A stretch of 64,000 bases of DNA from an uncultured Bacteroidia bacterium. GTDB taxonomy: Bacteria > Bacteroidota > Bacteroidia > Bacteroidales > UBA932. The translations under genes and the position numbers were made by a program. Location: assembly GCA_902779765.1 (NCBI GenBank), contig CACZCQ010000001.1, forward strand, positions 62,001-126,000. The letters run 5' to 3'. A model generated the notes under the pieces. It saw only the letters and a list, made by a program, of their open reading frames with translations. It was not told where the DNA came from and made no database searches. Within the stretch, counting starts at the first letter, position 1; the number at the start of each line of letters is the position of its first letter. Of this stretch, positions 1 through 64,000 are shown one piece after another.

Positions 1-2
1 CC

Positions 3-947
3 GGTATGGGCGGCACCGCTTCGGCAAGCCTTACCCAGAACAAACTGGTGGTTCCTGCTCCGGAACGCGAGAGAGGATATGGATCCAATACGGCCAACGT
101 CACCTGGCTTGAGATCCCCGAGACTTTCGAAAAGGACGGCCTCGAGTTCTTCACCCACAGCATGACAGTCGGGTCCACCAAGACACGCAATTATTCCTTC
201 TACTGGGATTACGATAACCTGGTTGCACCCTGGGTCGCATATCCCCTGTGCGACTGGAACATAGGCCGCGGGAACCGTTCCGATGCCTGGGGACTTGATC
301 CCTTGCTCCCTCACACTGGCCAGCCGGTCCTTGTCAACGGGTCTTACAGAGGAGGAGGTTTTTCCAGAGGCCACCAGATTCCATCGGCCGACAGGGTTGT
401 CAACAGATTGGCCAATGTCCAGACCTTTTACGGTACGAACATGACCCCACAGAACTACAATTTCAATGGTGGTATCTGGGCCAACCTGGAGGAAAAGGTT
501 CGCGCGTGGGCCAGGAAGACAGGGGCGACAGCCGGCACTGACACCTTGTACGTCGTTACTGGATGTTTTGTCGGTAATAATCCCAGGAAGGTATATGACA
601 ATGAATACCATGGGTATGTCACACTCGAGGAATTGGACAATAAGAGCGTTTTCATAGACCATAATTCCGTTTCCGTGGCCGTCCCTGAGTACTATTTCAA
701 GGCCCTGCTCCGCTACAAGGACAACGAGGCGGTTGGTCACAAGGGTTTCATGGGGTGCGCGTTCTGGTTCGAGAATGCTGACAAGTACGGCTCAAAGATT
801 TCCAAGGAGATGTCGATGTCCCTCTCCAAGCTTGAGGAAAAACTTGGTTACAAGCTGTTCGTGAACCTGGAGCAGAAGGTCGGAGCCGAAACATACAAAC
901 AGATAAAAGAAGAAGATCCCGCCACCGTCACCTGGTGGTGGCAATAA
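3..947 (+). CDS. DNA/RNA non-specific endonuclease (5' end outside window)
   Basis: Secreted NUC1-type nuclease (PF01223 family) that cleaves DNA and RNA without sequence specificity. The frame is open to the left edge, so the N-terminus and any export signal lie outside. Numbering from the first in-window Met (position 6), the beta-beta-alpha-metal core is visible: SRGHQIPSADR around residues 120-130 with the general-base His at 123 (the usual D of DRGH is Ser here), then TNMTPQN at 144-150 and an Asn-Leu-Glu at 160-162 that match the metal-binding helix. It is followed after 10 bp by an endonuclease/exonuclease/phosphatase-fold gene and a TonB receptor, which points to extracellular nucleic acid degradation. 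The family call is firm; substrate use is inference. Confidence 0.87.
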   Translation, partial: GMGGTASASLTQNKLVVPAPERERGYGSNTANVTWLEIPETFEKDGLEFFTHSMTVGSTKTRNYSFYWDYDNLVAPWVAYPLCDWNIGRGNRSDAWGLDPLLPHTGQPVLVNGSYRGGGFSRGHQIPSADRVVNRLANVQTFYGTNMTPQNYNFNGGIWANLEEKVRAWARKTGATAGTDTLYVVTGCFVGNNPRKVYDNEYHGYVTLEELDNKSVFIDHNSVSVAVPEYYFKALLRYKDNEAVGHKGFMGCAFWFENADKYGSKISKEMSMSLSKLEEKLGYKLFVNLEQKVGAETYKQIKEEDPATVTWWWQ

Positions 948-957
948 CAGATAACCG

Positions 958-2037
958 ATGAGAAGATTCTACCGCATTTCGCTGGCCTTGGCGGCCTTGC
1001 TGATCCTTGCCCCGATGGGCTGGGCCCAGAGAGTGCAGAAAAGCCATGTCATTGGGTTCTACAATCTCGAGAACCTGTTCGACACATATCATGACGAAGG
1101 CAAGAACGACTATGAGTACCTGCCTGACGGAGCCAACCAGTGGACCGAGGTGAAGTATCGCAAGAAACTTCACAACATGGCCGAGGTCATCCGGGCGATG
1201 AAGGACGACAACAAGGTCTATCACACGATACTTGGTGTGAGCGAGATCGAGAACAGGAACGTCCTCGAAGAACTGGTGTCCCAGCCCGAGATCGCGGACG
1301 CCAACTTCCAGATAGTCCATTACGACGGTCCCGACAGGCGCGGAGTCGACTGCGCCCTGCTTTACCGTCCGGACCAGTTCACACTGCTGGAGAGCCGTTC
1401 CATCCCGTTCACCTTCGATTCGCAGAACATCGTATTCGACATGGATTCCCTGTCCATGGCGGATTTCCGGACGAGGGATATCCTCGAGGTCCGCGGTACG
1501 ATTGACGGTGAGATGTTCGCCTTCTATGTGACCCACCTCCCTTCCAGGATTGGTGGCAAGAGCGGTTTCCTCCGCAGCCGCGGGGCTGAGATCATCTACG
1601 AGAACGCGATGAAGCTCATGCAGCAGTACCCTGGCATCAAGATCGCGGTCATGGGTGACATGAATGACAATCCTTTCGATGAGAGCATGGTGACATATCT
1701 ACATGGCAAGGAGACTCCCGAGGAGGTCGGTGAGGAGGATTTCTTCGATCCCTTCCTTTCCATGATCAAAGCCGGCTTCGGTTCGCTTGCATATCAGGGA
1801 GTCTGGTGCATATTCGACATCATCATGGTCAACAACAACCTTCTCAATCCCGCCAGGGGTACATTCGGGATCAAGCCGATCGTCAACAGGAAGTATTATG
1901 GAAGGGTTTTCCAGCAGCCTTTCATGACACAGCAGGAAGGCCAGTACAAGGGTACTCCCAAGAGGACCTCGTCCAACGGAGCCTTCATCAACGGATACAG
2001 TGACCATTATCCTACCTACATAGTAATATCCAAGTAA
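958..2037 (+). CDS. Secreted endonuclease/exonuclease/phosphatase-family protein
   Basis: A 359-residue exported phosphodiesterase of the EEP (DNase I-like) superfamily. An N-terminal signal peptide ends near GWAQ (residue 24). The family motifs occur in order: FYNLENLFD, SEIENRNVL (catalytic Glu), RRGVDCALLYR, THLPSR, GDMNDNP and a terminal SDHYP carrying the catalytic His. Members cleave nucleic acids, nucleotides or phosphoesters, so the substrate cannot be read from sequence alone. It lies 10 bp after the NUC1 nuclease and its stop is one base from the TonB receptor start, so co-translation is likely. All key motifs are present and the length is normal. Confidence 0.9.
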   Translation: MRRFYRISLALAALLILAPMGWAQRVQKSHVIGFYNLENLFDTYHDEGKNDYEYLPDGANQWTEVKYRKKLHNMAEVIRAMKDDNKVYHTILGVSEIENRNVLEELVSQPEIADANFQIVHYDGPDRRGVDCALLYRPDQFTLLESRSIPFTFDSQNIVFDMDSLSMADFRTRDILEVRGTIDGEMFAFYVTHLPSRIGGKSGFLRSRGAEIIYENAMKLMQQYPGIKIAVMGDMNDNPFDESMVTYLHGKETPEEVGEEDFFDPFLSMIKAGFGSLAYQGVWCIFDIIMVNNNLLNPARGTFGIKPIVNRKYYGRVFQQPFMTQQEGQYKGTPKRTSSNGAFINGYSDHYPTYIVISK

Positions 2038-2038
2038 C

Positions 2039-4921
2039 ATGAATATAACCAAGAAACTAGTCGCGGCCCTGGCCGCCGGTCTGCTGGGCATCGCCCTTTA
2101 CGCCCAGGTTCCGACCGGAGGAGTCAAGGGAACTGTCATCAACAGGGTTTCCAGGGATCCGATCGATGGCGCCAGCCTTATGCTCAAGGCCGGATCCAGG
2201 GAGATCGGGACCGTGCAGTCCGACAGTCAGGGTAACTTCCTGATCCAGGAGCTGCCCGACGGTATGTACGACCTGTTGATCGAGGCGCCGGGATTCCTTC
2301 CCACCACCGTCAACGTGACCGTCAACGACGGGTACGTCAAGAACATGTACAACCTCAGCCTTTCACCCTCTGTCCTCAACGACGGGGTGGATGATTCGGT
2401 ATTCGGAGAGTTTGACCTGGACGGAGCCGGCTACGAGGACACGCCTACTATCCTCTATGACCAGAACGACGTGTTCAACAACGCCGCCAGTTACAATTTC
2501 AGCGCGGTCCGTTTCAGGGCACGTGGATACGTCAGCGAGTCACAGGATGTATATGTCGCAGGTGTCAAGATGAACGATGCACTTACCGGTTATTCGCCGT
2601 ATTCCCTCTGGAGCGGCCTGAACGAAGCGACCCGTGCGAAGTCATCCGTGATAGGCTCCGAGATATCCCCTTATGGGATCGGCGGTTACAACGGACTTAC
2701 GAATATCTATGCGACACCCAACCAGGTCCGTCCCGGAACCCGGTTCAGCGTCCTGACGAACAGCGCCCTCTACCGTCTCCGCCTGATGGGAACATATGCA
2801 CAGCCTGAGAACGACAATGGTTGGTCCTATGCCTTCAGCGCTTCGGCCCGTCTGGGAGGAAACGACTGGGTGCAGGGAGTTTACTACCGGAATTTCGCAT
2901 ACTACCTGGGTGTCGAGAAAAACTGGGGTGACGTCCATCGCCTTGCCCTGGTAACCTTCGGAGCTCCCGGTCAGCGGGGTGCCCAGAACGCGTCCACCCA
3001 GGAGGTATATGACCTGGTCGGCGACAACATGTACAACTCCAACTGGGGCTACCAGAACGGAAAGGTCAGGAATACAAGGAACAGGATAACCTTCGAGCCC
3101 ATCACGTTCCTGAAGTACGACTTCACTCCTTCGAAGAAGTTCGAGGGTTCGGTCACCCTCCTTTTCAGGACCGGAAAGAACGGCTACACCGCCCTCGACT
3201 GGTATGACGCCCAGGATCCAAGGCCGGATTACTACCGCAACCTTCCGAGTTATTTCTACATGGCCAACGAGGATTACAACCGCCGGAATCCACAGAAGGC
3301 TGCCTGGGCTCGTGAGGCCTGGCAGACGAACCAGGCGTCTACGACCCATGTCGATTGGGACAGGCTCTATTCGGTCAACCGCAATTCCGCGGATGGCCGG
3401 GCCAAGTATGCTCTGGAAGAGAGGCACGTGGACCAGAATGACCTGAATCTGGCCATGAGTGTCAAATGGCGTCCGAAAACTAGCATTATCCTGTCAGGCG
3501 GATTCAATGCCAAGGTCAACAGGACGGAGTATTACAAGTCCATGAACGACCTGCTTGGTGCCGACTATTTCCTCGATGTGGACCAGTTCGCTGAAAGGGA
3601 TTATGCTTCTGAAATCAAGATCCAGAATGACCTCGACTATTACCTTACTCATGGCGAGGCCCGTAAGATCAAGGTGGGTGACAAATACGGTTACGACTAC
3701 TACGCCTATCTGACGAAAGGTGAGGCCTGGGCTTCAGGCAAGTTCCAGTTCGGCGGGCTTGACGTGACTGTGGGAGGACGCCTGGGCACATATTCATTCT
3801 GGAGATACGGCCTTGTCAGGAAGGGCCTTTTCCCGGGGCTCGGTCCGGATGGACAGCCTATTACGCAAGGCGGTGACATCTACACCACCTATGACCATAA
3901 GGGCAATCCCATAACTTCCAAGGGCAAGTCCGAGACGAGGTATGCAATGAATTATGCAGGAAAGATCAACCTGGCTTACTCCCTGACCGGAGGTCACAGG
4001 TTCTTCGCCAACCTGGGCTATTTCAGTGACCCCCCGTATTTCGACAAGTCTTTCGTGAACGCCAGGACAAGGAACCAGATGATCGATTTCCTGGGAAATG
4101 TCAAGTCGGTTTCCGGTGACGTGAACTACATGTACGCATCCAACGGATACAGCCTGCGCCTTACCGGTTTCTACACCAGTATTATCAACCAGACCGATGT
4201 TATGAGCGTGTATTACGACCTCAACAACTCCTTCGGTAACTTCGCGATGAGCGGTATCGACGAGAAGCACACCGGTGTCGAACTCGGTTTCGAGGTGCCC
4301 ACTCCACTCAGCGGCCTTTCCCTTATCGGTGTTTTCACGGCCGGAGAGTATGTCTATACCTCGACGCCCCTGCTGACCGCCACGGTCGACAACAGCGCAG
4401 AGCCCATCTATGACGATGTCCCGGTTACTTACTGGAAGGCTACCCCGATGAGGGACGGCTCTACCCAGAAGCACTATGTGCCCAGCACGCCGCAGCTTGC
4501 CGCCAGCCTGGGTCTTTCATACTTCTACAACTATTGGTTCATCGATGCTGACGTGGACTATTTCGCCAATTCCTATCTGGATATGAGCCCTCTGAGCCGT
4601 ACGGACCAGGCGGTGGCCGGACCTGACGGAGTCATCACCCCCGAAGAGGTGGAGGCGCTGACGAGGCAGGAAAAGTTCGATCCCGCATGGCTGGTGAACT
4701 TCAGTGTCGGCAAGTCCTGGTACTACAAGAGGAAATACCAGTACGGCTTCTCGCTCAACGCCAAGAATGTCCTGAACAAGACGAATGTAAAGACGGGAGG
4801 CTTCGAGCAGACCAGGATGGTGGACAACACGACCAGCAAGACCCGCTACTACAACTTCGATCCGAAGTATTTCTATATGCAGGGATTCAACTACATGCTG
4901 AACCTTTATTTCAGATTCTAA
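2039..4921 (+). CDS. TonB-dependent outer-membrane receptor
   Basis: A 960-residue outer-membrane transporter. The signal peptide ends near LYAQ (residue 23). A carboxypeptidase regulatory-like beta-sandwich follows (about 27-110, starting GGVKGTVINR), then a plug region and a long C-terminal beta-barrel rich in alternating aromatic strands and ending in Phe (LYFRF). It sits directly behind two secreted nuclease-type genes and 16 bp before a DUF5689 lipoprotein, so the likely cargo is a product of nucleic acid breakdown, or phosphate or nucleoside. That cargo is inferred from context only. No SusD homologue is present, so it is not a classical PUL pair. Confidence 0.9.
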   Translation: MNITKKLVAALAAGLLGIALYAQVPTGGVKGTVINRVSRDPIDGASLMLKAGSREIGTVQSDSQGNFLIQELPDGMYDLLIEAPGFLPTTVNVTVNDGYVKNMYNLSLSPSVLNDGVDDSVFGEFDLDGAGYEDTPTILYDQNDVFNNAASYNFSAVRFRARGYVSESQDVYVAGVKMNDALTGYSPYSLWSGLNEATRAKSSVIGSEISPYGIGGYNGLTNIYATPNQVRPGTRFSVLTNSALYRLRLMGTYAQPENDNGWSYAFSASARLGGNDWVQGVYYRNFAYYLGVEKNWGDVHRLALVTFGAPGQRGAQNASTQEVYDLVGDNMYNSNWGYQNGKVRNTRNRITFEPITFLKYDFTPSKKFEGSVTLLFRTGKNGYTALDWYDAQDPRPDYYRNLPSYFYMANEDYNRRNPQKAAWAREAWQTNQASTTHVDWDRLYSVNRNSADGRAKYALEERHVDQNDLNLAMSVKWRPKTSIILSGGFNAKVNRTEYYKSMNDLLGADYFLDVDQFAERDYASEIKIQNDLDYYLTHGEARKIKVGDKYGYDYYAYLTKGEAWASGKFQFGGLDVTVGGRLGTYSFWRYGLVRKGLFPGLGPDGQPITQGGDIYTTYDHKGNPITSKGKSETRYAMNYAGKINLAYSLTGGHRFFANLGYFSDPPYFDKSFVNARTRNQMIDFLGNVKSVSGDVNYMYASNGYSLRLTGFYTSIINQTDVMSVYYDLNNSFGNFAMSGIDEKHTGVELGFEVPTPLSGLSLIGVFTAGEYVYTSTPLLTATVDNSAEPIYDDVPVTYWKATPMRDGSTQKHYVPSTPQLAASLGLSYFYNYWFIDADVDYFANSYLDMSPLSRTDQAVAGPDGVITPEEVEALTRQEKFDPAWLVNFSVGKSWYYKRKYQYGFSLNAKNVLNKTNVKTGGFEQTRMVDNTTSKTRYYNFDPKYFYMQGFNYMLNLYFRF

Positions 4922-4937
4922 AACGGGAGGGAAGATC

Positions 4938-5966
4938 ATGAAGAAGATATTATATCCGATAGCGATTATCCTTTCGTTCCTGGCCGTATCTTGCCAGGAA
5001 TGGGAACCTGTACTCGGGAACCAGGGCGAACCGGCCGAACCTGCGCCCCAGGTTCTGACGGCCAATACGACCATCGCCCAGTTGAAAGCCTTGTATCAAG
5101 GCAAGCCTTACCACGTTGAGAAGGATCTTGTCATAAGCGGCAAGGTCATCTCTTCCGATGCCGCTGGGAATATCTACCGTTCCCTGTACATCCAGGACGA
5201 AACTGGCGGAATCGAGGTGAAGATCGGCAATTCTGGTCTCTATAACGACTATCATCTCGGACAGACCCTGTATGTCAAATGCGAAGGACTGACGGTCGGC
5301 AACTATGGCGGTATGCTCCAGATCGGAATCGAGGATCCGACTGGGGAGTACGAGACTGCCTACATCGATGTGAAAAGCATCATAAGCACCCACGTATTCA
5401 AGGGGGAGAAAGGTTCTCCCGTGACTCCTCTGGTGGTGTCCGAGGATGAACTCAAGACCGCACTCAGGTCGAGCTACAAGAGCCCCTATTTCGGTAAACT
5501 CGTGACTTTGAAGGATCTTACCTACGGTGACGAAATATTCGTCCTCATCTATCTCGACCCCAACAAGGACAAGAAGGCCTCTTCCAACCGCCTGTTCCTT
5601 TCGGACCAGCAGTGGGGAGTCGACACCTGGGCTTTCAGCGAGAAGCAGATGAAGAGATATGTCTTCTCAGGTGTCTGGGATTCCGCCAGGATAGGCAATT
5701 CCGGAGACTATAACTATGGCACCGTCCGGGAATCGATCAATACGATTTACAACAATGCGGCTGCTTATGCGGTCAGCCAGTATTTCAAGATGCCAAGCGG
5801 TACCGAAGTCCAGGTAAGGACCAGCGGTTATGCAAACTTCGCCGACCAGAAGATCGACCCTGCCATCCTGAGAGGTGCGAAGATCGACCTGACGGGAATC
5901 CTTACCAACTATAACGGAGCAGCCCAGTTCACCCTCATCGACCTGGGTGGGGTAAAGATCAAATAA
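4938..5966 (+). CDS. DUF5689-domain lipoprotein
   Basis: A 342-residue lipoprotein with its lipobox Cys at residue 19 (LAVSC). The first part (about 40-180) resembles DUF5689, an OB-fold-like domain common in Bacteroidetes surface proteins, with the typical VISGKVISSDAAGN and LYIQDETGGIEV segments. Such domains often accompany secreted nucleases and TonB receptors. It is the last gene of the nuclease-receptor operon and lies 12 bp before the M3 peptidase gene. A role as the surface binding partner of the upstream receptor is inference. Confidence 0.8.
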   Translation: MKKILYPIAIILSFLAVSCQEWEPVLGNQGEPAEPAPQVLTANTTIAQLKALYQGKPYHVEKDLVISGKVISSDAAGNIYRSLYIQDETGGIEVKIGNSGLYNDYHLGQTLYVKCEGLTVGNYGGMLQIGIEDPTGEYETAYIDVKSIISTHVFKGEKGSPVTPLVVSEDELKTALRSSYKSPYFGKLVTLKDLTYGDEIFVLIYLDPNKDKKASSNRLFLSDQQWGVDTWAFSEKQMKRYVFSGVWDSARIGNSGDYNYGTVRESINTIYNNAAAYAVSQYFKMPSGTEVQVRTSGYANFADQKIDPAILRGAKIDLTGILTNYNGAAQFTLIDLGGVKIK

Positions 5967-5978
5967 TAACGGACACAA

Positions 5979-8018
5979 ATGAAAAAATCAATCCTGATTA
6001 TCGGAACAATAGTGGCTATGACAGCATGCAGCCAACCCAAGAATCCATTCCTGACGGAATGGGACACCCCTTATGGCGTACCTCCTTTCGACAAGATAAC
6101 CCTCGCCGACTACATCCCTGCGATCAAGGCAGGAATCGAGCAGCAGGAAAAGGAACTTCAGGAAATACTCGACAACGAGGAGGCTCCTTCTTTCCAGAAT
6201 ACCGTTGCCGCCTATGAACTTTCGGGAGAGATCCTGGACAAGGTGACGGCCGTCCTTTTCAACCTGCAGGAGACGGAGGACAGCGAAGAGATGGAGAAGG
6301 TGGCCGAGGAAGCCACCGAGCTCATCACTGCCCAAAGTAACGAGATATCGATGAACAAGAAGTTCTTCGAAAGGGTCAAGGCTGTCTACGAGGCTGACCA
6401 GAGCGGACTCACAAGGGAGCAGCAGATGGTGCTGCAGAACCTGTACAAGAGCTTTACCCGCAACGGTGTCGCCCTGGACGATGCATCCCAGGAAAGGCTC
6501 AAGGAGATCAACCTTAAAGTGGCTGCATCCCAGCAGAAGTTCGGCAACAACCTCCTGGCTGAGAACAACGCCTTCAAGGACAAGTTCGGGATTCCCGTAT
6601 CATCCTATACGTCCGAGATGACGACCTGCGAGGACCGCGGACGCCGCGAGGAAATGTTCAAGGCGTATTCATCCAGGGGCAACAACGGTAATGAATATGA
6701 CAACAAGGCACTCTGCCTCGAGATCCTGAAACTCCGCGCCGAGAAGGCCCGGATGCTCGGTTTCGACACGTACGCCGCCTACGCCCTGGACGAGCAGATG
6801 GCTCATGACCCCCAGACGGTCGACGAGTTCCTGGACAAGATCCAGAAGGCTTCCAATGCCAAGGCAAAGGAGGAAGTCTACGACATGCAGAAGATCATGG
6901 ACGAGGACATAGCCGCCGGCAAGGTGGAGAAGGGCTCCAAGATAATGCCTTGGGACTGGTTCTACTATGCCGAGAAGGTGCGCCAGAGGAAATATGCCCT
7001 TGACGAGGACCAGACCAGGCCGTATTTCAAGATGGAGAATGTCCGCAACGGTGCTTTCGCCGCGGCTCACAAGATCTATGGCATCAACGTGGAACCCGTT
7101 TCGGGAATCCCGGTGTACAATCCTGCAGTCGAGACCTTCAAGGTCACCGATGCAGACGGAAGCCTGCTCGGAATATTCATGACCGACTACTACCCCCGTC
7201 CTTCCAAGAGGGGAGGAGCCTGGATGACCGTTTTCCGCGACCAGTATGTCGACAAGGACGGCAACGAGGTGCGTCCTATCGTGTTGAATGTCGGTAACAT
7301 GACCGCTCCTACTGACAGCGAGCCTGGTCTGTTCACCGTCGACGAGGTCGAGACGGTTTTCCACGAGTTCGGCCACGGCCTCCACGGCCTCCTTACTAAG
7401 TGCACATATCCTTCCGTGAGCGGGACCAGCGTCAAGCGTGATTTCGTGGAGACGTTCTCGCAGTTCAATGAGAACTGGGCTTTCCAGCCGGAGATCCTGG
7501 CCGAATATGCCAGGCATTACAAGACCGGTGAGGTCATCCCGGAAGAGCTGGTCGCCAAGATCAACAACGCCCACAAGTTCAACCAGGGATTCATGACTTC
7601 GGAGCTTTGCGCAGCGTCAATCCTGGACATGAAGTGGCATGAGCTTACCATGGAAGACCTGGAAAAGATGAGCGAAGGCGACCAGGCTGCCAACGTGGCT
7701 GCTTTCGAGGAAAAGGTCTGCAAGGAGATGGGGCTGATCGACGAAATCATCCCCCGCTACCGTACGACCTACTTCAACCATATCTTCAACAGCGGCTACA
7801 GCGCTGGTTACTACAGCTACCTCTGGGCCGAGGTGCTTGACAAGGACGCTTTCGAGTATTTCCAGCAGCAGGGAATATATAATCCCGAGGTTGCTGCAAA
7901 GTTCCGCAAACTCTTCCTCGAAAGGGGAGGCAGCGAGGAACCGATGGTGCTTTACATGATGTTCCGCGGCGCCCAGCCCGATCCCGGAGCCCTTCTCCGC
8001 GCCAGGGGGCTGGAATAA
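5979..8018 (+). CDS. M3-family peptidyl-dipeptidase (Dcp-like) lipoprotein
   Basis: A zinc peptidase of 679 residues, the normal length for oligopeptidase A/Dcp proteins. The HEFGH zinc motif is at residues 462-466 and the third ligand Glu at 491 (DFVETFSQFNENW), as expected for M3. The start carries a lipoprotein signal with Cys17 (VAMTACSQ), so the enzyme is probably periplasmic or membrane-anchored rather than cytosolic. It removes C-terminal dipeptides from peptides. It is 12 bp downstream of the DUF5689 gene and may be read through from that operon. The stop faces the convergent barrel gene 22 bp away. Confidence 0.93.
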   Translation: MKKSILIIGTIVAMTACSQPKNPFLTEWDTPYGVPPFDKITLADYIPAIKAGIEQQEKELQEILDNEEAPSFQNTVAAYELSGEILDKVTAVLFNLQETEDSEEMEKVAEEATELITAQSNEISMNKKFFERVKAVYEADQSGLTREQQMVLQNLYKSFTRNGVALDDASQERLKEINLKVAASQQKFGNNLLAENNAFKDKFGIPVSSYTSEMTTCEDRGRREEMFKAYSSRGNNGNEYDNKALCLEILKLRAEKARMLGFDTYAAYALDEQMAHDPQTVDEFLDKIQKASNAKAKEEVYDMQKIMDEDIAAGKVEKGSKIMPWDWFYYAEKVRQRKYALDEDQTRPYFKMENVRNGAFAAAHKIYGINVEPVSGIPVYNPAVETFKVTDADGSLLGIFMTDYYPRPSKRGGAWMTVFRDQYVDKDGNEVRPIVLNVGNMTAPTDSEPGLFTVDEVETVFHEFGHGLHGLLTKCTYPSVSGTSVKRDFVETFSQFNENWAFQPEILAEYARHYKTGEVIPEELVAKINNAHKFNQGFMTSELCAASILDMKWHELTMEDLEKMSEGDQAANVAAFEEKVCKEMGLIDEIIPRYRTTYFNHIFNSGYSAGYYSYLWAEVLDKDAFEYFQQQGIYNPEVAAKFRKLFLERGGSEEPMVLYMMFRGAQPDPGALLRARGLE

Positions 8019-8040
8019 TTGTGTCAATATTATAAAAAAA

Positions 8041-8565
8041 TCATAGGACCCAGCCAAGGGTCAGGAACATGAACGGTTGGAGGGTGTTATTCCAGAAAAG
8101 GTATCCCTGATGGAATGAGCCCAACGAGACCTTGAAGTGTCGGTTGACCTCTACTCCGGTCTCTCCGAGAACCCCCATGGTTGTCCCGTGATACTTACCT
8201 GTTGAGGACTCAATGGTATGGACATATTGCGGCCCTGCACCCAAGGCAATATATGGCCTTACACTCCTGTCCCTCAGGAAAAGGTATTCTCCTGCCAGGG
8301 TAAAGGTATGAGCCCTGTACTTATGATACCCGTTCAGCGAGTAAGTCGGGGAAAAGAGGTATTTGGCACAGATGTCCAGATTGTCATTGAATAAATAGCT
8401 GCAAGTCCCGCCGAGGACGAATCGACCCCGATTCAAATCACCTTCACCCCTATATAATTGTACGTCCATTCCTCCTCCGGCCAGTACCTCAAATCTGAAA
8501 GGAGACTGCGCCTTGGCGCAAAACGCAAGGATAGTAAGTGATAAGATGAGTAGGATTCTTTTCAT
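8041..8565 (-). CDS. Small outer-membrane beta-barrel protein
   Basis: A 174-residue protein with a signal peptide ending near AKAQ (residue 20), followed by alternating hydrophobic and polar strands with aromatic girdles and a terminal LGWVL, as in eight-stranded barrels of the OmpA/PorT-like type. No specific family can be claimed. It is the last of three minus-strand genes after the C10 protease and the small lipoprotein, and shares their AT-richer base use, so it may belong to the same acquired operon. Confidence 0.7.
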   Translation of the reverse strand: MKRILLILSLTILAFCAKAQSPFRFEVLAGGGMDVQLYRGEGDLNRGRFVLGGTCSYLFNDNLDICAKYLFSPTYSLNGYHKYRAHTFTLAGEYLFLRDRSVRPYIALGAGPQYVHTIESSTGKYHGTTMGVLGETGVEVNRHFKVSLGSFHQGYLFWNNTLQPFMFLTLGWVL

Positions 8566-8603
8566 GGTTAATCGTTACAAGAGGGTTCTATGGCAAACTA
8601 AGA

Positions 8604-8996
8604 TTATCGGTTCTGCCGAACCGTGATTGCTCCGAACCTCGAATTGTTAGAATTCGAACAAGAGATGGAGCATGACCTTTCCTTTCCGGTGTCATTTGGC
8701 AGGAGAGAGATGATTATGCCCATAGATTCATAGTCATTAGTAACACTGCACCAAAGATTATTCAATGGTGTTTTCGGATCACCGTCATCCTGTACGGATA
8801 TTCCGTCAACAGTGATGGTCTTCACCCTGAGACTGCCTTCATTTGTGGATCCGGCCAAGAGTTTCTCTCCACCGATTGCTTCGAACGTTATCACTTTGTC
8901 GGCTATTGAAAGGGGCTTATCGACAAGTGGCGTGTCGTATTTGACGCAACCGGAAAAGAGCAGATTCCATAGTAGAATAATATACACTCGTTTCAT
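8604..8996 (-). CDS. Small BACON-like lipoprotein next to C10 protease
   Basis: A 130-residue lipoprotein with Cys17 in the lipobox (LLFSGC). The body has the pattern of a BACON domain: an early Gly-Gly, a central Trp (LWCSVTND), then a short Ser/Cys-rich strand pair ending in ITVRQN. Only 4 bp separate it from the upstream C10 protease gene, so the two are almost surely co-transcribed. In Bacteroides fragilis, C10 proteases (Bfp) are paired with small inhibitor genes (Bfi). Whether this lipoprotein inhibits its neighbour or only helps surface binding cannot be decided here. Confidence 0.7.
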   Translation of the reverse strand: MKRVYIILLWNLLFSGCVKYDTPLVDKPLSIADKVITFEAIGGEKLLAGSTNEGSLRVKTITVDGISVQDDGDPKTPLNNLWCSVTNDYESMGIIISLLPNDTGKERSCSISCSNSNNSRFGAITVRQNR

Positions 8997-9000
8997 TTCC

Positions 9001-10239
9001 CTAATAATTATATGTTATATACTGTAATTCGGAATCATAGTTTTCAAGAGCTCCGTATTGCCATGAAGGATCTATAGAATCTCTCATAAAACGACTGTAC
9101 ATAGCAAAAGAACCAACCCAAAAGTACCCATCACTTAATCCATTATAACCCCAATTAATGTGGTAAAATTCAGAATTAACAGTGTAATGGATATATCCAT
9201 CTATGACCCAAGCATGGCCAACAAAACCGTTTGAACCGCTCATAATCACTGGTTTTCCACTTTTGATATGGTTTGTAACCGTATATGCATCATTATCTGT
9301 AAAATAGTCTATTAATAAATGCCTGTTGATAGTCACAGAACTATAGCCTAAAGACAGTAAAGTTCTCTGAGCTCCTTCCATTGTTCCGGAAGATCCATTG
9401 GGGGAGAAGTTGATATCGCAATGATTTTCATCTGTTATTACTTTTATAAAATTAGCGACTTGTAACTTTGCTTCAGAAGATCCTGTGTATGTTCTGTTCG
9501 AATAAAAGCAAACAGACTCTAAATCATCCCATGAACAGGTTTTACCATTAAATATCATAGAGTTGGCTATCCTATTTGCTACAATAACTTGTCCTACAGC
9601 TACTGTCATACACCCAATTGGACAACCTACAACAGTCGAATCAGTAAATGGTGATACGTCTTGTTGCCATTTGGTAAGAACAAGAGGCCCATATTTTTCA
9701 TCAATTATCAACCCCGGCCCACCACCTACTTCTGTTGAGTCAATCGGGGGCGCTATTTCATTCGACATAATTGATGCCGTGATCAAATCCGTGATGAAGT
9801 GCGTTCCATCATTAATGCCCGTAGTATCTCCTGATGCCCTTGTTTGTATAGGACCGAAGTCTTCGACAGAGAGGCTCCCGCTTTCTGTTATGCAGAAGAG
9901 GGTATTACCATATTTCCGGTTTGCCGAAGTAACTGCATATCCTGAATTATTGGCAAAATTGAATATGTATAAAGCCGTGTCAGGTATTTCAGAAGATACA
10001 ACCGATCGAGTGGCTTTGGACAGATCCTTTTTTGTCAACGTGATAGCATCAGAAATAGATAGGTTAAGGTTAGATCTTGTCTCAGGATAAAGCAACTTTG
10101 AATGGTTGATAACAAGTTCAAGAGCTTCTTCCTTGGGAATAACATCATTATTACTCTCGGAAGTTGGGAGTATTGCTCCTTCTTTGGAGCAGGATGCCGC
10201 AATAACAAGCAGCATGGTGATAATGATCAATCGCTTCAT
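9001..10239 (-). CDS. C10-family cysteine protease (streptopain/SpeB-like) lipoprotein
   Basis: A 412-residue lipoprotein (Cys17, IAASCSKE) with an N-terminal Spi_C10-like prodomain (about 25-135, including the GYAVTSANR segment) and a papain-fold C10 catalytic domain. The probable nucleophile is Cys210 in IGCMTVAVGQ, matching the TGCVATATAQ region of streptopain, and the catalytic His is 342 in VGHAWVIDGY. The HINWGYNGLSDGYFW segment that follows is typical of the family. The gene is AT-richer than the flanking housekeeping genes and heads a three-gene minus-strand operon. A -7 box is seen about 30 bp upstream. Confidence 0.92.
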   Translation of the reverse strand: MKRLIIITMLLVIAASCSKEGAILPTSESNNDVIPKEEALELVINHSKLLYPETRSNLNLSISDAITLTKKDLSKATRSVVSSEIPDTALYIFNFANNSGYAVTSANRKYGNTLFCITESGSLSVEDFGPIQTRASGDTTGINDGTHFITDLITASIMSNEIAPPIDSTEVGGGPGLIIDEKYGPLVLTKWQQDVSPFTDSTVVGCPIGCMTVAVGQVIVANRIANSMIFNGKTCSWDDLESVCFYSNRTYTGSSEAKLQVANFIKVITDENHCDINFSPNGSSGTMEGAQRTLLSLGYSSVTINRHLLIDYFTDNDAYTVTNHIKSGKPVIMSGSNGFVGHAWVIDGYIHYTVNSEFYHINWGYNGLSDGYFWVGSFAMYSRFMRDSIDPSWQYGALENYDSELQYITYNY

Positions 10240-10267
10240 AGATAAAGCAAGATAAGTGAAACTACTG

Positions 10268-10275
10268 CAAAAATA
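10268..10275 (-). promoter_or_regulatory. -7 box of C10 protease operon
   Basis: Read on the minus strand this is TATTTTTG, a full match to the Bacteroidetes -7 consensus TAnnTTTG. It lies about 30 bp before the ATG at 10239. No clear -33 TTG at the usual 19-21 bp spacing was found. Confidence 0.5.
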
Positions 10276-10566
10276 GGGAAGGAACGGTTAAGAAGCTATT
10301 TTCCCATCAATTATTTCGTTACACCGATACCCCCTCAGAGGTGTCTACAAGGCCGTTTTTGGCAATCTTTATAAAAAATCGTTACAAGGGGCCCATGATC
10401 AATCTCTTCATGGTTTCTATATACTAAATCCCGAAGATGATAATCCTTGCACAATCATTAGTTAAGAAAAGGTCAAGGAATAATCGGTAAACGTCAATGT
10501 GTTGCGCCAGCAAAGATTTATCCATGGTTAATGTACAAGTGAAATTTATTTGGCGACATTATCCGG

Positions 10567-10598
10567 TTTGACGGAGTTCGGTTATTTTATTATCTTGC
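10567..10598 (+). promoter_or_regulatory. Promoter of tricorn-type protease
   Basis: A -33 type TTTG at 10567-10570 is followed after 20 bp by TATCTTGC at 10591-10598, one base off the TAnnTTTG consensus. The start codon is at 10621. Confidence 0.5.
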
Positions 10599-10620
10599 GT
10601 AAAATTTAAGACAATATCAT

Positions 10621-13600
10621 ATGGTCAAAAGGGTTTTTCTTTCCAGTATTCTTTTAGGAGTATTCGTTTGTGCTTTTGCACAATCATCCGATGAGGCCCG
10701 ATTGCTCAGGTTCCCCGCCACCAACGGAACCGACATAGTGTTCTCCTATGCCGGAGACCTGTTCACCGCCCCCCTGGCCGGTGGTGAGGCCAAGCGCCTT
10801 ACTTCGCACATCGGATACGAGATGTTCGCGAGGTATTCCCCGGACGGCAAGACGATCGCTTTCACCGGCGAGTACGACGGCAACCGTGAGGTCTATGTGA
10901 TCCCTGCCAAGGGCGGGGAGCCGGTCCGTCTGACCTACACGTCCACCAACTCCCGCGACGACTTGGGAGACAGGATGGGCCCCAACAATATCGTTATGTC
11001 CTGGACTCCGGACGGCAAGTACATCGTGTACCGTAACAGGACGGGTGACGGATTCCCCGGAAAGCTATGGAAGGTATCGGTCAACGGCGGCATGCCGGAG
11101 GAACTTCCCCTTCCCGAAGGTGGTTTCTGCAGCTATTCCCCCGACGGGAAGAAGCTGGCTTACAACCGCGTGATGAGGGAGTTCCGTACCTGGAAGTACT
11201 ACCGCGGAGGAATGGCCGACGAGGTCTGGGTCTATGACGGAAAGAGCGTGGAGAAGATTACTGACAATCCCGCCCAGGATATCTTCCCGATGTGGATCGG
11301 AAACGAGATATACTTCGCATCCGACCGCGACATGAACATGAACATATTCGTGTACAACACTGCCACGAAGGCCACGACGAAGGTCACGGATTTCTCTGAC
11401 TTCGACGTCAAGTTCCCCAGCACCAACGGAAAGATAGTGGTATTCGAGAAGGGCGGTTTCCTGTACAAGCTGGATCCTGCCACGAAGAAGGCCGAGCAGA
11501 TCCACATCACCCTGGCTTCCGACGTGGTTTACTCCCGTCCCGAGCTGAAGAAGGTTACCGGCCGTGGATTCAGCGTTTCCCCTGACGGCAAGAGGGCTGC
11601 CGTGGTCGCCCGCGGAGAGGTCTTCGACGTTCCGGTGGGCAAGGGCATCACCAGGAATATCACCCAGACTCCCGGTGCCAACGAGAGGGCGGCTACCTGG
11701 AGCCCCGACGGGAAATACATCGCTTACATCAGCGATTCCACCGGTGAGAACGAGGTTTATCTTTATGAAGCCTCTACCGGAACGACCGTCCAGGCCACCA
11801 AGGACAACGACACCTATATCAGCAACCTGATGTGGGCCCCGGACAGCAAGCATATCTACTACACCGACCGCAAGAACCGTCTCGTGGAGGTGGATCCGGC
11901 CGCCAAGTCGAAGAAGGTCGTATATTCCAGCCCTGAAGGAGGACTTTACAGCGTATCCTTCTCACCGGACAGCAAATGGATAGCCTACACCAAGTCTGCT
12001 TCCAATGAAATGGGTATCGTCTATGTCCAGAACCTCGCAACCGGCAAGGCATATCCTGTCACCGAGAAGTGGTACAGTTCCGGATCGCCGATGTTCTCCT
12101 CTGATGGTAAATACTTGATATTCACCTCTGAAAGGGACCTTACCCCTATCTACAGCCGTATCGAGTGGAACTATGCCTACAGCAGCATGACCGGCACATA
12201 CATGGCCATGCTGGCGAAGGACACTCCTTCTCCGCTGCTTCCTACTGACAGCGAGACAGTGCCGGCAAAGGAAGAAGAGAAGGCAGGCCCTTCAGCCGGC
12301 CCTTCGACTGGTTCGACAGGCTCACCAACCGCAAGGACTGCAGGGGCCGGGAAGGCTCCCGAGGCCAAGGTGCCGGAGACGAAGATCGATCCTGACGGGC
12401 TCATCGACAGGGTCGTCAAGCTTCCTGTCAGCGGAAGGGTATTCTTCTGCGACGGCAAGAAGGTTTGGTTCACAGGTGGCGCAGGTGCTCCAGCGGGCGG
12501 TGCCCGTGGCGGCTTCGGCGGCGGAGCGGGTGTCAAGACTTATGACTTCGCTTCCGGGAAGACCGAGGATTGCACGGACGGCATGATCAGCTACAGGCTT
12601 GGAGACAAGAAAGCCATCCTCTCAAGCAGGGGCAAGAGCACCGTGGTCAACTTCCCTTCACCCAAGGTCGGAGGCGGTGAGGAGATCGATGCCGACAACA
12701 TGTACGCCACCGTCGATTATTCCCAGGAGTGGCCCCAGATCTACAGTGAGGTCTGGAGGGCGTTCCGTGACGGATACTATGTGGAGAATATGCACGGACG
12801 CGACTGGAAGGGCGTGAAGGCCAAGTATGAACCTCTCCTCCCTTATGTCAGGACCCGTCTCGACCTCAATTACCTGCTCGGTGCGATGATTGCCGAGCTG
12901 GCGAGCGGTCACGCCTATGTCAATCCCGGACCTTACCCGAAGCCCGACCGTATCCCGATGGGTCTCCTGGGTGCCAAGGTCAGCAAGGACAAGGGCTATT
13001 TCAGGATCGACCACATCTACTCCGGTGCCACCTACAGGCCTGAGCTCCGCAGCCCTCTGACCGAGCCCGGCATGGACATCGCCGAAGGTGACTACATCAC
13101 CGCCATTAACGGCAAGTCCCTCAAGGACGTGGACAACATCTACAAGTGCCTCATCGGCAAGGCCGACAAGCTCATCGAGCTTACCGTCAACAAGAAGGCC
13201 GCCGAGGGTGGCCGCAAGGTCGTGGTCAGGCCCATCGACAACGAATATCCCCTCGAGCATTACGAGTGGATCCAGAAGAACATCAAGACCGTAGAGGAGA
13301 AATCCGGAGGCAAGGTGGGATATATCTATATTCCCGACATGGGTGCCGAAGGACTCAACGAGTTCGCCCGCTACTGGTATCCACAGCTCGACAAGGAAGC
13401 CCTCATCATAGACGACCGTGAGAACGGCGGCGGAAACGTATCCCCGATGATCATCGAACGTCTCCAGAGGGTGGTGTACCGTATGAATGCCGGTCGCAGT
13501 TCCAACCGTGTCAGCACTATTCCCGACGGTGTCCACTTCGGACCCAAGGTCCTGCTGATCAACAAGTATTCAGCCTCTGACGGTGACCTGTTCCCTTGGG

Positions 13601-13947
13601 GCTTCAAGGCCAACAAGCTCGGAACCGTGATCGGAACCAGGACCTGGGGAGGAATCGTCGGAATCGGCGGCTCGCTTCCTTACATGGACGGAACCGACGT
13701 CAGGGTTCCCGGATCCACCAGCTTCGATCCCAACACGGGCGAGTGGATCATCGAGAACTACGGAGTTGATCCGGACATCCTCCTGGACAACGATCCGATC
13801 AAGGAATACGCCGGAACCGACCAGCAGCTCCTGAAGGCCATCGAGGTCGCCCTCGAGCAGATCAAGACCCAGAAGTCCCACAAGGATCTGCCCGGAAAGC
13901 CGGCACCCCGTACATTCAAGGATCTCGGACTTCCGGAGATAAAGTAA
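10621..13947 (+). CDS. Tricorn-type S41 protease with PD40 propeller
   Basis: A 1108-residue exported protease. The signal peptide ends near AFAQ (residue 21). The first half has repeated PD40/TolB-like blades (YSPDGKTIAFTG, WTPDGKYIVYRN, WSPDGKYIAYIS, FSPDSKWIAYTK). Then come a low-complexity Pro/Ser/Gly linker (about 550-590), a Gly/Ala-rich hinge (about 620-637), a tricorn core, a PDZ-like domain around 800-870 and the S41 catalytic part, with the nucleophile probably Ser986 in SASDGD. These enzymes degrade oligopeptides in the periplasm. The linker DNA at 12289-12330 resembles a dispersed repeat. The next gene starts 27 bp downstream. Confidence 0.92.
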   Translation: MVKRVFLSSILLGVFVCAFAQSSDEARLLRFPATNGTDIVFSYAGDLFTAPLAGGEAKRLTSHIGYEMFARYSPDGKTIAFTGEYDGNREVYVIPAKGGEPVRLTYTSTNSRDDLGDRMGPNNIVMSWTPDGKYIVYRNRTGDGFPGKLWKVSVNGGMPEELPLPEGGFCSYSPDGKKLAYNRVMREFRTWKYYRGGMADEVWVYDGKSVEKITDNPAQDIFPMWIGNEIYFASDRDMNMNIFVYNTATKATTKVTDFSDFDVKFPSTNGKIVVFEKGGFLYKLDPATKKAEQIHITLASDVVYSRPELKKVTGRGFSVSPDGKRAAVVARGEVFDVPVGKGITRNITQTPGANERAATWSPDGKYIAYISDSTGENEVYLYEASTGTTVQATKDNDTYISNLMWAPDSKHIYYTDRKNRLVEVDPAAKSKKVVYSSPEGGLYSVSFSPDSKWIAYTKSASNEMGIVYVQNLATGKAYPVTEKWYSSGSPMFSSDGKYLIFTSERDLTPIYSRIEWNYAYSSMTGTYMAMLAKDTPSPLLPTDSETVPAKEEEKAGPSAGPSTGSTGSPTARTAGAGKAPEAKVPETKIDPDGLIDRVVKLPVSGRVFFCDGKKVWFTGGAGAPAGGARGGFGGGAGVKTYDFASGKTEDCTDGMISYRLGDKKAILSSRGKSTVVNFPSPKVGGGEEIDADNMYATVDYSQEWPQIYSEVWRAFRDGYYVENMHGRDWKGVKAKYEPLLPYVRTRLDLNYLLGAMIAELASGHAYVNPGPYPKPDRIPMGLLGAKVSKDKGYFRIDHIYSGATYRPELRSPLTEPGMDIAEGDYITAINGKSLKDVDNIYKCLIGKADKLIELTVNKKAAEGGRKVVVRPIDNEYPLEHYEWIQKNIKTVEEKSGGKVGYIYIPDMGAEGLNEFARYWYPQLDKEALIIDDRENGGGNVSPMIIERLQRVVYRMNAGRSSNRVSTIPDGVHFGPKVLLINKYSASDGDLFPWGFKANKLGTVIGTRTWGGIVGIGGSLPYMDGTDVRVPGSTSFDPNTGEWIIENYGVDPDILLDNDPIKEYAGTDQQLLKAIEVALEQIKTQKSHKDLPGKPAPRTFKDLGLPEIK
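12289..12330 (+). repeat. Repeat-like GC-rich insert in tricorn protease linker
   Basis: The linker contains the near-repeated words GGCCCTTC and two TTCGAC units ten bases apart, encoding a Ser/Gly/Pro/Thr-rich stretch with no domain character. The words resemble short interspersed CCTTCGACAGGCTC elements that I recall from bacterial genomes. The match is from memory and no second copy is visible in this window. Confidence 0.3.
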
Positions 13948-13974
13948 AAGGAAATTGTTAATTATTGATAAGAT

Positions 13975-14619
13975 ATGAAGAAATTGATTGTTTCTTTGAT
14001 TGGCGTCTGCCTGCTTTTTACAGGCACCAGGGCCAATGCTCAGATCTCCGCATCTGACGGAACATGGTCGTTCGGTGGCGGTTTTTCCGGATTCACCCTC
14101 GGAGGAGCCGATGCCGATGCAGTCAAGAGATTGGGATTTGAGAATATGATACCGGGATTCTACTTCGGGGTCAACTTCGACTATGCCTTCTCCTCGATCG
14201 ACGGCCTTACCCTCGAGCCGGGAGTGAATATCTTCCATTACGGAAAGGCTTTCACATTCGGTCTCGCTGAGGACCATAAGTCCTACCACGCCAACTATCT
14301 CCAGATCCCCGTCAACATCAAGTTCGCTTTCCCGATGGACAGTTCTCCGGTAGGGATGGCCGTGTATACGGGACCCAGGTTGAATATCGGCATCGGAGGC
14401 AATATGTTCAGCACAGGAAAGACCTATCCCGGTCTGAAACCCATTGACGCCCAGTGGGGATTCGGCCTTTCCGTAGCCATTGCCGAGGCCGTTGCCCTCC
14501 GTGGAGAATACAACATCAGCCTTACCAACTGCCTGAGGGACAACAAGGAGTTTAATTTCGACGATGAAATCATCCGCAGGAATTCATTCTCGATCGGAGT
14601 CAGCTTCATGTTCAAATAA
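13975..14619 (+). CDS. PorT-family outer-membrane beta-barrel protein
   Basis: A 214-residue protein with a signal peptide ending near ANAQ (residue 23). Its pattern is that of PF13568-type barrels: glycine-rich first strand, a YLQIPVNIKFAF segment near 105-120, a VYTGPRLNIGIGG strand and a C-terminal GVSFMFK strand. It starts 27 bp after the tricorn protease and is followed by a strong terminator, so the protease and barrel probably form one transcript. The specific role is unknown. Confidence 0.8.
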   Translation: MKKLIVSLIGVCLLFTGTRANAQISASDGTWSFGGGFSGFTLGGADADAVKRLGFENMIPGFYFGVNFDYAFSSIDGLTLEPGVNIFHYGKAFTFGLAEDHKSYHANYLQIPVNIKFAFPMDSSPVGMAVYTGPRLNIGIGGNMFSTGKTYPGLKPIDAQWGFGLSVAIAEAVALRGEYNISLTNCLRDNKEFNFDDEIIRRNSFSIGVSFMFK

Positions 14620-14643
14620 TCCTTCGTGGCAAGCTATTTGAGG

Positions 14644-14681
14644 AAGGTTCGCTGGCTATGATAAACCAGCGAGCCTTTTTT
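14644..14681 (+). terminator. Rho-independent terminator after PorT-like gene
   Basis: A 10-bp stem (14646-14655 with 14666-14675, one G-U pair) with a 10-base loop is followed by six T residues at 14676-14681. It ends the tricorn/barrel transcript. It also covers the ATG at 14658, which argues against that codon as the start of the next gene. Confidence 0.85.
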
Positions 14682-14690
14682 GTGGGAATA

Positions 14691-17126
14691 ATGACTATGA
14701 CGAAATGGAAGACTTTGCAGGCAGCCCTGCTGCTTGCTATCTTTTTTGCATCGCCGGCCTTTGCCCAGCGCAAGGTGACCATCAGCGGGCACATAACGGA
14801 CAATGAAAGCGGTGAGACACTGATCGGTGCGGGAATAGTCGAGGAGAAATCCCTTGCCGGTGCGGTTACCAACAACTATGGATATTATACGCTTACCATC
14901 CCCGCCGGCGAATATTCATTCCATTATACCTATGTCGGATATGAAGAGCAGGTCCTCCGGGTTCCGCTGCAGCGCGATACGGTGATCAACATATCACTCA
15001 AACCCGGCGAAGTCCTGTCTTCTTCGCATGTCGTTGCCCGCAAGGACGCCGGAATCCAGTCTACCTATCTCGGTGCCATAGATATCCCGGCGGCGCAGAT
15101 AAAGAACACACCGGTTCTGTTCGGGGAGGCCGATGTCCTGAAGGTCCTCCAGATGATGCCGGGAGTCCAGGGTGGAAACGAGGGCTTTTCAGGAATATAT
15201 GTCCGTGGCGGCGGCCCCGACGAGAACCTTATCCTGCTGGATGGTGTACCTATCTACAATGTGGACCATATGCTCGGCATATTTTCGGTTTTCCAGCCGG
15301 AAGCAGTCAAGAAGGTCACTCTCTACAAGGGCTCGTTCCCGGCCCGTTACGGCGGAAGGGTGTCCAGTATCGTGGACATCCGCACGAACGACGGCAACAT
15401 GAAGGAGACCCACGGTTCGGCCAGCATCGGCCTGATCAGTGACAAGCTGCATCTCGAAGGCCCCATCATAAAGGACAAGCTGTCATATTCGGTAAGCGCG
15501 CGGGGGATGCACACAGTTCTTTACGGGCCTCTCATCAGGTATGCCCTCAAGGATTCCTATGCCAACTATTATTTCTATGACCTGAACGGCAAGGTCACCT
15601 GGAGGCTCAGCGACAAGGACCGCTTCTATTTCGGTGCTTACCACGGCCGGGACCGCTTCGTATACAACGAAGATGAAGAAGGGGAGGGGACCACGACCAT
15701 AGGCCAGGTTTCCAAGAGGATCCAGTACAAGAACCGCACTGAAGTGGGGGTGTTCTGGGGCAACACGGTGGGTTCCGCGAGGTGGAACCACATATTCAAC
15801 AGCAAACTGTTCGCCAACACCACCGTATCGTACAACCGGTACAACATGGTGATGAATGCAGGATCCTCCGAAACCGAGATTGAGAACGGTATCAAGTCTA
15901 CGAACCGCTATCACCTGGACTACCATTCCGGAATCCGCGACCTGAGCGCCAGGGTTGACTTCGACTATAATCCATCACCCCGCCATCTCGTGAAATTCGG
16001 TTCGGAATACACTTGGCATACCTTTATCCCCGAGCGGATGTCCGCCGTCGACAGGGAGGTGCAGGGCGGCCAGGTTCAGGTGGATACAACCTTGCATTTC
16101 ACGGATCCGAAGAAGATATACGGAGGCCATGAGCTGTCGTTCTATGCCGAGGATGATTTCAGCCTCGGGGACCATCTTACAGTCAATCCCGGATTCCATC
16201 TGTCAATGTTCAATACTGAAGGCCGTACCTACTGGAGCCTTCAGCCGAGAGTTTCGGCGAAGCTCTCTACAGATGCGGGATTGTCCTTCAAGGCCGGATA
16301 TGCCAGGATGGCCCAGTATGTCCATCTCCTGAGTTCGGCGCAGATATCCCTTCCAGTCGACCTCTGGGTGCCGATTACCAAGGACATCCGTCCGGTTACT
16401 TCGGACCAGTTCTCCGTAGGTGCGTATTACGACAAGGTCAAGGGCTGGGAGTTCTCCGTGGAAGCATATCTCAAGAACATGAAGAATATCCTGGAATACA
16501 AGGACGGAACGCTGATGCTCGGGACCTCGGACGGATGGGAGAACCGTGTCGAGATGGGAGAAGGAACCGCAAAGGGCATTGAATTCCTCGTCCAGAAGAC
16601 TTCGGGCAAGACCACCGGCTGGCTGGCATATACCCTGGCCAAGAGCGACAGGATATTCAGGGACGGCTCCATCAACAACGGAGAGCGTTTCCCTTACAAA
16701 TATGACAGGCGGCACAGTATCGACCTGAGTGTCGACCACCGTTTCAACAAGACCTGGGGAGTAGATGCAACCTGGTCATTCGCTACGGGAGGGACTACCA
16801 CGGTCCCGGTCCGCCAGGTGGCGGTGCTGATGCCTGACGGCTATATTACGGATGCCCAGTACGTCGACCACCGCAACAATTTCAGGATTCCTCCCAGCCA
16901 CAGGCTGAACGTAGGCTTCAGTCATCACAGGGAGTGCCGTCGCGGCGAGAGCGTCTGGAACCTGAGCATATACAACGTCTATAACCGGATGAATCCGAAT
17001 TTCGTGTTCATGGATTACGGTCCGGATTACGACAAGGATGGCAATTACATTGGGACCAGCCTGAAGATGGACAAGATAACGATCCTGCCCATACTGCCTT
17101 CCATAAGTTGGACCCGCAATTTCTGA
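14691..17126 (+). CDS. TonB-dependent receptor with carboxypeptidase-like domain
   Basis: A roughly 811-residue outer-membrane receptor. I place the start at ATG 14691 (MTMTKWKTLQ; 14697 is also possible) because the longer frame from 14658 begins inside the terminator hairpin, while the chosen start puts the signal peptide (cut near AFAQ) at the N-terminus. A carboxypeptidase-like domain (VTISGHITDNESGETLIGA) is followed by a plug (VLKVLQMMPGVQGG, then YVRGGGPDENLILLDG) and the barrel, ending SISWTRNF. The next gene is a DUF4249 lipoprotein 6 bp away, a pairing common in Bacteroidetes. The cargo is unknown. Confidence 0.9.
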   Translation: MTMTKWKTLQAALLLAIFFASPAFAQRKVTISGHITDNESGETLIGAGIVEEKSLAGAVTNNYGYYTLTIPAGEYSFHYTYVGYEEQVLRVPLQRDTVINISLKPGEVLSSSHVVARKDAGIQSTYLGAIDIPAAQIKNTPVLFGEADVLKVLQMMPGVQGGNEGFSGIYVRGGGPDENLILLDGVPIYNVDHMLGIFSVFQPEAVKKVTLYKGSFPARYGGRVSSIVDIRTNDGNMKETHGSASIGLISDKLHLEGPIIKDKLSYSVSARGMHTVLYGPLIRYALKDSYANYYFYDLNGKVTWRLSDKDRFYFGAYHGRDRFVYNEDEEGEGTTTIGQVSKRIQYKNRTEVGVFWGNTVGSARWNHIFNSKLFANTTVSYNRYNMVMNAGSSETEIENGIKSTNRYHLDYHSGIRDLSARVDFDYNPSPRHLVKFGSEYTWHTFIPERMSAVDREVQGGQVQVDTTLHFTDPKKIYGGHELSFYAEDDFSLGDHLTVNPGFHLSMFNTEGRTYWSLQPRVSAKLSTDAGLSFKAGYARMAQYVHLLSSAQISLPVDLWVPITKDIRPVTSDQFSVGAYYDKVKGWEFSVEAYLKNMKNILEYKDGTLMLGTSDGWENRVEMGEGTAKGIEFLVQKTSGKTTGWLAYTLAKSDRIFRDGSINNGERFPYKYDRRHSIDLSVDHRFNKTWGVDATWSFATGGTTTVPVRQVAVLMPDGYITDAQYVDHRNNFRIPPSHRLNVGFSHHRECRRGESVWNLSIYNVYNRMNPNFVFMDYGPDYDKDGNYIGTSLKMDKITILPILPSISWTRNF

Positions 17127-17132
17127 TGAGCC

Positions 17133-18224
17133 ATGAAAAGGTATTCCATAATCACCATACTTGCTTTCGCAGTACTCTCCGTCTCCTGCGAGAATACCAT
17201 ACGGTACGAATATGACCTCAATGACGGGAAAATAACCATCATGGCTCAGCTCTGCGCGTCGGATATCCAGCATTCGGTGTTCCTTTCCATGAGCTATCCG
17301 GACAGGATAGACTCGCTGTCGGGAGCGACGGTGAACTGCTATGTCAACGGCGTGCTGCACCGGGCCACCCAGGTCCATCCAGGCTATGAGGAGTACATCG
17401 ACTGGGACACTCAGGAGACCGTCATCGCCCCCATAAAGAACAGATACACCAGATATGATTTCCAGGCTGAATTCAAGCCGGGCGACAAGGTCAGGATAGA
17501 GGCGTTGAAAGGCGGGGCGGAGGCCTGGGCTGAAGAGGTCGTACCGCAGCCGGGCCGGCTGGTTTCCGTCGATACCGCCACTGTAGTGAAATCCTTCGTC
17601 TTTCAGAACCTGGACGGTTCGGAGACCTATGAGCAGGAATATGTCGAATTCACGATACGCCTTGATGACGTCAGGGGAAGCGACAGTTTCTTCACGATGG
17701 ACGGTATGATGACGACTGTCACCCAGCTGACCTCCGCGGGGGAAGGCGAGAACAGGGTGGTCGTCGATGGTCCTTACAGGTTAGACTATGAAACTTTCCA
17801 CGACCTCATCCTCGAGGACGGTTATTCTTCCGGGCTGGGTGAGCTCTTCGAGGACCTGATGCCGGTGAATTCGATGCATTGCTTCTCCGACAAGTCCTTC
17901 CAAGACGGCGAGGCGGTCGTCCGCTTCTATATCCCTTCCTACTATTTCAAGAGCTATCCGTATTATTACGATGCCGACAGGATCGAGGTCAACAAGTTCT
18001 TCCGCCTCTCCTTCAAGAGTATCGACAGGGGATTCTACAACTACCTTCGCGCCCTGAACAACATGCTTTGCTACGGCTTCGACGTTTCGCCCATCATAGA
18101 ACCTACGATGCTGCCCAGCAACGTCAACGACGGGATGGGGATGGTGTCCATCGCCTCGGAATCGGACTACGAATTGGTACTGGATAAGCAGGTATTCTAT
18201 CGGGAAGACTTTATTTATTATTAA
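17133..18224 (+). CDS. DUF4249-domain lipoprotein
   Basis: A 363-residue lipoprotein with Cys19 in the lipobox (VLSVSCEN). The sequence has the DUF4249 layout: an early beta strand block (KITIMAQLCAS), a segment SLSGATVNCYVNGV, and later FRLSFKSIDRGFYNYLRALN. DUF4249 genes usually follow a TonB receptor of the upstream type, as here with a 6-bp gap, so it is probably an accessory surface protein of that transporter. Function is otherwise unknown. Its stop codon overlaps the -7 box of the next gene. Confidence 0.85.
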   Translation: MKRYSIITILAFAVLSVSCENTIRYEYDLNDGKITIMAQLCASDIQHSVFLSMSYPDRIDSLSGATVNCYVNGVLHRATQVHPGYEEYIDWDTQETVIAPIKNRYTRYDFQAEFKPGDKVRIEALKGGAEAWAEEVVPQPGRLVSVDTATVVKSFVFQNLDGSETYEQEYVEFTIRLDDVRGSDSFFTMDGMMTTVTQLTSAGEGENRVVVDGPYRLDYETFHDLILEDGYSSGLGELFEDLMPVNSMHCFSDKSFQDGEAVVRFYIPSYYFKSYPYYYDADRIEVNKFFRLSFKSIDRGFYNYLRALNNMLCYGFDVSPIIEPTMLPSNVNDGMGMVSIASESDYELVLDKQVFYREDFIYY

Positions 18225-18229
18225 TTTTG
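18222..18229 (+). promoter_or_regulatory. -7 box of S41 peptidase
   Basis: TAATTTTG matches the Bacteroidetes -7 consensus exactly and starts in the stop codon of the DUF4249 gene. The downstream ATG is at 18249. No -33 element is apparent. Confidence 0.45.
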
Positions 18230-18248
18230 CAAGACTGAGACAAAGGAT

Positions 18249-19859
18249 ATGAATACGAAATCAATGATAGCGGTCGCTGCGGCACTTCTTATCGGCAGCG
18301 CATCTTTCGCCCAATCCCAGAGTTTCAAGCTCGGACAGTGGACGGAAATCCAGAATTCCATCCTCAAGGAACTCAACCGTTCGTACGTCGATTCCCTGCC
18401 TGTGGACAGGATCGAGCGTGCCGGTATCGATGCCATGCTCGAAGCGCTGGATCCCTACACGGTGTATATCCCTGAGGAAGAGAATGAAGACCTCCAGATG
18501 ATGGTCAGCAAGAGCTATGGAGGAATCGGTGCAGTCATCTACAAGCCGTACAAGGACGGCAACGTGATAATCAATGAGCCTTACGCCGGTTCCCCTGCCG
18601 TCAAACACGGACTCCGCTGCGGAGACGAGATCATGGAGATAGACGGAGTTTCCACCCACGGGCTCACCAGCCAGGAATGTTCCGACAGGATGAAGGGCAA
18701 ACCCGGGACGACCGTAAGGTTCAAGGTCAAGAAGGTCTATACCGACGAGATCGTGGACATAGACGTAACCCGAGAGAGGATCCACCTTCCCGATGTGGAA
18801 TATGCCGGAATGCTCGACAGTGAAACCGGTTACATCTACCAGAGCGGCTTTACCGAGAACGTCTCCAACGACATCAGGAACGCTGTCATAAGGTTAAAGA
18901 AGCAGGGAATGAAGAAACTGGTCCTTGACCTCCGAGGGAACGGCGGCGGATTGATGAACGAGGCTATCAGCATAGTCTCCCTGTTCGTCCCCAAGGGTTC
19001 GCTGGTCGTGTCCTCCAAAGGCAAGGGGACCGGCGAACAGAAATACAAGACCACTACGGAACCTATTGATACAGAGATTCCTATCATCCTTATGGTGGAT
19101 TCGGGATCGGCATCCTCGTCAGAGATAGTCGCGGGTGCCCTCCAGGATCTGGACAGGGTGACCGTGATGGGTACCAGGACTTTCGGAAAGGGATTGGTCC
19201 AGAGCATCAGACCCCTGCCGTACAACGGCCAGCTCAAGGTCACTACCGCCAAGTACTACACTCCTTCGGGACGCTGCGTCCAGGCCATCGACTACGCCAG
19301 GCGCAATGAGGACGGAAGTGTCGCCTTCATCCCTGATTCGTTGACGCACGAGTTCAAGACGGTTCACGGACGTACCGTCAAGGACGGTGGCGGAATAACT
19401 CCCGACGTGATTGTGAAGGGCCACGAGTACAGCCGCCTTACCTTCTCACTGGTATATTCCGCAATCATCCAGGACTATGCCATCAAGTTCGTCAAGGAGC
19501 ACAGGAGCGTGCCTGAGGACTGGACCATGTCGGACGCCGACTGGAAGGATTTCGTCGAGTTTGCGAAGGCCAAGGAGTTCGACTACCGTTCCAGCGCCAA
19601 GACATACTTCGACCAGATGAAGAAGGAACTCGAGAAGGACGGTCTTGCAGATAGCATGAAGGGGCAGATCGATGCCATGCAGAAAGCCCTCGAGATGGAC
19701 AAGGAGACATTCCTGAACCTCAAGAGGGACGAGATCGTGCCCTTCATAGAGGAAGAAGTCATGGTCCGCTACTATTTCCAGGAAGCGGGCATCAAGGTCC
19801 GCCTGAAATACGACGAACAGCTCAAGGAGGCTCTCACTAAACCTTTGGTCACTTTTTAG
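18249..19859 (+). CDS. S41 carboxy-terminal processing peptidase (CtpA/Prc-like)
   Basis: A 536-residue periplasmic serine protease. After a signal peptide (cut near SFAQ, residue 20) come a helical N-terminal part, a PDZ domain (about 85-165: GIGAVIYKPY, GSPAVKHGLRCGDEI) and the S41 domain with LRGNGGG, the catalytic Ser region SGSASSSE at 285-292 and the general-base Lys in RTFGKGLVQ. The C-terminal 150 residues form helices seen in bacteroidetal homologues. The family trims or degrades envelope proteins from their C-termini. It has its own -7 box and is 11 bp before the M61 gene. Confidence 0.93.
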   Translation: MNTKSMIAVAAALLIGSASFAQSQSFKLGQWTEIQNSILKELNRSYVDSLPVDRIERAGIDAMLEALDPYTVYIPEEENEDLQMMVSKSYGGIGAVIYKPYKDGNVIINEPYAGSPAVKHGLRCGDEIMEIDGVSTHGLTSQECSDRMKGKPGTTVRFKVKKVYTDEIVDIDVTRERIHLPDVEYAGMLDSETGYIYQSGFTENVSNDIRNAVIRLKKQGMKKLVLDLRGNGGGLMNEAISIVSLFVPKGSLVVSSKGKGTGEQKYKTTTEPIDTEIPIILMVDSGSASSSEIVAGALQDLDRVTVMGTRTFGKGLVQSIRPLPYNGQLKVTTAKYYTPSGRCVQAIDYARRNEDGSVAFIPDSLTHEFKTVHGRTVKDGGGITPDVIVKGHEYSRLTFSLVYSAIIQDYAIKFVKEHRSVPEDWTMSDADWKDFVEFAKAKEFDYRSSAKTYFDQMKKELEKDGLADSMKGQIDAMQKALEMDKETFLNLKRDEIVPFIEEEVMVRYYFQEAGIKVRLKYDEQLKEALTKPLVTF

Positions 19860-19870
19860 GACAGTACGTT

Positions 19871-21340
19871 ATGAAACACCCGGTATTGCTGCTGATGGCC
19901 TCATTGGTCATACTTGCATCGTGTTCAAAGGAGCGTTGTACTCCGTATGATATCTCTTACCGTATCTCCTTTGAACCCGAGAAGCACTATATCGATGTAA
20001 GGATGCACTATGCACCTTCAAAGCCGGGGAAAGACAAAGTGGCTTTCAAGATGCCGGTATGGGCGCCAGGCTACTATCTCATAATGGACTATCCGAAGTA
20101 TCTGAGCGACTTTGAAGTCAACGATGCTTCCGGAAAGCCTGTAAGATGGGAGAAATCCGGGAAAAACAGCTGGATTATCGACCGCACGGACACGCTGGAT
20201 ATTCATTACAGGGTATTTGCGGATGCAATGTCCGTTGCGGACAGCAGGGTGACCTCGGAGGGTGCATTCGTCGCCCCGAACGGAGTTTTCCTATATGAGG
20301 ATATTGACCATCCCGTGTCAGTGTCCGTTGACCTCCCGGACGGGTGGGAAAAAATATCGACATCCCTTCCGCTTCGCGGGGGAGCCTATGAGGCTGTGGA
20401 TTTCGATGTTCTCTATGATTCTCCGTTCCTCATCGGCAACCACCTGACCAGGTTTTTCGAGCAGGACGGCATTGTCTACGAGTTCGCCGTCCAGTCAGCG
20501 AAAGGCTTTGATGAAAGTCCCATAGCCAAGGATTTCCTCGCAGGTGTGCGCGAAGCCGTGAAGATATTCGGAGACACCCCTTATGAATCATACCATCTGT
20601 TGCTTCTCGGGCGTGGACCGGGCGGCCTGGAACACCAATCATCACAAGCCGACTACACTTCAGGGAGCTGGGACTTCAATACAAGGGAAAGCTATCTCAG
20701 CACGCTGAGGTTCATCTCACATGAATATTTCCATTGCTATAACGTAAAGGCGGTCCGCCCTGTTGAATTGGGTCCTTTCGATTATGACAAGGAAGTATAC
20801 ACTCCCTTGCTGTGGTTCAGCGAAGGCATAACCTGCTATTATGAAAGTGTCATCCTCGAGAGGGCCGGAGCAGAGACTTTCCAGGAGCATCTGGACTTCC
20901 TGTCCGGATACATAAAGGACACGCAGAACACAGAAGGACGCAAGCATATGAGCCTGCGCCAGAGCAGTTATGACATCTGGCTGAATTTCTTCAACCGCTC
21001 GGCCAACTCATCCGAGACCACCATTTCCTATTATGTCAAGGGCCCTGTCATAGGATTCCTGATGGACCTCAGGATCCGGACACTCTCCGGCGGGACGAAA
21101 AGCCTTGACGACCTGATGAACCTCTTGTATTGGAGATACTACAAAGGGGAGGGAAGGGGTTTCACGGAAGAGGAGTTCTGGGCCTCGGCGGAAGAAGTAG
21201 CCGGCGGCAGTCTTGAACAGATCCGCCGCTACGTCGACACTACCGAAGAAATCGATTATGATTCAATCCTGGAACCCGCAGGATTCCACCTTGACAAGGA
21301 AACCTGGACTCTCAGGAGTTCTGGTCCACGAAGCTGGTAA
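19871..21340 (+). CDS. M61-family (glycyl aminopeptidase-like) lipoprotein
   Basis: A 489-residue zinc peptidase with a lipobox Cys at 18 (VILASCSKE). The zinc motif HEYFH is at 284-288, followed by the family word CYNVKAVRP, and the third ligand is Glu318 in WFSEG. M61 enzymes usually have a C-terminal PDZ domain; this one ends without a recognisable PDZ, so it is a short form. The first 200 residues are the family's beta-rich N-terminal domain. The last 29 bp overlap the 3' end of convergent manA. Confidence 0.88.
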   Translation: MKHPVLLLMASLVILASCSKERCTPYDISYRISFEPEKHYIDVRMHYAPSKPGKDKVAFKMPVWAPGYYLIMDYPKYLSDFEVNDASGKPVRWEKSGKNSWIIDRTDTLDIHYRVFADAMSVADSRVTSEGAFVAPNGVFLYEDIDHPVSVSVDLPDGWEKISTSLPLRGGAYEAVDFDVLYDSPFLIGNHLTRFFEQDGIVYEFAVQSAKGFDESPIAKDFLAGVREAVKIFGDTPYESYHLLLLGRGPGGLEHQSSQADYTSGSWDFNTRESYLSTLRFISHEYFHCYNVKAVRPVELGPFDYDKEVYTPLLWFSEGITCYYESVILERAGAETFQEHLDFLSGYIKDTQNTEGRKHMSLRQSSYDIWLNFFNRSANSSETTISYYVKGPVIGFLMDLRIRTLSGGTKSLDDLMNLLYWRYYKGEGRGFTEEEFWASAEEVAGGSLEQIRRYVDTTEEIDYDSILEPAGFHLDKETWTLRSSGPRSW

Positions 21341-22307
21341 GGCAGGTCATCTTGCCGTCGGGATGGAACTCGACTGTTGAGGATGTCGCGGGGATGAGGA
21401 CAGTCTCTCCCTGGCGTATCTCCATCCTGTGGACCGAGCCGTCACCTTCATTGTCCACCAGTTCGCCCTTTCCTGCAACACACATCACAACCACGAAGGA
21501 GTCCAGTGCGGACAGGTTCTTCGAGGCCGGCTTGTCGAGGTCGAACAAGGTGGTGGTGAAGTACTTGCAGCTCACCAGAGGAGTCTCGGCGTTCTTGATG
21601 GGGGAATATTCGGTCCTGTAATCCGGAAACACCGTATAGTCGATGGCTTCCTTCGCCTGCTCGATATGCAGTTCGCGGGGCTTGCCGTCAAGGCCGAGGC
21701 GGCCATAGTCATAGATCCTGTAGGTGATGTCGGAGGTCTGCTGGATCTCGGCCACGAAGGCTCCGGCCCCGATCGCATGGATGCGTCCTGCGGGCAGGAA
21801 GAAGACGTCGCCGGGATGTATCCTGTGGCGGGCGAGAACATCGGTGATGGTGTTGTCCTTCACCTTCTCCTCATATTCCTCGGGAGTGATCTCCTGCGTA
21901 AGTCCACTGAGCAGGCAGGCGCCCTTGTCGGCTCCTACCACGTACCACATCTCGGTCTTCCCCTTCTGGCCGGGACGGATCCTGGCTGCAAGGTTGTCGT
22001 CTGGATGGACCTGGACGGACAGGTTGTCCTTGGCGTCGATGAACTTGATCAGGAGCGGGAATTCGGTGCCGTTCTTCTCGAAAACCTTGCGTCCGACAAG
22101 TTCTGCACCATGTTCCTTCATCACATCGGTCAGGGACATGCCGGCGAAAGGACCGTTCTCGACAACCGAGACATGCCCTTCGACAGCGGAGATCTCCCAG
22201 CTTTCACCGATCCTGTTCCTGGTTGTGTATATTCCCTTGAAGGGGGCGATCTTCTCTCCGCCCCATACCATTTCCCTGAGGTAAGGCTTGAATTTTAGAG
22301 GATACAT
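21312..22307 (-). CDS. manA: Mannose-6-phosphate isomerase, type I
   Basis: Zinc-dependent isomerase that interconverts mannose-6-phosphate and fructose-6-phosphate in the cytosol. The zinc motif QVHPDD is followed by KTEMWYVV, then FLPAGRIHAIGAG and TYRIYDYGR, all characteristic of class I enzymes. At 331 residues it is the short bacterial type. I place the start at 22307 (MYPLKFKPYL) rather than an upstream in-frame Met because a strong AAGGAGG lies 6 bases before it and homologues begin there. The ROK kinase upstream ends one base before this ATG, so the two are coupled. Confidence 0.93.
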   Translation of the reverse strand: MYPLKFKPYLREMVWGGEKIAPFKGIYTTRNRIGESWEISAVEGHVSVVENGPFAGMSLTDVMKEHGAELVGRKVFEKNGTEFPLLIKFIDAKDNLSVQVHPDDNLAARIRPGQKGKTEMWYVVGADKGACLLSGLTQEITPEEYEEKVKDNTITDVLARHRIHPGDVFFLPAGRIHAIGAGAFVAEIQQTSDITYRIYDYGRLGLDGKPRELHIEQAKEAIDYTVFPDYRTEYSPIKNAETPLVSCKYFTTTLFDLDKPASKNLSALDSFVVVMCVAGKGELVDNEGDGSVHRMEIRQGETVLIPATSSTVEFHPDGKMTCLTSFVDQNS

Positions 22308-22308
22308 C

Positions 22309-23424
22309 CTAGGCCTCCTTTTTGTCGAGTTCTGAAAGGGCGAAGGCATATGCTCCGAGGGATATGGCCTTGCTGGCTCCTATCTTCGAACGCATGACAC
22401 CGATCCTCTTCTGGGGGTCATAGACCACCTCTTCATTGCTGCCGTATACCTTCAGCCTGCGGGCCTCGCCGCGTGCGAAGTCGACGAATTCGGCCGGGTC
22501 GTCCAGGTTGTAGACCTTCATCTGCACCCTGTTGAGTTCCTCTCCGGTCAGCTGGTGCATCTTGGACCTCATCGTGCGGAGGATTCCCGGCATCAGGAAT
22601 TCGTGGTTGTTCATTATGCCTCCTCCGATGACCACTAGGCCGTCGATAAGGGTCACCGCCGTTGCGATGGCATCACCTGCAACCTCTCCCATCTTGTCGA
22701 AAGCCTTGATCGCGGCTGCCTGGTCTCCAGGGGCATTACCCTTGGCGATTGCACCGATCTCCTTGGGCTCGAGGCCATGGTTGGGATTGCCGCAGAGTTC
22801 TCCGAATACCCTCTTGACGGCGCGGATGGCGACTCCGTCCTCGACGATGATGTCGGGCATGTCAGGGTGCTTCAGACAGAAGGTCTCCACACAGGAATTG
22901 TCACCCCTGTTGAGCCTGCCGTCGATTACGGTTCCGATTCCGAATCCGGTGCCGAAGGTATAGCCGATGAGATTGTGGTAGCGCTTTGCGCTGCCGGCGT
23001 CTTCAAGTCTCTTGTTTATCTCGGGCAGCGCACCTCCCAGGGCCTCGCCGTAAGCATAGAGGTCACCGTCGTTGTTTATGAATACAGGCACTCCGAACTT
23101 CTGCTTGAGGAAAGGTCCGAGGGCTACTCCATCCCTGAATGAAGGGAAATTGGGAAGGAAGCCGCCGATGATTCCGTTGGGGTAATCAGCCGGACCGGGG
23201 AAGGCGAAACTGATGGCTACAGGTTGCTCCTTTCCGAGTCTTTCGATTATCGTTCCGAAGCCAAGGACCATCGCCTGGAGGCAAAGGTCGAGGTTGTTGG
23301 AATTGGAGGGGAGGGTGATGGTCTCACCGTAATACTCTCCGCCCTTCATGGCTCCGAACACCATGTTGGTGCCGCCGGCGTCCAGGGTTAGGACGATCCT
23401 GCTGTCGTTTCTGATGTCTGACAT
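22309..23424 (-). CDS. ROK-family sugar kinase (glucokinase-like)
   Basis: A 371-residue ASKHA-fold kinase. The phosphate-binding LTLDAGGTNMVFG is at the N-terminus, the adenosine region GGGIMNN is late, and FGTGFGIGTVIDGRL lies in the middle. The zinc-binding CxCGxxGC motif of many ROK proteins is not present in usual form (SCVETFCLKHPD instead). It is probably a hexose kinase that feeds manA next door; substrate is inference. A -7 box in the divergent region with rnr lies about 36 bp upstream. Confidence 0.87.
   Translation of the reverse strand: MSDIRNDSRIVLTLDAGGTNMVFGAMKGGEYYGETITLPSNSNNLDLCLQAMVLGFGTIIERLGKEQPVAISFAFPGPADYPNGIIGGFLPNFPSFRDGVALGPFLKQKFGVPVFINNDGDLYAYGEALGGALPEINKRLEDAGSAKRYHNLIGYTFGTGFGIGTVIDGRLNRGDNSCVETFCLKHPDMPDIIVEDGVAIRAVKRVFGELCGNPNHGLEPKEIGAIAKGNAPGDQAAAIKAFDKMGEVAGDAIATAVTLIDGLVVIGGGIMNNHEFLMPGILRTMRSKMHQLTGEELNRVQMKVYNLDDPAEFVDFARGEARRLKVYGSNEEVVYDPQKRIGVMRSKIGASKAISLGAYAFALSELDKKEA
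22314..22320 (-). promoter_or_regulatory. Strong Shine-Dalgarno of manA inside ROK gene
   Basis: Read on the minus strand, AAGGAGG sits 6 bases before ATG 22307, within the last codons of the ROK gene. It decides the manA start. Such a perfect site is unusual in a window where most genes lack one. Confidence 0.7.
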
Positions 23425-23459
23425 ATCGAGATAGAATTAAATTTGTCGGGGTTCTTCTG

Positions 23460-23496
23460 CAAAGATAATCAATGTGGGCGGAATTTGTTAACTTTG
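23460..23496. promoter_or_regulatory. Divergent -7 boxes between ROK kinase and rnr
   Basis: CAAAGATA at 23460-23467 reads TATCTTTG on the minus strand, toward the ROK/manA pair. TAACTTTG at 23489-23496 faces rnr on the plus strand. Both match TAnnTTTG, and the two promoters overlap in one intergenic region of about 95 bp. Confidence 0.55.
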
Positions 23497-23520
23497 TTAT
23501 TGATTAGAATACAGCTACAG

Positions 23521-25656
23521 ATGCATAAAGGAAACAAGCGCCCGGGAGGCAGGAAAGGCCGGCAGGCACTCAAGAAAAGCAGGGATATCCAGTTTGGCTC
23601 AAGGCAGGCAGGCAAGAGAAGGTTCGAGGAAGTGATCGGCAAGGTCCACATGACCAGGGACGGTTATGTGTTCGTGGTTCCGGAAGGGGACACCTCCGAC
23701 AACGATGTGTTCGTGAAAGCTTCCAAGACCCGCGGAGCACTCAACGGCGACAAGGTGAAATGTGTCGTCACGCGGGAGAAACCTGTCGCCAGGGTAGCTG
23801 TCCCCAGGGGACGTGGCGCAAAGGCGAGGCCGTTGCCGGTACGTGACTCCGGCAGGCGCAGGGAAGGCGAGATCGTGGAAATCATAGAGCGCAGCAAGGT
23901 CCCCTTCGTAGGAATACTCCATCTCGTCGGGAAGCAGGCCTGGGTGCTTATGCAGTCCAAGACCATGCCCTATGACATTGCCGTGGATTTCGATTCGGTA
24001 CCTGAGGGTGCAAAGAGAGGGATGAAAGTTGCAGCGGTCATCGACAAATGGGAGAGGGGAGACACCAACCCCACCGGCCATATTGTCGACGTTCTCGGCG
24101 AACCCGGGGCAAATGAGACTGAGATGCACGCCATCCTTGCTGAATATGGTCTCCCATACAGGTTCGAGCCTGCCGTGGCCAACGCCGCGGACAATATCCC
24201 GGAGGAGATTACGGACAAGGATCTGAAGGGACGCAGGGACTTCCGCAAGACCTTGACCTTTACCATCGACCCGACCGATGCAAAGGACTTTGACGATGCC
24301 CTTTCGATGGCCAGGCTGAAGAACGGGAATTTCGAAGTCGGTGTCCATATCGCGGACGTATCCTATTATGTAAAGCCGGGTTCCATCGTCGACCAGGAGG
24401 CGCAGGCGCGCGGAACTTCGGTATACCTCGTGGACCGCACCGTCCCGATGCTGCCGGAGAAGCTTTCCAACAAGCTGTGTTCCCTCAGGCCGCACGAGGA
24501 CAAGCTTACATATTCGGCCGTATTCGAGATGACTCCGGATGCCCAGGTGGTCGACCGTTGGTTCGGCCGCACCGTGATCTGCTCGGACTACCGCTTCGAC
24601 TATGAGGGTGCGCAGAGGATCATCGAGACCGAGGGTAAGGAACCGGAGGATCCTTCGGTGACGAAGGAGATAAGGGATGCCGTGCTTGAACTGAACAGGA
24701 TGGCTTCCATAATGCGGAAGAAGCGCTTCGCCTCCGGGGCCATCAGTTTCGAACGCCCCGAGATGAAGGTTGAAGTCGATTCGACCGGGAAGCCTGTCAG
24801 GGTATACGAGAAGATATCCAAGGAAGCCAACTGGCTGATCGAGGAGTTCATGCTGCTGGCGAACAAGAGCGTGGCGGAATTCGTCGCAACCTCCGGCAGG
24901 ATGAACGGCAGGGAGGACAAGAGTGCCAAGACCTTCGTCTACCGAATCCATGATGAACCGAATTCGGAGAAGATCGCCGGCCTGGGTAAATTCGTGGGCA
25001 ACTTCGGCTACAAGATGGGTCCTACCGGCACCGGAAGGGATATCGCCAAGTCGCTGAACAGCCTGCTGACCGACGCCAAGGGCACGCCTGAGTGCGATGC
25101 CTTCCAGATGATAGCCCTTCGCTCCATGGCCAAGGCGGTATATTCGACCGACAATATCGGCCACTACGGCCTGGCGTTCAAGTTCTACACCCATTTCACC
25201 TCACCTATCCGCCGTTATCCGGATATGATGGTCCACAGGCTGCTTTCGATGTACCTTGACAACCGTGAGAGCCAGAACAAGGATTACTACGAACAGCAGT
25301 GCCAGTATGCATCCGAAAGGGAGCAGATCGCTGCGAATGCCGAGCGCGACAGCATCAAGTACAAGCTGATCGAATACATGGTCGACAAGGTCGGGCAGGA
25401 GTTCGACGGAACTGTCTCGGGACTTACCGAGTGGGGTATGTACGTGGAGATCAAGCCCGAGATGATCGAGGGCATGGTGCCCTTGCGCGACATCCGTTCC
25501 GACTTCTATGATTTCGACGAGGACAACTACAGGATAGTCGGCAAGCACACCCGCAAGGTTTTCCGCCTGGGCGATCCGGTCAGGATCCGCGTCAAGTCAG
25601 CCAATCTCGAGCAGCGGCTCCTGGACTATGAACTCGTTGAGGAAAATGCCAATTAA
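23521..25656 (+). CDS. rnr: Ribonuclease R
   Basis: A processive 3'-5' exoribonuclease of about 711 residues. I place the start at ATG 23521 (MHKGNKRPGG) because the longer frame begins upstream of the -7 box. A basic N-terminus is followed by cold-shock OB domains, the RNB catalytic domain with its Asp cluster DPTDAKDFDDA near 250-260 and the ADVSYYV segment, the TSPIRRYPD motif, and a C-terminal S1 domain (GTVSGLTEWGMYVEI). Residues and length are those expected for an intact enzyme. Confidence 0.94.
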   Translation: MHKGNKRPGGRKGRQALKKSRDIQFGSRQAGKRRFEEVIGKVHMTRDGYVFVVPEGDTSDNDVFVKASKTRGALNGDKVKCVVTREKPVARVAVPRGRGAKARPLPVRDSGRRREGEIVEIIERSKVPFVGILHLVGKQAWVLMQSKTMPYDIAVDFDSVPEGAKRGMKVAAVIDKWERGDTNPTGHIVDVLGEPGANETEMHAILAEYGLPYRFEPAVANAADNIPEEITDKDLKGRRDFRKTLTFTIDPTDAKDFDDALSMARLKNGNFEVGVHIADVSYYVKPGSIVDQEAQARGTSVYLVDRTVPMLPEKLSNKLCSLRPHEDKLTYSAVFEMTPDAQVVDRWFGRTVICSDYRFDYEGAQRIIETEGKEPEDPSVTKEIRDAVLELNRMASIMRKKRFASGAISFERPEMKVEVDSTGKPVRVYEKISKEANWLIEEFMLLANKSVAEFVATSGRMNGREDKSAKTFVYRIHDEPNSEKIAGLGKFVGNFGYKMGPTGTGRDIAKSLNSLLTDAKGTPECDAFQMIALRSMAKAVYSTDNIGHYGLAFKFYTHFTSPIRRYPDMMVHRLLSMYLDNRESQNKDYYEQQCQYASEREQIAANAERDSIKYKLIEYMVDKVGQEFDGTVSGLTEWGMYVEIKPEMIEGMVPLRDIRSDFYDFDEDNYRIVGKHTRKVFRLGDPVRIRVKSANLEQRLLDYELVEENAN

Positions 25657-25668
25657 TTTGTTTTCGAT

Positions 25669-25950
25669 ATGATCAGGATCAATTGTTTTTTTAAGGCATC
25701 TCCCGGAGAAGATGCTCTCAAAAAGGCCCTTGAGGCCGCAAAGGCGTTGACCGGCAAATCCCTCGCACACGAAGGATGCATCGCCTATGACACTTTCTGC
25801 AGCGCCACACGCCCGGACGTGTTCATGATCTGCGAGACCTGGAAGGACCAGGCTTGCCTCGACAAGCATTCAGCCACTCCCGAGTTTGCCGAATATGTCG
25901 GCATAATCCAGGAGAACGGCCAGCTCAAGATCGAGACCTTCGAATTCTGA
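25669..25950 (+). CDS. Antibiotic biosynthesis monooxygenase-domain (ABM) protein
   Basis: A 93-residue protein of the dimeric alpha-beta barrel class, like YgiN-type quinol monooxygenases. Recognisable features are an early helix (DALKKALEAAKALTGKS), EGCIAYDTF, MICETWKDQACLDKH and a C-terminal EYVGII. These proteins act on small aromatic substrates without a metal, but many remain uncharacterised. It is 12 bp after rnr and convergent with recO. Confidence 0.83.
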   Translation: MIRINCFFKASPGEDALKKALEAAKALTGKSLAHEGCIAYDTFCSATRPDVFMICETWKDQACLDKHSATPEFAEYVGIIQENGQLKIETFEF

Positions 25951-25973
25951 GGTTGACCGGAATTGCCGCCGGG

Positions 25974-26624
25974 CTAGCCGTAAATCTCCCTCAGCACCGC
26001 GAGGGAGCGGACGTTTACGGCTGATTCTGTGTGGAATTCAATGTATTTCAATATGGATTCGGCGATGGCATTTCGGTCAGCGCCGGAAAGAGGCATCAGC
26101 ATAGCTTCTGCGAAAGGCCTTTTCAGCAGGGTTTCCACCTGGGCAAGGTGGATGTCTGCAAACGGGGCTATGCCCGCCGTGTCCGGATCGAAACCCAGGG
26201 CTGAGCAGAGATTCAGCAGGAACATCAGGTGGAAGTTGGCGAAGTCGCTCTCCAGGGCGTCAAGCGTGAGTATCTGTCCCTTCAGCCAATCAGCAAGTCC
26301 GTCTTCATTCGTCTGGTCCTTGACCACCCTGTAAAGCACCTCGCTCATGAAGAGCGTCATGGTGTTCTTGTGGATATTGCTCCTTATCCCGTTCAGCGGT
26401 GAGACGCTGACGAAGTTCCGGGCGAACCAAAGGTCCGATTTGGGATTCTCTGTCACCTCGGCCTGAAGGATATTCAACGGCAGGAACAGGGCCATAGCCG
26501 TCTTGGGGCTCACGCGTACCAGGAAACCACGCCTTCCGTACTCGGCACTCAAAGTGTGGAGCACGATGGAATTGTCACCAATCTTGGTGTGGTTGAGGAC
26601 TATGAGCTCAGCCTTGGACTTCAT
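25974..26624 (-). CDS. recO: DNA repair protein RecO
   Basis: A 216-residue recombination mediator of the RecFOR pathway. The N-terminal OB fold is clear (ELIVLNHTKIGDNSIVLHTLS, then GRRGFLVR), followed by the helical domain. The usual C-terminal zinc cysteines are not seen, as is common in Bacteroidetes RecO. Its ATG overlaps the rdgB stop by four bases (ATGA at 26621-26624), indicating translational coupling. Confidence 0.88.
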   Translation of the reverse strand: MKSKAELIVLNHTKIGDNSIVLHTLSAEYGRRGFLVRVSPKTAMALFLPLNILQAEVTENPKSDLWFARNFVSVSPLNGIRSNIHKNTMTLFMSEVLYRVVKDQTNEDGLADWLKGQILTLDALESDFANFHLMFLLNLCSALGFDPDTAGIAPFADIHLAQVETLLKRPFAEAMLMPLSGADRNAIAESILKYIEFHTESAVNVRSLAVLREIYG

Positions 26625-27238
26625 CTCTTCGTTCTGTATTCCGAAAGGAAACCGGCCATGGCACGGAGGGCCTTACCCCTGTGGGAGATCTCGTTTTTCT
26701 GTTCCTCGGTGATGTCGGCGGCAGTGAGGCCAGGATATTCATCGGGAATGAATATGGGGTCGTAACCGAAGCCTCCCCGTCCGGATTTCTCCCTGGCTAT
26801 GGTGCCGTCCATCGTTCCTTCGAACTGGTGGATCTCTCCGTCCAGGATCAGGGTCACCACGCTGCGGAACCTGGCCCGCCTGGTGGTCGAAGGGTCCTTT
26901 GTCTCCAGGCCGGAAAGTTCGGCAAGCACCTTGTCCATGTTCTTGCCGAAATCCTTTCCCTCCCCGGCATAACGGGCGGTATACACCCCCGGAGCACCTC
27001 CGAGAGCCTCTACTTCCAGACCCGTGTCATCGGCGAAGCAGTCGCATCCAAGATGCTCGAAGATATATTCAGCCTTCTGAAGCGAGTTCTCCTCAAGGGT
27101 AAGGCCGGTCTCGGGAATGTCCTCCGTCAGACCGTAGTCTGCGGGGGTGAAAAGTTCGAATCCTTCCCCGAGGATTTCGGAAGCCTCACGGAGTTTCCCG
27201 CGGTTGCCGGTAGCGAAAACGATTTTTGTGACTTTCAT
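26621..27238 (-). CDS. rdgB: RdgB/HAM1 non-canonical purine NTP pyrophosphatase
   Basis: Hydrolyses dITP, dXTP and ITP to monophosphates to clean the nucleotide pool. It begins [15 protein letters not shown], the family's nucleotide-binding start, and has [23 protein letters not shown] and GFGYDPIF. The protein is 205 residues from ATG 27238; longer readings upstream run antisense into purM and are not credible. It overlaps recO by four bases and is divergent from purM. Confidence 0.94.
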
Positions 27239-27283
27239 GAATGCAAATATCCGAAAAACAAGGGTAAAATCCACCGGAATGGT

Positions 27284-27291
27284 TAAATTTG
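27284..27291 (+). promoter_or_regulatory. -7 box of purM
   Basis: TAAATTTG, a full match to TAnnTTTG, lies 22 bp before the purM ATG at 27314. It supports 27314 as the original start of purM. Confidence 0.5.
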
Positions 27292-27313
27292 TAGATACTA
27301 ATTCTGAAAAGCC

Positions 27314-28235
27314 ATGGCAGTTGACTACGAGAAGGCAGGCGTCAGCCTTGAAGCTGGTTAACATCAAGGAGCCGGTACTCGTGAGCGGTACTGACGGTGT
27401 GGGTACGAAACTCAAGCTGGCCTTCGCCATGGACAAGCACGACACCATCGGCATCGACGCCGTGGCGATGTGCGTCAACGACGTCCTGGCGCAGGGAGCG
27501 GAACCCCTTGTGTTCCTGGATTATGTGGCCCAAGGCAAGACACGTCCCGAAGTGGTCGAGGCGATAGTCTCGGGTGTCGCTGAAGGTTGCCGCCAGGCCG
27601 GCTGCGCCCTCGTGGGCGGCGAGACGGCCGAGATGCCCGGGATGTATGCTGAAGGCGAATATGACATCGCTGGCTACACCACAGGAGTCGTCGAGAAGAG
27701 CAAGCTCATTGACGGAACTAAGGTGAAAGTCGGCGACGTGCTGGTGGGAATCGCTTCCACGGGAGTCCACAGCAACGGCTTCAGCCTCGTCAGGAAGATA
27801 TTCTCGGACAACGGACTGGATCTGTTCAAGGCATATCCTGAACTGGGCACCGACGAGCCTCTCGGCCTCGTGGCCCTGACTCCGACCAGGATTTATGTCA
27901 AACAGGTACTGGATGTCATCCACAGCCTGGACGTCCACGGAGTCGCCCACATAACCGGTGGCGGCTTCGACGAGAATATCCCGAGGATCCTCCATGAGGG
28001 CCAGGGGATAGAGGTCCATGAAGGTACTTGGGAAATCCTCCCGATATTCCGTTTCCTTGAGAAATACGGAAAGATTCCTCACAGGGAAATGTTCAACATT
28101 TTCAACATGGGTATCGGAATGGTGCTGGCGATGGACGCCGCCCAGGCCGGCGAGGCCATCGACATACTCGCACAGCATGGCGACAGGGCTTCTGTCATCG
28201 GCAAGGTAACTGACAGGCCGGGAGTGGATATTTGA
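27314..28235 (+). pseudogene. purM: purM with internal deletion and frameshift (AIR synthetase)
   Basis: Phosphoribosylformylglycinamidine cyclo-ligase makes AIR in purine synthesis. From ATG 27314 the frame reads [15 protein letters not shown], a perfect family start, then hits TAA at 27359-27361. The rest resumes in another frame with [20 protein letters not shown] and continues intact to 28235. In E. coli PurM about 36 residues separate these motifs; here nearly all are missing, including the glycine-rich GGFG region. The missing length must be 2 modulo 3, about 95-101 bases. Either the gene is inactive or this is an assembly error. Everything downstream ([25 protein letters not shown]) looks normal. 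Confidence 0.85.
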
Positions 28236-28251
28236 CGTATTGCAGGGTTTC

Positions 28252-28283
28252 ACTTGTTTAAAAACAAGTCTGAATATTTTTTT
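28252..28283 (+). terminator. Hairpin with T-run after purM
   Basis: A 7-bp stem (28252-28258 with 28263-28269) is followed after a short gap by seven T residues at 28277-28283. It could end or attenuate purM transcription before the lipoprotein gene. Confidence 0.55.
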
Positions 28284-28293
28284 AATCTCAATT

Positions 28294-28752
28294 ATGAAAA
28301 ACCTTATCAAGAAACTGATTTCATTTCTGGGGCCGGCTGCCGTGGCCGCCCTGGGCTTCACCAGTTGTGATATTATTCCTATTCCCCGGGTGGAATATGG
28401 AGTACCACACTCCGATTTCAAGGAGGATATCACTGTCACGGATGAGAATGACCGGGCTCTCAAAGGTATCCAGGTCGTAATAGACAGGCATCCTGAATCT
28501 AAATACCGGATGTGTATGGATACCTTGGTCACGGATGCTTCCGGCAAAGCCCAGAAGGTGGTAAGTAATAATTATGAAGGGGTCGGTCCCAAAGTCAAGG
28601 TCTACTTTGAAGACAAGGACGGGGAACTCAACGGAGGCAGTTTCGCCAAGGATTCCATGGAGATAGTACCGGTTAAGACCAAGGAAGGAGACAAGCACTG
28701 GTACTGGGGAGAATGGACCGTCTCAGGAACCAAGAAGCTTAAGAAACAATAA
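28294..28752 (+). CDS. Lipoprotein of rSAM/lipoprotein system
   Basis: A 152-residue lipoprotein from ATG 28294, with Cys25 in the lipobox (LGFTSC); the upstream in-frame ATG at 28240 would bury the signal. The body resembles a carboxypeptidase-like beta-sandwich (ITVTDENDRALKGIQVVIDR, then TDASGKAQ) and ends with a Trp/Tyr-rich HWYWGEW and a basic tail. From memory it fits the family named as the putative lipoprotein of the rSAM/lipoprotein system (TIGR04134). Its stop shares one base with the start of the radical SAM gene (TAATG), so the two are coupled. It may be the substrate of that enzyme; no product is known to me. Confidence 0.8.
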   Translation: MKNLIKKLISFLGPAAVAALGFTSCDIIPIPRVEYGVPHSDFKEDITVTDENDRALKGIQVVIDRHPESKYRMCMDTLVTDASGKAQKVVSNNYEGVGPKVKVYFEDKDGELNGGSFAKDSMEIVPVKTKEGDKHWYWGEWTVSGTKKLKKQ

Positions 28753-29831
28753 TGGCCGAAGTATCTCTCAGAAGAAGGATCGCACTTGACATAGCGAAGT
28801 CGTTGAGGAAATCCGAGACGGCTGACCATCCTCTGCGACAGCTTTTCTGGGAGTGTACGTTGCGTTGCAACCTTAAGTGCCGTCATTGCGGAAGCGACTG
28901 CAAGCAGGTCGCCAGCACTCCGGATATGCCCAGGGAGGATTTCTTCAGGGTGCTTGACGGGATTGCTGCCCATACCGATCCCCACAAGGTCTTTGTCATC
29001 GTTTCCGGGGGTGAACCCACAATGCGCGCTGACCTCGAGGAATGCGGCAGGGGAATTTATTCCCGGGGCTTTCCCTGGGGTATGGTCACCAATGCCTTCG
29101 GTCTTACACCGGAAAGATATTCCGGCCTGCTGAGGTCAGGACTACATTCGATGACCATCAGCCTGGACGGCCTTAAGGAGAACCATGACTGGCTGCGCGG
29201 GCGCGAAAACAGTTTCGAAAGGGCTTCCAGGGCCATCAAGATGGTAGTGGATTCGAATGCCATCGCCTTTGACGTGGTGACCTGCGTCAACCGCCGCAAT
29301 TTCATGGAGCTTCCCCAACTCAAGGAGCACCTTATCAGCCTCGGCCTGAAGGAATGGAGGTTGTTCTCCATATTCCCTACCGGACGTGCCGCCCAGGATC
29401 CTGACCTGCAGCTTCCCGCCGACATGTACCGGGGAATGCTCGATTTCATCGTGGAGACCCGCAAGGAGGGACGCATCAAGGCGAGCTACGGCTGCGAAGG
29501 CTTCCTTGGCCATTACGAGGGTGAGGTTCGAGACCATTTCTATACCTGCCAGGCTGGAGTTACGGTCGGTTCGGTTCTTATAGACGGATCCATATCCGCC
29601 TGCACAAGCATCCGTTCCGATTACCATCAGGGCAATATCTACCAGGACGATTTCTGGGACGTTTGGCAGAACCGGTTCCAGCCCTACCGCGACAGGTCGT
29701 GGATGAAGAAGGATGAATGCGGGGAATGCAAGTGGTGGAAATGGTGCGAGGGCAACGGCATGCACCTTCGCGACTCTGACGGCAGGCTCATGCTCTGCCA
29801 TATGAAGAGAATTACAGACAATTATAGATAA
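28752..29831 (+). CDS. Radical SAM enzyme of rSAM/lipoprotein system
   Basis: A 359-residue radical SAM protein. The cluster motif CNLKCRHC has Cys39, Cys43 and Cys46, flanked by Cys35 and Cys50. VSGGEPTMR is the usual GGE region. The C-terminus carries SPASM-like cysteines (TCQAGVTVGSVLIDGSISACTS, then DECGEC, KWCEGN and a final CHM near 349), typical of peptide-modifying maturases. With the coupled lipoprotein it matches the family described as rSAM_w_lipo (TIGR04133, from memory). Its stop is immediately followed by the purH ATG with no gap, so purH is probably coupled to it. The modification is unknown. Confidence 0.87.
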   Translation: MAEVSLRRRIALDIAKSLRKSETADHPLRQLFWECTLRCNLKCRHCGSDCKQVASTPDMPREDFFRVLDGIAAHTDPHKVFVIVSGGEPTMRADLEECGRGIYSRGFPWGMVTNAFGLTPERYSGLLRSGLHSMTISLDGLKENHDWLRGRENSFERASRAIKMVVDSNAIAFDVVTCVNRRNFMELPQLKEHLISLGLKEWRLFSIFPTGRAAQDPDLQLPADMYRGMLDFIVETRKEGRIKASYGCEGFLGHYEGEVRDHFYTCQAGVTVGSVLIDGSISACTSIRSDYHQGNIYQDDFWDVWQNRFQPYRDRSWMKKDECGECKWWKWCEGNGMHLRDSDGRLMLCHMKRITDNYR

Positions 29832-31370
29832 ATGAGAGCATTAATCAGTGTCAGCGACAAGACGGGCGTGGTGGAATTCGCCCGGGAACTTGTGTCGCTC
29901 GGTTGGGAATTACTGTCCACCAGCGGAACCATGAAGATGTTGAAGGAAGCGGGTCTGCCCGTGACGAGCGTGAGCGATGTCACCGGTTTCCCGGAAATCT
30001 GTGACGGCAGGGTAAAGACCCTCCATCCGAAGATACACGGCGCCCTGCTGGCCCGTCGCGACCTTCCGGACCACATGCGCCAGCTTGATGAGAATGGGAT
30101 CGGGACCATCGATCTGGTCTGCGTGAACCTATATCCTTTCCGTGAGACCATAGCCAAGCCTGACGTGACGATGGAGGATGCGATCGAACACATCGACATC
30201 GGAGGCCCTTCCATGGTACGCAGTGCGGCAAAGAACTGGGAGAGCGTGACCATAGTCGTGAATCCCGAGGATTATGCCGTCGTCCTGGACGAACTCCGCA
30301 GGGACGGCCATACCAGCCGGGAAACCCGTTTGCAACTGTCTGCCAAGGCATATACCCACACTGCCGAGTATGATATGGCCATCGCCTCGTGGATGCGCCC
30401 CCAGGCAGGCCTCCCCGAAAAGCTGTTCCTGGAATATGACATCTGCCAGCCGCTGCGGTATGGTGAGAATCCTCATCAGGACGCTAAGTTCTACAAGACC
30501 CTGAAGAAGGCACCGTATTCGCTGGCCACCGCTGAGCAGCTGAACGGCAAGGAACTGTCTTACAATAATATCCAGGATGCCAATGCGGCCCTTAACATAG
30601 TGCGCGAGTTCACCGACAGGCCTTTCGCCGTCGGCCTCAAGCATATGAATCCCTGCGGGGCCGGAGTGGGAGAGACCATCTCCGAGGCCTGGACGAAGGC
30701 CTATGAAGGCGACAAGACCTCGATCTTCGGAGGCATAGTGGCCTTCAACCGTGAGGTCGATCTCGAGACTGCCCAGATGCTCAAACCAATATTCCTGGAG
30801 ATAGTTATGGCCCCTTCATTCGCACCTGATGCCCTTGAGCTCCTCTGCACCAAGAAGAACCTAAGGGTCCTGAAAGTGGAGATGGGCGTAGACGTGAAGG
30901 AACAGATGAGCTGCGTGAGCGTCAACGGAGGCCTCCTGGTCCAGAACCAGGACCTTTCGATCTGCCCGCTGTCCCTCGACCAGTGCGTCACGGAGGTAAA
31001 GCCGACCGAAGAGCAGATGCGCGACCTGGAGTTCACCTGGAAGATGGTGAAGCACGTCAAGTCCAATGCCATAGTCGTGGGCTGCGGCGGCATGCTCCTC
31101 GGAGTCGGCGCCGGCCAGATGAACCGCGTCGGCAGCGCCGAGATCGCCCTTAAGCAGGCTATAAGTGCCGGAGCGGCTGTCCGGCCACAACTAGTTTTAG
31201 CCTCCGATGCGTTCTTCCCGTTTGATGACTGCGTCACCCTGGCCGCGAAGTACGGTGTCAAGGCCATAGTCCAGCCCGGCGGTTCGATCCGCGACGAAGA
31301 CTCCATCAAGAAATGCAACGAGCTCGGCATAGCCATGCTCTTTACCGGAGAAAGACACTTCAAGCACTAG
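29832..31370 (+). CDS. purH: Bifunctional AICAR transformylase/IMP cyclohydrolase
   Basis: Catalyses the last two steps of IMP synthesis. The N-terminal IMP cyclohydrolase domain (about 1-190) has the start RALISVSDKTGVVEFA, TSGTMKMLKEAG, DGRVKTLHPKIHG and NLYPF. The C-terminal transformylase has RYGENPHQ, the LKHMNPCG catalytic region and SDAFFPFDDC. At 512 residues it is normal and intact. It abuts the radical SAM gene and is 6 bp before purD. Confidence 0.95.
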   Translation: MRALISVSDKTGVVEFARELVSLGWELLSTSGTMKMLKEAGLPVTSVSDVTGFPEICDGRVKTLHPKIHGALLARRDLPDHMRQLDENGIGTIDLVCVNLYPFRETIAKPDVTMEDAIEHIDIGGPSMVRSAAKNWESVTIVVNPEDYAVVLDELRRDGHTSRETRLQLSAKAYTHTAEYDMAIASWMRPQAGLPEKLFLEYDICQPLRYGENPHQDAKFYKTLKKAPYSLATAEQLNGKELSYNNIQDANAALNIVREFTDRPFAVGLKHMNPCGAGVGETISEAWTKAYEGDKTSIFGGIVAFNREVDLETAQMLKPIFLEIVMAPSFAPDALELLCTKKNLRVLKVEMGVDVKEQMSCVSVNGGLLVQNQDLSICPLSLDQCVTEVKPTEEQMRDLEFTWKMVKHVKSNAIVVGCGGMLLGVGAGQMNRVGSAEIALKQAISAGAAVRPQLVLASDAFFPFDDCVTLAAKYGVKAIVQPGGSIRDEDSIKKCNELGIAMLFTGERHFKH

Positions 31371-31376
31371 AAACAT

Positions 31377-32921
31377 ATGGGAATCAATTCATTGCTTCCG
31401 TGGAAGAACAGCAACGTGGAAGTTGACAAGAAGGCCTTCGATGAATTCCGCCGCAGGTTGTCCGTAATGGATGACGCCAAGGTGTTGGTCGTAGGAGGAG
31501 GCGGTCGCGAACATGCCATAGTCGACGCCCTGTCCCGCTCAAGCCACGTAGGAAAGATTTACTGTGCTCCCGGAAACGCCGGAATCGCAGCCCAGGCGGA
31601 ATGCGTACCGATCAAGGACACGGAGATAGACAGGCTCCTGGAGTTTGTGAAGGAGAACGGAATCAACCTTACCGTCGTAGGCCCTGAAGCCTCCCTGTCA
31701 GCCGGTATCGTCGATGTATTCACGGAAGCCGGGGAAACCATCTTCGGCCCTACCAAGGCGGCTGCCACCATCGAATCCAGCAAGGATTTCGCAAAGCGGC
31801 TGATGGAGAAGTACGATGTCCCTACTGCTGCATACAGGACTTTCGAGAGCTATGACGAGGCCCTTGGGTATGTCTCCGCCGGTCCTTTCCCGGTCGTCCT
31901 AAAGTACGACGGCCTTGCCGCAGGCAAAGGCGTGGTGATTGCCGGGAATCTTGAAGAGGCTGAGGCTGCTCTCAAGGACATGCTGCTGGACGACAAGTTC
32001 GGCCATGGTAAAGTCGTGGTTGAGGAGTTCATGACGGGACCGGAATTCTCCTTCCTGTGTTTCGTTTGCGGAAGGGAAGTCTTCCCGATGGTCCTCTCCC
32101 AGGATCACAAGCGCGCTTTCGACGGCGACGAGGGGCCCAATACCGGAGGCATGGGAGCATATTCCCCGCTGCCTTTCATTACCGAAGAGGATTATGAATA
32201 TGCTCTCGAGAACATAATGAAACCGGTTGCCGCCGGAATGGTCGAGGAAGGATGTCCCTTCAAGGGAGTCCTTTACGGAGGCTTGATGAAGACTCCTCAG
32301 GGAATCAAGGTCGTGGAGTTCAACTGCCGTTTCGGGGATCCTGAGACGGAGGTTGTCCTGCCTCGCCTGCAGACCGATATTTTCGAGGTATTCCTGTCCA
32401 TCGCAGAGGGCGGATCTGCTCCGGAGCTCCCTGAAGGGACGATTGCCATGGAAGGTCTGACCGTGCCGGCATCGGCTACGATGCCTGAACTCAAATGGTC
32501 TGACGATGCCGTCCTCGGTTTCGTGATGGCCTCCAAGGGTTATCCCGGATCCTACCAGAAAGGTTTCGAGATCACCGGTCTCGAAGACGCCCTCTCCGAC
32601 CCAGCCATCCGCATCTATCATATGGGTACCAAGACCGTCGATGGCACCTCGACAGGTGAGGACAATGCCACCCTCGGCACTAGAGGGGGGACCGGAGCGG
32701 AGCAAGGCGGAGCGAGCGGTGGGGCCGAGCGTAGCGAGGCGTCCGAACCGCCGAGAGTGCCATCGAACAGGAGATATGCTACAGCCGGAGGTAGGGTACT
32801 TATGGTAGTGGCCAGCGGAGCCGACTTGAAGGAGGCAAGGGACAAGGCCCTCGAGGCCGTCAGGAGAATCAAATGCGAGAACCTGTTCTACAGGACTGAC
32901 ATCGGGCATTGGGTGCTTTAG
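31377..32921 (+). CDS. purD: Phosphoribosylamine-glycine ligase with insertion
   Basis: ATP-grasp ligase that makes GAR from phosphoribosylamine and glycine. Core motifs are VLVVGGGGREHAI near residue 35, GPEASLSAGIVD, LKYDGLAAGKGVV, DHKRAFDGDEGPNTGGMGA and EFNCRFGDPETEVVL. At 514 residues it is about 85 longer than usual. About 30 residues are an N-terminal extension (M31 at 31467 is an alternative start). The rest is a low-complexity segment inserted between MGTKTVDG and ATAGGRVLMVV, encoded by a repeat-like element at 32638-32766. The frame is kept and all catalytic parts are present, so the enzyme may be active. Confidence 0.9.
   Translation: MGINSLLPWKNSNVEVDKKAFDEFRRRLSVMDDAKVLVVGGGGREHAIVDALSRSSHVGKIYCAPGNAGIAAQAECVPIKDTEIDRLLEFVKENGINLTVVGPEASLSAGIVDVFTEAGETIFGPTKAAATIESSKDFAKRLMEKYDVPTAAYRTFESYDEALGYVSAGPFPVVLKYDGLAAGKGVVIAGNLEEAEAALKDMLLDDKFGHGKVVVEEFMTGPEFSFLCFVCGREVFPMVLSQDHKRAFDGDEGPNTGGMGAYSPLPFITEEDYEYALENIMKPVAAGMVEEGCPFKGVLYGGLMKTPQGIKVVEFNCRFGDPETEVVLPRLQTDIFEVFLSIAEGGSAPELPEGTIAMEGLTVPASATMPELKWSDDAVLGFVMASKGYPGSYQKGFEITGLEDALSDPAIRIYHMGTKTVDGTSTGEDNATLGTRGGTGAEQGGASGGAERSEASEPPRVPSNRRYATAGGRVLMVVASGADLKEARDKALEAVRRIKCENLFYRTDIGHWVL
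32638..32766 (+). repeat. In-frame repeat-like insertion bounded by inverted repeats
   Basis: A perfect 10-bp inverted repeat (TCGATGGCAC at 32638-32647, GTGCCATCGA at 32757-32766) encloses a GC-rich, purine-rich segment with GAGCG/GCGAG words. The unit is 129 bases, exactly 43 codons, so the purD frame survives. It looks like a REP/MITE-type small mobile repeat; no second copy is seen in this window. Confidence 0.55.
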
Positions 32922-32969
32922 TTTCATCTGTGCCGTATTTTGTAAGTTGCTGAAGTACAAGGAATTATA

Positions 32970-33002
32970 AAAAACGCATAGTATAATTGTCTAGGCGTTT
33001 TT
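32970..33002. terminator. Hairpin terminator between purD and folD
   Basis: An 8-bp stem AAAAACGC (32970-32977) with GCGTTTTT (32995-33002) is extended by three more pairs after a mismatch, around a short AT-rich loop. It could terminate in both directions; here it would end the purH-purD transcript. Confidence 0.7.
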
Positions 33003-33037
33003 GGGAATTGATTGAATTATAATAAGTTGTAAATACA

Positions 33038-33895
33038 ATGGTTATCAGTGGCAAAGAACTGGCGGCCAAGTTGAAGGCCGAGATGGCGGAACAAGTCAAG
33101 ACGTTCCCTGAAAAATACGGACGGGTACCTCATCTGGTCGTTATCCTGGTCGGGAACGATCCGGGAAGCCAGACGTATGTAAGGAACAAGGAAAGAGCCT
33201 GCGAAGTGGTCGGGTTCAAGCATACCACTTTCCGTCTTCCGGAGGAGACTTCCGAGAAGGAAGTCCTGGACAGGATCGCGGAACTGAATGCAGACGATTC
33301 CGTGGATGGTGTCCTGGTGCAGCTGCCGCTCCCCAGGCATATTTCCGAGACAAAGGTCATCGAGGCCATTGCCAAGGAAAAGGACGTGGACGGTTTCCAT
33401 CCTCTCAATACTGCTGCCCTTTGGCAGAAAAGACCCAACAGCTCCTGCGTGGTCCCTTGCACCCCGATGGGCATCATAAAGCTTCTTGAGGCAGGGAATG
33501 TCGTGATTGAAGGGAAGAAGGCTGTGGTCCTTGGCCGTAGCCAGATTGTCGGCCTTCCGATATCCAAGCTGCTTCTCGACAGGAATGCGACCGTGACGAT
33601 CTGCCATTCCCGCACCCAGGACCTGCCTGAAGTCACTAGGCAGGCTGACATCCTCGTGGCCGCCATCGGGAAGGCGAAGTTCGTGACCGGGGATATGGTC
33701 AAGGAAGGAGCTGCGGTGATCGATGTCGGAATGGACCTTGACGAAAACGGCAAACTCTGCGGCGACGTCGATTTCGCATCCGTGGAGCCCAAGGCATCAG
33801 TCATCACTCCGGTTCCCGGTGGAGTGGGCCCGATGACAATCTGCTGCCTGATGTCCAACACCATCCAGTGTTTCCTCCAGAAATTTGGATCATGA
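33038..33895 (+). CDS. folD: Bifunctional methylenetetrahydrofolate dehydrogenase/cyclohydrolase
   Basis: Interconverts 5,10-methylene- and 10-formyl-tetrahydrofolate, which supplies formyl groups to PurH. At 285 residues the length is typical. Visible motifs are TYVRNKERAC (Tyr/Lys active site), GVLVQLPLPRH, the family PCTPMGI, the nucleotide-binding VLGRSQIVGLPISKLL and the late PVPGGVGPMT signature. It is separated from purD by a terminator, so it probably has its own promoter. Confidence 0.95.
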   Translation: MVISGKELAAKLKAEMAEQVKTFPEKYGRVPHLVVILVGNDPGSQTYVRNKERACEVVGFKHTTFRLPEETSEKEVLDRIAELNADDSVDGVLVQLPLPRHISETKVIEAIAKEKDVDGFHPLNTAALWQKRPNSSCVVPCTPMGIIKLLEAGNVVIEGKKAVVLGRSQIVGLPISKLLLDRNATVTICHSRTQDLPEVTRQADILVAAIGKAKFVTGDMVKEGAAVIDVGMDLDENGKLCGDVDFASVEPKASVITPVPGGVGPMTICCLMSNTIQCFLQKFGS

Positions 33896-33901
33896 TCTCA
33901 C

Positions 33902-33931
33902 TTGCATTCCAGCATTATATTCCTATTTTTG
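33902..33931 (+). promoter_or_regulatory. Complete Bacteroidetes promoter of M28 peptidase
   Basis: TTG at 33902-33904 is followed after 19 bp by TATTTTTG at 33924-33931, a full -7 box. The start codon at 33965 is 33 bp further on. This is the best complete -33/-7 pair in the window. Confidence 0.7.
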
Positions 33932-33964
33932 TAAAAGAACTTGACAAATAATCGTTTGAATACC

Positions 33965-35521
33965 ATGAGAAGAATCTTCAGTTTTTGCCTGATGGCAGCA
34001 CTTGCCGTCGGCTTCAGCCTGTCCGCCGTCGCACAGGACAAGGTAGTCAAGAAAATCATCGAGACCGGCAAGAATGACAACCAGGTGATGGTCCATGAGA
34101 ACCATCTGGCAAATTACATCGGAGGCCGTCCTGTCGGATCGTCCGCCCTTACCCATGCCGAGGCCTGGGTCAAGGAGATGTTCGAGTCCTGGGGCCTTGA
34201 GGTTATGGTACAGGAAGCCGGCGAGATCAACGTAGGTTTCGACCGTGGTCCCTGGTACGGACGTATGCTCAGCGAGGATGGATTCCCCCTCCATTTCGGA
34301 ACCCCGGCCTACACCGCCCCGACCCGTGGAAAGCAGGCAGGCCATGTTGTTGTAGAGCCTCATTCCAGGAGGGAATTCGAGAGGATGAAGGGTGCCCTCA
34401 AGGGAGCCTGGGTCCTTCTCGACGCAGAATCCACGGGAATGGCCATCGACTGGTCCGACAAGGCGAACGAGACCCGTGCCGACATCATCAAGCAGAATGA
34501 GGAGATCGACCGCCAGAACATGGAGACGACTCGCTACAATATGACCCACAGGGATGAGGCCCCGAAGGAGATGCTTCCCTACAAGCAGGTCACCGCTCCG
34601 TTCTACAAGGAGATGGTCGAGGCCGGAGTGCTCGGATTCATCCGTTCAGCCAAGGTTCCGCTCAGGGTTATGTACGACCGTGCCAACTGCTACAACATCA
34701 CCATGGAGAACCTGCCTACAGTCTGTGACATCTGCCTGGACGAAGCACAGTTCAAGGTGATAAAGGAGAAGGTCCTCCGCAAGGATATCTTCCAGCTCGA
34801 GTTCGACATCCGCAACCACTTCTACCGTGGTCCCGTCAAGTACCACAACATCATCGGCATTATCCGTGGAAGCAAGTATCCCAATGAATATGTGCTCACC
34901 GGCGGTCACCTCGATTCCTATGACAACGGAACCGGTGCGGTTGACGACGGCAACGGAACCAGCCTCAACATGGAGGTCGCCAGGCTGCTTGCCACTTCCG
35001 GTGCAAAACCGAAGCGTTCCATCATGATCTGCATCTGGACCGGCGAGGAATATGGCCTGCTGGGTTCCAAGTTCTTCGTAGAGAACAAGACCGTGCCTCT
35101 TGAGAAGATATCGAACTACATCAACAGGGACGGCGGCCCTCTCATGTCGACCGGCGTTTCCGTACCTCCGGCAATGTATGATGACTATGTAGAGATATGC
35201 AAGCCGATTATGGATCTTGACCCCGAGGTTCCTTTCACTGTCAACAAGCGTCCCGGCGAGCCGAGGCCCCGCCCGACCAGTGCCGGTGGAAGCGACCATG
35301 CATACTTCGCGATGAACGGAGTTCCGACTATCGGCTTCCAGGAGTCGGATCCCAAGGGCTACAACTTCGAGTACCAGGAGATATGGCACACGGAGAGGGA
35401 TATCTACAACAAGGTTATTCCCGAGTATATGGAACATTCGGCAACGGTCACTGCCGTAGTAGTCTACGGACTGGCCAACCTTGACCACCAGCTTTCCCGC
35501 CAGGGACTCTACAAGGAATAG
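33965..35521 (+). CDS. Secreted M28-family metallopeptidase
   Basis: A 518-residue exported zinc aminopeptidase or carboxypeptidase. I use ATG 33965 (MRRIFSFCL), which gives a clean signal peptide (cut near AVAQ); an upstream in-frame TTG is less likely. A PA-type insert comes before the catalytic domain, where zinc ligands appear in order: GGHLDSYD, AVDDGNG, WTGEEYG, INRDGG and a late WHTERD. It has its own promoter and a strong terminator, so it forms a single-gene unit. Confidence 0.92.
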   Translation: MRRIFSFCLMAALAVGFSLSAVAQDKVVKKIIETGKNDNQVMVHENHLANYIGGRPVGSSALTHAEAWVKEMFESWGLEVMVQEAGEINVGFDRGPWYGRMLSEDGFPLHFGTPAYTAPTRGKQAGHVVVEPHSRREFERMKGALKGAWVLLDAESTGMAIDWSDKANETRADIIKQNEEIDRQNMETTRYNMTHRDEAPKEMLPYKQVTAPFYKEMVEAGVLGFIRSAKVPLRVMYDRANCYNITMENLPTVCDICLDEAQFKVIKEKVLRKDIFQLEFDIRNHFYRGPVKYHNIIGIIRGSKYPNEYVLTGGHLDSYDNGTGAVDDGNGTSLNMEVARLLATSGAKPKRSIMICIWTGEEYGLLGSKFFVENKTVPLEKISNYINRDGGPLMSTGVSVPPAMYDDYVEICKPIMDLDPEVPFTVNKRPGEPRPRPTSAGGSDHAYFAMNGVPTIGFQESDPKGYNFEYQEIWHTERDIYNKVIPEYMEHSATVTAVVVYGLANLDHQLSRQGLYKE

Positions 35522-35567
35522 GGTACAGAGATTTCTAAAACTCTACAATAACTCTATACCAACCCCT

Positions 35568-35606
35568 ACAGAAGGGCTTGCAGAGTGGATGCAGGCCCTT
35601 CTGTTT
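35568..35606 (+). terminator. Strong terminator after M28 peptidase
   Basis: A 15-bp stem (35568-35582 with 35590-35604, one G-U pair) has a 7-base loop and a T-rich tail. It isolates the M28 gene from the phosphate module that begins at 35669. Confidence 0.85.
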
Positions 35607-35668
35607 CTCTACATGTTTTTGTTTTTCGCCCATTAATTACTATAATTACGAAAGCAATAACCAATGAT

Positions 35669-36334
35669 ATGGGCCTTTTCGACATATTCTCAAGGAAAAA
35701 AGCGGACAAGCTGATCGAGAGCGTGGACAAGCTCCTTGCCATTGTGGACCACTCCTTGCTGGTCTTCCGTGACGGTGTAAAGAATTACCTCTACAAGGAT
35801 GATCCCGACTTTGTCGAGAACCTCTCTTCGATGGCATCCCTCGAAACTGAGGCCGGAGCGCGGATCAGGGAGATTGAGAGCATCCTGTTTTCCCGGGGAT
35901 ATCTTATCCGCTCCCGTGGTGACATCATGCGTCTTCTCGAGCGTTTCGACCATATCATATCAATAATCAGCGTAGACCTGGTCCAGTTCGAGATCGAGAG
36001 CCCTTCCATTCCGGCCGATTTGCGGAAGGAGTTTGTCAAGCTGAGCGAACTTGCTTCGATGGCGGTCGAAAGCACCATTCCCGGGACCAAGGCATACTTT
36101 ACACAGCCGGAAGATGTGGCTGAGACGACGGACAGGGTCTATTTCTATGAGAAGGAGGCTGTCAAGCTCTCACAGTCGATCAAGCGTACCGTATTCCATG
36201 ACATGGGTGATGAACTGAAGCTCAGCGAAAAGTTCCATCTCAGATATTTCGCCCTGCATATCGAGGACCTGGCCAAGGCTGCTGTGAAGGTGGCGGAGCA
36301 ATTATCGGTAATGACTATCAAGCGGGCCCTTTAA
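35669..36334 (+). CDS. DUF47/PhoU-like protein
   Basis: A 221-residue all-helical cytosolic protein of the DUF47 (TIGR00153) family, related to PhoU. I place the start at ATG 35669 (MGLFDIFSRKKADK), which is the standard family start; the longer frame runs back into the terminator region. The conserved REIESILFSRGYLIRSRGD and LERFDHII segments are present. These proteins normally partner PiT-type phosphate permeases. Here the next gene, 6 bp away, is a PiT-like membrane domain fused to a DNA-binding domain, so this protein may modulate that regulator. Confidence 0.88.
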   Translation: MGLFDIFSRKKADKLIESVDKLLAIVDHSLLVFRDGVKNYLYKDDPDFVENLSSMASLETEAGARIREIESILFSRGYLIRSRGDIMRLLERFDHIISIISVDLVQFEIESPSIPADLRKEFVKLSELASMAVESTIPGTKAYFTQPEDVAETTDRVYFYEKEAVKLSQSIKRTVFHDMGDELKLSEKFHLRYFALHIEDLAKAAVKVAEQLSVMTIKRAL

Positions 36335-36340
36335 TATATT

Positions 36341-37957
36341 ATGGAAGCGATCCTGTACGTCATCTTCTCCGTAATCCTGGCAGAATCCCTGCCGGTCCTC
36401 CGGGATATCCCGGTTGTGAACGGCACCGTTCTGGCTTCCGGTGCCGGAGAACGGCTGTCCGTCAGGATCCTTTGGCCGCTGGTGTTGCTGGCCGGTATAG
36501 TTTCACCTTGCTTCCTGCCGGTGGAGCCCCTGTCTGAAACCGCCGGAAAGCTCTTCCTGCCGGTATCGACATGGTCTGTGCTTCCAATCGGCCTCGCGAC
36601 CGCGGTTGCGGCCATGGTGGCGGGACGTTTCAGCCGATTCCCTGCGGTTCCATATTCATTCATCGCTTCACTCGCCGGTGTCTCTCTGGCACTTACGGGC
36701 AGGATTGAATCCGATGTGGCTTTTTCCTACATCCTTTCCTGGTTTGCAGCACCGGTCCTGTGTGCTTTGCTTGCGGCGGGAATATACAGGCTCCACGCCT
36801 TGTCCATCAGGAACAAGAAGATCCACCTTGCAATCCTGGATGCCCGGCTTCAGGGCATATCCATAGTTTTTTCGTTCCTGCTCCTGGCGGCATTTTCCGT
36901 CAATTATTCCTTGCTTTTCTCCTATCTGCCCCAGGCAGCGACGGCAACCGCCTATGTCAGGGCAGCGATTGCCGGCGGTTGCGCCATCGTCCTGTATCCT
37001 GTTATGAGGAAGGGGATCCTGATGGAGACTTGGAATATCGCGGATTACGAACTTGACATAGACGCCCAGTCCATTTCCTCGATGCTCATCTCGATTTTCC
37101 TGGTCTTCGGCCTGTTCTCCAGCCCTCTACCCGGAATGGTCGGGATGGCTGCCACTCCGCTGCCGGCCGGCGTGCTGTTCTTCTCGGCACTGGCGGGGAT
37201 CAGCGTCACGCGGCAGCGCGCCCTGACCGAGGGAAGGGAGATAGTGAATACCCTGGCATCGGCTTTCCTTTCCCCGGTACTCGCATTGATGCTTGCATAT
37301 TGCTTTGCCCGGGTGATGGACGGAACAATTGTGGGAACACTCTTCGTGCTGGTCTTGGCATTGCTGGTCGCCGCCCTTCTGGTGTTCATACGCTGGCAGA
37401 GCGGCAGGAATCTCGAGAAGCAGATCCTCCGTTCAAGGGAACAGCAGTTCTACAGCACCCAGAAATCCCTGTCCGCTCTTGAGGTGAAAGCCGAGATGAC
37501 GGAGAAGGACCTGCTCAACAAACTGGATATCAAGCGCAAGGAACTGGTGGATTTCGCCCTCGGAATAGGGGACCAGAAGAAATTCATGGAACAGTTCTAT
37601 GAGGATCTGAGGGAAGTCAGGGCCCTGCCTGACGGTGACGCCAAGGATGCCATGACCGACAAACTCCTTTCCTCCCTGCGCGAAAGGATGTATTTCACAA
37701 GCGAGATGAACGATTTCTATGCCCGGAGCGAAGTCCTTCACAGGGACTTCAACCTGCGGCTTTCAGAGGCCTATCCCAACCTCACTGAAAACGAAAGGAA
37801 ACTGGCCAACCTCCTCAGGCAGGGCTTCTCTTCGAAATATATAGCATCATTGATGAACATAGCCCCGAAAAGCGTTGAAATCAACCGTTACCGCCTGCGT
37901 GCCAAACTTGGCCTGCAGCGTAGCGACAACCTCATAAAGTTTATAAAATCCATATAA
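36341..37957 (+). CDS. PiT-permease-like membrane protein fused to LuxR-type HTH
   Basis: A 538-residue protein with an unusual architecture. Residues 1-350 are about ten hydrophobic segments arranged as two loosely similar halves. RFSRFPAVPYSFIASLAG (96-113) and PGMVGMAATPLPAGVLFFSA (264-283) recall the two PxSxTH-type segments of PiT phosphate permeases, but the NDxAN transport residues are not seen. Residues 355-470 are charged and helical, probably a coiled coil. Residues 481-525 are a LuxR/GerE-type HTH (ENERKLANLLRQG, then IAPKSVEINRYRLRAKLGL), like that of bacteroidetal TPR-coiled-coil regulators. It sits where PiT normally follows DUF47. I infer a membrane-bound phosphate sensor and transcription factor. 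PiT homology is a judgement from pattern. Confidence 0.7.
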   Translation: MEAILYVIFSVILAESLPVLRDIPVVNGTVLASGAGERLSVRILWPLVLLAGIVSPCFLPVEPLSETAGKLFLPVSTWSVLPIGLATAVAAMVAGRFSRFPAVPYSFIASLAGVSLALTGRIESDVAFSYILSWFAAPVLCALLAAGIYRLHALSIRNKKIHLAILDARLQGISIVFSFLLLAAFSVNYSLLFSYLPQAATATAYVRAAIAGGCAIVLYPVMRKGILMETWNIADYELDIDAQSISSMLISIFLVFGLFSSPLPGMVGMAATPLPAGVLFFSALAGISVTRQRALTEGREIVNTLASAFLSPVLALMLAYCFARVMDGTIVGTLFVLVLALLVAALLVFIRWQSGRNLEKQILRSREQQFYSTQKSLSALEVKAEMTEKDLLNKLDIKRKELVDFALGIGDQKKFMEQFYEDLREVRALPDGDAKDAMTDKLLSSLRERMYFTSEMNDFYARSEVLHRDFNLRLSEAYPNLTENERKLANLLRQGFSSKYIASLMNIAPKSVEINRYRLRAKLGLQRSDNLIKFIKSI

Positions 37958-37976
37958 TCATTAATCCTAACCAATT

Positions 37977-39347
37977 ATGCGTAAGATTACTTTCATACTC
38001 GCGTTGATGCTGCTGGCAGTACCGGCAGCCCTCGCCCAGAAGGCGACTACCAAGTACAACCAGTACGGTGTGGCCGTCCAATCAGACCGCTTGGATGTGG
38101 AAGCCCAGGACGGAATCCTGGTGATGGAGTCCCCCAAGTCCGGCTACAAACTCTGGTTTGATATCCGTGCCCAGGCTGACGGTGCGGTATTTTTCGGCGC
38201 TCCGGAATATGCCGACCCTATCGGTAACGGTACAAGCATCCGCAGGGCCCGTTTCGCCGTCAAGGGCCAGATCGATGAAAAGTGGTACGGTGAGTTCGAT
38301 ATGGACCTTGCCAACGGTCTTGCAGAACTTAAGGACGCCATCATCCGTTATACCGGAATTCCCAACCTGGACCTTCAGGTAGGTAACTTCAAGGAGAATT
38401 TCTCCATCCAGCGCAACACCACTTCCCGTTACCTGCAGTTCATGGAGAGGCCGATGGTCACATCCGCCCTCTCTCCTTCCCGTCATATCGGAATCAATGC
38501 CAAGTATGCGAAGGACTGGCTCTGGTTCTCAGCAGGAGCCTTCTCGCAGATCATTGCCGGTCAGGAGGAGTGGACCAACGTGGCTGACAACAACAAGGAC
38601 TTCGGCCGCAATTCAGGCTATTCCCTTACCACCAAGCTGGTCATCCGTCCCCTCTACAAACTGGACAACGCCAGCCTTCACATAGGTGCCGCATATTCAT
38701 ACCGCACCACTACCACCGACCTGGCAACGGGAGAGTGGGGGACTTATCGTGCAAGTGCCCGTAATTCCACGAGCATCAACCGCAAGAAGTATCTCGACAC
38801 CAACAACCTGCCCGGTTACGACCACAACAACCTCTGGACGGTAGAGCTTGCCGGTCACTGGAAAGGTCTCCGCTATGAGGCGGCCTACATCGGCGACAAC
38901 GTCCATTTCAAGGCTGATGCGGCCGATCCCGAGACCAAGAATTTCGGAGGCTGGTACGCACAGGCCGGTTACCTGCTCTTCGGTGGAACCCAGCGCTATG
39001 ACTCCAATGGTGGCAAGTACACCAAGATCAAGCCGGTCCACAAATGGGGTGACCTCGAACTCTGCGGACGTTACGAGAATTGCAACCTCAACTTCGGCAA
39101 TGTCTATGGAGGCGCCTCCGAGGCTTATGCCGTGGGACTCAACTGGTGGGTGAACAACAACGTGAAACTGCAGCTCAACTATCAGTTCAACAACAACGAC
39201 CGTTATGCCAACGGCAAGGACAAGCTCCACGTCGGATTGGATTCCGCCGGCAACCCTACCAAGGATTACAAGAAGGTCGTGGCCGCTGACGGAAAGGCCG
39301 GAGTGGACTACCACATGCTCGCCCTTCGTTTCGAAATCGACTTCTAG
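37977..39347 (+). CDS. OprO/OprP-like phosphate-selective porin family protein
   Basis: A 456-residue outer-membrane porin. The signal peptide ends near ALAQ (residue 21). The barrel shows the porin O/P pattern: SIRRARFAVKGQIDEKWYGEFDMDLA, LDLQVGNFKENFSIQ, RYLQFMERPMV and a C-terminal YHMLALRFEIDF. Family members pass phosphate or polyphosphate. It starts 19 bp after the PiT-like/HTH regulator and precedes a lamin-tail lipoprotein by 25 bp. Context supports phosphate uptake. Confidence 0.85.
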   Translation: MRKITFILALMLLAVPAALAQKATTKYNQYGVAVQSDRLDVEAQDGILVMESPKSGYKLWFDIRAQADGAVFFGAPEYADPIGNGTSIRRARFAVKGQIDEKWYGEFDMDLANGLAELKDAIIRYTGIPNLDLQVGNFKENFSIQRNTTSRYLQFMERPMVTSALSPSRHIGINAKYAKDWLWFSAGAFSQIIAGQEEWTNVADNNKDFGRNSGYSLTTKLVIRPLYKLDNASLHIGAAYSYRTTTTDLATGEWGTYRASARNSTSINRKKYLDTNNLPGYDHNNLWTVELAGHWKGLRYEAAYIGDNVHFKADAADPETKNFGGWYAQAGYLLFGGTQRYDSNGGKYTKIKPVHKWGDLELCGRYENCNLNFGNVYGGASEAYAVGLNWWVNNNVKLQLNYQFNNNDRYANGKDKLHVGLDSAGNPTKDYKKVVAADGKAGVDYHMLALRFEIDF

Positions 39348-39372
39348 TTTGACATATTAAAAGACACTGATC

Positions 39373-40203
39373 ATGAAAAAGATATTCTTTATTTCTGCAG
39401 CGATCCTTCTGGCGCTCACCGGATGCGTCAAAGACGAAATGTACAAGGGCCCTTCATCCATCGACAAGGTTGTGTTCAGCCCCGAGGCTCCTACCTCCAT
39501 CACGCCCATCGAGGTTACCGCTACCGTGAGCGGGCTCCAGGCGGTGACTTCAGCCGTCCTGAATTACAACGGTTCCAGCATCCAGATGACCGGTTCCGGC
39601 AATCAGTTCAAGGCAACGATTCCCGCACAACCTGACGGTACCAATGTTTCTTTCTCGGTGACCGTGGACAACGAAGCCGGATTCAAGACAACTTCAGACA
39701 ATTTCTCATTCAAGGTCGGCGACCCTGCTACGGACTGGAGCAAGCTGAAACTCAACGAAGTCTATGGTGCCGGAGCGGACGAGGAGAAATTCTTCGAACT
39801 TTACAACGGCAGCGACTTCCCGATCAAGCTCAACGGAGTGACCATCAACAAGGACGAGGAGCTGACCTGGACCGGAATCGACGGTTATGTGGTTCCTGCA
39901 AAAGGCTATTTCTCGATAGTTGGAGCTAAAGGAACGGCAAAAAAGAATGGTGGTTTCAAAAGTGGTTTTTCTGCGAAGAAAAGTGTTCTTGTTGAACTGT
40001 TCGATCCTAAAGGCAATCGGATTGATTTCTTCCAGCGAGGTGAAAAAATGGACTCTGGTGAGTGGGGTGCTGGTCTTTCAGGTGTTAAAGGTTCCTGGAG
40101 CCGTATTCCTGACGGTGTTGGTAAATGGATGATAACAGACAGTATTACAGAAGGAGTCGCCAATTCTACCTCTGGCAGTGAGGATCCTGATGTTAAACAA
40201 TAA
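39373..40203 (+). CDS. Lamin-tail-domain lipoprotein of mosaic composition
   Basis: A 276-residue lipoprotein, Cys18 in the lipobox (LLALTGC). Residues about 20-115 are an Ig-like sandwich; from about 125 a lamin tail domain begins (KLKLNEVYGAG, EEKFFELYNGSDFPIKL). Base use changes abruptly near 39905: the first two thirds use G/C-ending codons as the neighbours do, while the last 300 bases use mostly A/T-ending codons. The gene is intact, so a recombination event probably replaced its 3' part. It may be a surface partner of the porin. Confidence 0.8.
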   Translation: MKKIFFISAAILLALTGCVKDEMYKGPSSIDKVVFSPEAPTSITPIEVTATVSGLQAVTSAVLNYNGSSIQMTGSGNQFKATIPAQPDGTNVSFSVTVDNEAGFKTTSDNFSFKVGDPATDWSKLKLNEVYGAGADEEKFFELYNGSDFPIKLNGVTINKDEELTWTGIDGYVVPAKGYFSIVGAKGTAKKNGGFKSGFSAKKSVLVELFDPKGNRIDFFQRGEKMDSGEWGAGLSGVKGSWSRIPDGVGKWMITDSITEGVANSTSGSEDPDVKQ

Positions 40204-40221
40204 CCAATTAAACAAACAGAT

Positions 40222-40860
40222 ATGGCAGAACTTAAAATAGGCGAGCAGAGCAAGCCTCGCTTCGAATTCCGCAGTTTCGGCCAGTGCTTCTGCGCTGCCC
40301 ACAAGAGGATGGCACGTCTTTCCGTTCCCGTTCCCGAGAAGGTCTGGGAGAGGGAGAGCGATGAGATATACATCATCTCGGCCAAGAACGACATCAACAA
40401 TACCAAGATCCGTGACGGCAAGATGGACATCAAGACCTATGTTCAGACCGTCGACGGCCTCGAGCAGTGGAATCCCCTCATGAAGGGAGAGTTCCCAATC
40501 TCACGCGAGGTCCTGGAGAAGGAAGTATTCCCTGCCTTCATGGTCGAGATGCCCGCCCTTGACAAGGACACATATACCTTCGAGGAGTTCATCGCCATGG
40601 TGAAGGCCAATCCCGACCTTGCCGCGGTGCGCGTGCACAAGCAGCGTTTCGGATATATGGTCAACAACACGATCTGCGAGGTGGCCAACGTGCTCATCAA
40701 CGGAGCGAAGGTGGTGACCATCAATTCCGAGTCCACCGAGATAGAAGACATCAAGAAGACCATCGCTGACGTGGGTCTCGAGGGAGTTGAGAATATCAAC
40801 TATCTCCAGGCGATCAAGCGTGTCATCGGCATGAGTGACAAACCTTTAGCAAACGAATAA
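40222..40860 (+). CDS. Divergent CYTH-like protein (unassigned)
   Basis: I do not recognise a named family. The 212 residues have the CYTH/VTC layout: an N-terminal FEFRSF strand, DEIYIISAKNDINNTKIRDG like the tunnel strand with IRxR-type residues, KMDIKTYVQT, and a C-terminal INSESTEIEDIKKTI followed by NYLQAIKRVIG. It lacks the ExExK start of canonical members. No signal or membrane segment is seen, so it is cytosolic. It is 4 bp before a canonical CYTH gene, which supports a polyphosphate- or triphosphate-related role, as inference. Confidence 0.55.
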   Translation: MAELKIGEQSKPRFEFRSFGQCFCAAHKRMARLSVPVPEKVWERESDEIYIISAKNDINNTKIRDGKMDIKTYVQTVDGLEQWNPLMKGEFPISREVLEKEVFPAFMVEMPALDKDTYTFEEFIAMVKANPDLAAVRVHKQRFGYMVNNTICEVANVLINGAKVVTINSESTEIEDIKKTIADVGLEGVENINYLQAIKRVIGMSDKPLANE

Positions 40861-40864
40861 CATC

Positions 40865-41341
40865 ATGGCTCAGGAAATAGAAAAGAAATTCTTGGTCAAG
40901 GGAGACTTCAAGGGAGAAGCTTTCAAGGCCACACGTATCACCCAGGGTTATCTCTGCAGCGTTCCGGAAAGGACCGTGCGCATCAGGGTGAAAGGAGATA
41001 AAGGTTTCATCACCGTGAAAGGTATCGGCAATGCCTCGGGCGCAGCCCGTTTCGAATGGGAGAAGGAAATCCCTGTCGACGAGGTGAAGGCCCTTCTCGA
41101 CCTTGCCGAACCCGGAGTGATCGACAAGACCCGCTACCTTGTGAAGAACACCGACGGAGTCCATACCTGGGAGGTCGATGAGTTCTACGGGGACAACGAC
41201 GGCCTGACCGTCGCCGAAGTGGAACTTGCAGACGAGAACGAACCCTTCGACAAGCCCGAGTGGCTTGGAGAAGAGGTTACCGGCGATCCCAAGTACTTCA
41301 ACTCCATGTTGATGAAGAACCCTTACAAGAACTGGAAATAA
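40865..41341 (+). CDS. CYTH-domain inorganic triphosphatase-like protein
   Basis: A 158-residue cytosolic protein with the signature EIEKKF at 4-9, then RTVRIRVKGDKGFITVKG, ARFEWEKEI and EVDEFYGDNDGLTVAEVEL, which line the metal-triphosphate tunnel. It resembles bacterial tripolyphosphatases rather than class IV adenylate cyclases. Probably it hydrolyses triphosphate to phosphate and pyrophosphate. It lies 4 bp after a divergent CYTH-like gene and 1 bp before an SLC13 permease. Confidence 0.9.
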   Translation: MAQEIEKKFLVKGDFKGEAFKATRITQGYLCSVPERTVRIRVKGDKGFITVKGIGNASGAARFEWEKEIPVDEVKALLDLAEPGVIDKTRYLVKNTDGVHTWEVDEFYGDNDGLTVAEVELADENEPFDKPEWLGEEVTGDPKYFNSMLMKNPYKNWK

Positions 41342-41342
41342 A

Positions 41343-42953
41343 ATGGAAGCAGATATCAAGGCAAAGGCGGCGGAGCAGTTCGATCCGCTGGACATGAACA
41401 ACTACAAGGTCGAGAAACTGCCCAAGATGCAGAAATCGAAATTCGAGATCTGGATGGCCAGGCTTGGCGGTCCGCTTGCGATCGTCGCCTTTGTCTGGAT
41501 ATGCTGGTTCTGCCACATTGGCTTCATCGACAACCTCGACCAGACAGGCCTTGCCGCCACGGCCCAGAAGAGGCTGGACGCGCTCGGACTGGATGGTTTC
41601 ATCAGGGCGAATTACGCGATGCTGGCAATCTTCGTTGCCAGCCTGATCCTGTGGATGACGGAAGCGTTGCCGAATTATCTGACATCCCTTCTGCTCATCC
41701 TGGGAGTCGTCCTGTTCAATGTAACAACCCAGAAGGAAGCCCTGGCACAACTCGGTCACCCCGTGATGTGGCTGAATATCCTGAGTTTCGTGCTGGCCTC
41801 GATGCTGGTCAAGACCCAGTTTGCCAAGCGTCTGGCCCTGGCCTTCGTGATAAAGTTCGGCAAGAGTGCCAAAGGGGTCCTGTGGAGTTTCCTGGTGATC
41901 AACCTCGTGCTCTCCGCCTTCATCTCGGCGACCACCGTCAAGGCCACCATCATGCTCCCCATATTCATGGTCATCTGCGCCATCTACGGAGCCTCCGACG
42001 GGCACAGGAATAATTTCGGCCGCAACCTCGTGATCCAGAACCTGTTCCAGGTGAATATCGGTGCCAATGCCTTCTACACCGGTTCAGGCGCCCACCTGCT
42101 GGCTATCTCCCTGATTGCCGGATTCCTCGGCTCCTGTGATTTCGGATATGCCGACTGGCTTGTAGCCGTAGGACCGATGAGTATCATCATCCTGATTGTC
42201 GGCCTGCTGGTGGGTATGTACATATTCTTCCCGATGAAGAAGGAAGAGCAGCATCCCCAGATCGAAGGTGGAATAGAACGCCTGAGGGTTGAACTCGATG
42301 CCATGGGAAAGATGAGCGCCCAGGAATGGAGGGCCGTCAGCATATTCCTTGTCGTCCTCTTCCTCTGGGTCACGAAGGGCACCTTCCATAACATCGACGA
42401 GACGATAGTCGCTTTGATCGGAGCCTGCCTCGCCCTGCTTCCCGGAATAGGGGTGGTCAAGTGGAACGACGTGGACATCCCCTGGCACCTTATGCTCTTC
42501 TCGGCCGGAGCATATGTACTTGGAAGCGGACTGAATGCTACCGACCTGCCGAGCACGATGGTCAATGCGGCCTTCGACTCGATGGGAATCACCTCCGGAA
42601 CTCCGTTCTGGGTCCTCTATGTGATCCTTACGTTCCTGATGATGTATTCAGGACTGGTGTTCCAGAGCAAGACCATCCGGACGATGGTGTTCGTACCCAT
42701 CGCCCTCGGAGTGGAACAAAGGTTCGGCTTCATGCCGATGAGCCTGTCGCTGCCGGTTGCCATGCTGATCGAGCACTGTTATGTGCTGCCGTTCAACAGC
42801 AAACCTGCGGCACTTCTTTACAATACGAACCAATACAGTCAGACCGATGCCTTCAAGTTCGGTATCACGATGATGACATTCTCGTGGTTGCTGATACTGA
42901 TTTTCGGGCAGACGGTCCTCAAGTGGCTGAGCATTACACCAGGTCTTTTTTAA
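41343..42953 (+). CDS. SLC13/DASS-family anion permease
   Basis: A 536-residue inner-membrane protein with roughly 11-13 hydrophobic segments and a cytosolic N-terminal tail. The two family half-motifs are seen: ISATTVKATIMLPIFMVIC in the first half and FNSKPAALLYNTNQYSQTDAFK in the second. DASS carriers import dicarboxylates, sulfate, phosphate or similar anions with sodium. The substrate is not determined by sequence; the flanking phosphate-related genes make a phosphate-type anion possible. Gap to CYTH is 1 bp and to MgtC 12 bp. Confidence 0.85.
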   Translation: MEADIKAKAAEQFDPLDMNNYKVEKLPKMQKSKFEIWMARLGGPLAIVAFVWICWFCHIGFIDNLDQTGLAATAQKRLDALGLDGFIRANYAMLAIFVASLILWMTEALPNYLTSLLLILGVVLFNVTTQKEALAQLGHPVMWLNILSFVLASMLVKTQFAKRLALAFVIKFGKSAKGVLWSFLVINLVLSAFISATTVKATIMLPIFMVICAIYGASDGHRNNFGRNLVIQNLFQVNIGANAFYTGSGAHLLAISLIAGFLGSCDFGYADWLVAVGPMSIIILIVGLLVGMYIFFPMKKEEQHPQIEGGIERLRVELDAMGKMSAQEWRAVSIFLVVLFLWVTKGTFHNIDETIVALIGACLALLPGIGVVKWNDVDIPWHLMLFSAGAYVLGSGLNATDLPSTMVNAAFDSMGITSGTPFWVLYVILTFLMMYSGLVFQSKTIRTMVFVPIALGVEQRFGFMPMSLSLPVAMLIEHCYVLPFNSKPAALLYNTNQYSQTDAFKFGITMMTFSWLLILIFGQTVLKWLSITPGLF

Positions 42954-42965
42954 AATGAATGGATT

Positions 42966-43586
42966 ATGACAATAGAATGGAATTTCATACTTAGGATATT
43001 AATAGCCGGCCTGCTGGGCGGGGCGATTGGTTTTGAACGTGAATTCAGGGCGAAGGAGGCCGGGGTGAGGACCCATTTCATAGTGGCCCTCGGCAGCGCG
43101 CTGTTCATGATCATCTCGCAGTATGCTTTCTCAGGGCAGTTCGACCATTCAAGGGTTGCAGCCCAGGTCGTGTCGGGAATCGGTTTCATCGGTGCTGGCG
43201 TTATCATATTCCAGAAGAATGTCGTCCGCGGCGTTACTACGGCTGCCGGCCTCTGGGTCGCCGCCGCCATAGGCCTGGCCTGCGGTTCTGGAATGTACGC
43301 CCTGGCCACCGCCGCCATGCTCATGACCATCATATGCCTCGAGACCATGCATATCATCACCAATAAATACAGCGAAAAGATCCTTACCGTCTCACTGTCT
43401 CCAGTCGACGGCGACAGGCTTCTTGAATTCATGGACGGCGCCAAGGCCCGCAAGATCGATATAGATTCTTTCGTGGTGACCGATGAGAAGGCCACCCTTC
43501 AGGTCCGCACAAAGCTCCTCAAAACCACGGAAACATCCAAGAATCTCCTCGCCCTCAGCAAAGGCCTCAAAATCGAGATCTCCTGA
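42966..43586 (+). CDS. MgtC/SapB-family membrane protein
   Basis: A 206-residue inner-membrane protein. The N-terminal half has four or five hydrophobic helices with family residues GGAIGFEREFRAKEAGVRTH, GIGFIGAGVI and VRGVTTAAGLW, and the C-terminal part is a soluble ACT-like domain. Some MgtC homologues adapt cells to low magnesium and restrain ATP or phosphate uptake, which would fit as the last gene of a phosphate operon. That link is inference. It converges on the permease array 20 bp later. Confidence 0.88.
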   Translation: MTIEWNFILRILIAGLLGGAIGFEREFRAKEAGVRTHFIVALGSALFMIISQYAFSGQFDHSRVAAQVVSGIGFIGAGVIIFQKNVVRGVTTAAGLWVAAAIGLACGSGMYALATAAMLMTIICLETMHIITNKYSEKILTVSLSPVDGDRLLEFMDGAKARKIDIDSFVVTDEKATLQVRTKLLKTTETSKNLLALSKGLKIEIS

Positions 43587-43606
43587 CGGTTCCGGCAGCC
43601 TTGAGC

Positions 43607-45943
43607 CTATTCCTTTCTCAAAGCCACTGCGGGGTCGGTGCGGGCCATCTTGAGGTAGTGGTAGAGGACTACTGCAGAGCAGAGGAGAATCACTACCAGC
43701 AATGCAATCAGGAACACGCCAAGCGAGAAGCCGACCCTGTGTGAGAACTGTTGGAGGTAGTACCTTACGCACAGCCATCCAATCGGGGCCGCAATCACAT
43801 AGCAGATTGCGAGAGTACGGAGATAAATACCCAGACCTTCAGAAGTGATCTGATTCATTTCGGCCCCGAACACCCGCTTCACGGAAATCTCCATCCGCTT
43901 GTACTGCACATCCATCAGCACCTGGCCCCAGATGCCCACCAGCGACAGCAACACTGCCAGCAGGGAGAACAGCCACACGGCCAGCCGCAGGCGCTCCTCG
44001 CCGCTGTAGAGGTTCTTGCCGATGGCATCGTAGAACTGCACCTCGAACGGTATCGTCGGGTCCATATCCCTGAGGATGGCCTGGATCTTACCGGTGGCGG
44101 CCAGACGGTCAGAACCTTCGGACAGGCGGATATAGGCGAACGGCATGGAGTGCCCCTTTGGGGTATGCACCTGGAAAGCAACCGGTGAATCGGCCTTGCG
44201 CATAGACGTAATGTTCACATTCTTCACGAATCCCACAATGGGGGAGTCATCGCCGAATTCATCGGCATACACCTCCATCTCAGCGCCGTGCGCCTTCAAA
44301 TCTTTCGTGAACAGGATCGGGCCGAACTCGCCTTCGTTGAAATCCCTTCCTTCAATGAGTTCCAGCCCGAGTACCTGCGGCAGATTCCAGCTGCAGTAAA
44401 TCATGTTCATCGACACCTGGCCATCACCGAAGTCCGCACCCTCCGTCATATAAGTATCCGACCCGCCGATGAGATCATTCGCGTAGGCCACGTCCTTCAC
44501 CTCCGGAAGTGCGCATAGCCTCTCCCGCAGCCAGTCGGCCTTCTCCCTGCAGTTCTCGCCGCCGATATTCACCACCGCCAAGTTATTCTTGTTGTAGCCG
44601 CAGGGATATTCCTGCATGAACTTGCTCTGTCGCTGGACGAACAGCACGAAGATGAGCAACGCCGTGGAAATAACGAACTGCACCCCAACCAGGATGGTCC
44701 TGAGGTTCTTTCCGGAGGCCGACAGGCCATAGTTACCCCGCAGGATCATCGCCGGCTGGCCGCTCGTGGAATAGATACCCGGCCAGATACCGGCAATGAT
44801 ACCGGTAGCCACGGCAACCGTTCCGACGAACAGCATCAGGTCCCAATGCTTGCCGATAGCAAAAGACTGCATCAGCACACCCCTGGACAGCAACGCATCG
44901 GAAACCGGTCCCAGCAGAAGGGCTGCCACTACAAAGGCGCAGATGCACCAGATGACCGCCTCTGCCACCACCAGAGCACGCAGCCGCCGGGTTGAAGACC
45001 CCAGGATCTTCTGCAGGTTCACGCTCCTGATGCGCAGCGGCGTCAGTGCCACATAGAAATTGGTGAAGTTGATCAGGCCGATGCCCAGGATCAGGATGGC
45101 AATCGCGATTAGCAGAAGCAGCTGCGAACGGCTGCCGCTCTTATAAACATTACCCTCGTTTCGGAAATAGATGCTGGTCAGCGGCACCAGTTCGATGGGC
45201 GTAAGCCAGTCTCCTTGCGGAGGAAAGTCGAAATGGGCGTTGAACTCATCGGCCACCGCTCCGGCATTGCCAGCATCGTCCAGCAGCAGATAGCAGACAA
45301 AGTTGGCTCCGCCGTAAGAACCTTTCTGAATATCCCCGACAGTCATAAACAGGTCATTCCCTAGCTGAGTATTTGTCGGGAAGTCCTCATACACACCGGT
45401 CACGGTGATTTCACGTGGAATCTCCATATACTTGGCATCCGTCTTCAGCAGTTTGCCCGTCGCCCGCTCTCCGGGAAACAGGTTCTCTGCCAGCGACCGG
45501 GGAATAATCACGGAATTGGGGCCCTCCAGCGCGTGAGAATCGCCCTCGATCATCTTGATGCCGAAGACATCGATGAAACGTTCCGATACGAAGATCAGGT
45601 CCCGCTTGTAGCCGACCGGATCCTTGCCTTCCTCCGCCACGGAGAAATAGATCTCTCCCAAGAACGGCATGAACGTACATCCCGCCTCTATATGGGCCGA
45701 TGAGCCGATGATATCGTCGGCAAAGCCTCTTGGTAATATGTTCCTGAACAGCGATTCATCGCCTTTCTTATCGGCCCGGAAAACCCGGTCGGCCGTCGGA
45801 TGGCACTTGTCAAAAGACAGCTCATAATCCGCCTGCAGGAAAATCAGGGCGAAGGCAAGTAGCGCTGCCACAAGTCCCGTGAAGTTCAGGACCACTGCCA
45901 CCGGATAGCGGCGGATGAGGCTCTTGAGATTCTTTTGTATCAT
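43607..45943 (-). CDS. ABC exporter permease, MacB/FtsX type (terminal copy)
   Basis: A 778-residue inner-membrane permease with an N-terminal anchor helix, a MacB-type periplasmic domain, a first FtsX block (about 275-430), a second periplasmic domain and a final FtsX block, ending DPAVALRKE. This tail and its N-terminus (MIQKNLKSLIRRYP) differ from the four matched copies, so it is an outlying paralogue. It is the last gene of the minus-strand array, 4 bp after the next permease. Confidence 0.87.
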   Translation of the reverse strand: MIQKNLKSLIRRYPVAVVLNFTGLVAALLAFALIFLQADYELSFDKCHPTADRVFRADKKGDESLFRNILPRGFADDIIGSSAHIEAGCTFMPFLGEIYFSVAEEGKDPVGYKRDLIFVSERFIDVFGIKMIEGDSHALEGPNSVIIPRSLAENLFPGERATGKLLKTDAKYMEIPREITVTGVYEDFPTNTQLGNDLFMTVGDIQKGSYGGANFVCYLLLDDAGNAGAVADEFNAHFDFPPQGDWLTPIELVPLTSIYFRNEGNVYKSGSRSQLLLLIAIAILILGIGLINFTNFYVALTPLRIRSVNLQKILGSSTRRLRALVVAEAVIWCICAFVVAALLLGPVSDALLSRGVLMQSFAIGKHWDLMLFVGTVAVATGIIAGIWPGIYSTSGQPAMILRGNYGLSASGKNLRTILVGVQFVISTALLIFVLFVQRQSKFMQEYPCGYNKNNLAVVNIGGENCREKADWLRERLCALPEVKDVAYANDLIGGSDTYMTEGADFGDGQVSMNMIYCSWNLPQVLGLELIEGRDFNEGEFGPILFTKDLKAHGAEMEVYADEFGDDSPIVGFVKNVNITSMRKADSPVAFQVHTPKGHSMPFAYIRLSEGSDRLAATGKIQAILRDMDPTIPFEVQFYDAIGKNLYSGEERLRLAVWLFSLLAVLLSLVGIWGQVLMDVQYKRMEISVKRVFGAEMNQITSEGLGIYLRTLAICYVIAAPIGWLCVRYYLQQFSHRVGFSLGVFLIALLVVILLCSAVVLYHYLKMARTDPAVALRKE

Positions 45944-45947
45944 TTGA

Positions 45948-48284
45948 TTATTCGTTCTTCAGGGAATCTACGGGGTTGGAGGTGGAGATGCGCCAGGTGT
46001 TGAGGACGACCACGATGAGAATGATCAGGAGTACCGCCAACGTACCGGCAAGGAAGTAGAAGGGGTTCAGGGATACCTTCTCGGCGAACAGTTCCAGCAT
46101 CCTGCGGGCAACGAAGAAGCTGCCGGCACAGGCCAGGGCTGCCATTACGAGGGAAAGTTTGAGTATGTCAGAGGCGAATATCCTGAGAATATCCTTGGCC
46201 GAGGCTCCGTTGATCTTGCGGACGGCCATCTCCTTGCTGCGCCTAAGGCTTTCGTCACGGATGAAACCGATCAGACCGAGAAGGGCTACGAGGAGGGAGA
46301 ATATGGCTCCGATTGTCAGAGTATTCCTTATCTTCCTAACGTCGGTATAGGCAGCGCGCATCTGATTCTCGTAGGAGAGTATATTCACTTCGCGGCCTTC
46401 CAGAGTCTCCTCCAGGGCGGTTTTCACTTTCTCCAGATCCTCGGGAAGCACCTTGAACAGAATATGGGGCATCCAGGACGACATCGAGCCGATCTCGCCG
46501 TAGAACAAGGCGCTGGGACGTTTGTCGACGGCTACGAGACTGCCGATAAGATAGCTCTTATATACACCGGAGATGGTGAAATACTGCCTTCCCTGCATGT
46601 CCTGGCGGTCATGCCCGGTGATGAACACCTGCTTCCCGACAGCCCCGTCACTCCAATCCGTGAACTCGGACATCTTTGCCACAAACTTCTCATCCACAAC
46701 TATTTCCGAGGAATCTCTCGGTGCCCGTCCATCGACAAATTGAATATTCATCAGATCAAAGAACTCCGGAGAGCATTCGTACTGGTCGGCGATGTTGAAC
46801 AGCTCCCGGTCGTCGTCCGGCAAATAGACATTGTCACCGCTGGAACCGTCGAAGGGCAGGTTGTAGCTGGTTGCCACTCCTTTCACTTCGGGAAACCCGC
46901 GAAGTGTTGCAACAGCCCTTGAGACCGCCTGGCGGTCGCCGTCGAACATGCTGATGTAGTAGAGGTCCTTATAGTCATAGCCAGGGTTGCTGTTGGAGAC
47001 TATCTGGTACTGACGGCCGATGACCAGCATCATCACCACAAGGAAAACGTTGATCAGGACCTGTAAGCCCAGGAGGCCGAGTTTCCAGTTACGCGAGTGT
47101 TCGGTGTAGTTCTTGAGCGCCTCATATACAGGTATTTTCTGATAGAGTTCCGCCGGTACGACGATAGAGACCAGCAGCACGAAGAGGATGACAGCAATGA
47201 CTGCCACGACACTCTTCGGCACCAGCAGGGTAGTGAACGGCACGCCGAGAAGGTTTTCTATGATGCCTCTCCCGGCGATTATGATGACTGCTGCAAGAGC
47301 AAGGGACAGGGCAAGGTGAAGTAATGCTTCCTTCGTCAGCATACCGTAAATATTCCTGCTTTCCGCACCATAGCACTTTCTGACACCGACTTCCCTGGAA
47401 CGTTTGACCATGGAGGAGATGACTATCAGGATGTAGTTGAGCAAACTGATGAGGATCAGCAGGGCTGCGACGATCGACAGGAGGATGATCTGGGATTTTA
47501 TTTCAGGTTGGGAGGTGTGGACCTTGCTGAAAGGGCTCAGGAAGTACCTGAGACTCGTGCCGTTGGCTTCAATCTGCTCCAAAGGCTGGTGGGCCTCCTG
47601 CATCTTCCTGATGGCATCCTTGAGGGTCTCGGGGTCCACTCCTGGCATCAGTTTGACATAGCCTTTGTACCTGTCGTTGCCGAGCCAGTTGTCCGTGCTC
47701 TGCTTGCCGTAGGTTTCCATTGAAAGGAGGATGTCATAGTCCAGGCTTCCGTTCCTGGGGAAATCCTCGAAGACTCCTTCGACCGGGAGTTTTAGGCCGG
47801 CCATATCCTCGTTGTAAACCTGTTTGCCGATGCACTCCTGCACACCGCCCAGTTTCTCTGCGAAACTCCGGCTTACCATCACTCCGCCCCACTTTCCGAG
47901 AATCTTCACAGGATCTCCGGCCAGGACCGGCCTGTCGAAGACCTTGAAGAAACAGGTATCTGCGCAGACCAGCGTGGCCTTCAGTTTGTTACCATCCTCA
48001 TCAAGGTATGTGTCGCCATTGAAGACAAAGGTTGTGCGTGTACCGGTCTCGACACCGGGCACTTCCTCCATGAAGCCCACGGCAACGGCTCCGCTCACCT
48101 GACCGTAATCTTTTTCGTCCCCGTTCTGGGAAATCCATGTCCTTATGGTGTACACCCGGTCAATGTCCTTGTAGAAACTGTCGTAGCTGAGTTCGAAGAA
48201 CACTTTGGCGATAAGTACGATACCCACTGCCAGCCCGATGCCCAGGGAAAGAATCTTGATGAGGAGATCACTGTGCCTTTTCAT
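45948..48284 (-). CDS. ABC exporter permease, MacB/FtsX type
   Basis: A 778-residue permease with the duplicated FtsX-periplasmic layout. It ends NPVDSLKNE, the same tail as the copy next to the ATPase (60640-62979), placing these two in one subgroup. REVGVRKCYGAE and KEMAVRKINGA are the coupling-helix regions of the two FtsX halves. It begins the final two-permease segment; a 225-bp region with regulatory palindromes lies upstream, so it may have its own promoter. A near -7 word CTACTTTG is seen on the minus strand near 48341. Confidence 0.87.
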   Translation of the reverse strand: MKRHSDLLIKILSLGIGLAVGIVLIAKVFFELSYDSFYKDIDRVYTIRTWISQNGDEKDYGQVSGAVAVGFMEEVPGVETGTRTTFVFNGDTYLDEDGNKLKATLVCADTCFFKVFDRPVLAGDPVKILGKWGGVMVSRSFAEKLGGVQECIGKQVYNEDMAGLKLPVEGVFEDFPRNGSLDYDILLSMETYGKQSTDNWLGNDRYKGYVKLMPGVDPETLKDAIRKMQEAHQPLEQIEANGTSLRYFLSPFSKVHTSQPEIKSQIILLSIVAALLILISLLNYILIVISSMVKRSREVGVRKCYGAESRNIYGMLTKEALLHLALSLALAAVIIIAGRGIIENLLGVPFTTLLVPKSVVAVIAVILFVLLVSIVVPAELYQKIPVYEALKNYTEHSRNWKLGLLGLQVLINVFLVVMMLVIGRQYQIVSNSNPGYDYKDLYYISMFDGDRQAVSRAVATLRGFPEVKGVATSYNLPFDGSSGDNVYLPDDDRELFNIADQYECSPEFFDLMNIQFVDGRAPRDSSEIVVDEKFVAKMSEFTDWSDGAVGKQVFITGHDRQDMQGRQYFTISGVYKSYLIGSLVAVDKRPSALFYGEIGSMSSWMPHILFKVLPEDLEKVKTALEETLEGREVNILSYENQMRAAYTDVRKIRNTLTIGAIFSLLVALLGLIGFIRDESLRRSKEMAVRKINGASAKDILRIFASDILKLSLVMAALACAGSFFVARRMLELFAEKVSLNPFYFLAGTLAVLLIILIVVVLNTWRISTSNPVDSLKNE

Positions 48285-48402
48285 ATCTGATTTTTATTAT
48301 TATTAACGTATCACTGCCCGAACTGCAACACTTGCCGTGCCAAAGTAGTTAAACGGTTGGAAATTAATTATTTAAGAGGCAGCGGCAATGTGTAAACCCA
48401 TC

Positions 48403-48434
48403 GTAAAACTTTACACTATTGTAAAGTGCTTTAC
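48403..48434. promoter_or_regulatory. Cluster of GTAAA/TTTAC palindromes (putative operator)
   Basis: GTAAAACTTTAC (48403-48414) and GTAAAGTGCTTTAC (48421-48434) are perfect inverted repeats whose centres are 19 bp apart, with TTTACA-N4-TGTAAA (48410-48425) between them. Another GTAAA starts at 48392. They lie in the region between the 45948 permease and the phosphatase-VanX gene and could serve both directions as a regulator binding site. Confidence 0.55.
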
Positions 48435-48475
48435 AACACAGGAATCCTTGATTTCAGTTTTTGAATCTGAGACAG

Positions 48476-48483
48476 TATATTTG
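48476..48483 (+). promoter_or_regulatory. -7 box of phosphatase-VanX fusion
   Basis: TATATTTG, a full TAnnTTTG match, lies 26 bp before the ATG at 48510 and about 40 bp after the GTAAA/TTTAC palindromes. No -33 TTG at standard spacing, which would suit an activator-dependent promoter. Confidence 0.5.
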
Positions 48484-48509
48484 CATCGTTAAAGGAATCA
48501 TAATTCTCC

Positions 48510-49883
48510 ATGAGACTTTACTTCATAACTGTTATTTCCCTCCTTGGCAGCGTTTTCGCGTGGTCACAGGAAAAGGCTGCGTATTTTACAACCGAGGAAA
48601 TGCCGGACCTCGTCAAATGTCTTCCCGCCCCTCCGGCAAAGGGCAGTCCGGCTTTCCAGCTGGATGTCCAGCGTTACAAATGGGGGAAGCAGCAAAGAAA
48701 GGATCCGGTGCGTGCCGAAATGGCCTGCAGGGATGCCGTTTGGACGTATGAAGCCCTTCTGGACGAACTGGACGACCATTTCGGCATGGCCGTGTCGGAA
48801 GAGAACACTCCTGCTATCTGGAATGTATTGGAAAGGAGTCTGCGCACGGTAGATCAGATAAGGGTGGCCCCCAAGGCCTGGTTCAAACGCATCCGTCCTT
48901 TCGAATATTTCAAGGAGAAGACTCTCACCGGAGAGGATGATGAACTCCGTGGCGAAGGAAGTTATCCTTCAGGCCACACCATCCGTTCCTGGCTTGCCGC
49001 CATGCTCCTTGTCGAAGTGAACCCCGCCGTCGCGGACTATGTCTACTCAAGGGCCTGGGAATATGGCAACAGCCGTGTCATAGCAGGCGCCCACTGGCAG
49101 AGCGATGTTGATGCCAGCCGTGTGGCCGCCAGCATCGGTTTCGCCAGCCTTCAGACCAGCCCGGAATTCCAGGAGGACATGGCGGCAGCCCGCGAAGAGT
49201 TCTCCCGTCTTTCCATAGGCCGTGACTATTTCGTGAAGATCACCGAGGTGGTCCCGGATGTGATTCTGGAGATAAGATATTTCAGTACATACAACTTCGT
49301 CGGAAGCCGGGTCGACGGCTATGAAGCACCCACTGCCTTGCTGACCAGGCAGGCTGCCGACAGTCTCAAGGCTGTCAGCGACGATGTGAAGGCTCTGGGT
49401 TACCGCCTCAAGATCTATGACGCCTACCGTCCTCAAAAGGCCGTTTCCCATTTCGTGCGCTGGGCGGCGGACCGTACGGACACCGTGATGAAAACCGCCT
49501 TCTATCCAGATCTTGACAAGAGCGTGCTTTTCGAACAGGAATATATCATGGAGAAGAGCGGTCATTCACGCGGATCAACCGTGGATCTGACTCTCATTGA
49601 TGCGGTTACAGGCAAGGACATCGACATGGGCGGAACCTTCGACTGGTTCGGTCCTGAAAGCCATCCTGATTTCTGTGGCAATCCTGACACCGGCGAATAT
49701 AATGGTGACAACCATAAGAGCCCTGCGGCAAGGAGCATCACACCCGAGCAGTTCGCCAACCGGATGATCCTGCGCGAAGCCATGCTCCGTCACGGCTTCA
49801 AGGCACTCGACAGCGAATGGTGGCATTTCACCCTCCGCGACGAGCCCTTCCCCGACACCTATTTCACCTTCCCGGTGGAGTAG
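48510..49883 (+). CDS. Class A acid phosphatase-VanX dipeptidase fusion
   Basis: A 457-residue exported two-domain enzyme, signal peptide cut near AWSQ (residue 20). Residues 40-215 are a PAP2/class A acid phosphatase with the complete signature: Lys122, Arg129-Pro130, PSGH at 153-156, Ser188-Arg189, His195 and Asp199. Residues 240-457 are an M15D D-Ala-D-Ala dipeptidase: Arg307 in AYRP, the SGHSRGSTVDLTL motif with His352 and Asp359, and Glu436/His439 in SEWWHF. Both active sites look intact. It lies antisense within the permease array and converges on the next permease one base away. Joint action on cell-wall intermediates is inference. Confidence 0.92.
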   Translation: MRLYFITVISLLGSVFAWSQEKAAYFTTEEMPDLVKCLPAPPAKGSPAFQLDVQRYKWGKQQRKDPVRAEMACRDAVWTYEALLDELDDHFGMAVSEENTPAIWNVLERSLRTVDQIRVAPKAWFKRIRPFEYFKEKTLTGEDDELRGEGSYPSGHTIRSWLAAMLLVEVNPAVADYVYSRAWEYGNSRVIAGAHWQSDVDASRVAASIGFASLQTSPEFQEDMAAAREEFSRLSIGRDYFVKITEVVPDVILEIRYFSTYNFVGSRVDGYEAPTALLTRQAADSLKAVSDDVKALGYRLKIYDAYRPQKAVSHFVRWAADRTDTVMKTAFYPDLDKSVLFEQEYIMEKSGHSRGSTVDLTLIDAVTGKDIDMGGTFDWFGPESHPDFCGNPDTGEYNGDNHKSPAARSITPEQFANRMILREAMLRHGFKALDSEWWHFTLRDEPFPDTYFTFPVE

Positions 49884-49884
49884 C

Positions 49885-52194
49885 TTATTCCTTTTTCAGT
49901 TCCGTGGCGGGGTTGGTGCGGGCGGCCTTGAGGATCTGCCAGAGGACGGCGAGCAAGGCGATGAGGGCTGCCGCGATGACAGCGACCGCGAAGACCCAGC
50001 CATAGCCGGAAATCCTGTAGGAATACTGTTCCAGCAACTTCCCTGCAAGCCAGACCGCTACTGGCACGGCAACTACCGCAGCTATCGCCATCAATAAAAG
50101 ATATTCAAGGACAGTCTTTTTGACTTCTCCTTCGACAGTGCTTCCAAATACCTTCCGCACAGCGATGTCGCGAGAGTTCTCGTCGGCATAGTAGCCACTC
50201 ATCGCGACAAGGCCGAGAGCAGACAGAAGAAGGCTGAGCAGCATGAACAGCCTGACAAGAGACAAACGGTCCCTTACTTCTGAAAGCTGTTCTGAGATAA
50301 TTGACGGGATGTAATCGAACATGTATGGTTTGTCCTCGATCCCGTTCCGTTCGATGCAGAGGTCCATGTACAGGTCATATAGACTCTTCCTGGCCTCTTT
50401 CTTGTCTCCGGTCGTCTCGATCAACAGGCCGTATTGCTCCTCAGGACGTCCTATTATGACGTAGCTTCCGGTTCCGGAGTCGTACCTGAGGACATCGTTG
50501 GGCGCAAAGTCACCGATAATACCCCCAATCGACCGTCCCGTGATGTGATGATGGCCAAGGTCCTCGGTATACCTGTCAACTCCGAATCGGGTCATTTCCT
50601 TTTCAGAAATCCAGACAGTTCCGACCGACGGTTCCTCGAACTTCTCCTTGATGTCAAACCCGAACATGTCGAAGGCGGTGGCGTCACAATTGAGGACGGC
50701 CAGGTTCAAGAGTTTGCCTTCCTTGTCCTCCGTAACCATCTCCTCGACCAATCCCGGGAAATAAGTGCTGTGGCCGATCCTGCTGACGCAGGGAAGGGAA
50801 GAAGCCTTCTCCTCAAAGATATCCATGAGATCCGGGTCGTTTAGCTGAATGTAAAAGTCGTTGTCAACATCGGCTCCGAGCGGGCGGTTGACCATGTGTG
50901 ACACTTGCAGCCCCATCACGATGGCAAGTGCCAGGAGGATGATGGAGAACACGTGCTGCAGGATGATGAACACCTTGCTGAATACGTGCTTGTTCTTTGC
51001 GCGGAACTCTCCTTTTACGACGGAAATGGCTGGGAATCGTGAACTTATCCATGCAGGAAGACTTCCCTGGATGAACGACACAAGGAGTATGAATATAGCA
51101 TATAACAGCAACCAGCCCGACGAATACCTCACCCTGACCGGCACGCTCCCGCCGATGATCCGGTTGAACCAGGGAGTCAGCGCTTCGGCGAGAAGAATGC
51201 CAAGCAGGAAGCAGACGGTCGTGAAAACTATTGATTCCAGGATCCGGTTCCCGAACAAACTCTCCTTAGAGGCTCCAAGCACCCTTCTTGTCGCCATTTC
51301 CCTGGCCCTTTTGCCGGTCATGGACACACAAAGGTTGATGTAATTGAATATCGCCGAGATAAGCAGGATAATCGTTATCAGAAGGATGATCCTTGTGTAA
51401 AACCGGCTTCCTCTTTTGAGGCTCTGGTTGTTGGCCGGGGAGTACCAGAGTTCGTCATACCTGACTAATCCACTGTCTTCCAAGAAGTTCCTGGCTCCGA
51501 AAGCGTCAAAGGCCTTGGTGGCAAGGGAATCGGCCTTCACTTCGAGTGCTGCCCTGTCCGTTCCTCTCCTGACTTTAACGAAAGGGATCACGTCCATCAT
51601 GAACGGCCTGTTTTTCCTGTTGGTGAGGTTCTCGATGCTGACTATCACATCCGGCTCCCCGAATATCGGGTTAGGGGTATCCTCGATAATCGCGGAGATA
51701 GTGTACTTCCCGTCGATGACCTTGCCTATGGCCGCCGACTCGCCGCCAAGGCGATTGGCGAAAGACCTGGAGATGATGGCGTTGGAGATGTCGTTCATGG
51801 CCGTGGCGTTTCCCGTCTCAAAATCGGTGGGGAATATGTCGAAGAAGTCGCCGCCGACCATGCACTCCTGGACATGGTATTTAGCGCCGTCAATATCGAT
51901 GGTGCTCTCGTCCTCCGCCACAGCTTTCCAGAACATCGCCGCCTTCTCCACTTCTGGAATATCCTCTTTCGCTTGGAGAGCGGTTCCCCATGAAAACCCT
52001 ACACCGGAACTGCCGTGCATCGACCTGTAGAACGTATACACATCCTTGTAATCCGGGACGTTCCTGGTCATCTGCCTTTGCTGCCACACAAAGTGACCGG
52101 TGAGCAGCACGAAGGCCAGGCTCACAATCAGTCCCACCGCCTCGATGGCCGTGTACAGCTTGTTGCGACTTAAGAACTTCAGGTAACTTCTCAT
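49885..52194 (-). CDS. ABC exporter permease, MacB/FtsX type (matched-end copy 4)
   Basis: A 769-residue permease. It starts MRSYLKFLSRNKLYTAIEAV and ends TLKAARTNPATELKKE-like (here ILKAARTNPATELKKE), almost the same ends as three neighbours, while the periplasmic domains differ strongly. The second FtsX block has GYYADENSRDIAVRKVFG. It follows its upstream paralogue with an 8-bp gap and is the last copy before the phosphatase-VanX gene. It is probably co-transcribed with the copy at 52203. Confidence 0.88.
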   Translation of the reverse strand: MRSYLKFLSRNKLYTAIEAVGLIVSLAFVLLTGHFVWQQRQMTRNVPDYKDVYTFYRSMHGSSGVGFSWGTALQAKEDIPEVEKAAMFWKAVAEDESTIDIDGAKYHVQECMVGGDFFDIFPTDFETGNATAMNDISNAIISRSFANRLGGESAAIGKVIDGKYTISAIIEDTPNPIFGEPDVIVSIENLTNRKNRPFMMDVIPFVKVRRGTDRAALEVKADSLATKAFDAFGARNFLEDSGLVRYDELWYSPANNQSLKRGSRFYTRIILLITIILLISAIFNYINLCVSMTGKRAREMATRRVLGASKESLFGNRILESIVFTTVCFLLGILLAEALTPWFNRIIGGSVPVRVRYSSGWLLLYAIFILLVSFIQGSLPAWISSRFPAISVVKGEFRAKNKHVFSKVFIILQHVFSIILLALAIVMGLQVSHMVNRPLGADVDNDFYIQLNDPDLMDIFEEKASSLPCVSRIGHSTYFPGLVEEMVTEDKEGKLLNLAVLNCDATAFDMFGFDIKEKFEEPSVGTVWISEKEMTRFGVDRYTEDLGHHHITGRSIGGIIGDFAPNDVLRYDSGTGSYVIIGRPEEQYGLLIETTGDKKEARKSLYDLYMDLCIERNGIEDKPYMFDYIPSIISEQLSEVRDRLSLVRLFMLLSLLLSALGLVAMSGYYADENSRDIAVRKVFGSTVEGEVKKTVLEYLLLMAIAAVVAVPVAVWLAGKLLEQYSYRISGYGWVFAVAVIAAALIALLAVLWQILKAARTNPATELKKE

Positions 52195-52202
52195 ATTCGT
52201 CT

Positions 52203-54488
52203 CTATTCCTTTTTCAGTTCAGTGGCTGGATTGGTGCGGGCGGCCTTGAGGGTCTGCCAGAGGACGGCGAGCAATGAGATTCCAAGTGTGATTACAACCG
52301 CCAACACGAATATCCACAAATATCCTTCCAGTTTGTAAATAAAGTCTTTCAGGTATTCCTGAGCCGCATAAACGGCTATCGGAATGCCGATGATGCAGGC
52401 GATCCCCACAAGGATCATATAGTCCCGGATCGTGCGCCAAGCCTCGGTGTCAACGGTACCTCCAAAGACCTTCCGGACTGCGATGTCGCGGGATTTCTCA
52501 TCGGCATAGTATGCACTCATGGCCAAAAGGCCCAGAAGGGAAATAATGATGGACAGAATCATGAATATCTCCACGAGCCGCATGTTGTTCCGTGCGGGCT
52601 TACACTCTTCCTCTATGCTTTCGTCGATCCAGGAAGGATAATTCAGGTAGGTCTGTCGCTCCTTGGCAAAGTCTTCATAAGTCTCCATTATTTTCGAGTA
52701 GGCTTCTTTCCTGTCCCCGGTGACCTCTATGACAAAACTCCCGAACCATATGTCTTCCGGCCTTACTACGGAGATGACGGCATGTTCTTCTTTACCTATA
52801 TTGGCATTGTTCGTGGGGAATGCCTTGAAGACACCCGCCAGCTGTTCGCATCCGCGCGCCCGTTGGGAAAGCACGCTGATGTCGTGATAATCATCGTCAA
52901 AACCGGTAGCGGCAAAACTCTCATCGGAAAACCACACGCTGTTGAAGACCGGGGTGTTATAATCTTTGAGTATTTCGAAACCGAACATCCGGAAAGCTGT
53001 ACTGTCCATCCGGTACAGACGGTACATAATATCCTGTCCGTCCCTTGTCGTGCTGTACTGCCCACTGGCGGGAGTGCCGGGGGTGCCGGAGCATTTACCG
53101 ATCCGTTTCACGAACGGAAGACTCTCCAAAGCATCTTTAAGCGGCGTCTGGTCTTCTGTTGTGATGAAGGACAGGTTATACATATCCTTTATGTTGCAAT
53201 GCATAGGCCGGTTCTGCGTCTTTCGCATCTGTGCCTCCATAGTTATTGCAAGGGCAATCAGGATTACGGCCAGGGCATTTTGCAACACTATGAATATCTT
53301 ACTGAACACCATCTTGGTCTTTCGCCTGTAATTGCCCTTCATTACCTCCAGTGCGTTGTATCGGCCCGCCATAAGCGCCGGAATAACGCCGCAGATGATC
53401 CCGACTGCTGAAATGATTCCTACATAGGCGAGGACGTAACCCGGAGACCAGGCAACCCGTATCGGGACATCCGGGTTGTTAAGGAGCCGGTTCAGCATAG
53501 GACAGAAAGCCTCTGCAAGCAAGAGACCCGCCCCGAAGCAAACCGCCGTAAACAGGATGGATTCACAGATGTACTTACCTACGATGCTTCTTTTTGAGGC
53601 ACCGTTGAGTTGGCGTACTGCCATCTCCTTCGCACGTTTTCCTGTGAGAGCAACCGACAGGTTTATATAATTGAAAATAGAGGACAGCAGAAGTAGAAGC
53701 CCGATCAGCAGGAGAATGTGAAGGGTCTTCAGGTCCCCGTGCCGGAACTGCCGGTCCGTTTCCCGGAAGAACAGTTCATCAAAGCGGAACAGGTCCAGCC
53801 GCTCGAAAAAGACATGCCCGTACGTGTCCGGATAGACCTTTTTGCAGATGTCCTCTATCTTGCCATAGAGTTCCAGGCGGTCTGTTTGAGGACGGACCTT
53901 TAGGAAACAGAGGGTACTCCCGAAATTGTCAAACGGTTCCCAACGGTCCTGGAAATGCTCTGTGGGCAGTAAAATTTCATAAGGGTTGAATACTGTCCCT
54001 TTAAGATCCTTAAAAATGGCGGCAACTGTATAATCCTTACCGTCCAGCGTCAGATTGTCTCCGAGTGAAAGATCTTCCTTCCTGGCGAAGGATTCCGACA
54101 GGAGGACGTTCATCCCCGAAAAGAGCGCATCTGCATCTCCTTCCAGGAAACGGAATATCGGGAACATCTCGAAAAAGGCACGGTCCACGGCTGCAGCATA
54201 AAGGGTCTCGTGCATTTTATAGGTAGGTGCGAGAAAGCTCAACTTGGCCACCTCTTCAATTTCGGGGATTTCTGCAAGCAATTCGGGGAAGCCATAGGTC
54301 ATACCCGGATAATCCGGCATGCCAGGCACGTAAATCCTTTCCCGGTCCGGATTCTCACGTGTCACAGCGAACTGCTGCCACACATAACTCCCGATCAGTA
54401 TCACGAACGCCAGGCTCACCGCCAGTCCCACCGCCTCAATGGCCGTGTACAGTTTATTTCGGCTTAAGAACTTCAGGTAGCTTCTCAT
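52203..54488 (-). CDS. ABC exporter permease, MacB/FtsX type (matched-end copy 3)
   Basis: A 761-residue permease with the shared N-terminus MRSYLKFLSRNKLYTAIEAV and the shared tail NPATELKKE. Its first helix segment (GLAVSLAFVILIGSYV) is identical to that of the 57446 copy, closer than to the others. Between is a divergent periplasmic domain, so its partner or cargo may differ. Upstream 51 bp separate it from the divergent ORF6N gene, which cuts it off from the rest of the array and implies its own promoter there. Confidence 0.88.
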   Translation of the reverse strand: MRSYLKFLSRNKLYTAIEAVGLAVSLAFVILIGSYVWQQFAVTRENPDRERIYVPGMPDYPGMTYGFPELLAEIPEIEEVAKLSFLAPTYKMHETLYAAAVDRAFFEMFPIFRFLEGDADALFSGMNVLLSESFARKEDLSLGDNLTLDGKDYTVAAIFKDLKGTVFNPYEILLPTEHFQDRWEPFDNFGSTLCFLKVRPQTDRLELYGKIEDICKKVYPDTYGHVFFERLDLFRFDELFFRETDRQFRHGDLKTLHILLLIGLLLLLSSIFNYINLSVALTGKRAKEMAVRQLNGASKRSIVGKYICESILFTAVCFGAGLLLAEAFCPMLNRLLNNPDVPIRVAWSPGYVLAYVGIISAVGIICGVIPALMAGRYNALEVMKGNYRRKTKMVFSKIFIVLQNALAVILIALAITMEAQMRKTQNRPMHCNIKDMYNLSFITTEDQTPLKDALESLPFVKRIGKCSGTPGTPASGQYSTTRDGQDIMYRLYRMDSTAFRMFGFEILKDYNTPVFNSVWFSDESFAATGFDDDYHDISVLSQRARGCEQLAGVFKAFPTNNANIGKEEHAVISVVRPEDIWFGSFVIEVTGDRKEAYSKIMETYEDFAKERQTYLNYPSWIDESIEEECKPARNNMRLVEIFMILSIIISLLGLLAMSAYYADEKSRDIAVRKVFGGTVDTEAWRTIRDYMILVGIACIIGIPIAVYAAQEYLKDFIYKLEGYLWIFVLAVVITLGISLLAVLWQTLKAARTNPATELKKE

Positions 54489-54504
54489 ATTTGACAGAAT
54501 CTGC

Positions 54505-54512
54505 TATATTTG
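54505..54512 (+). promoter_or_regulatory. -7 box of ORF6N gene
   Basis: TATATTTG, a perfect TAnnTTTG match, 27 bp before the ATG at 54540. No -33 element at 19-21 bp. Confidence 0.45.
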
Positions 54513-54539
54513 TTGCGTTACTATCTAAACTGTTTATTT

Positions 54540-55130
54540 ATGAAAGACGAAATCGTTCTTGTTCAAGACCTTATCCATGAGATTCGTGGGAAAAAGGTGA
54601 TGCTGGATTTCGATCTGGCAAGGTTGTACCAAGTAGAGACACGTACACTTAAACAAGCTGTCAGAAGGAATATTGCCCGGTTTCCTCCTGACTTCATGTT
54701 TGAGTTGACTCTTGAAGAAACTAAAAATCTGTTGGATTCTTCAAGATCACAATTTGTGACCTTGGAGAATACGGGAAGGGGGTCAAATGTTAAATACAAA
54801 CCCTTTGTGTTTACAGAGCAAGGTGTTGCTATGCTATCCTCTGTATTGCGCAGCGAAACAGCAATACAAGCCAACATCGCCATCATGCGTGCGTTCGTCC
54901 GGGTTCGAGAGTACTTGCTTGCGGCTTCATCGGTCTCTTTGGAACTAAAGGAGCTCAGGGCTAGAGTTGACCTGCTGAAACAAGAGCAGGAAGAAAATCT
55001 GGAAGCCATGAACGACCTGTCCGAAGATCTAAGGCAAGACATTGACAACCTATACTTGGCAATAGGCGAACTCTCCGCAAAGATTGAGGAGAAAAAGAAT
55101 GAGCCTAGGCCTCGTATAGGTTTCAAATAA
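54540..55130 (+). CDS. ORF6N-domain DNA-binding protein
   Basis: A 196-residue protein from ATG 54540 (MKDEIVLVQD), which follows a -7 box; an in-frame ATG at 54510 would overlap that box. The ORF6N domain covers about 1-120 with the family words KKVMLDFDLARLYQVETRTLKQAVRRN, FPPDFMFELT and FTEQGVAMLSSVL. A coiled coil follows (about 125-180). ORF6N domains occur in phage and mobile-element regulators. Codons are AT-richer than the permeases on both sides and the gene is inverted relative to them, so it was probably inserted. Its stop is 8 bp from the next permease end. Confidence 0.88.
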   Translation: MKDEIVLVQDLIHEIRGKKVMLDFDLARLYQVETRTLKQAVRRNIARFPPDFMFELTLEETKNLLDSSRSQFVTLENTGRGSNVKYKPFVFTEQGVAMLSSVLRSETAIQANIAIMRAFVRVREYLLAASSVSLELKELRARVDLLKQEQEENLEAMNDLSEDLRQDIDNLYLAIGELSAKIEEKKNEPRPRIGFK

Positions 55131-55138
55131 CGCATATC

Positions 55139-57442
55139 CTATTCCTTTTTCAGTTCCGTGGCGGGATTGGTGCGGGCGGCCTTGAGGGTCTGCCAGAGGA
55201 TAGCGAGGAAGGAGATTACCAAAGCGATTACAGCGGCCACCACGAACACCCAGCCGTAGCCCTCTATCCTGTACCAGAACTGCCTCAGGTAGCGCTCGGC
55301 GAGGAACACCGCGATCGGCACCCCGATCAAGATGGCCACGCCGACCAGGACAAGGTACTCAATGACTGCTCTCCGGGTCTCGGAATTGACCGTCCCGCCG
55401 AAGACCTTACGGACGGCGATGTCCTTGGTCTGCATCCCAGCGTAGTAAGCGCTCATAGCGACCAGTCCGAGCAGGGAGATGATGGTTGCGAGCAGCATGA
55501 ATAACTCAATGAGGCTGATGAAGTTCCTGGTTTCCTCCATGCCTTCCTTGATAAGGTCGGGGATGTACCCGAAGTACTTTTCGGCATATTCCTCGTCACC
55601 GGTTATCCTGAGACTCTCCTGGCGTCCGATTTCCTTTAACTCAGCGCGAACCTCCGGATCGAATCTGTTAAGCTTCAAAACGCAAGTTGACACGCCCTCC
55701 AAGTCGTCTATCGCGATAAGCCCGATATCGTTCCCAGAGATCTCCGACGCGCTCCTGGTCGCGAAGTCTTTGATTATTCCCCCGGTCTCCAGATGACCCC
55801 AGATCATGCTGAACACATCCGGAGCGGCTTGATTGTCCTCATCAATGTTATAAACCCTCGCAGCCGATTCGGTGAACCATAAGGAGCCCTTCCTGGGCCT
55901 GCCGAAATCCTTGACCTGCTCGAATCCGAACATTTCAAAAGCGGTCTCGTCGCACTCGAGCAGGCGGATGTTGTATTTCTGGCCATCAACCGTCGTGCTG
56001 ATTGACATGTTGCCTTTGCCCGGGAAACCATGAGATACTCCTATCTTGTCAACGTATGGCTTCGCGGCAAGAGCGTCCCTTCCCACGCTTCCGCTTGAGA
56101 TGTAATACATATTGTCCACATTCGCTCCCAAAGGCATATTCACAAGATGGTTGTACTGAAGTTCCATGACAAGGGCCATCGCGATCAGGGCGACGGAGAT
56201 CACATTCTGGATGATGATGAACACCTTAGAGAACAAGCTCTTGGTCTGGCGCCTCTGCTCTCCCTTGATGATGGAGACGGGGTCGTGACGGAAAGTCATG
56301 GCCGCGGGAACAATCCCGGAGATGGCTCCCACAAGGCAGATAATCAGGATGTAGGCGGCGAGGTACATCGGTGAATATGCCACCTCAAGCCCGATGTCTC
56401 CCGCCATGTACCGGTTGAAAACAGGCTCAAGAGATTTGGCCAAAAGCATTGCCAGAGCCATACAGACGGTCACGAAAACAATTGATTCTGAGACATATCG
56501 CCAGAGTATCCTACCCTTGGACTCCCCAAGGGTCGAGCGGATGGCCATCTCCTTTGCCCTCTTGCCCGCCAGGGCTACGCTGAGGTTGATGTAGTTGAAA
56601 AGAGCGGAGGCCAGCAGGAGGATTCCGACCGCTATCAACACATATAGGAGGGACTTGTTGCCATGTTTCAGGACGACACTTCCGTCCTTGTAGAAGTAAA
56701 TGTCCTTGAATGGCATGGTCATCGAACGCTCCGGCTTGTTGACCTTATAGAAATCGGCGAATTCCTGCCGTATCAGCGTGTCAATCAGCGCCCTTGTCTC
56801 TTTGTGGTCCGCTCCTTTCCTGAGTTTGATCAAGACCATGCTCACCGGGAAAACGAACTCCGCCGTGTAAACTTCGTCCGGTCCTTTGAAGGCACGGTAG
56901 ATGTCACTACCTTTAAGGATGGAACGATCTGTCTCCTTGAGGATTCCCCCAACCACGCAGGTGTCATTCCTGACGATAATAGTCTTGCCGACAGGATCCA
57001 TATCAGGGGATATTTTATTAGCGAAAGACTCTCCGAGAACCACCTGGCTTCTGTCTTTCAAGACATCCGCTGACCCGGAAATGAATGTCTGCGGGATGAA
57101 TTCGAATATCTCCGGATCAATCTCAAAAAGATTGACCGATCCCTGGACCCTCTGCCCGTTGAAGATCGCCGAGGTTCCGAAATCGCTGATCCTTCCTCCG
57201 GCCTCCACGTCAGGGACACGGTCCTTGACAACCGACAACTCTCCCGGCCAGGCGGACAGGTATTCCTGACCGCCGCTGAGGGCGTAAATCCTCTGGTGGT
57301 CAACAGCTTCCCTCGCGATGGAGAACTGCTGCCAAGTGTAGCAGGCGATTATAACCACGAACGCCAGGCTCACGATGAGCCCGGCTGCCTCGATGGCGGT
57401 ATACAGTTTATTTCGACTTAAGAACTTCAGGTAGCTTCTCAT
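55139..57442 (-). CDS. ABC exporter permease, MacB/FtsX type (matched-end copy 2)
   Basis: A 767-residue permease with the shared ends MRSYLKFLSRNKLYTAIEAA and NPATELKKE. The middle parts are diverged from the other copies, but the final FtsX block has the common LLGLVAMSAYYAGMQTKDIA word. It lies 3 bp after the upstream copy, so it is translationally close to it. The ORF6N insertion interrupts the array just beyond its 3' end. Confidence 0.88.
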   Translation of the reverse strand: MRSYLKFLSRNKLYTAIEAAGLIVSLAFVVIIACYTWQQFSIAREAVDHQRIYALSGGQEYLSAWPGELSVVKDRVPDVEAGGRISDFGTSAIFNGQRVQGSVNLFEIDPEIFEFIPQTFISGSADVLKDRSQVVLGESFANKISPDMDPVGKTIIVRNDTCVVGGILKETDRSILKGSDIYRAFKGPDEVYTAEFVFPVSMVLIKLRKGADHKETRALIDTLIRQEFADFYKVNKPERSMTMPFKDIYFYKDGSVVLKHGNKSLLYVLIAVGILLLASALFNYINLSVALAGKRAKEMAIRSTLGESKGRILWRYVSESIVFVTVCMALAMLLAKSLEPVFNRYMAGDIGLEVAYSPMYLAAYILIICLVGAISGIVPAAMTFRHDPVSIIKGEQRRQTKSLFSKVFIIIQNVISVALIAMALVMELQYNHLVNMPLGANVDNMYYISSGSVGRDALAAKPYVDKIGVSHGFPGKGNMSISTTVDGQKYNIRLLECDETAFEMFGFEQVKDFGRPRKGSLWFTESAARVYNIDEDNQAAPDVFSMIWGHLETGGIIKDFATRSASEISGNDIGLIAIDDLEGVSTCVLKLNRFDPEVRAELKEIGRQESLRITGDEEYAEKYFGYIPDLIKEGMEETRNFISLIELFMLLATIISLLGLVAMSAYYAGMQTKDIAVRKVFGGTVNSETRRAVIEYLVLVGVAILIGVPIAVFLAERYLRQFWYRIEGYGWVFVVAAVIALVISFLAILWQTLKAARTNPATELKKE

Positions 57443-57445
57443 ATC

Positions 57446-59818
57446 TTATTCTTTTTTCAGCTCTGTGGCGGGATTGGTCCGGGCAGCCTTGAGGGTCTGC
57501 CAGAGGACGGTACCGAAGGCGATGGCCAGTGAAATCACCACTGACAGCGCAAACACCCATCCGTACCCTTCGACCCTGTAGGCGAACCGCTCCAGATAAA
57601 TCCGCGCAGCCCAGATGGCAAGCGGAATGCCGATCAGGCAGGCGATACCGGTCAGGACCATGTAACTCTTCACATTCCGCCAGGTCTCTTTCTCCACATC
57701 GCTTCCGAACACCTTGCGCACAGCGATCTGTTTGGTGTTCTCGTCGGCGAAATAGGTGCTCATTGCCAGCAAGCCAAGCAGCGCTATAATCACCGAAAGT
57801 ATCGCGAACAGTTCCACCAGGCGCAGCGTTCTCCGCACCGGAGCCAGTTGCTTTCGGTTGATATCCTTGACAAAGCCGTACCTCCACGCTGGCTCTTCCA
57901 CTCCGGAAGTCTCCAGACGGAATTCCCGGTATGCCTGAAGGATCTGGTCCTCATAGGATTTGTCTTCCCCTGTGGTGCCTATGAGGAGGCAATTGGCATA
58001 GTTAAGTTCTTCCACCCTGGTAACGATAATACCACCATTTGAGTTCTGAGTACTCTCCGAAGCCGGTCGGGTGGGATAATCAGCCACCACGCCCCCGATG
58101 AATTCCGGCTGTGCTCCGTTCATGCTGATTCTTCTCGGGAATACGGTTGAGGTGTCGGAAACTCCTGCCCCATTGAAGGCGGAACGGCTCATCCACAGCG
58201 AATGCACCAGAGGATGTCCGAAATCCTCCTCCACTTCCAGTCCCAGCAGTTTGAAATAGGTGGAATCGCAGATAATGACGGGCATATCGACGTGATGTTC
58301 TTCGTCCACCTTGATACCCATCGTCATGTTGATCATTCCGGGAATTCCACGGCCGACACCAGTACTTGTCACAAAAGGCAACTGTTCCACCTTGTCCTTG
58401 AAAAGCTTCATTGCATCATAGTTCTGCGCGGAATACTCGATGTAATAAAGATTGTCTGTGGCTGCATGCATCGGCCTTGTCAGCATGTGCCGCATCTGCA
58501 CTTCCATCACCAGGGCAAAAGCAATCAGGAAAACGGAGAGGACGTTCTGTACAACGATGAATACTTTGCTCATGACCATTTTGCTGCGCCTCCTGAGTGT
58601 GCCTTTGATCACGTCGATCGGCTGGTAGCGCGAGGCTGAAATAGCAGGGAGCAGTCCGTTAATGACGCCCAGGACCAGGATACCGGCAATATACGCCAGG
58701 ATATACCCAGGTGTCATCATAAACGAAAGCCTTACACTTGTGTCCCCGATGCCCAGCATCATTTCGTCCGGGTCACTGGTGGAGACCAGGCTGTTCACCA
58801 TGGGCGCCAGCAGGTCGGCCAGGAGCAGTGCCGCCGCGAAACAGACGGCCGTGAAAACCACGGATTCCCCGATGTACTTCCACAGGATGCCGGCCTTGTC
58901 GGCCCCGAGGAGCCTCCGGGTAGCCATTTCCTTGGCCCGCTTGCCCGTGAGCGCCAGGCTCAGATTCACATAGTTGAAGATGGCCGAAAGCAATAGCAGC
59001 AGGACGACGATGGTCAGCAGGCGCAGCATCTGGACATTCCCGGTGCGTGTGAGCCCGTTGCTGCTGCCTGTGAAGAAGAAGGCCTTGTCCATCCGGTAAG
59101 CCTGCCAGGGATCCACTTTTTCAGCGCCCCATGAAGCATCATAGTTCTTGTGAAGGAGAGCTTTCACCTTGGCCTGCACGTCGGCAAGGTCCGCATCCTC
59201 CCGCACCCGGAACCAGGTTGTGTAATTGCCGATGCTGTTGAATGCCTTTCCCTGCCCGGCCGCCCAGGTGTTCGAAATGTTCGTGATTATGTCCGCGGGC
59301 ATGAAGAAAGTGCCGTCAAAATCGGCAAAGATGCCCTTGATGGTACGGTCAACTTTTTCCACCTTGATGACTTGGCCGACCTGTGCGCTCAGCTTGCGCG
59401 CAAACGACGCACTGATAAGGATGTCCTCCTTGCCGACAAAGTCCTCGAGGCTTCCTTCCACCAGGCGATATTCAGGGAAAACACTGAAGAAGTCGGCGTC
59501 TGTCTCTATTCCGGAACCCTGTATCGGCTGCTCTCCGTTTTGGATGACGGGCTGCCAGAGCATCGCCACGTGGGTCGCCGCCTGGACTTCCGGAATGTTC
59601 ATTTCGAGTTCTTCCTTGTCCCAGTAGGTCAATCCCAGGAAATCGTCGTTGCCCAGTACGAAGGTACGCTTCCATTCCGGCGACTCGTGCGCTACCTGGT
59701 ACTGTTGCACCACATAGCTGCCTATCAGAATCACAAACGCCAGGCTCACTGCCAGTCCCACCGCCTCGATGGCGGTGTAGAGCTTGTTGCGGGAAAGGAA
59801 TTTCAGGAAACTCTTCAT
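57446..59818 (-). CDS. ABC exporter permease, MacB/FtsX type (matched-end copy 1)
   Basis: A 790-residue permease, the first of the four matched copies in transcription order. It starts MKSFLKFLSRNKLYTAIEAV and ends NPATELKKE. The first FtsX block (about 270-420) and second block (LLGLLAMSTYFADENTKQIAVRKVFG near 690) flank a variable periplasmic domain. A 115-bp leader with a long-range hairpin separates it from the ATPase gene, so this may be a point of differential expression. Confidence 0.88.
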   Translation of the reverse strand: MKSFLKFLSRNKLYTAIEAVGLAVSLAFVILIGSYVVQQYQVAHESPEWKRTFVLGNDDFLGLTYWDKEELEMNIPEVQAATHVAMLWQPVIQNGEQPIQGSGIETDADFFSVFPEYRLVEGSLEDFVGKEDILISASFARKLSAQVGQVIKVEKVDRTIKGIFADFDGTFFMPADIITNISNTWAAGQGKAFNSIGNYTTWFRVREDADLADVQAKVKALLHKNYDASWGAEKVDPWQAYRMDKAFFFTGSSNGLTRTGNVQMLRLLTIVVLLLLLSAIFNYVNLSLALTGKRAKEMATRRLLGADKAGILWKYIGESVVFTAVCFAAALLLADLLAPMVNSLVSTSDPDEMMLGIGDTSVRLSFMMTPGYILAYIAGILVLGVINGLLPAISASRYQPIDVIKGTLRRRSKMVMSKVFIVVQNVLSVFLIAFALVMEVQMRHMLTRPMHAATDNLYYIEYSAQNYDAMKLFKDKVEQLPFVTSTGVGRGIPGMINMTMGIKVDEEHHVDMPVIICDSTYFKLLGLEVEEDFGHPLVHSLWMSRSAFNGAGVSDTSTVFPRRISMNGAQPEFIGGVVADYPTRPASESTQNSNGGIIVTRVEELNYANCLLIGTTGEDKSYEDQILQAYREFRLETSGVEEPAWRYGFVKDINRKQLAPVRRTLRLVELFAILSVIIALLGLLAMSTYFADENTKQIAVRKVFGSDVEKETWRNVKSYMVLTGIACLIGIPLAIWAARIYLERFAYRVEGYGWVFALSVVISLAIAFGTVLWQTLKAARTNPATELKKE

Positions 59819-59824
59819 GATATT

Positions 59825-59923
59825 AAAAAAGCCGTGAAATGTATTTGGTTTGTCGTTAAGTGTTTAATTGAACTGACTTATTTAACTAAAATACTGTCAA
59901 ATAGAAGGTTACATTCCACGGCT
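59825..59923 (-). terminator. Long-range hairpin with U-run between ATPase and permease array
   Basis: Read on the minus strand, a 14-bp stem (59910-59923 with 59830-59843, one G-U pair) encloses a 66-base AT-rich loop and is followed by six U residues. It lies after the ATPase stop and just before the 57446 permease. It may be a terminator or attenuator that sets the ratio of ATPase to the downstream permeases. Confidence 0.55.
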
Positions 59924-59933
59924 GCAAATATGC

Positions 59934-60614
59934 TTATAGTTCGTTCTTGACATCCGAGACAATCTGGCCGTCGAAGAGGTCGATGGTCCTCTGGGCTACG
60001 GCAGCATCCTTCTGGGAGTGGGTCACCATTACGATGGTGGTTCCTTCCTGGTTGAGTTCGGTAAGGAGATCCATAACCTCCTTGCCATTCTTTGAATCCA
60101 GGTTACCTGTGGGCTCATCGGCGAGGATCAGCTTCGGACCGGCCACGACGGCACGGGCGATGGCAACGCGCTGCTGCTGACCTCCGGAGAGCTGCTGCGG
60201 GAAATGCTGTGCACGGTGGCTGATGGCCATCCTTTTCATGATTTCCGTGACTTTTGCCTTGCGCTCGGAAGCAGAGATGTTCAGGTAGCGTAGCGGGAGC
60301 TCGATGTTTTCATAGACATTCAACTCGTCGATGAGGTTGAAACTCTGGAACACGAAACCGATGTTGCCCTTGCGGAACTTGGTGCGCTCTTTCTCCTTGA
60401 GCTGGCCGACCTCTGTACCGAGGAGCTCATAGCTTCCGGAAGTGGGGTTGTCAAGAAGGCCAAGGATGTTCAGCAGGGTTGACTTGCCGCATCCTGAAGG
60501 GCCCATGATTGCGACGAATTCGCCGTCCTTGATCTCAAATGAAACACCATTGAGAGCCGTAGTCTCGATTTCTTCCGTGCGGAAGATTTTGGAAAGGTTG
60601 GTAACTTTAATCAT
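59934..60614 (-). CDS. ABC transporter ATP-binding protein (MacB/LolD type)
   Basis: A 226-residue cytosolic ATPase that powers the exporter permeases. Walker A GPSGCGKST at 38-46, the Q-loop in FQSFNL, the signature LSGGQQQR at 140-147 and Walker B LILADEP at 160-166 are all intact. It is the only ATPase visible for seven permeases. It is 25 bp after the adjoining permease and is followed by a hairpin. Confidence 0.95.
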   Translation of the reverse strand: MIKVTNLSKIFRTEEIETTALNGVSFEIKDGEFVAIMGPSGCGKSTLLNILGLLDNPTSGSYELLGTEVGQLKEKERTKFRKGNIGFVFQSFNLIDELNVYENIELPLRYLNISASERKAKVTEIMKRMAISHRAQHFPQQLSGGQQQRVAIARAVVAGPKLILADEPTGNLDSKNGKEVMDLLTELNQEGTTIVMVTHSQKDAAVAQRTIDLFDGQIVSDVKNEL

Positions 60615-60639
60615 AACTATTTAATTATTATTTGTTTAA

Positions 60640-62979
60640 CTATTCATTCTTTAGTGAATCGACCGGATTGGCATTGGCGGCGCGCCAGCTCTGCAGGGTG
60701 ACTACACCGAAGGTGACCGCTGCCACGAAGGCAAGAGCCGCTATGAATATCCACACCGGCACAGGCGCCTGATAGGCGAACCCTTTCCGCCAATTGGTGA
60801 TAATCAGATAAGCTACAGGCGAGGCGATAAGGAAGCTTATTCCAGCCATAATCAAGTATTTCCGGTTGATCATCCCAAGGATGCTCTCCGCGGTGGCGCC
60901 ATTGACACGGCGAACCGCGATCTCCTTGCGGAGGAACTGAGTCTCGAAGAATACCAGTCCGATGATTCCGATGATGGCAATCAGCAGGGCCACGAAGGAT
61001 GCGATGGTGATGAGTTTTCCAAGCGACTCTTCTTCTTTATACATATTCTCGATCCATTCGTCCAGATGGCGTACATTCACCTGGTCCGGCTCCCGGGTCT
61101 TGTCAAACTCACAGACCGATTCCTTTATGAATTCGGATACTTCCTTGAAGTCAGCTCCAGGAGCCATCCTGACATACATCGTGCTGAAGTTGCGCCACTG
61201 AGTCTTACCCCAGACCAAGAGCATCAGCGGCTCCATCGGATGCTGGAGACTCTTGGAATTGAAGTCCTTGACGATTCCGACAATCTCGGTATTGTCCACA
61301 TGACCGCCAATCTGGCTGCCCACATGGTACTGCGGGAATTTCTGGATAAAGTTCTCGTTGGCAATGAAAACACCGGTCTCACTCTGGTTGTCAGAAGCCT
61401 GGAAATCACGACCTTCCAAGATCTGGAGGTCAAAGAACCTCAGGAAGTCATCAGTGACTGGAAGCACCTCGAAGAAGACCTGTTTCCCGTCGTCGCCCGT
61501 ACGGCCCCAGCCCATCTTCTGGTCGGAGACAATCATGTTGTCGGAGAAAGTCGCCGCCTCTATCGAGGGGTTCTGCAACAGTTTGGATTCCAACGCTTCA
61601 TGCTGGCCTCCGGCGTAATCGCCGCACCATACTTGCAGCACTCTCGCCTGATCGAATCCCATGTCCTTGCGGATCATGAACTTGGTCTGGACCGAGACGT
61701 AAAGCGCCATGATTATGAATATGAAAGACAGCACGAACTGGATTGCGACCAGGACGTTTCTCAATGAGCGTCCCTTGACGCTTGTCCCGTAGGAGCCTTT
61801 CAGAACAAGGGCGGCTGGTTGCGAGGTGGAATACAGGGCCGGGGCGATTCCGGCCACGACAGCAGAGACCAATGCCACGCAAAGGGTCAGGGCGAGTATT
61901 CCAGGAATATCTTTAAGTTTCAGTGAATCAGACACGTAGGATGCCCAGGAAGTCCCTGATACAATGTGAACTGTCAGGCAGGCCACTCCGAATGCCGCCA
62001 GGGCGATCAGTCCGGCGTGGGCGAGTTGACGGCCGATGAGCGAGGCTCTGCTCTCGCCAAGCACCTTGCGGGTGTTGATGTTCTTGATCCTGAAAGGGAT
62101 CTCGGCAAAGGCGAAGTTGATGAAGTTGATTATGGCAATGAGAATCAGCAGGATGGCGATGGCCGCCAAAGTGATGGTAATGGCTTTGTTGGCGCTGGAA
62201 ACATCAGCCTTCACATCCCTTTCAAAGTGAGCCTCGTGGATTTGGGAAATCCTGAATCCGTTGCGCCATTCTGCCTGGGTCTCTTCATCGGACGATATGT
62301 ATTCCTTGAGAGCGGTATATATCGCATCCTCTGTCTCTTTAGCCAGAGAAGGATCTTTCAACTTGAAGAAAGAACCGTACGACCATTCGCTAAATTCCTC
62401 CAGATTATTGTCCCCGATGTTTGCGATAATCCCGCAATGCATACTGTAATTACGAGGCGTATTCTTGAACACACCGATGATACGGGAGGAGATGTCGCCG
62501 GTATGAAGCGTCTTTCCAATGGCGCTTTCTTCCCCGAATATCATTTTGGCGAAGGTCTCATTCAGAACAGCGTTCCCCGGGACGTTGAAGTCCTTGGCCG
62601 AACCTTCCACCCACTCGAAAGGGAATACCGAGAACATTGCGCTGTCCACCAGAACGGCCGGGATCGTTATGGCTGATTCCTTGTCGCCCTCCCTGTAGAA
62701 TATCTGATTCCCCTGGTCTGATATCGTCCCCACGGCTTCGATATTCGGGCTGGCATCACGGGCCGTTTCGATGAACGGCCGGCTGATATGTGTGCTGAAA
62801 AGCCCTTGATCTATCCAGTTGTTCTCCATCCGGAACACCCGCTCGTGTCCCTCGAAGTTCTTATTGTAAGTAGTGTCCCAGCGCACCTGCACCATCAGGA
62901 TCATCGCCGCCGCCAGAGCGACCCCCATCCCGATGACATTGATCACCGTCGAAACCCCTGTCTTTCTGAATATCTTCAT
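60640..62979 (-). CDS. ABC exporter permease, MacB/FtsX type (first copy, beside ATPase)
   Basis: A 779-residue permease with two FtsX blocks (near 270-425 and 655-770) and two periplasmic domains. Its start (MKIFRKTGVSTVINVIGMG) and tail (NANPVDSLKNE) match the 45948 copy rather than the four matched-end copies. It sits 9 bp after the adaptor gene and 25 bp before the ATPase, the core tripartite arrangement, so this is likely the ancestral partner of the ATPase. Confidence 0.9.
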   Translation of the reverse strand: MKIFRKTGVSTVINVIGMGVALAAAMILMVQVRWDTTYNKNFEGHERVFRMENNWIDQGLFSTHISRPFIETARDASPNIEAVGTISDQGNQIFYREGDKESAITIPAVLVDSAMFSVFPFEWVEGSAKDFNVPGNAVLNETFAKMIFGEESAIGKTLHTGDISSRIIGVFKNTPRNYSMHCGIIANIGDNNLEEFSEWSYGSFFKLKDPSLAKETEDAIYTALKEYISSDEETQAEWRNGFRISQIHEAHFERDVKADVSSANKAITITLAAIAILLILIAIINFINFAFAEIPFRIKNINTRKVLGESRASLIGRQLAHAGLIALAAFGVACLTVHIVSGTSWASYVSDSLKLKDIPGILALTLCVALVSAVVAGIAPALYSTSQPAALVLKGSYGTSVKGRSLRNVLVAIQFVLSFIFIIMALYVSVQTKFMIRKDMGFDQARVLQVWCGDYAGGQHEALESKLLQNPSIEAATFSDNMIVSDQKMGWGRTGDDGKQVFFEVLPVTDDFLRFFDLQILEGRDFQASDNQSETGVFIANENFIQKFPQYHVGSQIGGHVDNTEIVGIVKDFNSKSLQHPMEPLMLLVWGKTQWRNFSTMYVRMAPGADFKEVSEFIKESVCEFDKTREPDQVNVRHLDEWIENMYKEEESLGKLITIASFVALLIAIIGIIGLVFFETQFLRKEIAVRRVNGATAESILGMINRKYLIMAGISFLIASPVAYLIITNWRKGFAYQAPVPVWIFIAALAFVAAVTFGVVTLQSWRAANANPVDSLKNE

Positions 62980-62988
62980 TTCGCTCTT

Positions 62989-64000
62989 TTAAAACACCAG
63001 CACATCACTGTCACCGTAGGTGTCGTAGCCGGAGGTGATGACCTTCTCGCCAGGCTCAAGACCTTCCAGAACCTCGTAATACTGAGGGTTTTGGCGTCCG
63101 ATGCGGATCTCCCTCTTGACGGCCTTGTTGCCATCTTTGTTAACCACATATATCCATTTCCCGCCTGTCTTCTGGTAGAAGGTGCCTCGGGGGATGATGA
63201 CCGCCTCCTCGGGCTGCCCGAGCTGGAGGTTCAGGTAATATGTCTGGCCGGCGCGGATGTTGTCCGGCTGCTCGCCGTCGAACTTGAAATCAGCCTTGAA
63301 CTTGCCGTCGCGCACTTCGGGATATACCTTCCTGATGACGGTCGAGAAAGTCTCGCCCTGGCGCTCGAAAGTGGCTTCCAATCCTGCCACCACACGGTCG
63401 ATGTAATGCTCGTCAATCTGAGCTTCAACCTTGTATACTCCCACAGAGTTGATCTGTCCGATCTTGGCTCCGCCCGAGATAGTCTGTCCCAGGACCACGT
63501 CCAGAAGTCCCAACTCACCGTCGATGGGAGCCTTGACGATAAGGTTGTCCTTGCGGCGGCGTATCATCGACATGTTGATGAGCATGTTCTCGAGACTCTC
63601 TTCCATCCTGTCGATCTGGGTTCCGCGATACAGGCTGTCCTGACGGGAACGCTCCTGGATGAGCTCGTATTTCTTGACGGCCAGGTCGTAATCCTCCTTC
63701 GCCTTGATGTAGTCTTCCCTGGCGATCAGCTTGTCTTCGTAGAGCGCTTTCTGCTGCTCATAGGCGCGTTGCATGCGTTCCACCTGGGTACCGTATTCAA
63801 GCACATTCTGCCGCACGTCCAGTTTCTGCTGTTCCATCTGGATCTGGGTGTTGCGGAGGATGTTCTCCTTCTCTGCCAGTTCGGCCTCGGAATTCAGGAT
63901 CTGGAGGTCCAGGTTGTCGTTGGAAAGGACAAGGATGGGGTCTCCGGCTTTGACGGTGGAGCCTTCCTCGATAAGGATTGCCTGCACCATTCCTCCTTCC
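62989..64000 (-). CDS. HlyD/RND-type periplasmic adaptor (5' end outside window)
   Basis: Periplasmic adaptor linking the exporter to an outer-membrane channel. The visible part starts inside the first half of the biotinyl-lipoyl domain (GGMVQAILIEEGSTVKAGDPIL); the frame is open to the window edge, so the membrane anchor is missing and the Met at 63990 is internal. A long helical hairpin (about 35-150), the second lipoyl half (LIVKAPIDGELGLL) and beta-barrel domains follow. A TolC-like channel gene is not in the window. It is 9 bp before the first permease. Confidence 0.9.
   Translation of the reverse strand, partial: EGGMVQAILIEEGSTVKAGDPILVLSNDNLDLQILNSEAELAEKENILRNTQIQMEQQKLDVRQNVLEYGTQVERMQRAYEQQKALYEDKLIAREDYIKAKEDYDLAVKKYELIQERSRQDSLYRGTQIDRMEESLENMLINMSMIRRRKDNLIVKAPIDGELGLLDVVLGQTISGGAKIGQINSVGVYKVEAQIDEHYIDRVVAGLEATFERQGETFSTVIRKVYPEVRDGKFKADFKFDGEQPDNIRAGQTYYLNLQLGQPEEAVIIPRGTFYQKTGGKWIYVVNKDGNKAVKREIRIGRQNPQYYEVLEGLEPGEKVITSGYDTYGDSDVLVF

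Follow-up and report, generated by a model that had tools for sequence, protein, structure and literature searches.

A conserved Bacteroidota gene set with a PiT-type membrane protein carrying a LuxR-type helix-turn-helix and a possible role in phosphate-type oxyanion uptake

Genes and features of the locus

The window analyzed here is a stretch of 64,000 nucleotides. Within it, the eight closely spaced plus-strand genes of the preliminary description were all recovered, with gaps in the ORF list of 6, 19, 25, 18, 4, 1 and 12 bp from gene 1 to gene 8 (Table 1). In that list gene 1 begins further upstream, at a GTG (35585); the start used here is an in-frame ATG. The eight genes presumably form one locally regulated operon read as a single transcript.

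Table 1 Features of the locus in window coordinates
Feature	Position	Strand	Description
Candidate operator copy 1	35541-35547	+	CTCTACA inside AACTCTACAATAACTCTATA
Hairpin	35568-35604	+	Between the operator copies
Candidate operator copy 2	35607-35613	+	CTCTACA; beside promoter-like pair
Gene 1	35669-36334	+	DUF47 / PhoU_div-like protein, 221 aa
Gene 2	36341-37957	+	PiT-type membrane domain, long coil and LuxR-type HTH; PiT signatures erased
Gene 3	37977-39347	+	Porin_O_P outer-membrane channel, 456 aa
Gene 4	39373-40203	+	Lamin-tail-domain (LTD) lipoprotein, 276 aa
Gene 5	40222-40860	+	212 aa; predicted triphosphate-tunnel fold; no Pfam family over cut-off
Gene 6	40865-41341	+	CYTH domain protein, 158 aa; ExExK present
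Gene 7	41343-42953	+	DASS/SLC13 permease, 536 aa
Gene 8	42966-43586	+	MgtC family protein, 206 aa; accessory

The hairpin upstream of gene 1 had been described as a strong terminator. Its strength was confirmed (-27.3 kcal/mol, z -4.94, with none of 200 shuffles as good), but its T tail is poor and it was not listed by a terminator scan that allowed loops of 3-8 nucleotides. It probably closes the transcript of the M28 peptidase gene that precedes it. The second operator copy adjoins a TTTTTG / TATAATTAC pair at 35616-35649, seen by eye, which we take to be promoter-like by the Bacteroides promoter consensus.

In Pfam searches, gene 3 matched Porin_O_P with 144 bits (cut-off 20.9), gene 7 matched Na_sulph_symp with 178.9 bits (cut-off 27) and gene 8 matched MgtC with 136 bits (cut-off 31.4). 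Gene 4 matched LTD with 44.9 bits, and its lipoprotein signal was assigned by eye (LPAM_1 reaches 13 bits, under its cut-off). The DUF47 match of gene 1 lies below the cut-off (21.5 against 24.4 bits); its homologs in two other loci, L119 and L222, exceed it. A DUF47 gene also stands at a contig end (L001). Gene 7 also scores just below the cut-off of TIGR00785 (197 against 198.6) and differs from its paralogs in the substrate motifs. The SNT-type motifs usual in all 16 paralogs are replaced by lysine-bearing SATT[VA]KA, [QE]SK[TN] and NSKPA. Four residues located at the substrate-motif positions or close to them, K200, K443, R446 and K487, are found in at least 97% of 58 DASS sequences and in none of the 16 paralogs.

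Genes 5 and 6 had both been called CYTH-type. For gene 6 the name stands by Pfam (CYTH, 55.1 bits). The protein conserves the ExExK motif as E4, E6 and K8, its nearest solved relative by sequence is NE1496 (2fbl/3typ), and with the domain and motif of a CYTH triphosphatase it may have that activity. Gene 5 can be placed by fold only: no Pfam family is over cut-off (best DUF4488, 14.4 bits, cut-off 27), there is no NCBIfam match, no solved relative was found by sequence at E ≤ 1, and ExExK is absent, with a conserved E15-x-R17-x-F19 in its place. Its AF2 model (pLDDT 91.2) is nearest in Foldseek to AtTTM3 with tripolyphosphate, and the comparison with 5a5y gave E 1.7e-6, TM 0.48 and rmsd 8.1; the rmsd of the best matches is high (6-8 Å). 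The predicted fold indicates a divergent triphosphate-tunnel (CYTH-type) protein. A profile comparison of genes 5 and 6 showed no similarity and gave no support for homology between them.

Conservation of the gene set

A first comparison covered 20 loci selected by a match to gene 2, and is biased for that gene. When loci were retrieved with gene 5 alone, the order porin, LTD protein, gene 5, CYTH protein and DASS permease was kept in all 48 full-length loci. Of these loci, 38 have DUF47 and the same 38 have the HTH fusion, with a PiT domain in 37; the remaining 10 lack both, and the pair is thus separable from the rest. Median gaps across the relatives' loci are 1-45 bp. ORF calling occasionally picked the wrong strand (e.g. 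L037, L042, L049). The best 80 of 474 relatives (genome contigs) are titled as Bacteroidales or Bacteroidia MAGs, or in one case as a Bacteroides MAG, many of them from ruminant gut.

At the phylum level, outside the class of the window, 10 of 12 loci have the permuted order gene 5, CYTH, DASS, DUF47, PiT and porin, and gene 5 adjoins DUF47 and PiT in L119 and L120. The recurrence of the families in permuted order, together with the constant order in the gene-5-retrieved loci, upholds the earlier proposal that the genes belong together. A scatter of homologs elsewhere in related genomes, which would have spoken against it, was looked for and not seen. The proposal does not extend to MgtC, which is accessory and not core: it occurs in 32 of the 48 full-length loci, had no match among the 12 phylum-level loci, and its position is taken in other relatives by an unrelated gene (c7). 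Among the records seen in part in a literature search, we found no published description of the gene set; one Vibrio genomics match was judged unrelated.

Gene 2 and its candidate operator

Gene 2 was correctly recognized in the preliminary description as a PiT-like/HTH fusion. It consists of a membrane domain (residues ~1-325), a long coil (~326-465) and a LuxR-type HTH (~466-538). The HTH is over the Pfam cut-off (GerE, 31.2 bits against 23.5), and the membrane domain is under it (PHO4, 16.5 against 33.7). The AF2 model has a multi-helix membrane domain of fair confidence (mean pLDDT 85.7), and the sole Foldseek match of the model with E ≤ 0.001 is the phosphate transporter TmPiT (6l85; E 1.2e-4, TM 0.43/0.56). 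The A3 profile matches 6l85 with E 1.8e-25, and also matches DosR/DevR HTH chains. This moderate structural match indicates a predicted PiT fold. Membrane helices and a DNA-binding domain in one chain are the architecture of a transmembrane transcription regulator.

The GANDVANA signature is absent from both halves of gene 2 and of its family where readable. Of 13 fusions from other members of the order, 10 retain an intact first PiT signature, in a count that left out short PiT-type ORFs (≤ 290 aa, e.g. L100, L107, L109); the starts of six distant PiT proteins were re-read upstream before signatures were compared. Within the family of gene 2, the HTH is 60-96% identical to that of the window and the membrane domain 19-64%. 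The PiT domain is barely recognizable in L048 and absent in L050, and the HTH persists in both. L050 and L188 encode DUF47 fused to the HTH without an intervening PiT domain, and L128 encodes DUF47, PiT and HTH as a single ORF.

These observations bear on whether gene 2 is still a transporter of altered specificity, its HTH merely fine-tuning its own synthesis. The retained multi-helix membrane domain and the first signature kept in order-level fusions would be in keeping with transport. However, the loss of the checked signature regions in the window's family, the drift of the membrane domain and the persistence of the HTH where the PiT domain fades make this highly improbable. More likely, a transporter-derived membrane protein became the regulator of its local operon, as judged from sequence.

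A candidate operator accompanies the fusion. Of 38 DUF47 loci, 36 have the motif CTCTACA upstream of this gene; in the 10 loci that lack DUF47 it never occurs upstream of the porin (Fisher p 1e-8). These counts are not independent because the loci are related. The exact motif is missing from L168 and L188 among the DUF47 loci, and in order-level relatives it is often absent or only partial. A regulon search covering exact copies found 18 occurrences of ACTCTACAA in the genome. Two of these belong to this operon, and one of the two falls within the gene that precedes it. A genome-wide regulon was dropped because 15 of the other 16 copies fall within open frames that span 170 codons or more; one (L265) is intergenic. 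The candidate operator thus looks local to this operon. The earlier idea of a built-in membrane regulator has gained a candidate operator and is likely, but DNA binding and the sign of regulation are features that we infer. Titles and abstract starts among the matches listed in a literature search included no paper on a PiT-HTH fusion.

Substrate and comparison with known systems

The preferred reading, to which we give about even weight, is that the operon imports a phosphate-type oxyanion and processes it, with Pi or a short chain such as tripolyphosphate as the likeliest candidate, under regulation by the PiT-derived gene 2. The anion would cross the outer membrane by way of the OprO/P-type porin and the surface lipoprotein, and the DASS permease, with lysines and usually an arginine at its substrate-motif positions, would carry it inward over the inner membrane. 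Once in the cytosol, the anion may be bound or cleaved by the CYTH protein of gene 6 and the divergent tunnel protein of gene 5. Gene 2, as a PiT without transport signatures, would act as a membrane sensor, and together with DUF47 would report substrate status to its own LuxR-type domain, which would act at the CTCTACA sites just upstream of DUF47. Of the phosphate/polyphosphate operon first proposed, the grouping of the genes stands, but the substrate is unsettled, with the PiT signatures lost and neither PPK1 nor PPK2 detected in the genome. The likeliest substrate, though unproven, is phosphate or short-chain phosphate. This view draws on the ExExK motif of gene 6 and its nearness to NE1496, the likeness of gene 5 to AtTTM3 with tripolyphosphate, the DASS residues described above, the adjacency of gene 5 to DUF47 and PiT in L119 and L120, and genes for a PhnD-like binding protein, a kinase and a sigma-54 regulator beside the permuted loci.

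The family names may mislead, and the module may handle another oxyanion (sulfate, phosphite, phosphonate or similar); we regard this as a possible but clearly less probable reading. The otherwise intact PiTs of the module have GANN for GAND in the second signature, and the preceding His is missing. Extracts of the literature give the second-signature Asp and His as critical in human PiT2, and report Asn at this position in the sulfate carrier CysP. Six of eight PiT-type proteins scanned match NCBIfam CysP, all far below cut-off (74-92 bits, cut-off 400), and none of the six reaches E ≤ 1e-5 with an NCBIfam phosphate model. Some members of the DASS family transport sulfate. The PhnD-like binding protein, kinase and sigma-54 regulator are encoded divergently from the permuted module; of 10 permuted loci, 3 were read for this trio and the others judged by ORF lengths, and the full ORF-length pattern is absent from L218, L221 and L223. 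The PhnD-like protein also scores on phosphite/phosphonate and selenate models, below cut-off. Against another oxyanion, it is hard to see what DUF47 and the pair of triphosphate-tunnel proteins would do with sulfate, and the first-signature Asp is retained in 10 of 13 order-level fusions. In addition, a DUF47-like ORF of 216 aa, recognized by eye, precedes a separate PitA-like PiT in all four genus loci examined (L226-L229). The family scan of this PiT, made for L226, ranked PitA (86.9) above CysP (70.0).

In yeast, a PiT, an SLC13-type carrier and a tunnel protein occur in combination, and the module resembles this. An intracellular, acidocalcisome-like polyphosphate module, in which gene 5 makes or senses polyphosphate, gene 6 trims it and the carriers feed phosphate, would also fit the triphosphate-tunnel fold of gene 5 and the CYTH domain of gene 6. 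We consider it improbable: PPK1 and PPK2 were looked for in the genome and neither was found, PPK1 is not associated with the module in a set of 295 genomes (present in 26 of 35 that carry the module and in 165 of the 260 others, p 0.26), and the VTC4 polymerase is not among the best 50 Foldseek matches listed for gene 5. Polyphosphate synthesis as the core role is not supported by the PPK evidence.

A bolder version of the phosphate-type uptake reading remains tentative, and we rather doubt it. The free PiT, the PiT-HTH with intact first signature, the signature-less PiT-HTH and the DUF47-HTH would form a stepwise series from transporter to DNA-binding membrane sensor, its stages still to be seen in present-day relatives. 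The resulting sensor would privately control import of tri- or short polyphosphate through the porin and the lysine-bearing DASS permease, and processing by the pair of tunnel proteins. If the uptake and regulation readings are true, Bacteroidota would have an independent uptake system of phosphate type, complete with a one-component regulator and a short DNA site, and nature would offer graded intermediates between a transporter and a transcription regulator. The highly conserved protein of gene 5 would gain a setting, and PiT, DASS and tunnel proteins would be concrete candidates for the entry of phosphate chains into bacterial cells.

Several known systems share parts of this design. PitR of S. 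aureus is presumably a DUF47 protein. PiT (SLC20/PHO4) transporters with a PhoU-like partner, as in TmPiT (6l85) and S. aureus PitA-PitR, have in common with the locus a PiT-type fold and an adjacent PhoU-like gene. Unlike PitA-PitR, gene 2 lacks both signatures and has its own DNA-binding domain. PitR is reported to affect phosphate-responsive transcription and differs in acting on the separate PhoPR system (PMC13170248). Gene 6 keeps the ExExK and the conserved basic and acidic residues of CYTH inorganic triphosphatases (NE1496, 2fbl/3typ; PMC3440374, in part), whereas gene 5 has the fold with E-x-R for ExExK. Gene 7 is homologous at the family level to DASS/SLC13 proteins (VcINDY, LaINDY and plant dicarboxylate transporters), but its SNT-type motifs are replaced. 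The trio of PhnD-like binding protein, kinase and response regulator resembles AioXSR three-component systems (PMC5908839, in part, and others); it lies beside the permuted form of the module and not at the window's operon.

Other likenesses concern the architecture of gene 2. Transmembrane transcription regulators, enriched in Bacteroidota according to parts of PMC10269533, also join a membrane region and a DNA-binding domain in one chain. The main text of that source has "transporter" once, in a reference title, and neither LuxR nor GerE; the sensor of gene 2, by comparison, is predicted to be a whole secondary-transporter fold. Reuse of a transporter fold for signaling is also known from CbrA, an SLC5 domain with a histidine kinase (PMC8871633, in part), and from the Amt sensors (6eu6, 8qj3). 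CbrA, in the same partial account, is a two-component kinase, whereas the DNA-binding domain of gene 2 is attached directly to the transporter-derived domain.

An eight-gene run and its persistence in relatives

ORF calling in the window recovered eight plus-strand genes separated by gaps of 1-25 bp, as the preliminary description had claimed. Its family assignments stood in part: Pfam supports the porin (Porin_O_P), the LTD lipoprotein, the CYTH protein encoded by gene 6, the DASS permease, MgtC and a LuxR-type HTH at the C-terminus of gene 2, whereas the DUF47 match of gene 1 and the PHO4 match of gene 2 fall below the Pfam cut-off. For gene 5, neither Pfam nor NCBIfam gave a family above its cut-off.

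Features of the operon and of the loci compared (L-numbers; from relatives and the same genome)
Feature	Position	Strand	Remark
CTCTACA	35507		upstream of operon, within preceding gene
CTCTACA	35541 and 35607		upstream of operon
Hairpin	35568-35604		5' of the eight ORFs; -27.3 kcal/mol, z -4.94
Gene 1, DUF47	35669-36334	+	
Gene 2, PiT/HTH fusion	36341-37957	+	
Gene 3, porin	37977-39347	+	
Gene 4, LTD lipoprotein	39373-40203	+	
LTD gene, 3' half	39800-40300		compositional shift
Gene 5	40222-40860	+	
Gene 6, CYTH	40865-41341	+	
Gene 7, DASS	41343-42953	+	
Gene 8, MgtC	42966-43586	+	
Two 778-aa ORFs	43607-48284	-	convergent with operon
c7	L045:1355-2815		and 18 further loci
~919-aa protein	L088:1013-3769		also L091, L099, L102, L109
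Beta-propeller gene	L034:4316-5146		and others
ORFs near module	L106:13123-14295, L224:2651-3820		
Second DUF47 gene	L001 (G000:C2:187645-188196)		contig end

The order DUF47, PiT/HTH, porin, LTD, gene 5, CYTH, DASS is kept in 20 same-genus loci, picked by their gene 2 match, wherever the stretch extends. A second survey used gene 5 as the sole query. Of the order, 295 genomes were searched and 40 matched, with identity reaching at least 71% in 35 (a count that includes the own genome). The 34 non-own loci of this group contain CYTH in 33 cases (the exception, L108, stops at a contig end), DASS in 32, the porin in 29 and DUF47 in 15; four of the five loci lacking the porin are cut by contig ends and L104 is a real exception. 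Gene 5 relatives at 47% identity or below (L115-L120) lie elsewhere or have fewer partners. The best 80 of 474 relatives, retrieved with gene 5 alone, include 48 full-length loci (at least 18 kb). Porin, LTD, gene 5, CYTH and DASS occur in that order in all 48, DUF47 and the HTH in the same 38, and PiT in 37. MgtC and c7, a conserved protein of ~486 aa, are mutually exclusive in these 48 (32 with MgtC only, 14 with c7 only, two with neither).

Across the phylum, gene 5 gave 13 matches in 394 genomes, own included. The 12 non-own loci are recorded as belonging to the phylum but outside the class. Ten carry the permuted order gene 5-CYTH-DASS-DUF47-PiT-porin, followed in eight by LTD and an SdiA-like propeller gene; the remaining two are L215, which has no DUF47-PiT, and L217, truncated at a contig end. 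The survival of the set through this rearrangement is strong evidence of a common task. The proposal that these genes belong together is thus upheld by the conserved and the permuted loci alike: the gene set is genuine, patchy yet order-wide, and extends to other classes, and co-function is well supported.

Several further features were observed around the module. c7 occupies the place 3' of DASS that MgtC takes in the window's close relatives, and in five loci the ~919-aa protein is encoded downstream of DASS; one protein of each was scanned, with no Pfam match for c7 and no Pfam family above cut-off for the other. The SdiA-regulated/phytase-like beta-propeller gene sits between CYTH and DASS, or 5' of gene 5, in some relatives. 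The tabulated ORFs of L106 and L224 look like two adenylate kinases in tandem, and the two adjacent 778-aa ORFs may be MacB/FtsX-type permeases. In the 3' half of the LTD gene, G+C drops to 0.425-0.465 (0.475-0.59 in most surrounding windows), GC skew climbs to +0.37 and codon style, judged by eye, also seems to shift, as if of another origin.

Gene 2 and a candidate operator

The predicted structure of gene 2 has TmPiT as its sole Foldseek match at E ≤ 0.001. We aligned 44 PiT-type proteins, 13 of which are HTH fusions of other families in the order. These retain the first-signature GAND in 10 of 13 cases (it is altered in L088 and unaligned in L105, and L110 is split) and the second-signature GANN in 11 of 13, with L110 showing GANN in its upstream piece. 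In the gene 2 family of the window, the second signature and the PVST-type stretches are missing from 18/18 members and the first signature from all 17 readable ones (L049 is unreadable there); identity to the window is 60-96% in the HTH versus 19-64% in the membrane domain. DUF47 is fused directly to the HTH in L050 and L188, two loci on contigs of identical length, and L128 encodes DUF47, PiT and HTH as a single ORF. The PiT proteins of the ten permuted loci gave no HTH match. In L216, L219 and L222, the permuted loci read for this, genes for a sigma-54 regulator, a histidine kinase and a PhnD-like binding protein are divergent to the module; the three binding proteins were assigned by NCBIfam matches below cut-off, the L222 genes by Pfam.

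In 36 of the 38 full-length loci that have DUF47 (best 80 of 474 relatives), CTCTACA or its complement occurs in the 250 bp preceding that gene, with 89 sites in 9.5 kb of DUF47-upstream sequence versus 159 in the remaining ~883 kb. The two loci without it are L168 and L188, the latter being the one locus of the 38 that lacks a PiT domain. The ten full-length loci without DUF47 have no CTCTACA in the 250 bp, or even 1000 bp, upstream of the porin (36/38 vs 0/10, Fisher p 1e-8, for loci that are related and not independent). Exact sites were found in 6 of 15 order loci with DUF47 outside the genus, counting two whose upstream region falls outside the stretch, and none in 12 HTH-less loci (L119, L120 and the ten permuted loci). 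The whole window contains 11 sites against 5.0 expected. The longer sequence ACTCTACAA has 18 exact copies in the genome versus 8 for its reversed control. Two lie at this operon; 15 of the other 16 fall inside open frames 170 codons or longer, and the last, in L265, is 6 bp 5' of a 480-aa ORF. Gene 2 encodes a transporter-derived, predicted DNA-binding protein that is probably autoregulatory, and it is likely to regulate the operon.

Gene 5, the DASS permease and the substrate

Gene 5 is 94-98% identical to the window copy in the best 80 of 474 relatives, 88-97% in the 20 same-genus loci and 71-93% in the order; gene 2, by contrast, falls to ~30% already inside the genus. A tandem paralogue, 36-42% identical, directly precedes gene 5 in L091, L099, L100, L102, L105, L109 and L114. 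The AF2 model of gene 5 (pLDDT 91.2) has as top Foldseek matches AtTTM3 with tripolyphosphate and thiamine triphosphatase (E 1.7e-6 and 3.0e-6; TM ~0.5, rmsd 6-8). E15, R17, R64, K71, E81, K140, E153 and E170 are conserved in at least 95% of 77 gene 5 sequences, in which the ExExK of gene 6 is not kept. We infer that gene 5 forms a tunnel which has kept its ability to bind a phosphate chain but whose catalysis is altered or lost.

All 16 DASS paralogues carry SNT-type motifs at the compared positions. The window and 14/14 module members have SATT[VA]KA, [QE]SK[TN] and NSKPA there; K200, K443, R446 and K487 each recur in 97% or more of 58 DASS sequences, and R446 is Gln in one of the 14 members, L238. 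Because cationic residues replace the SNT-type motifs, the sequences suggest that the substrate may be a highly charged anion and not a dicarboxylate.

Phosphate or short phosphate chains are candidate substrates of the module, with evidence both ways. They are favoured by the presence of tunnel proteins and of DUF47, by the family of the porin and by the cationic motifs of DASS, as well as by the adjacency of gene 5 to DUF47 and PiT in L119 and L120. Against them, no PPK1 or PPK2, no PHO4 match at E ≤ 0.001 and no PstC above cut-off was found in the genome (97.75% complete). Since the second DUF47 gene sits at a contig end, its partner PiT may have been lost in an assembly gap; a PHO4 match is present in 43 of 120 genus genomes. 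PPK1 occurs in 26/35 module genomes versus 165/260 others (p 0.26). Also against phosphate, the first-signature Asp is retained in 3 of the 10 permuted-locus PiTs, and, even with the first signature intact, the second signature of module PiTs has Leu, Met or Phe at the His critical in human PiT2 and Asn at the critical Asp. Asn at this position is reported for the sulfate carrier CysP.
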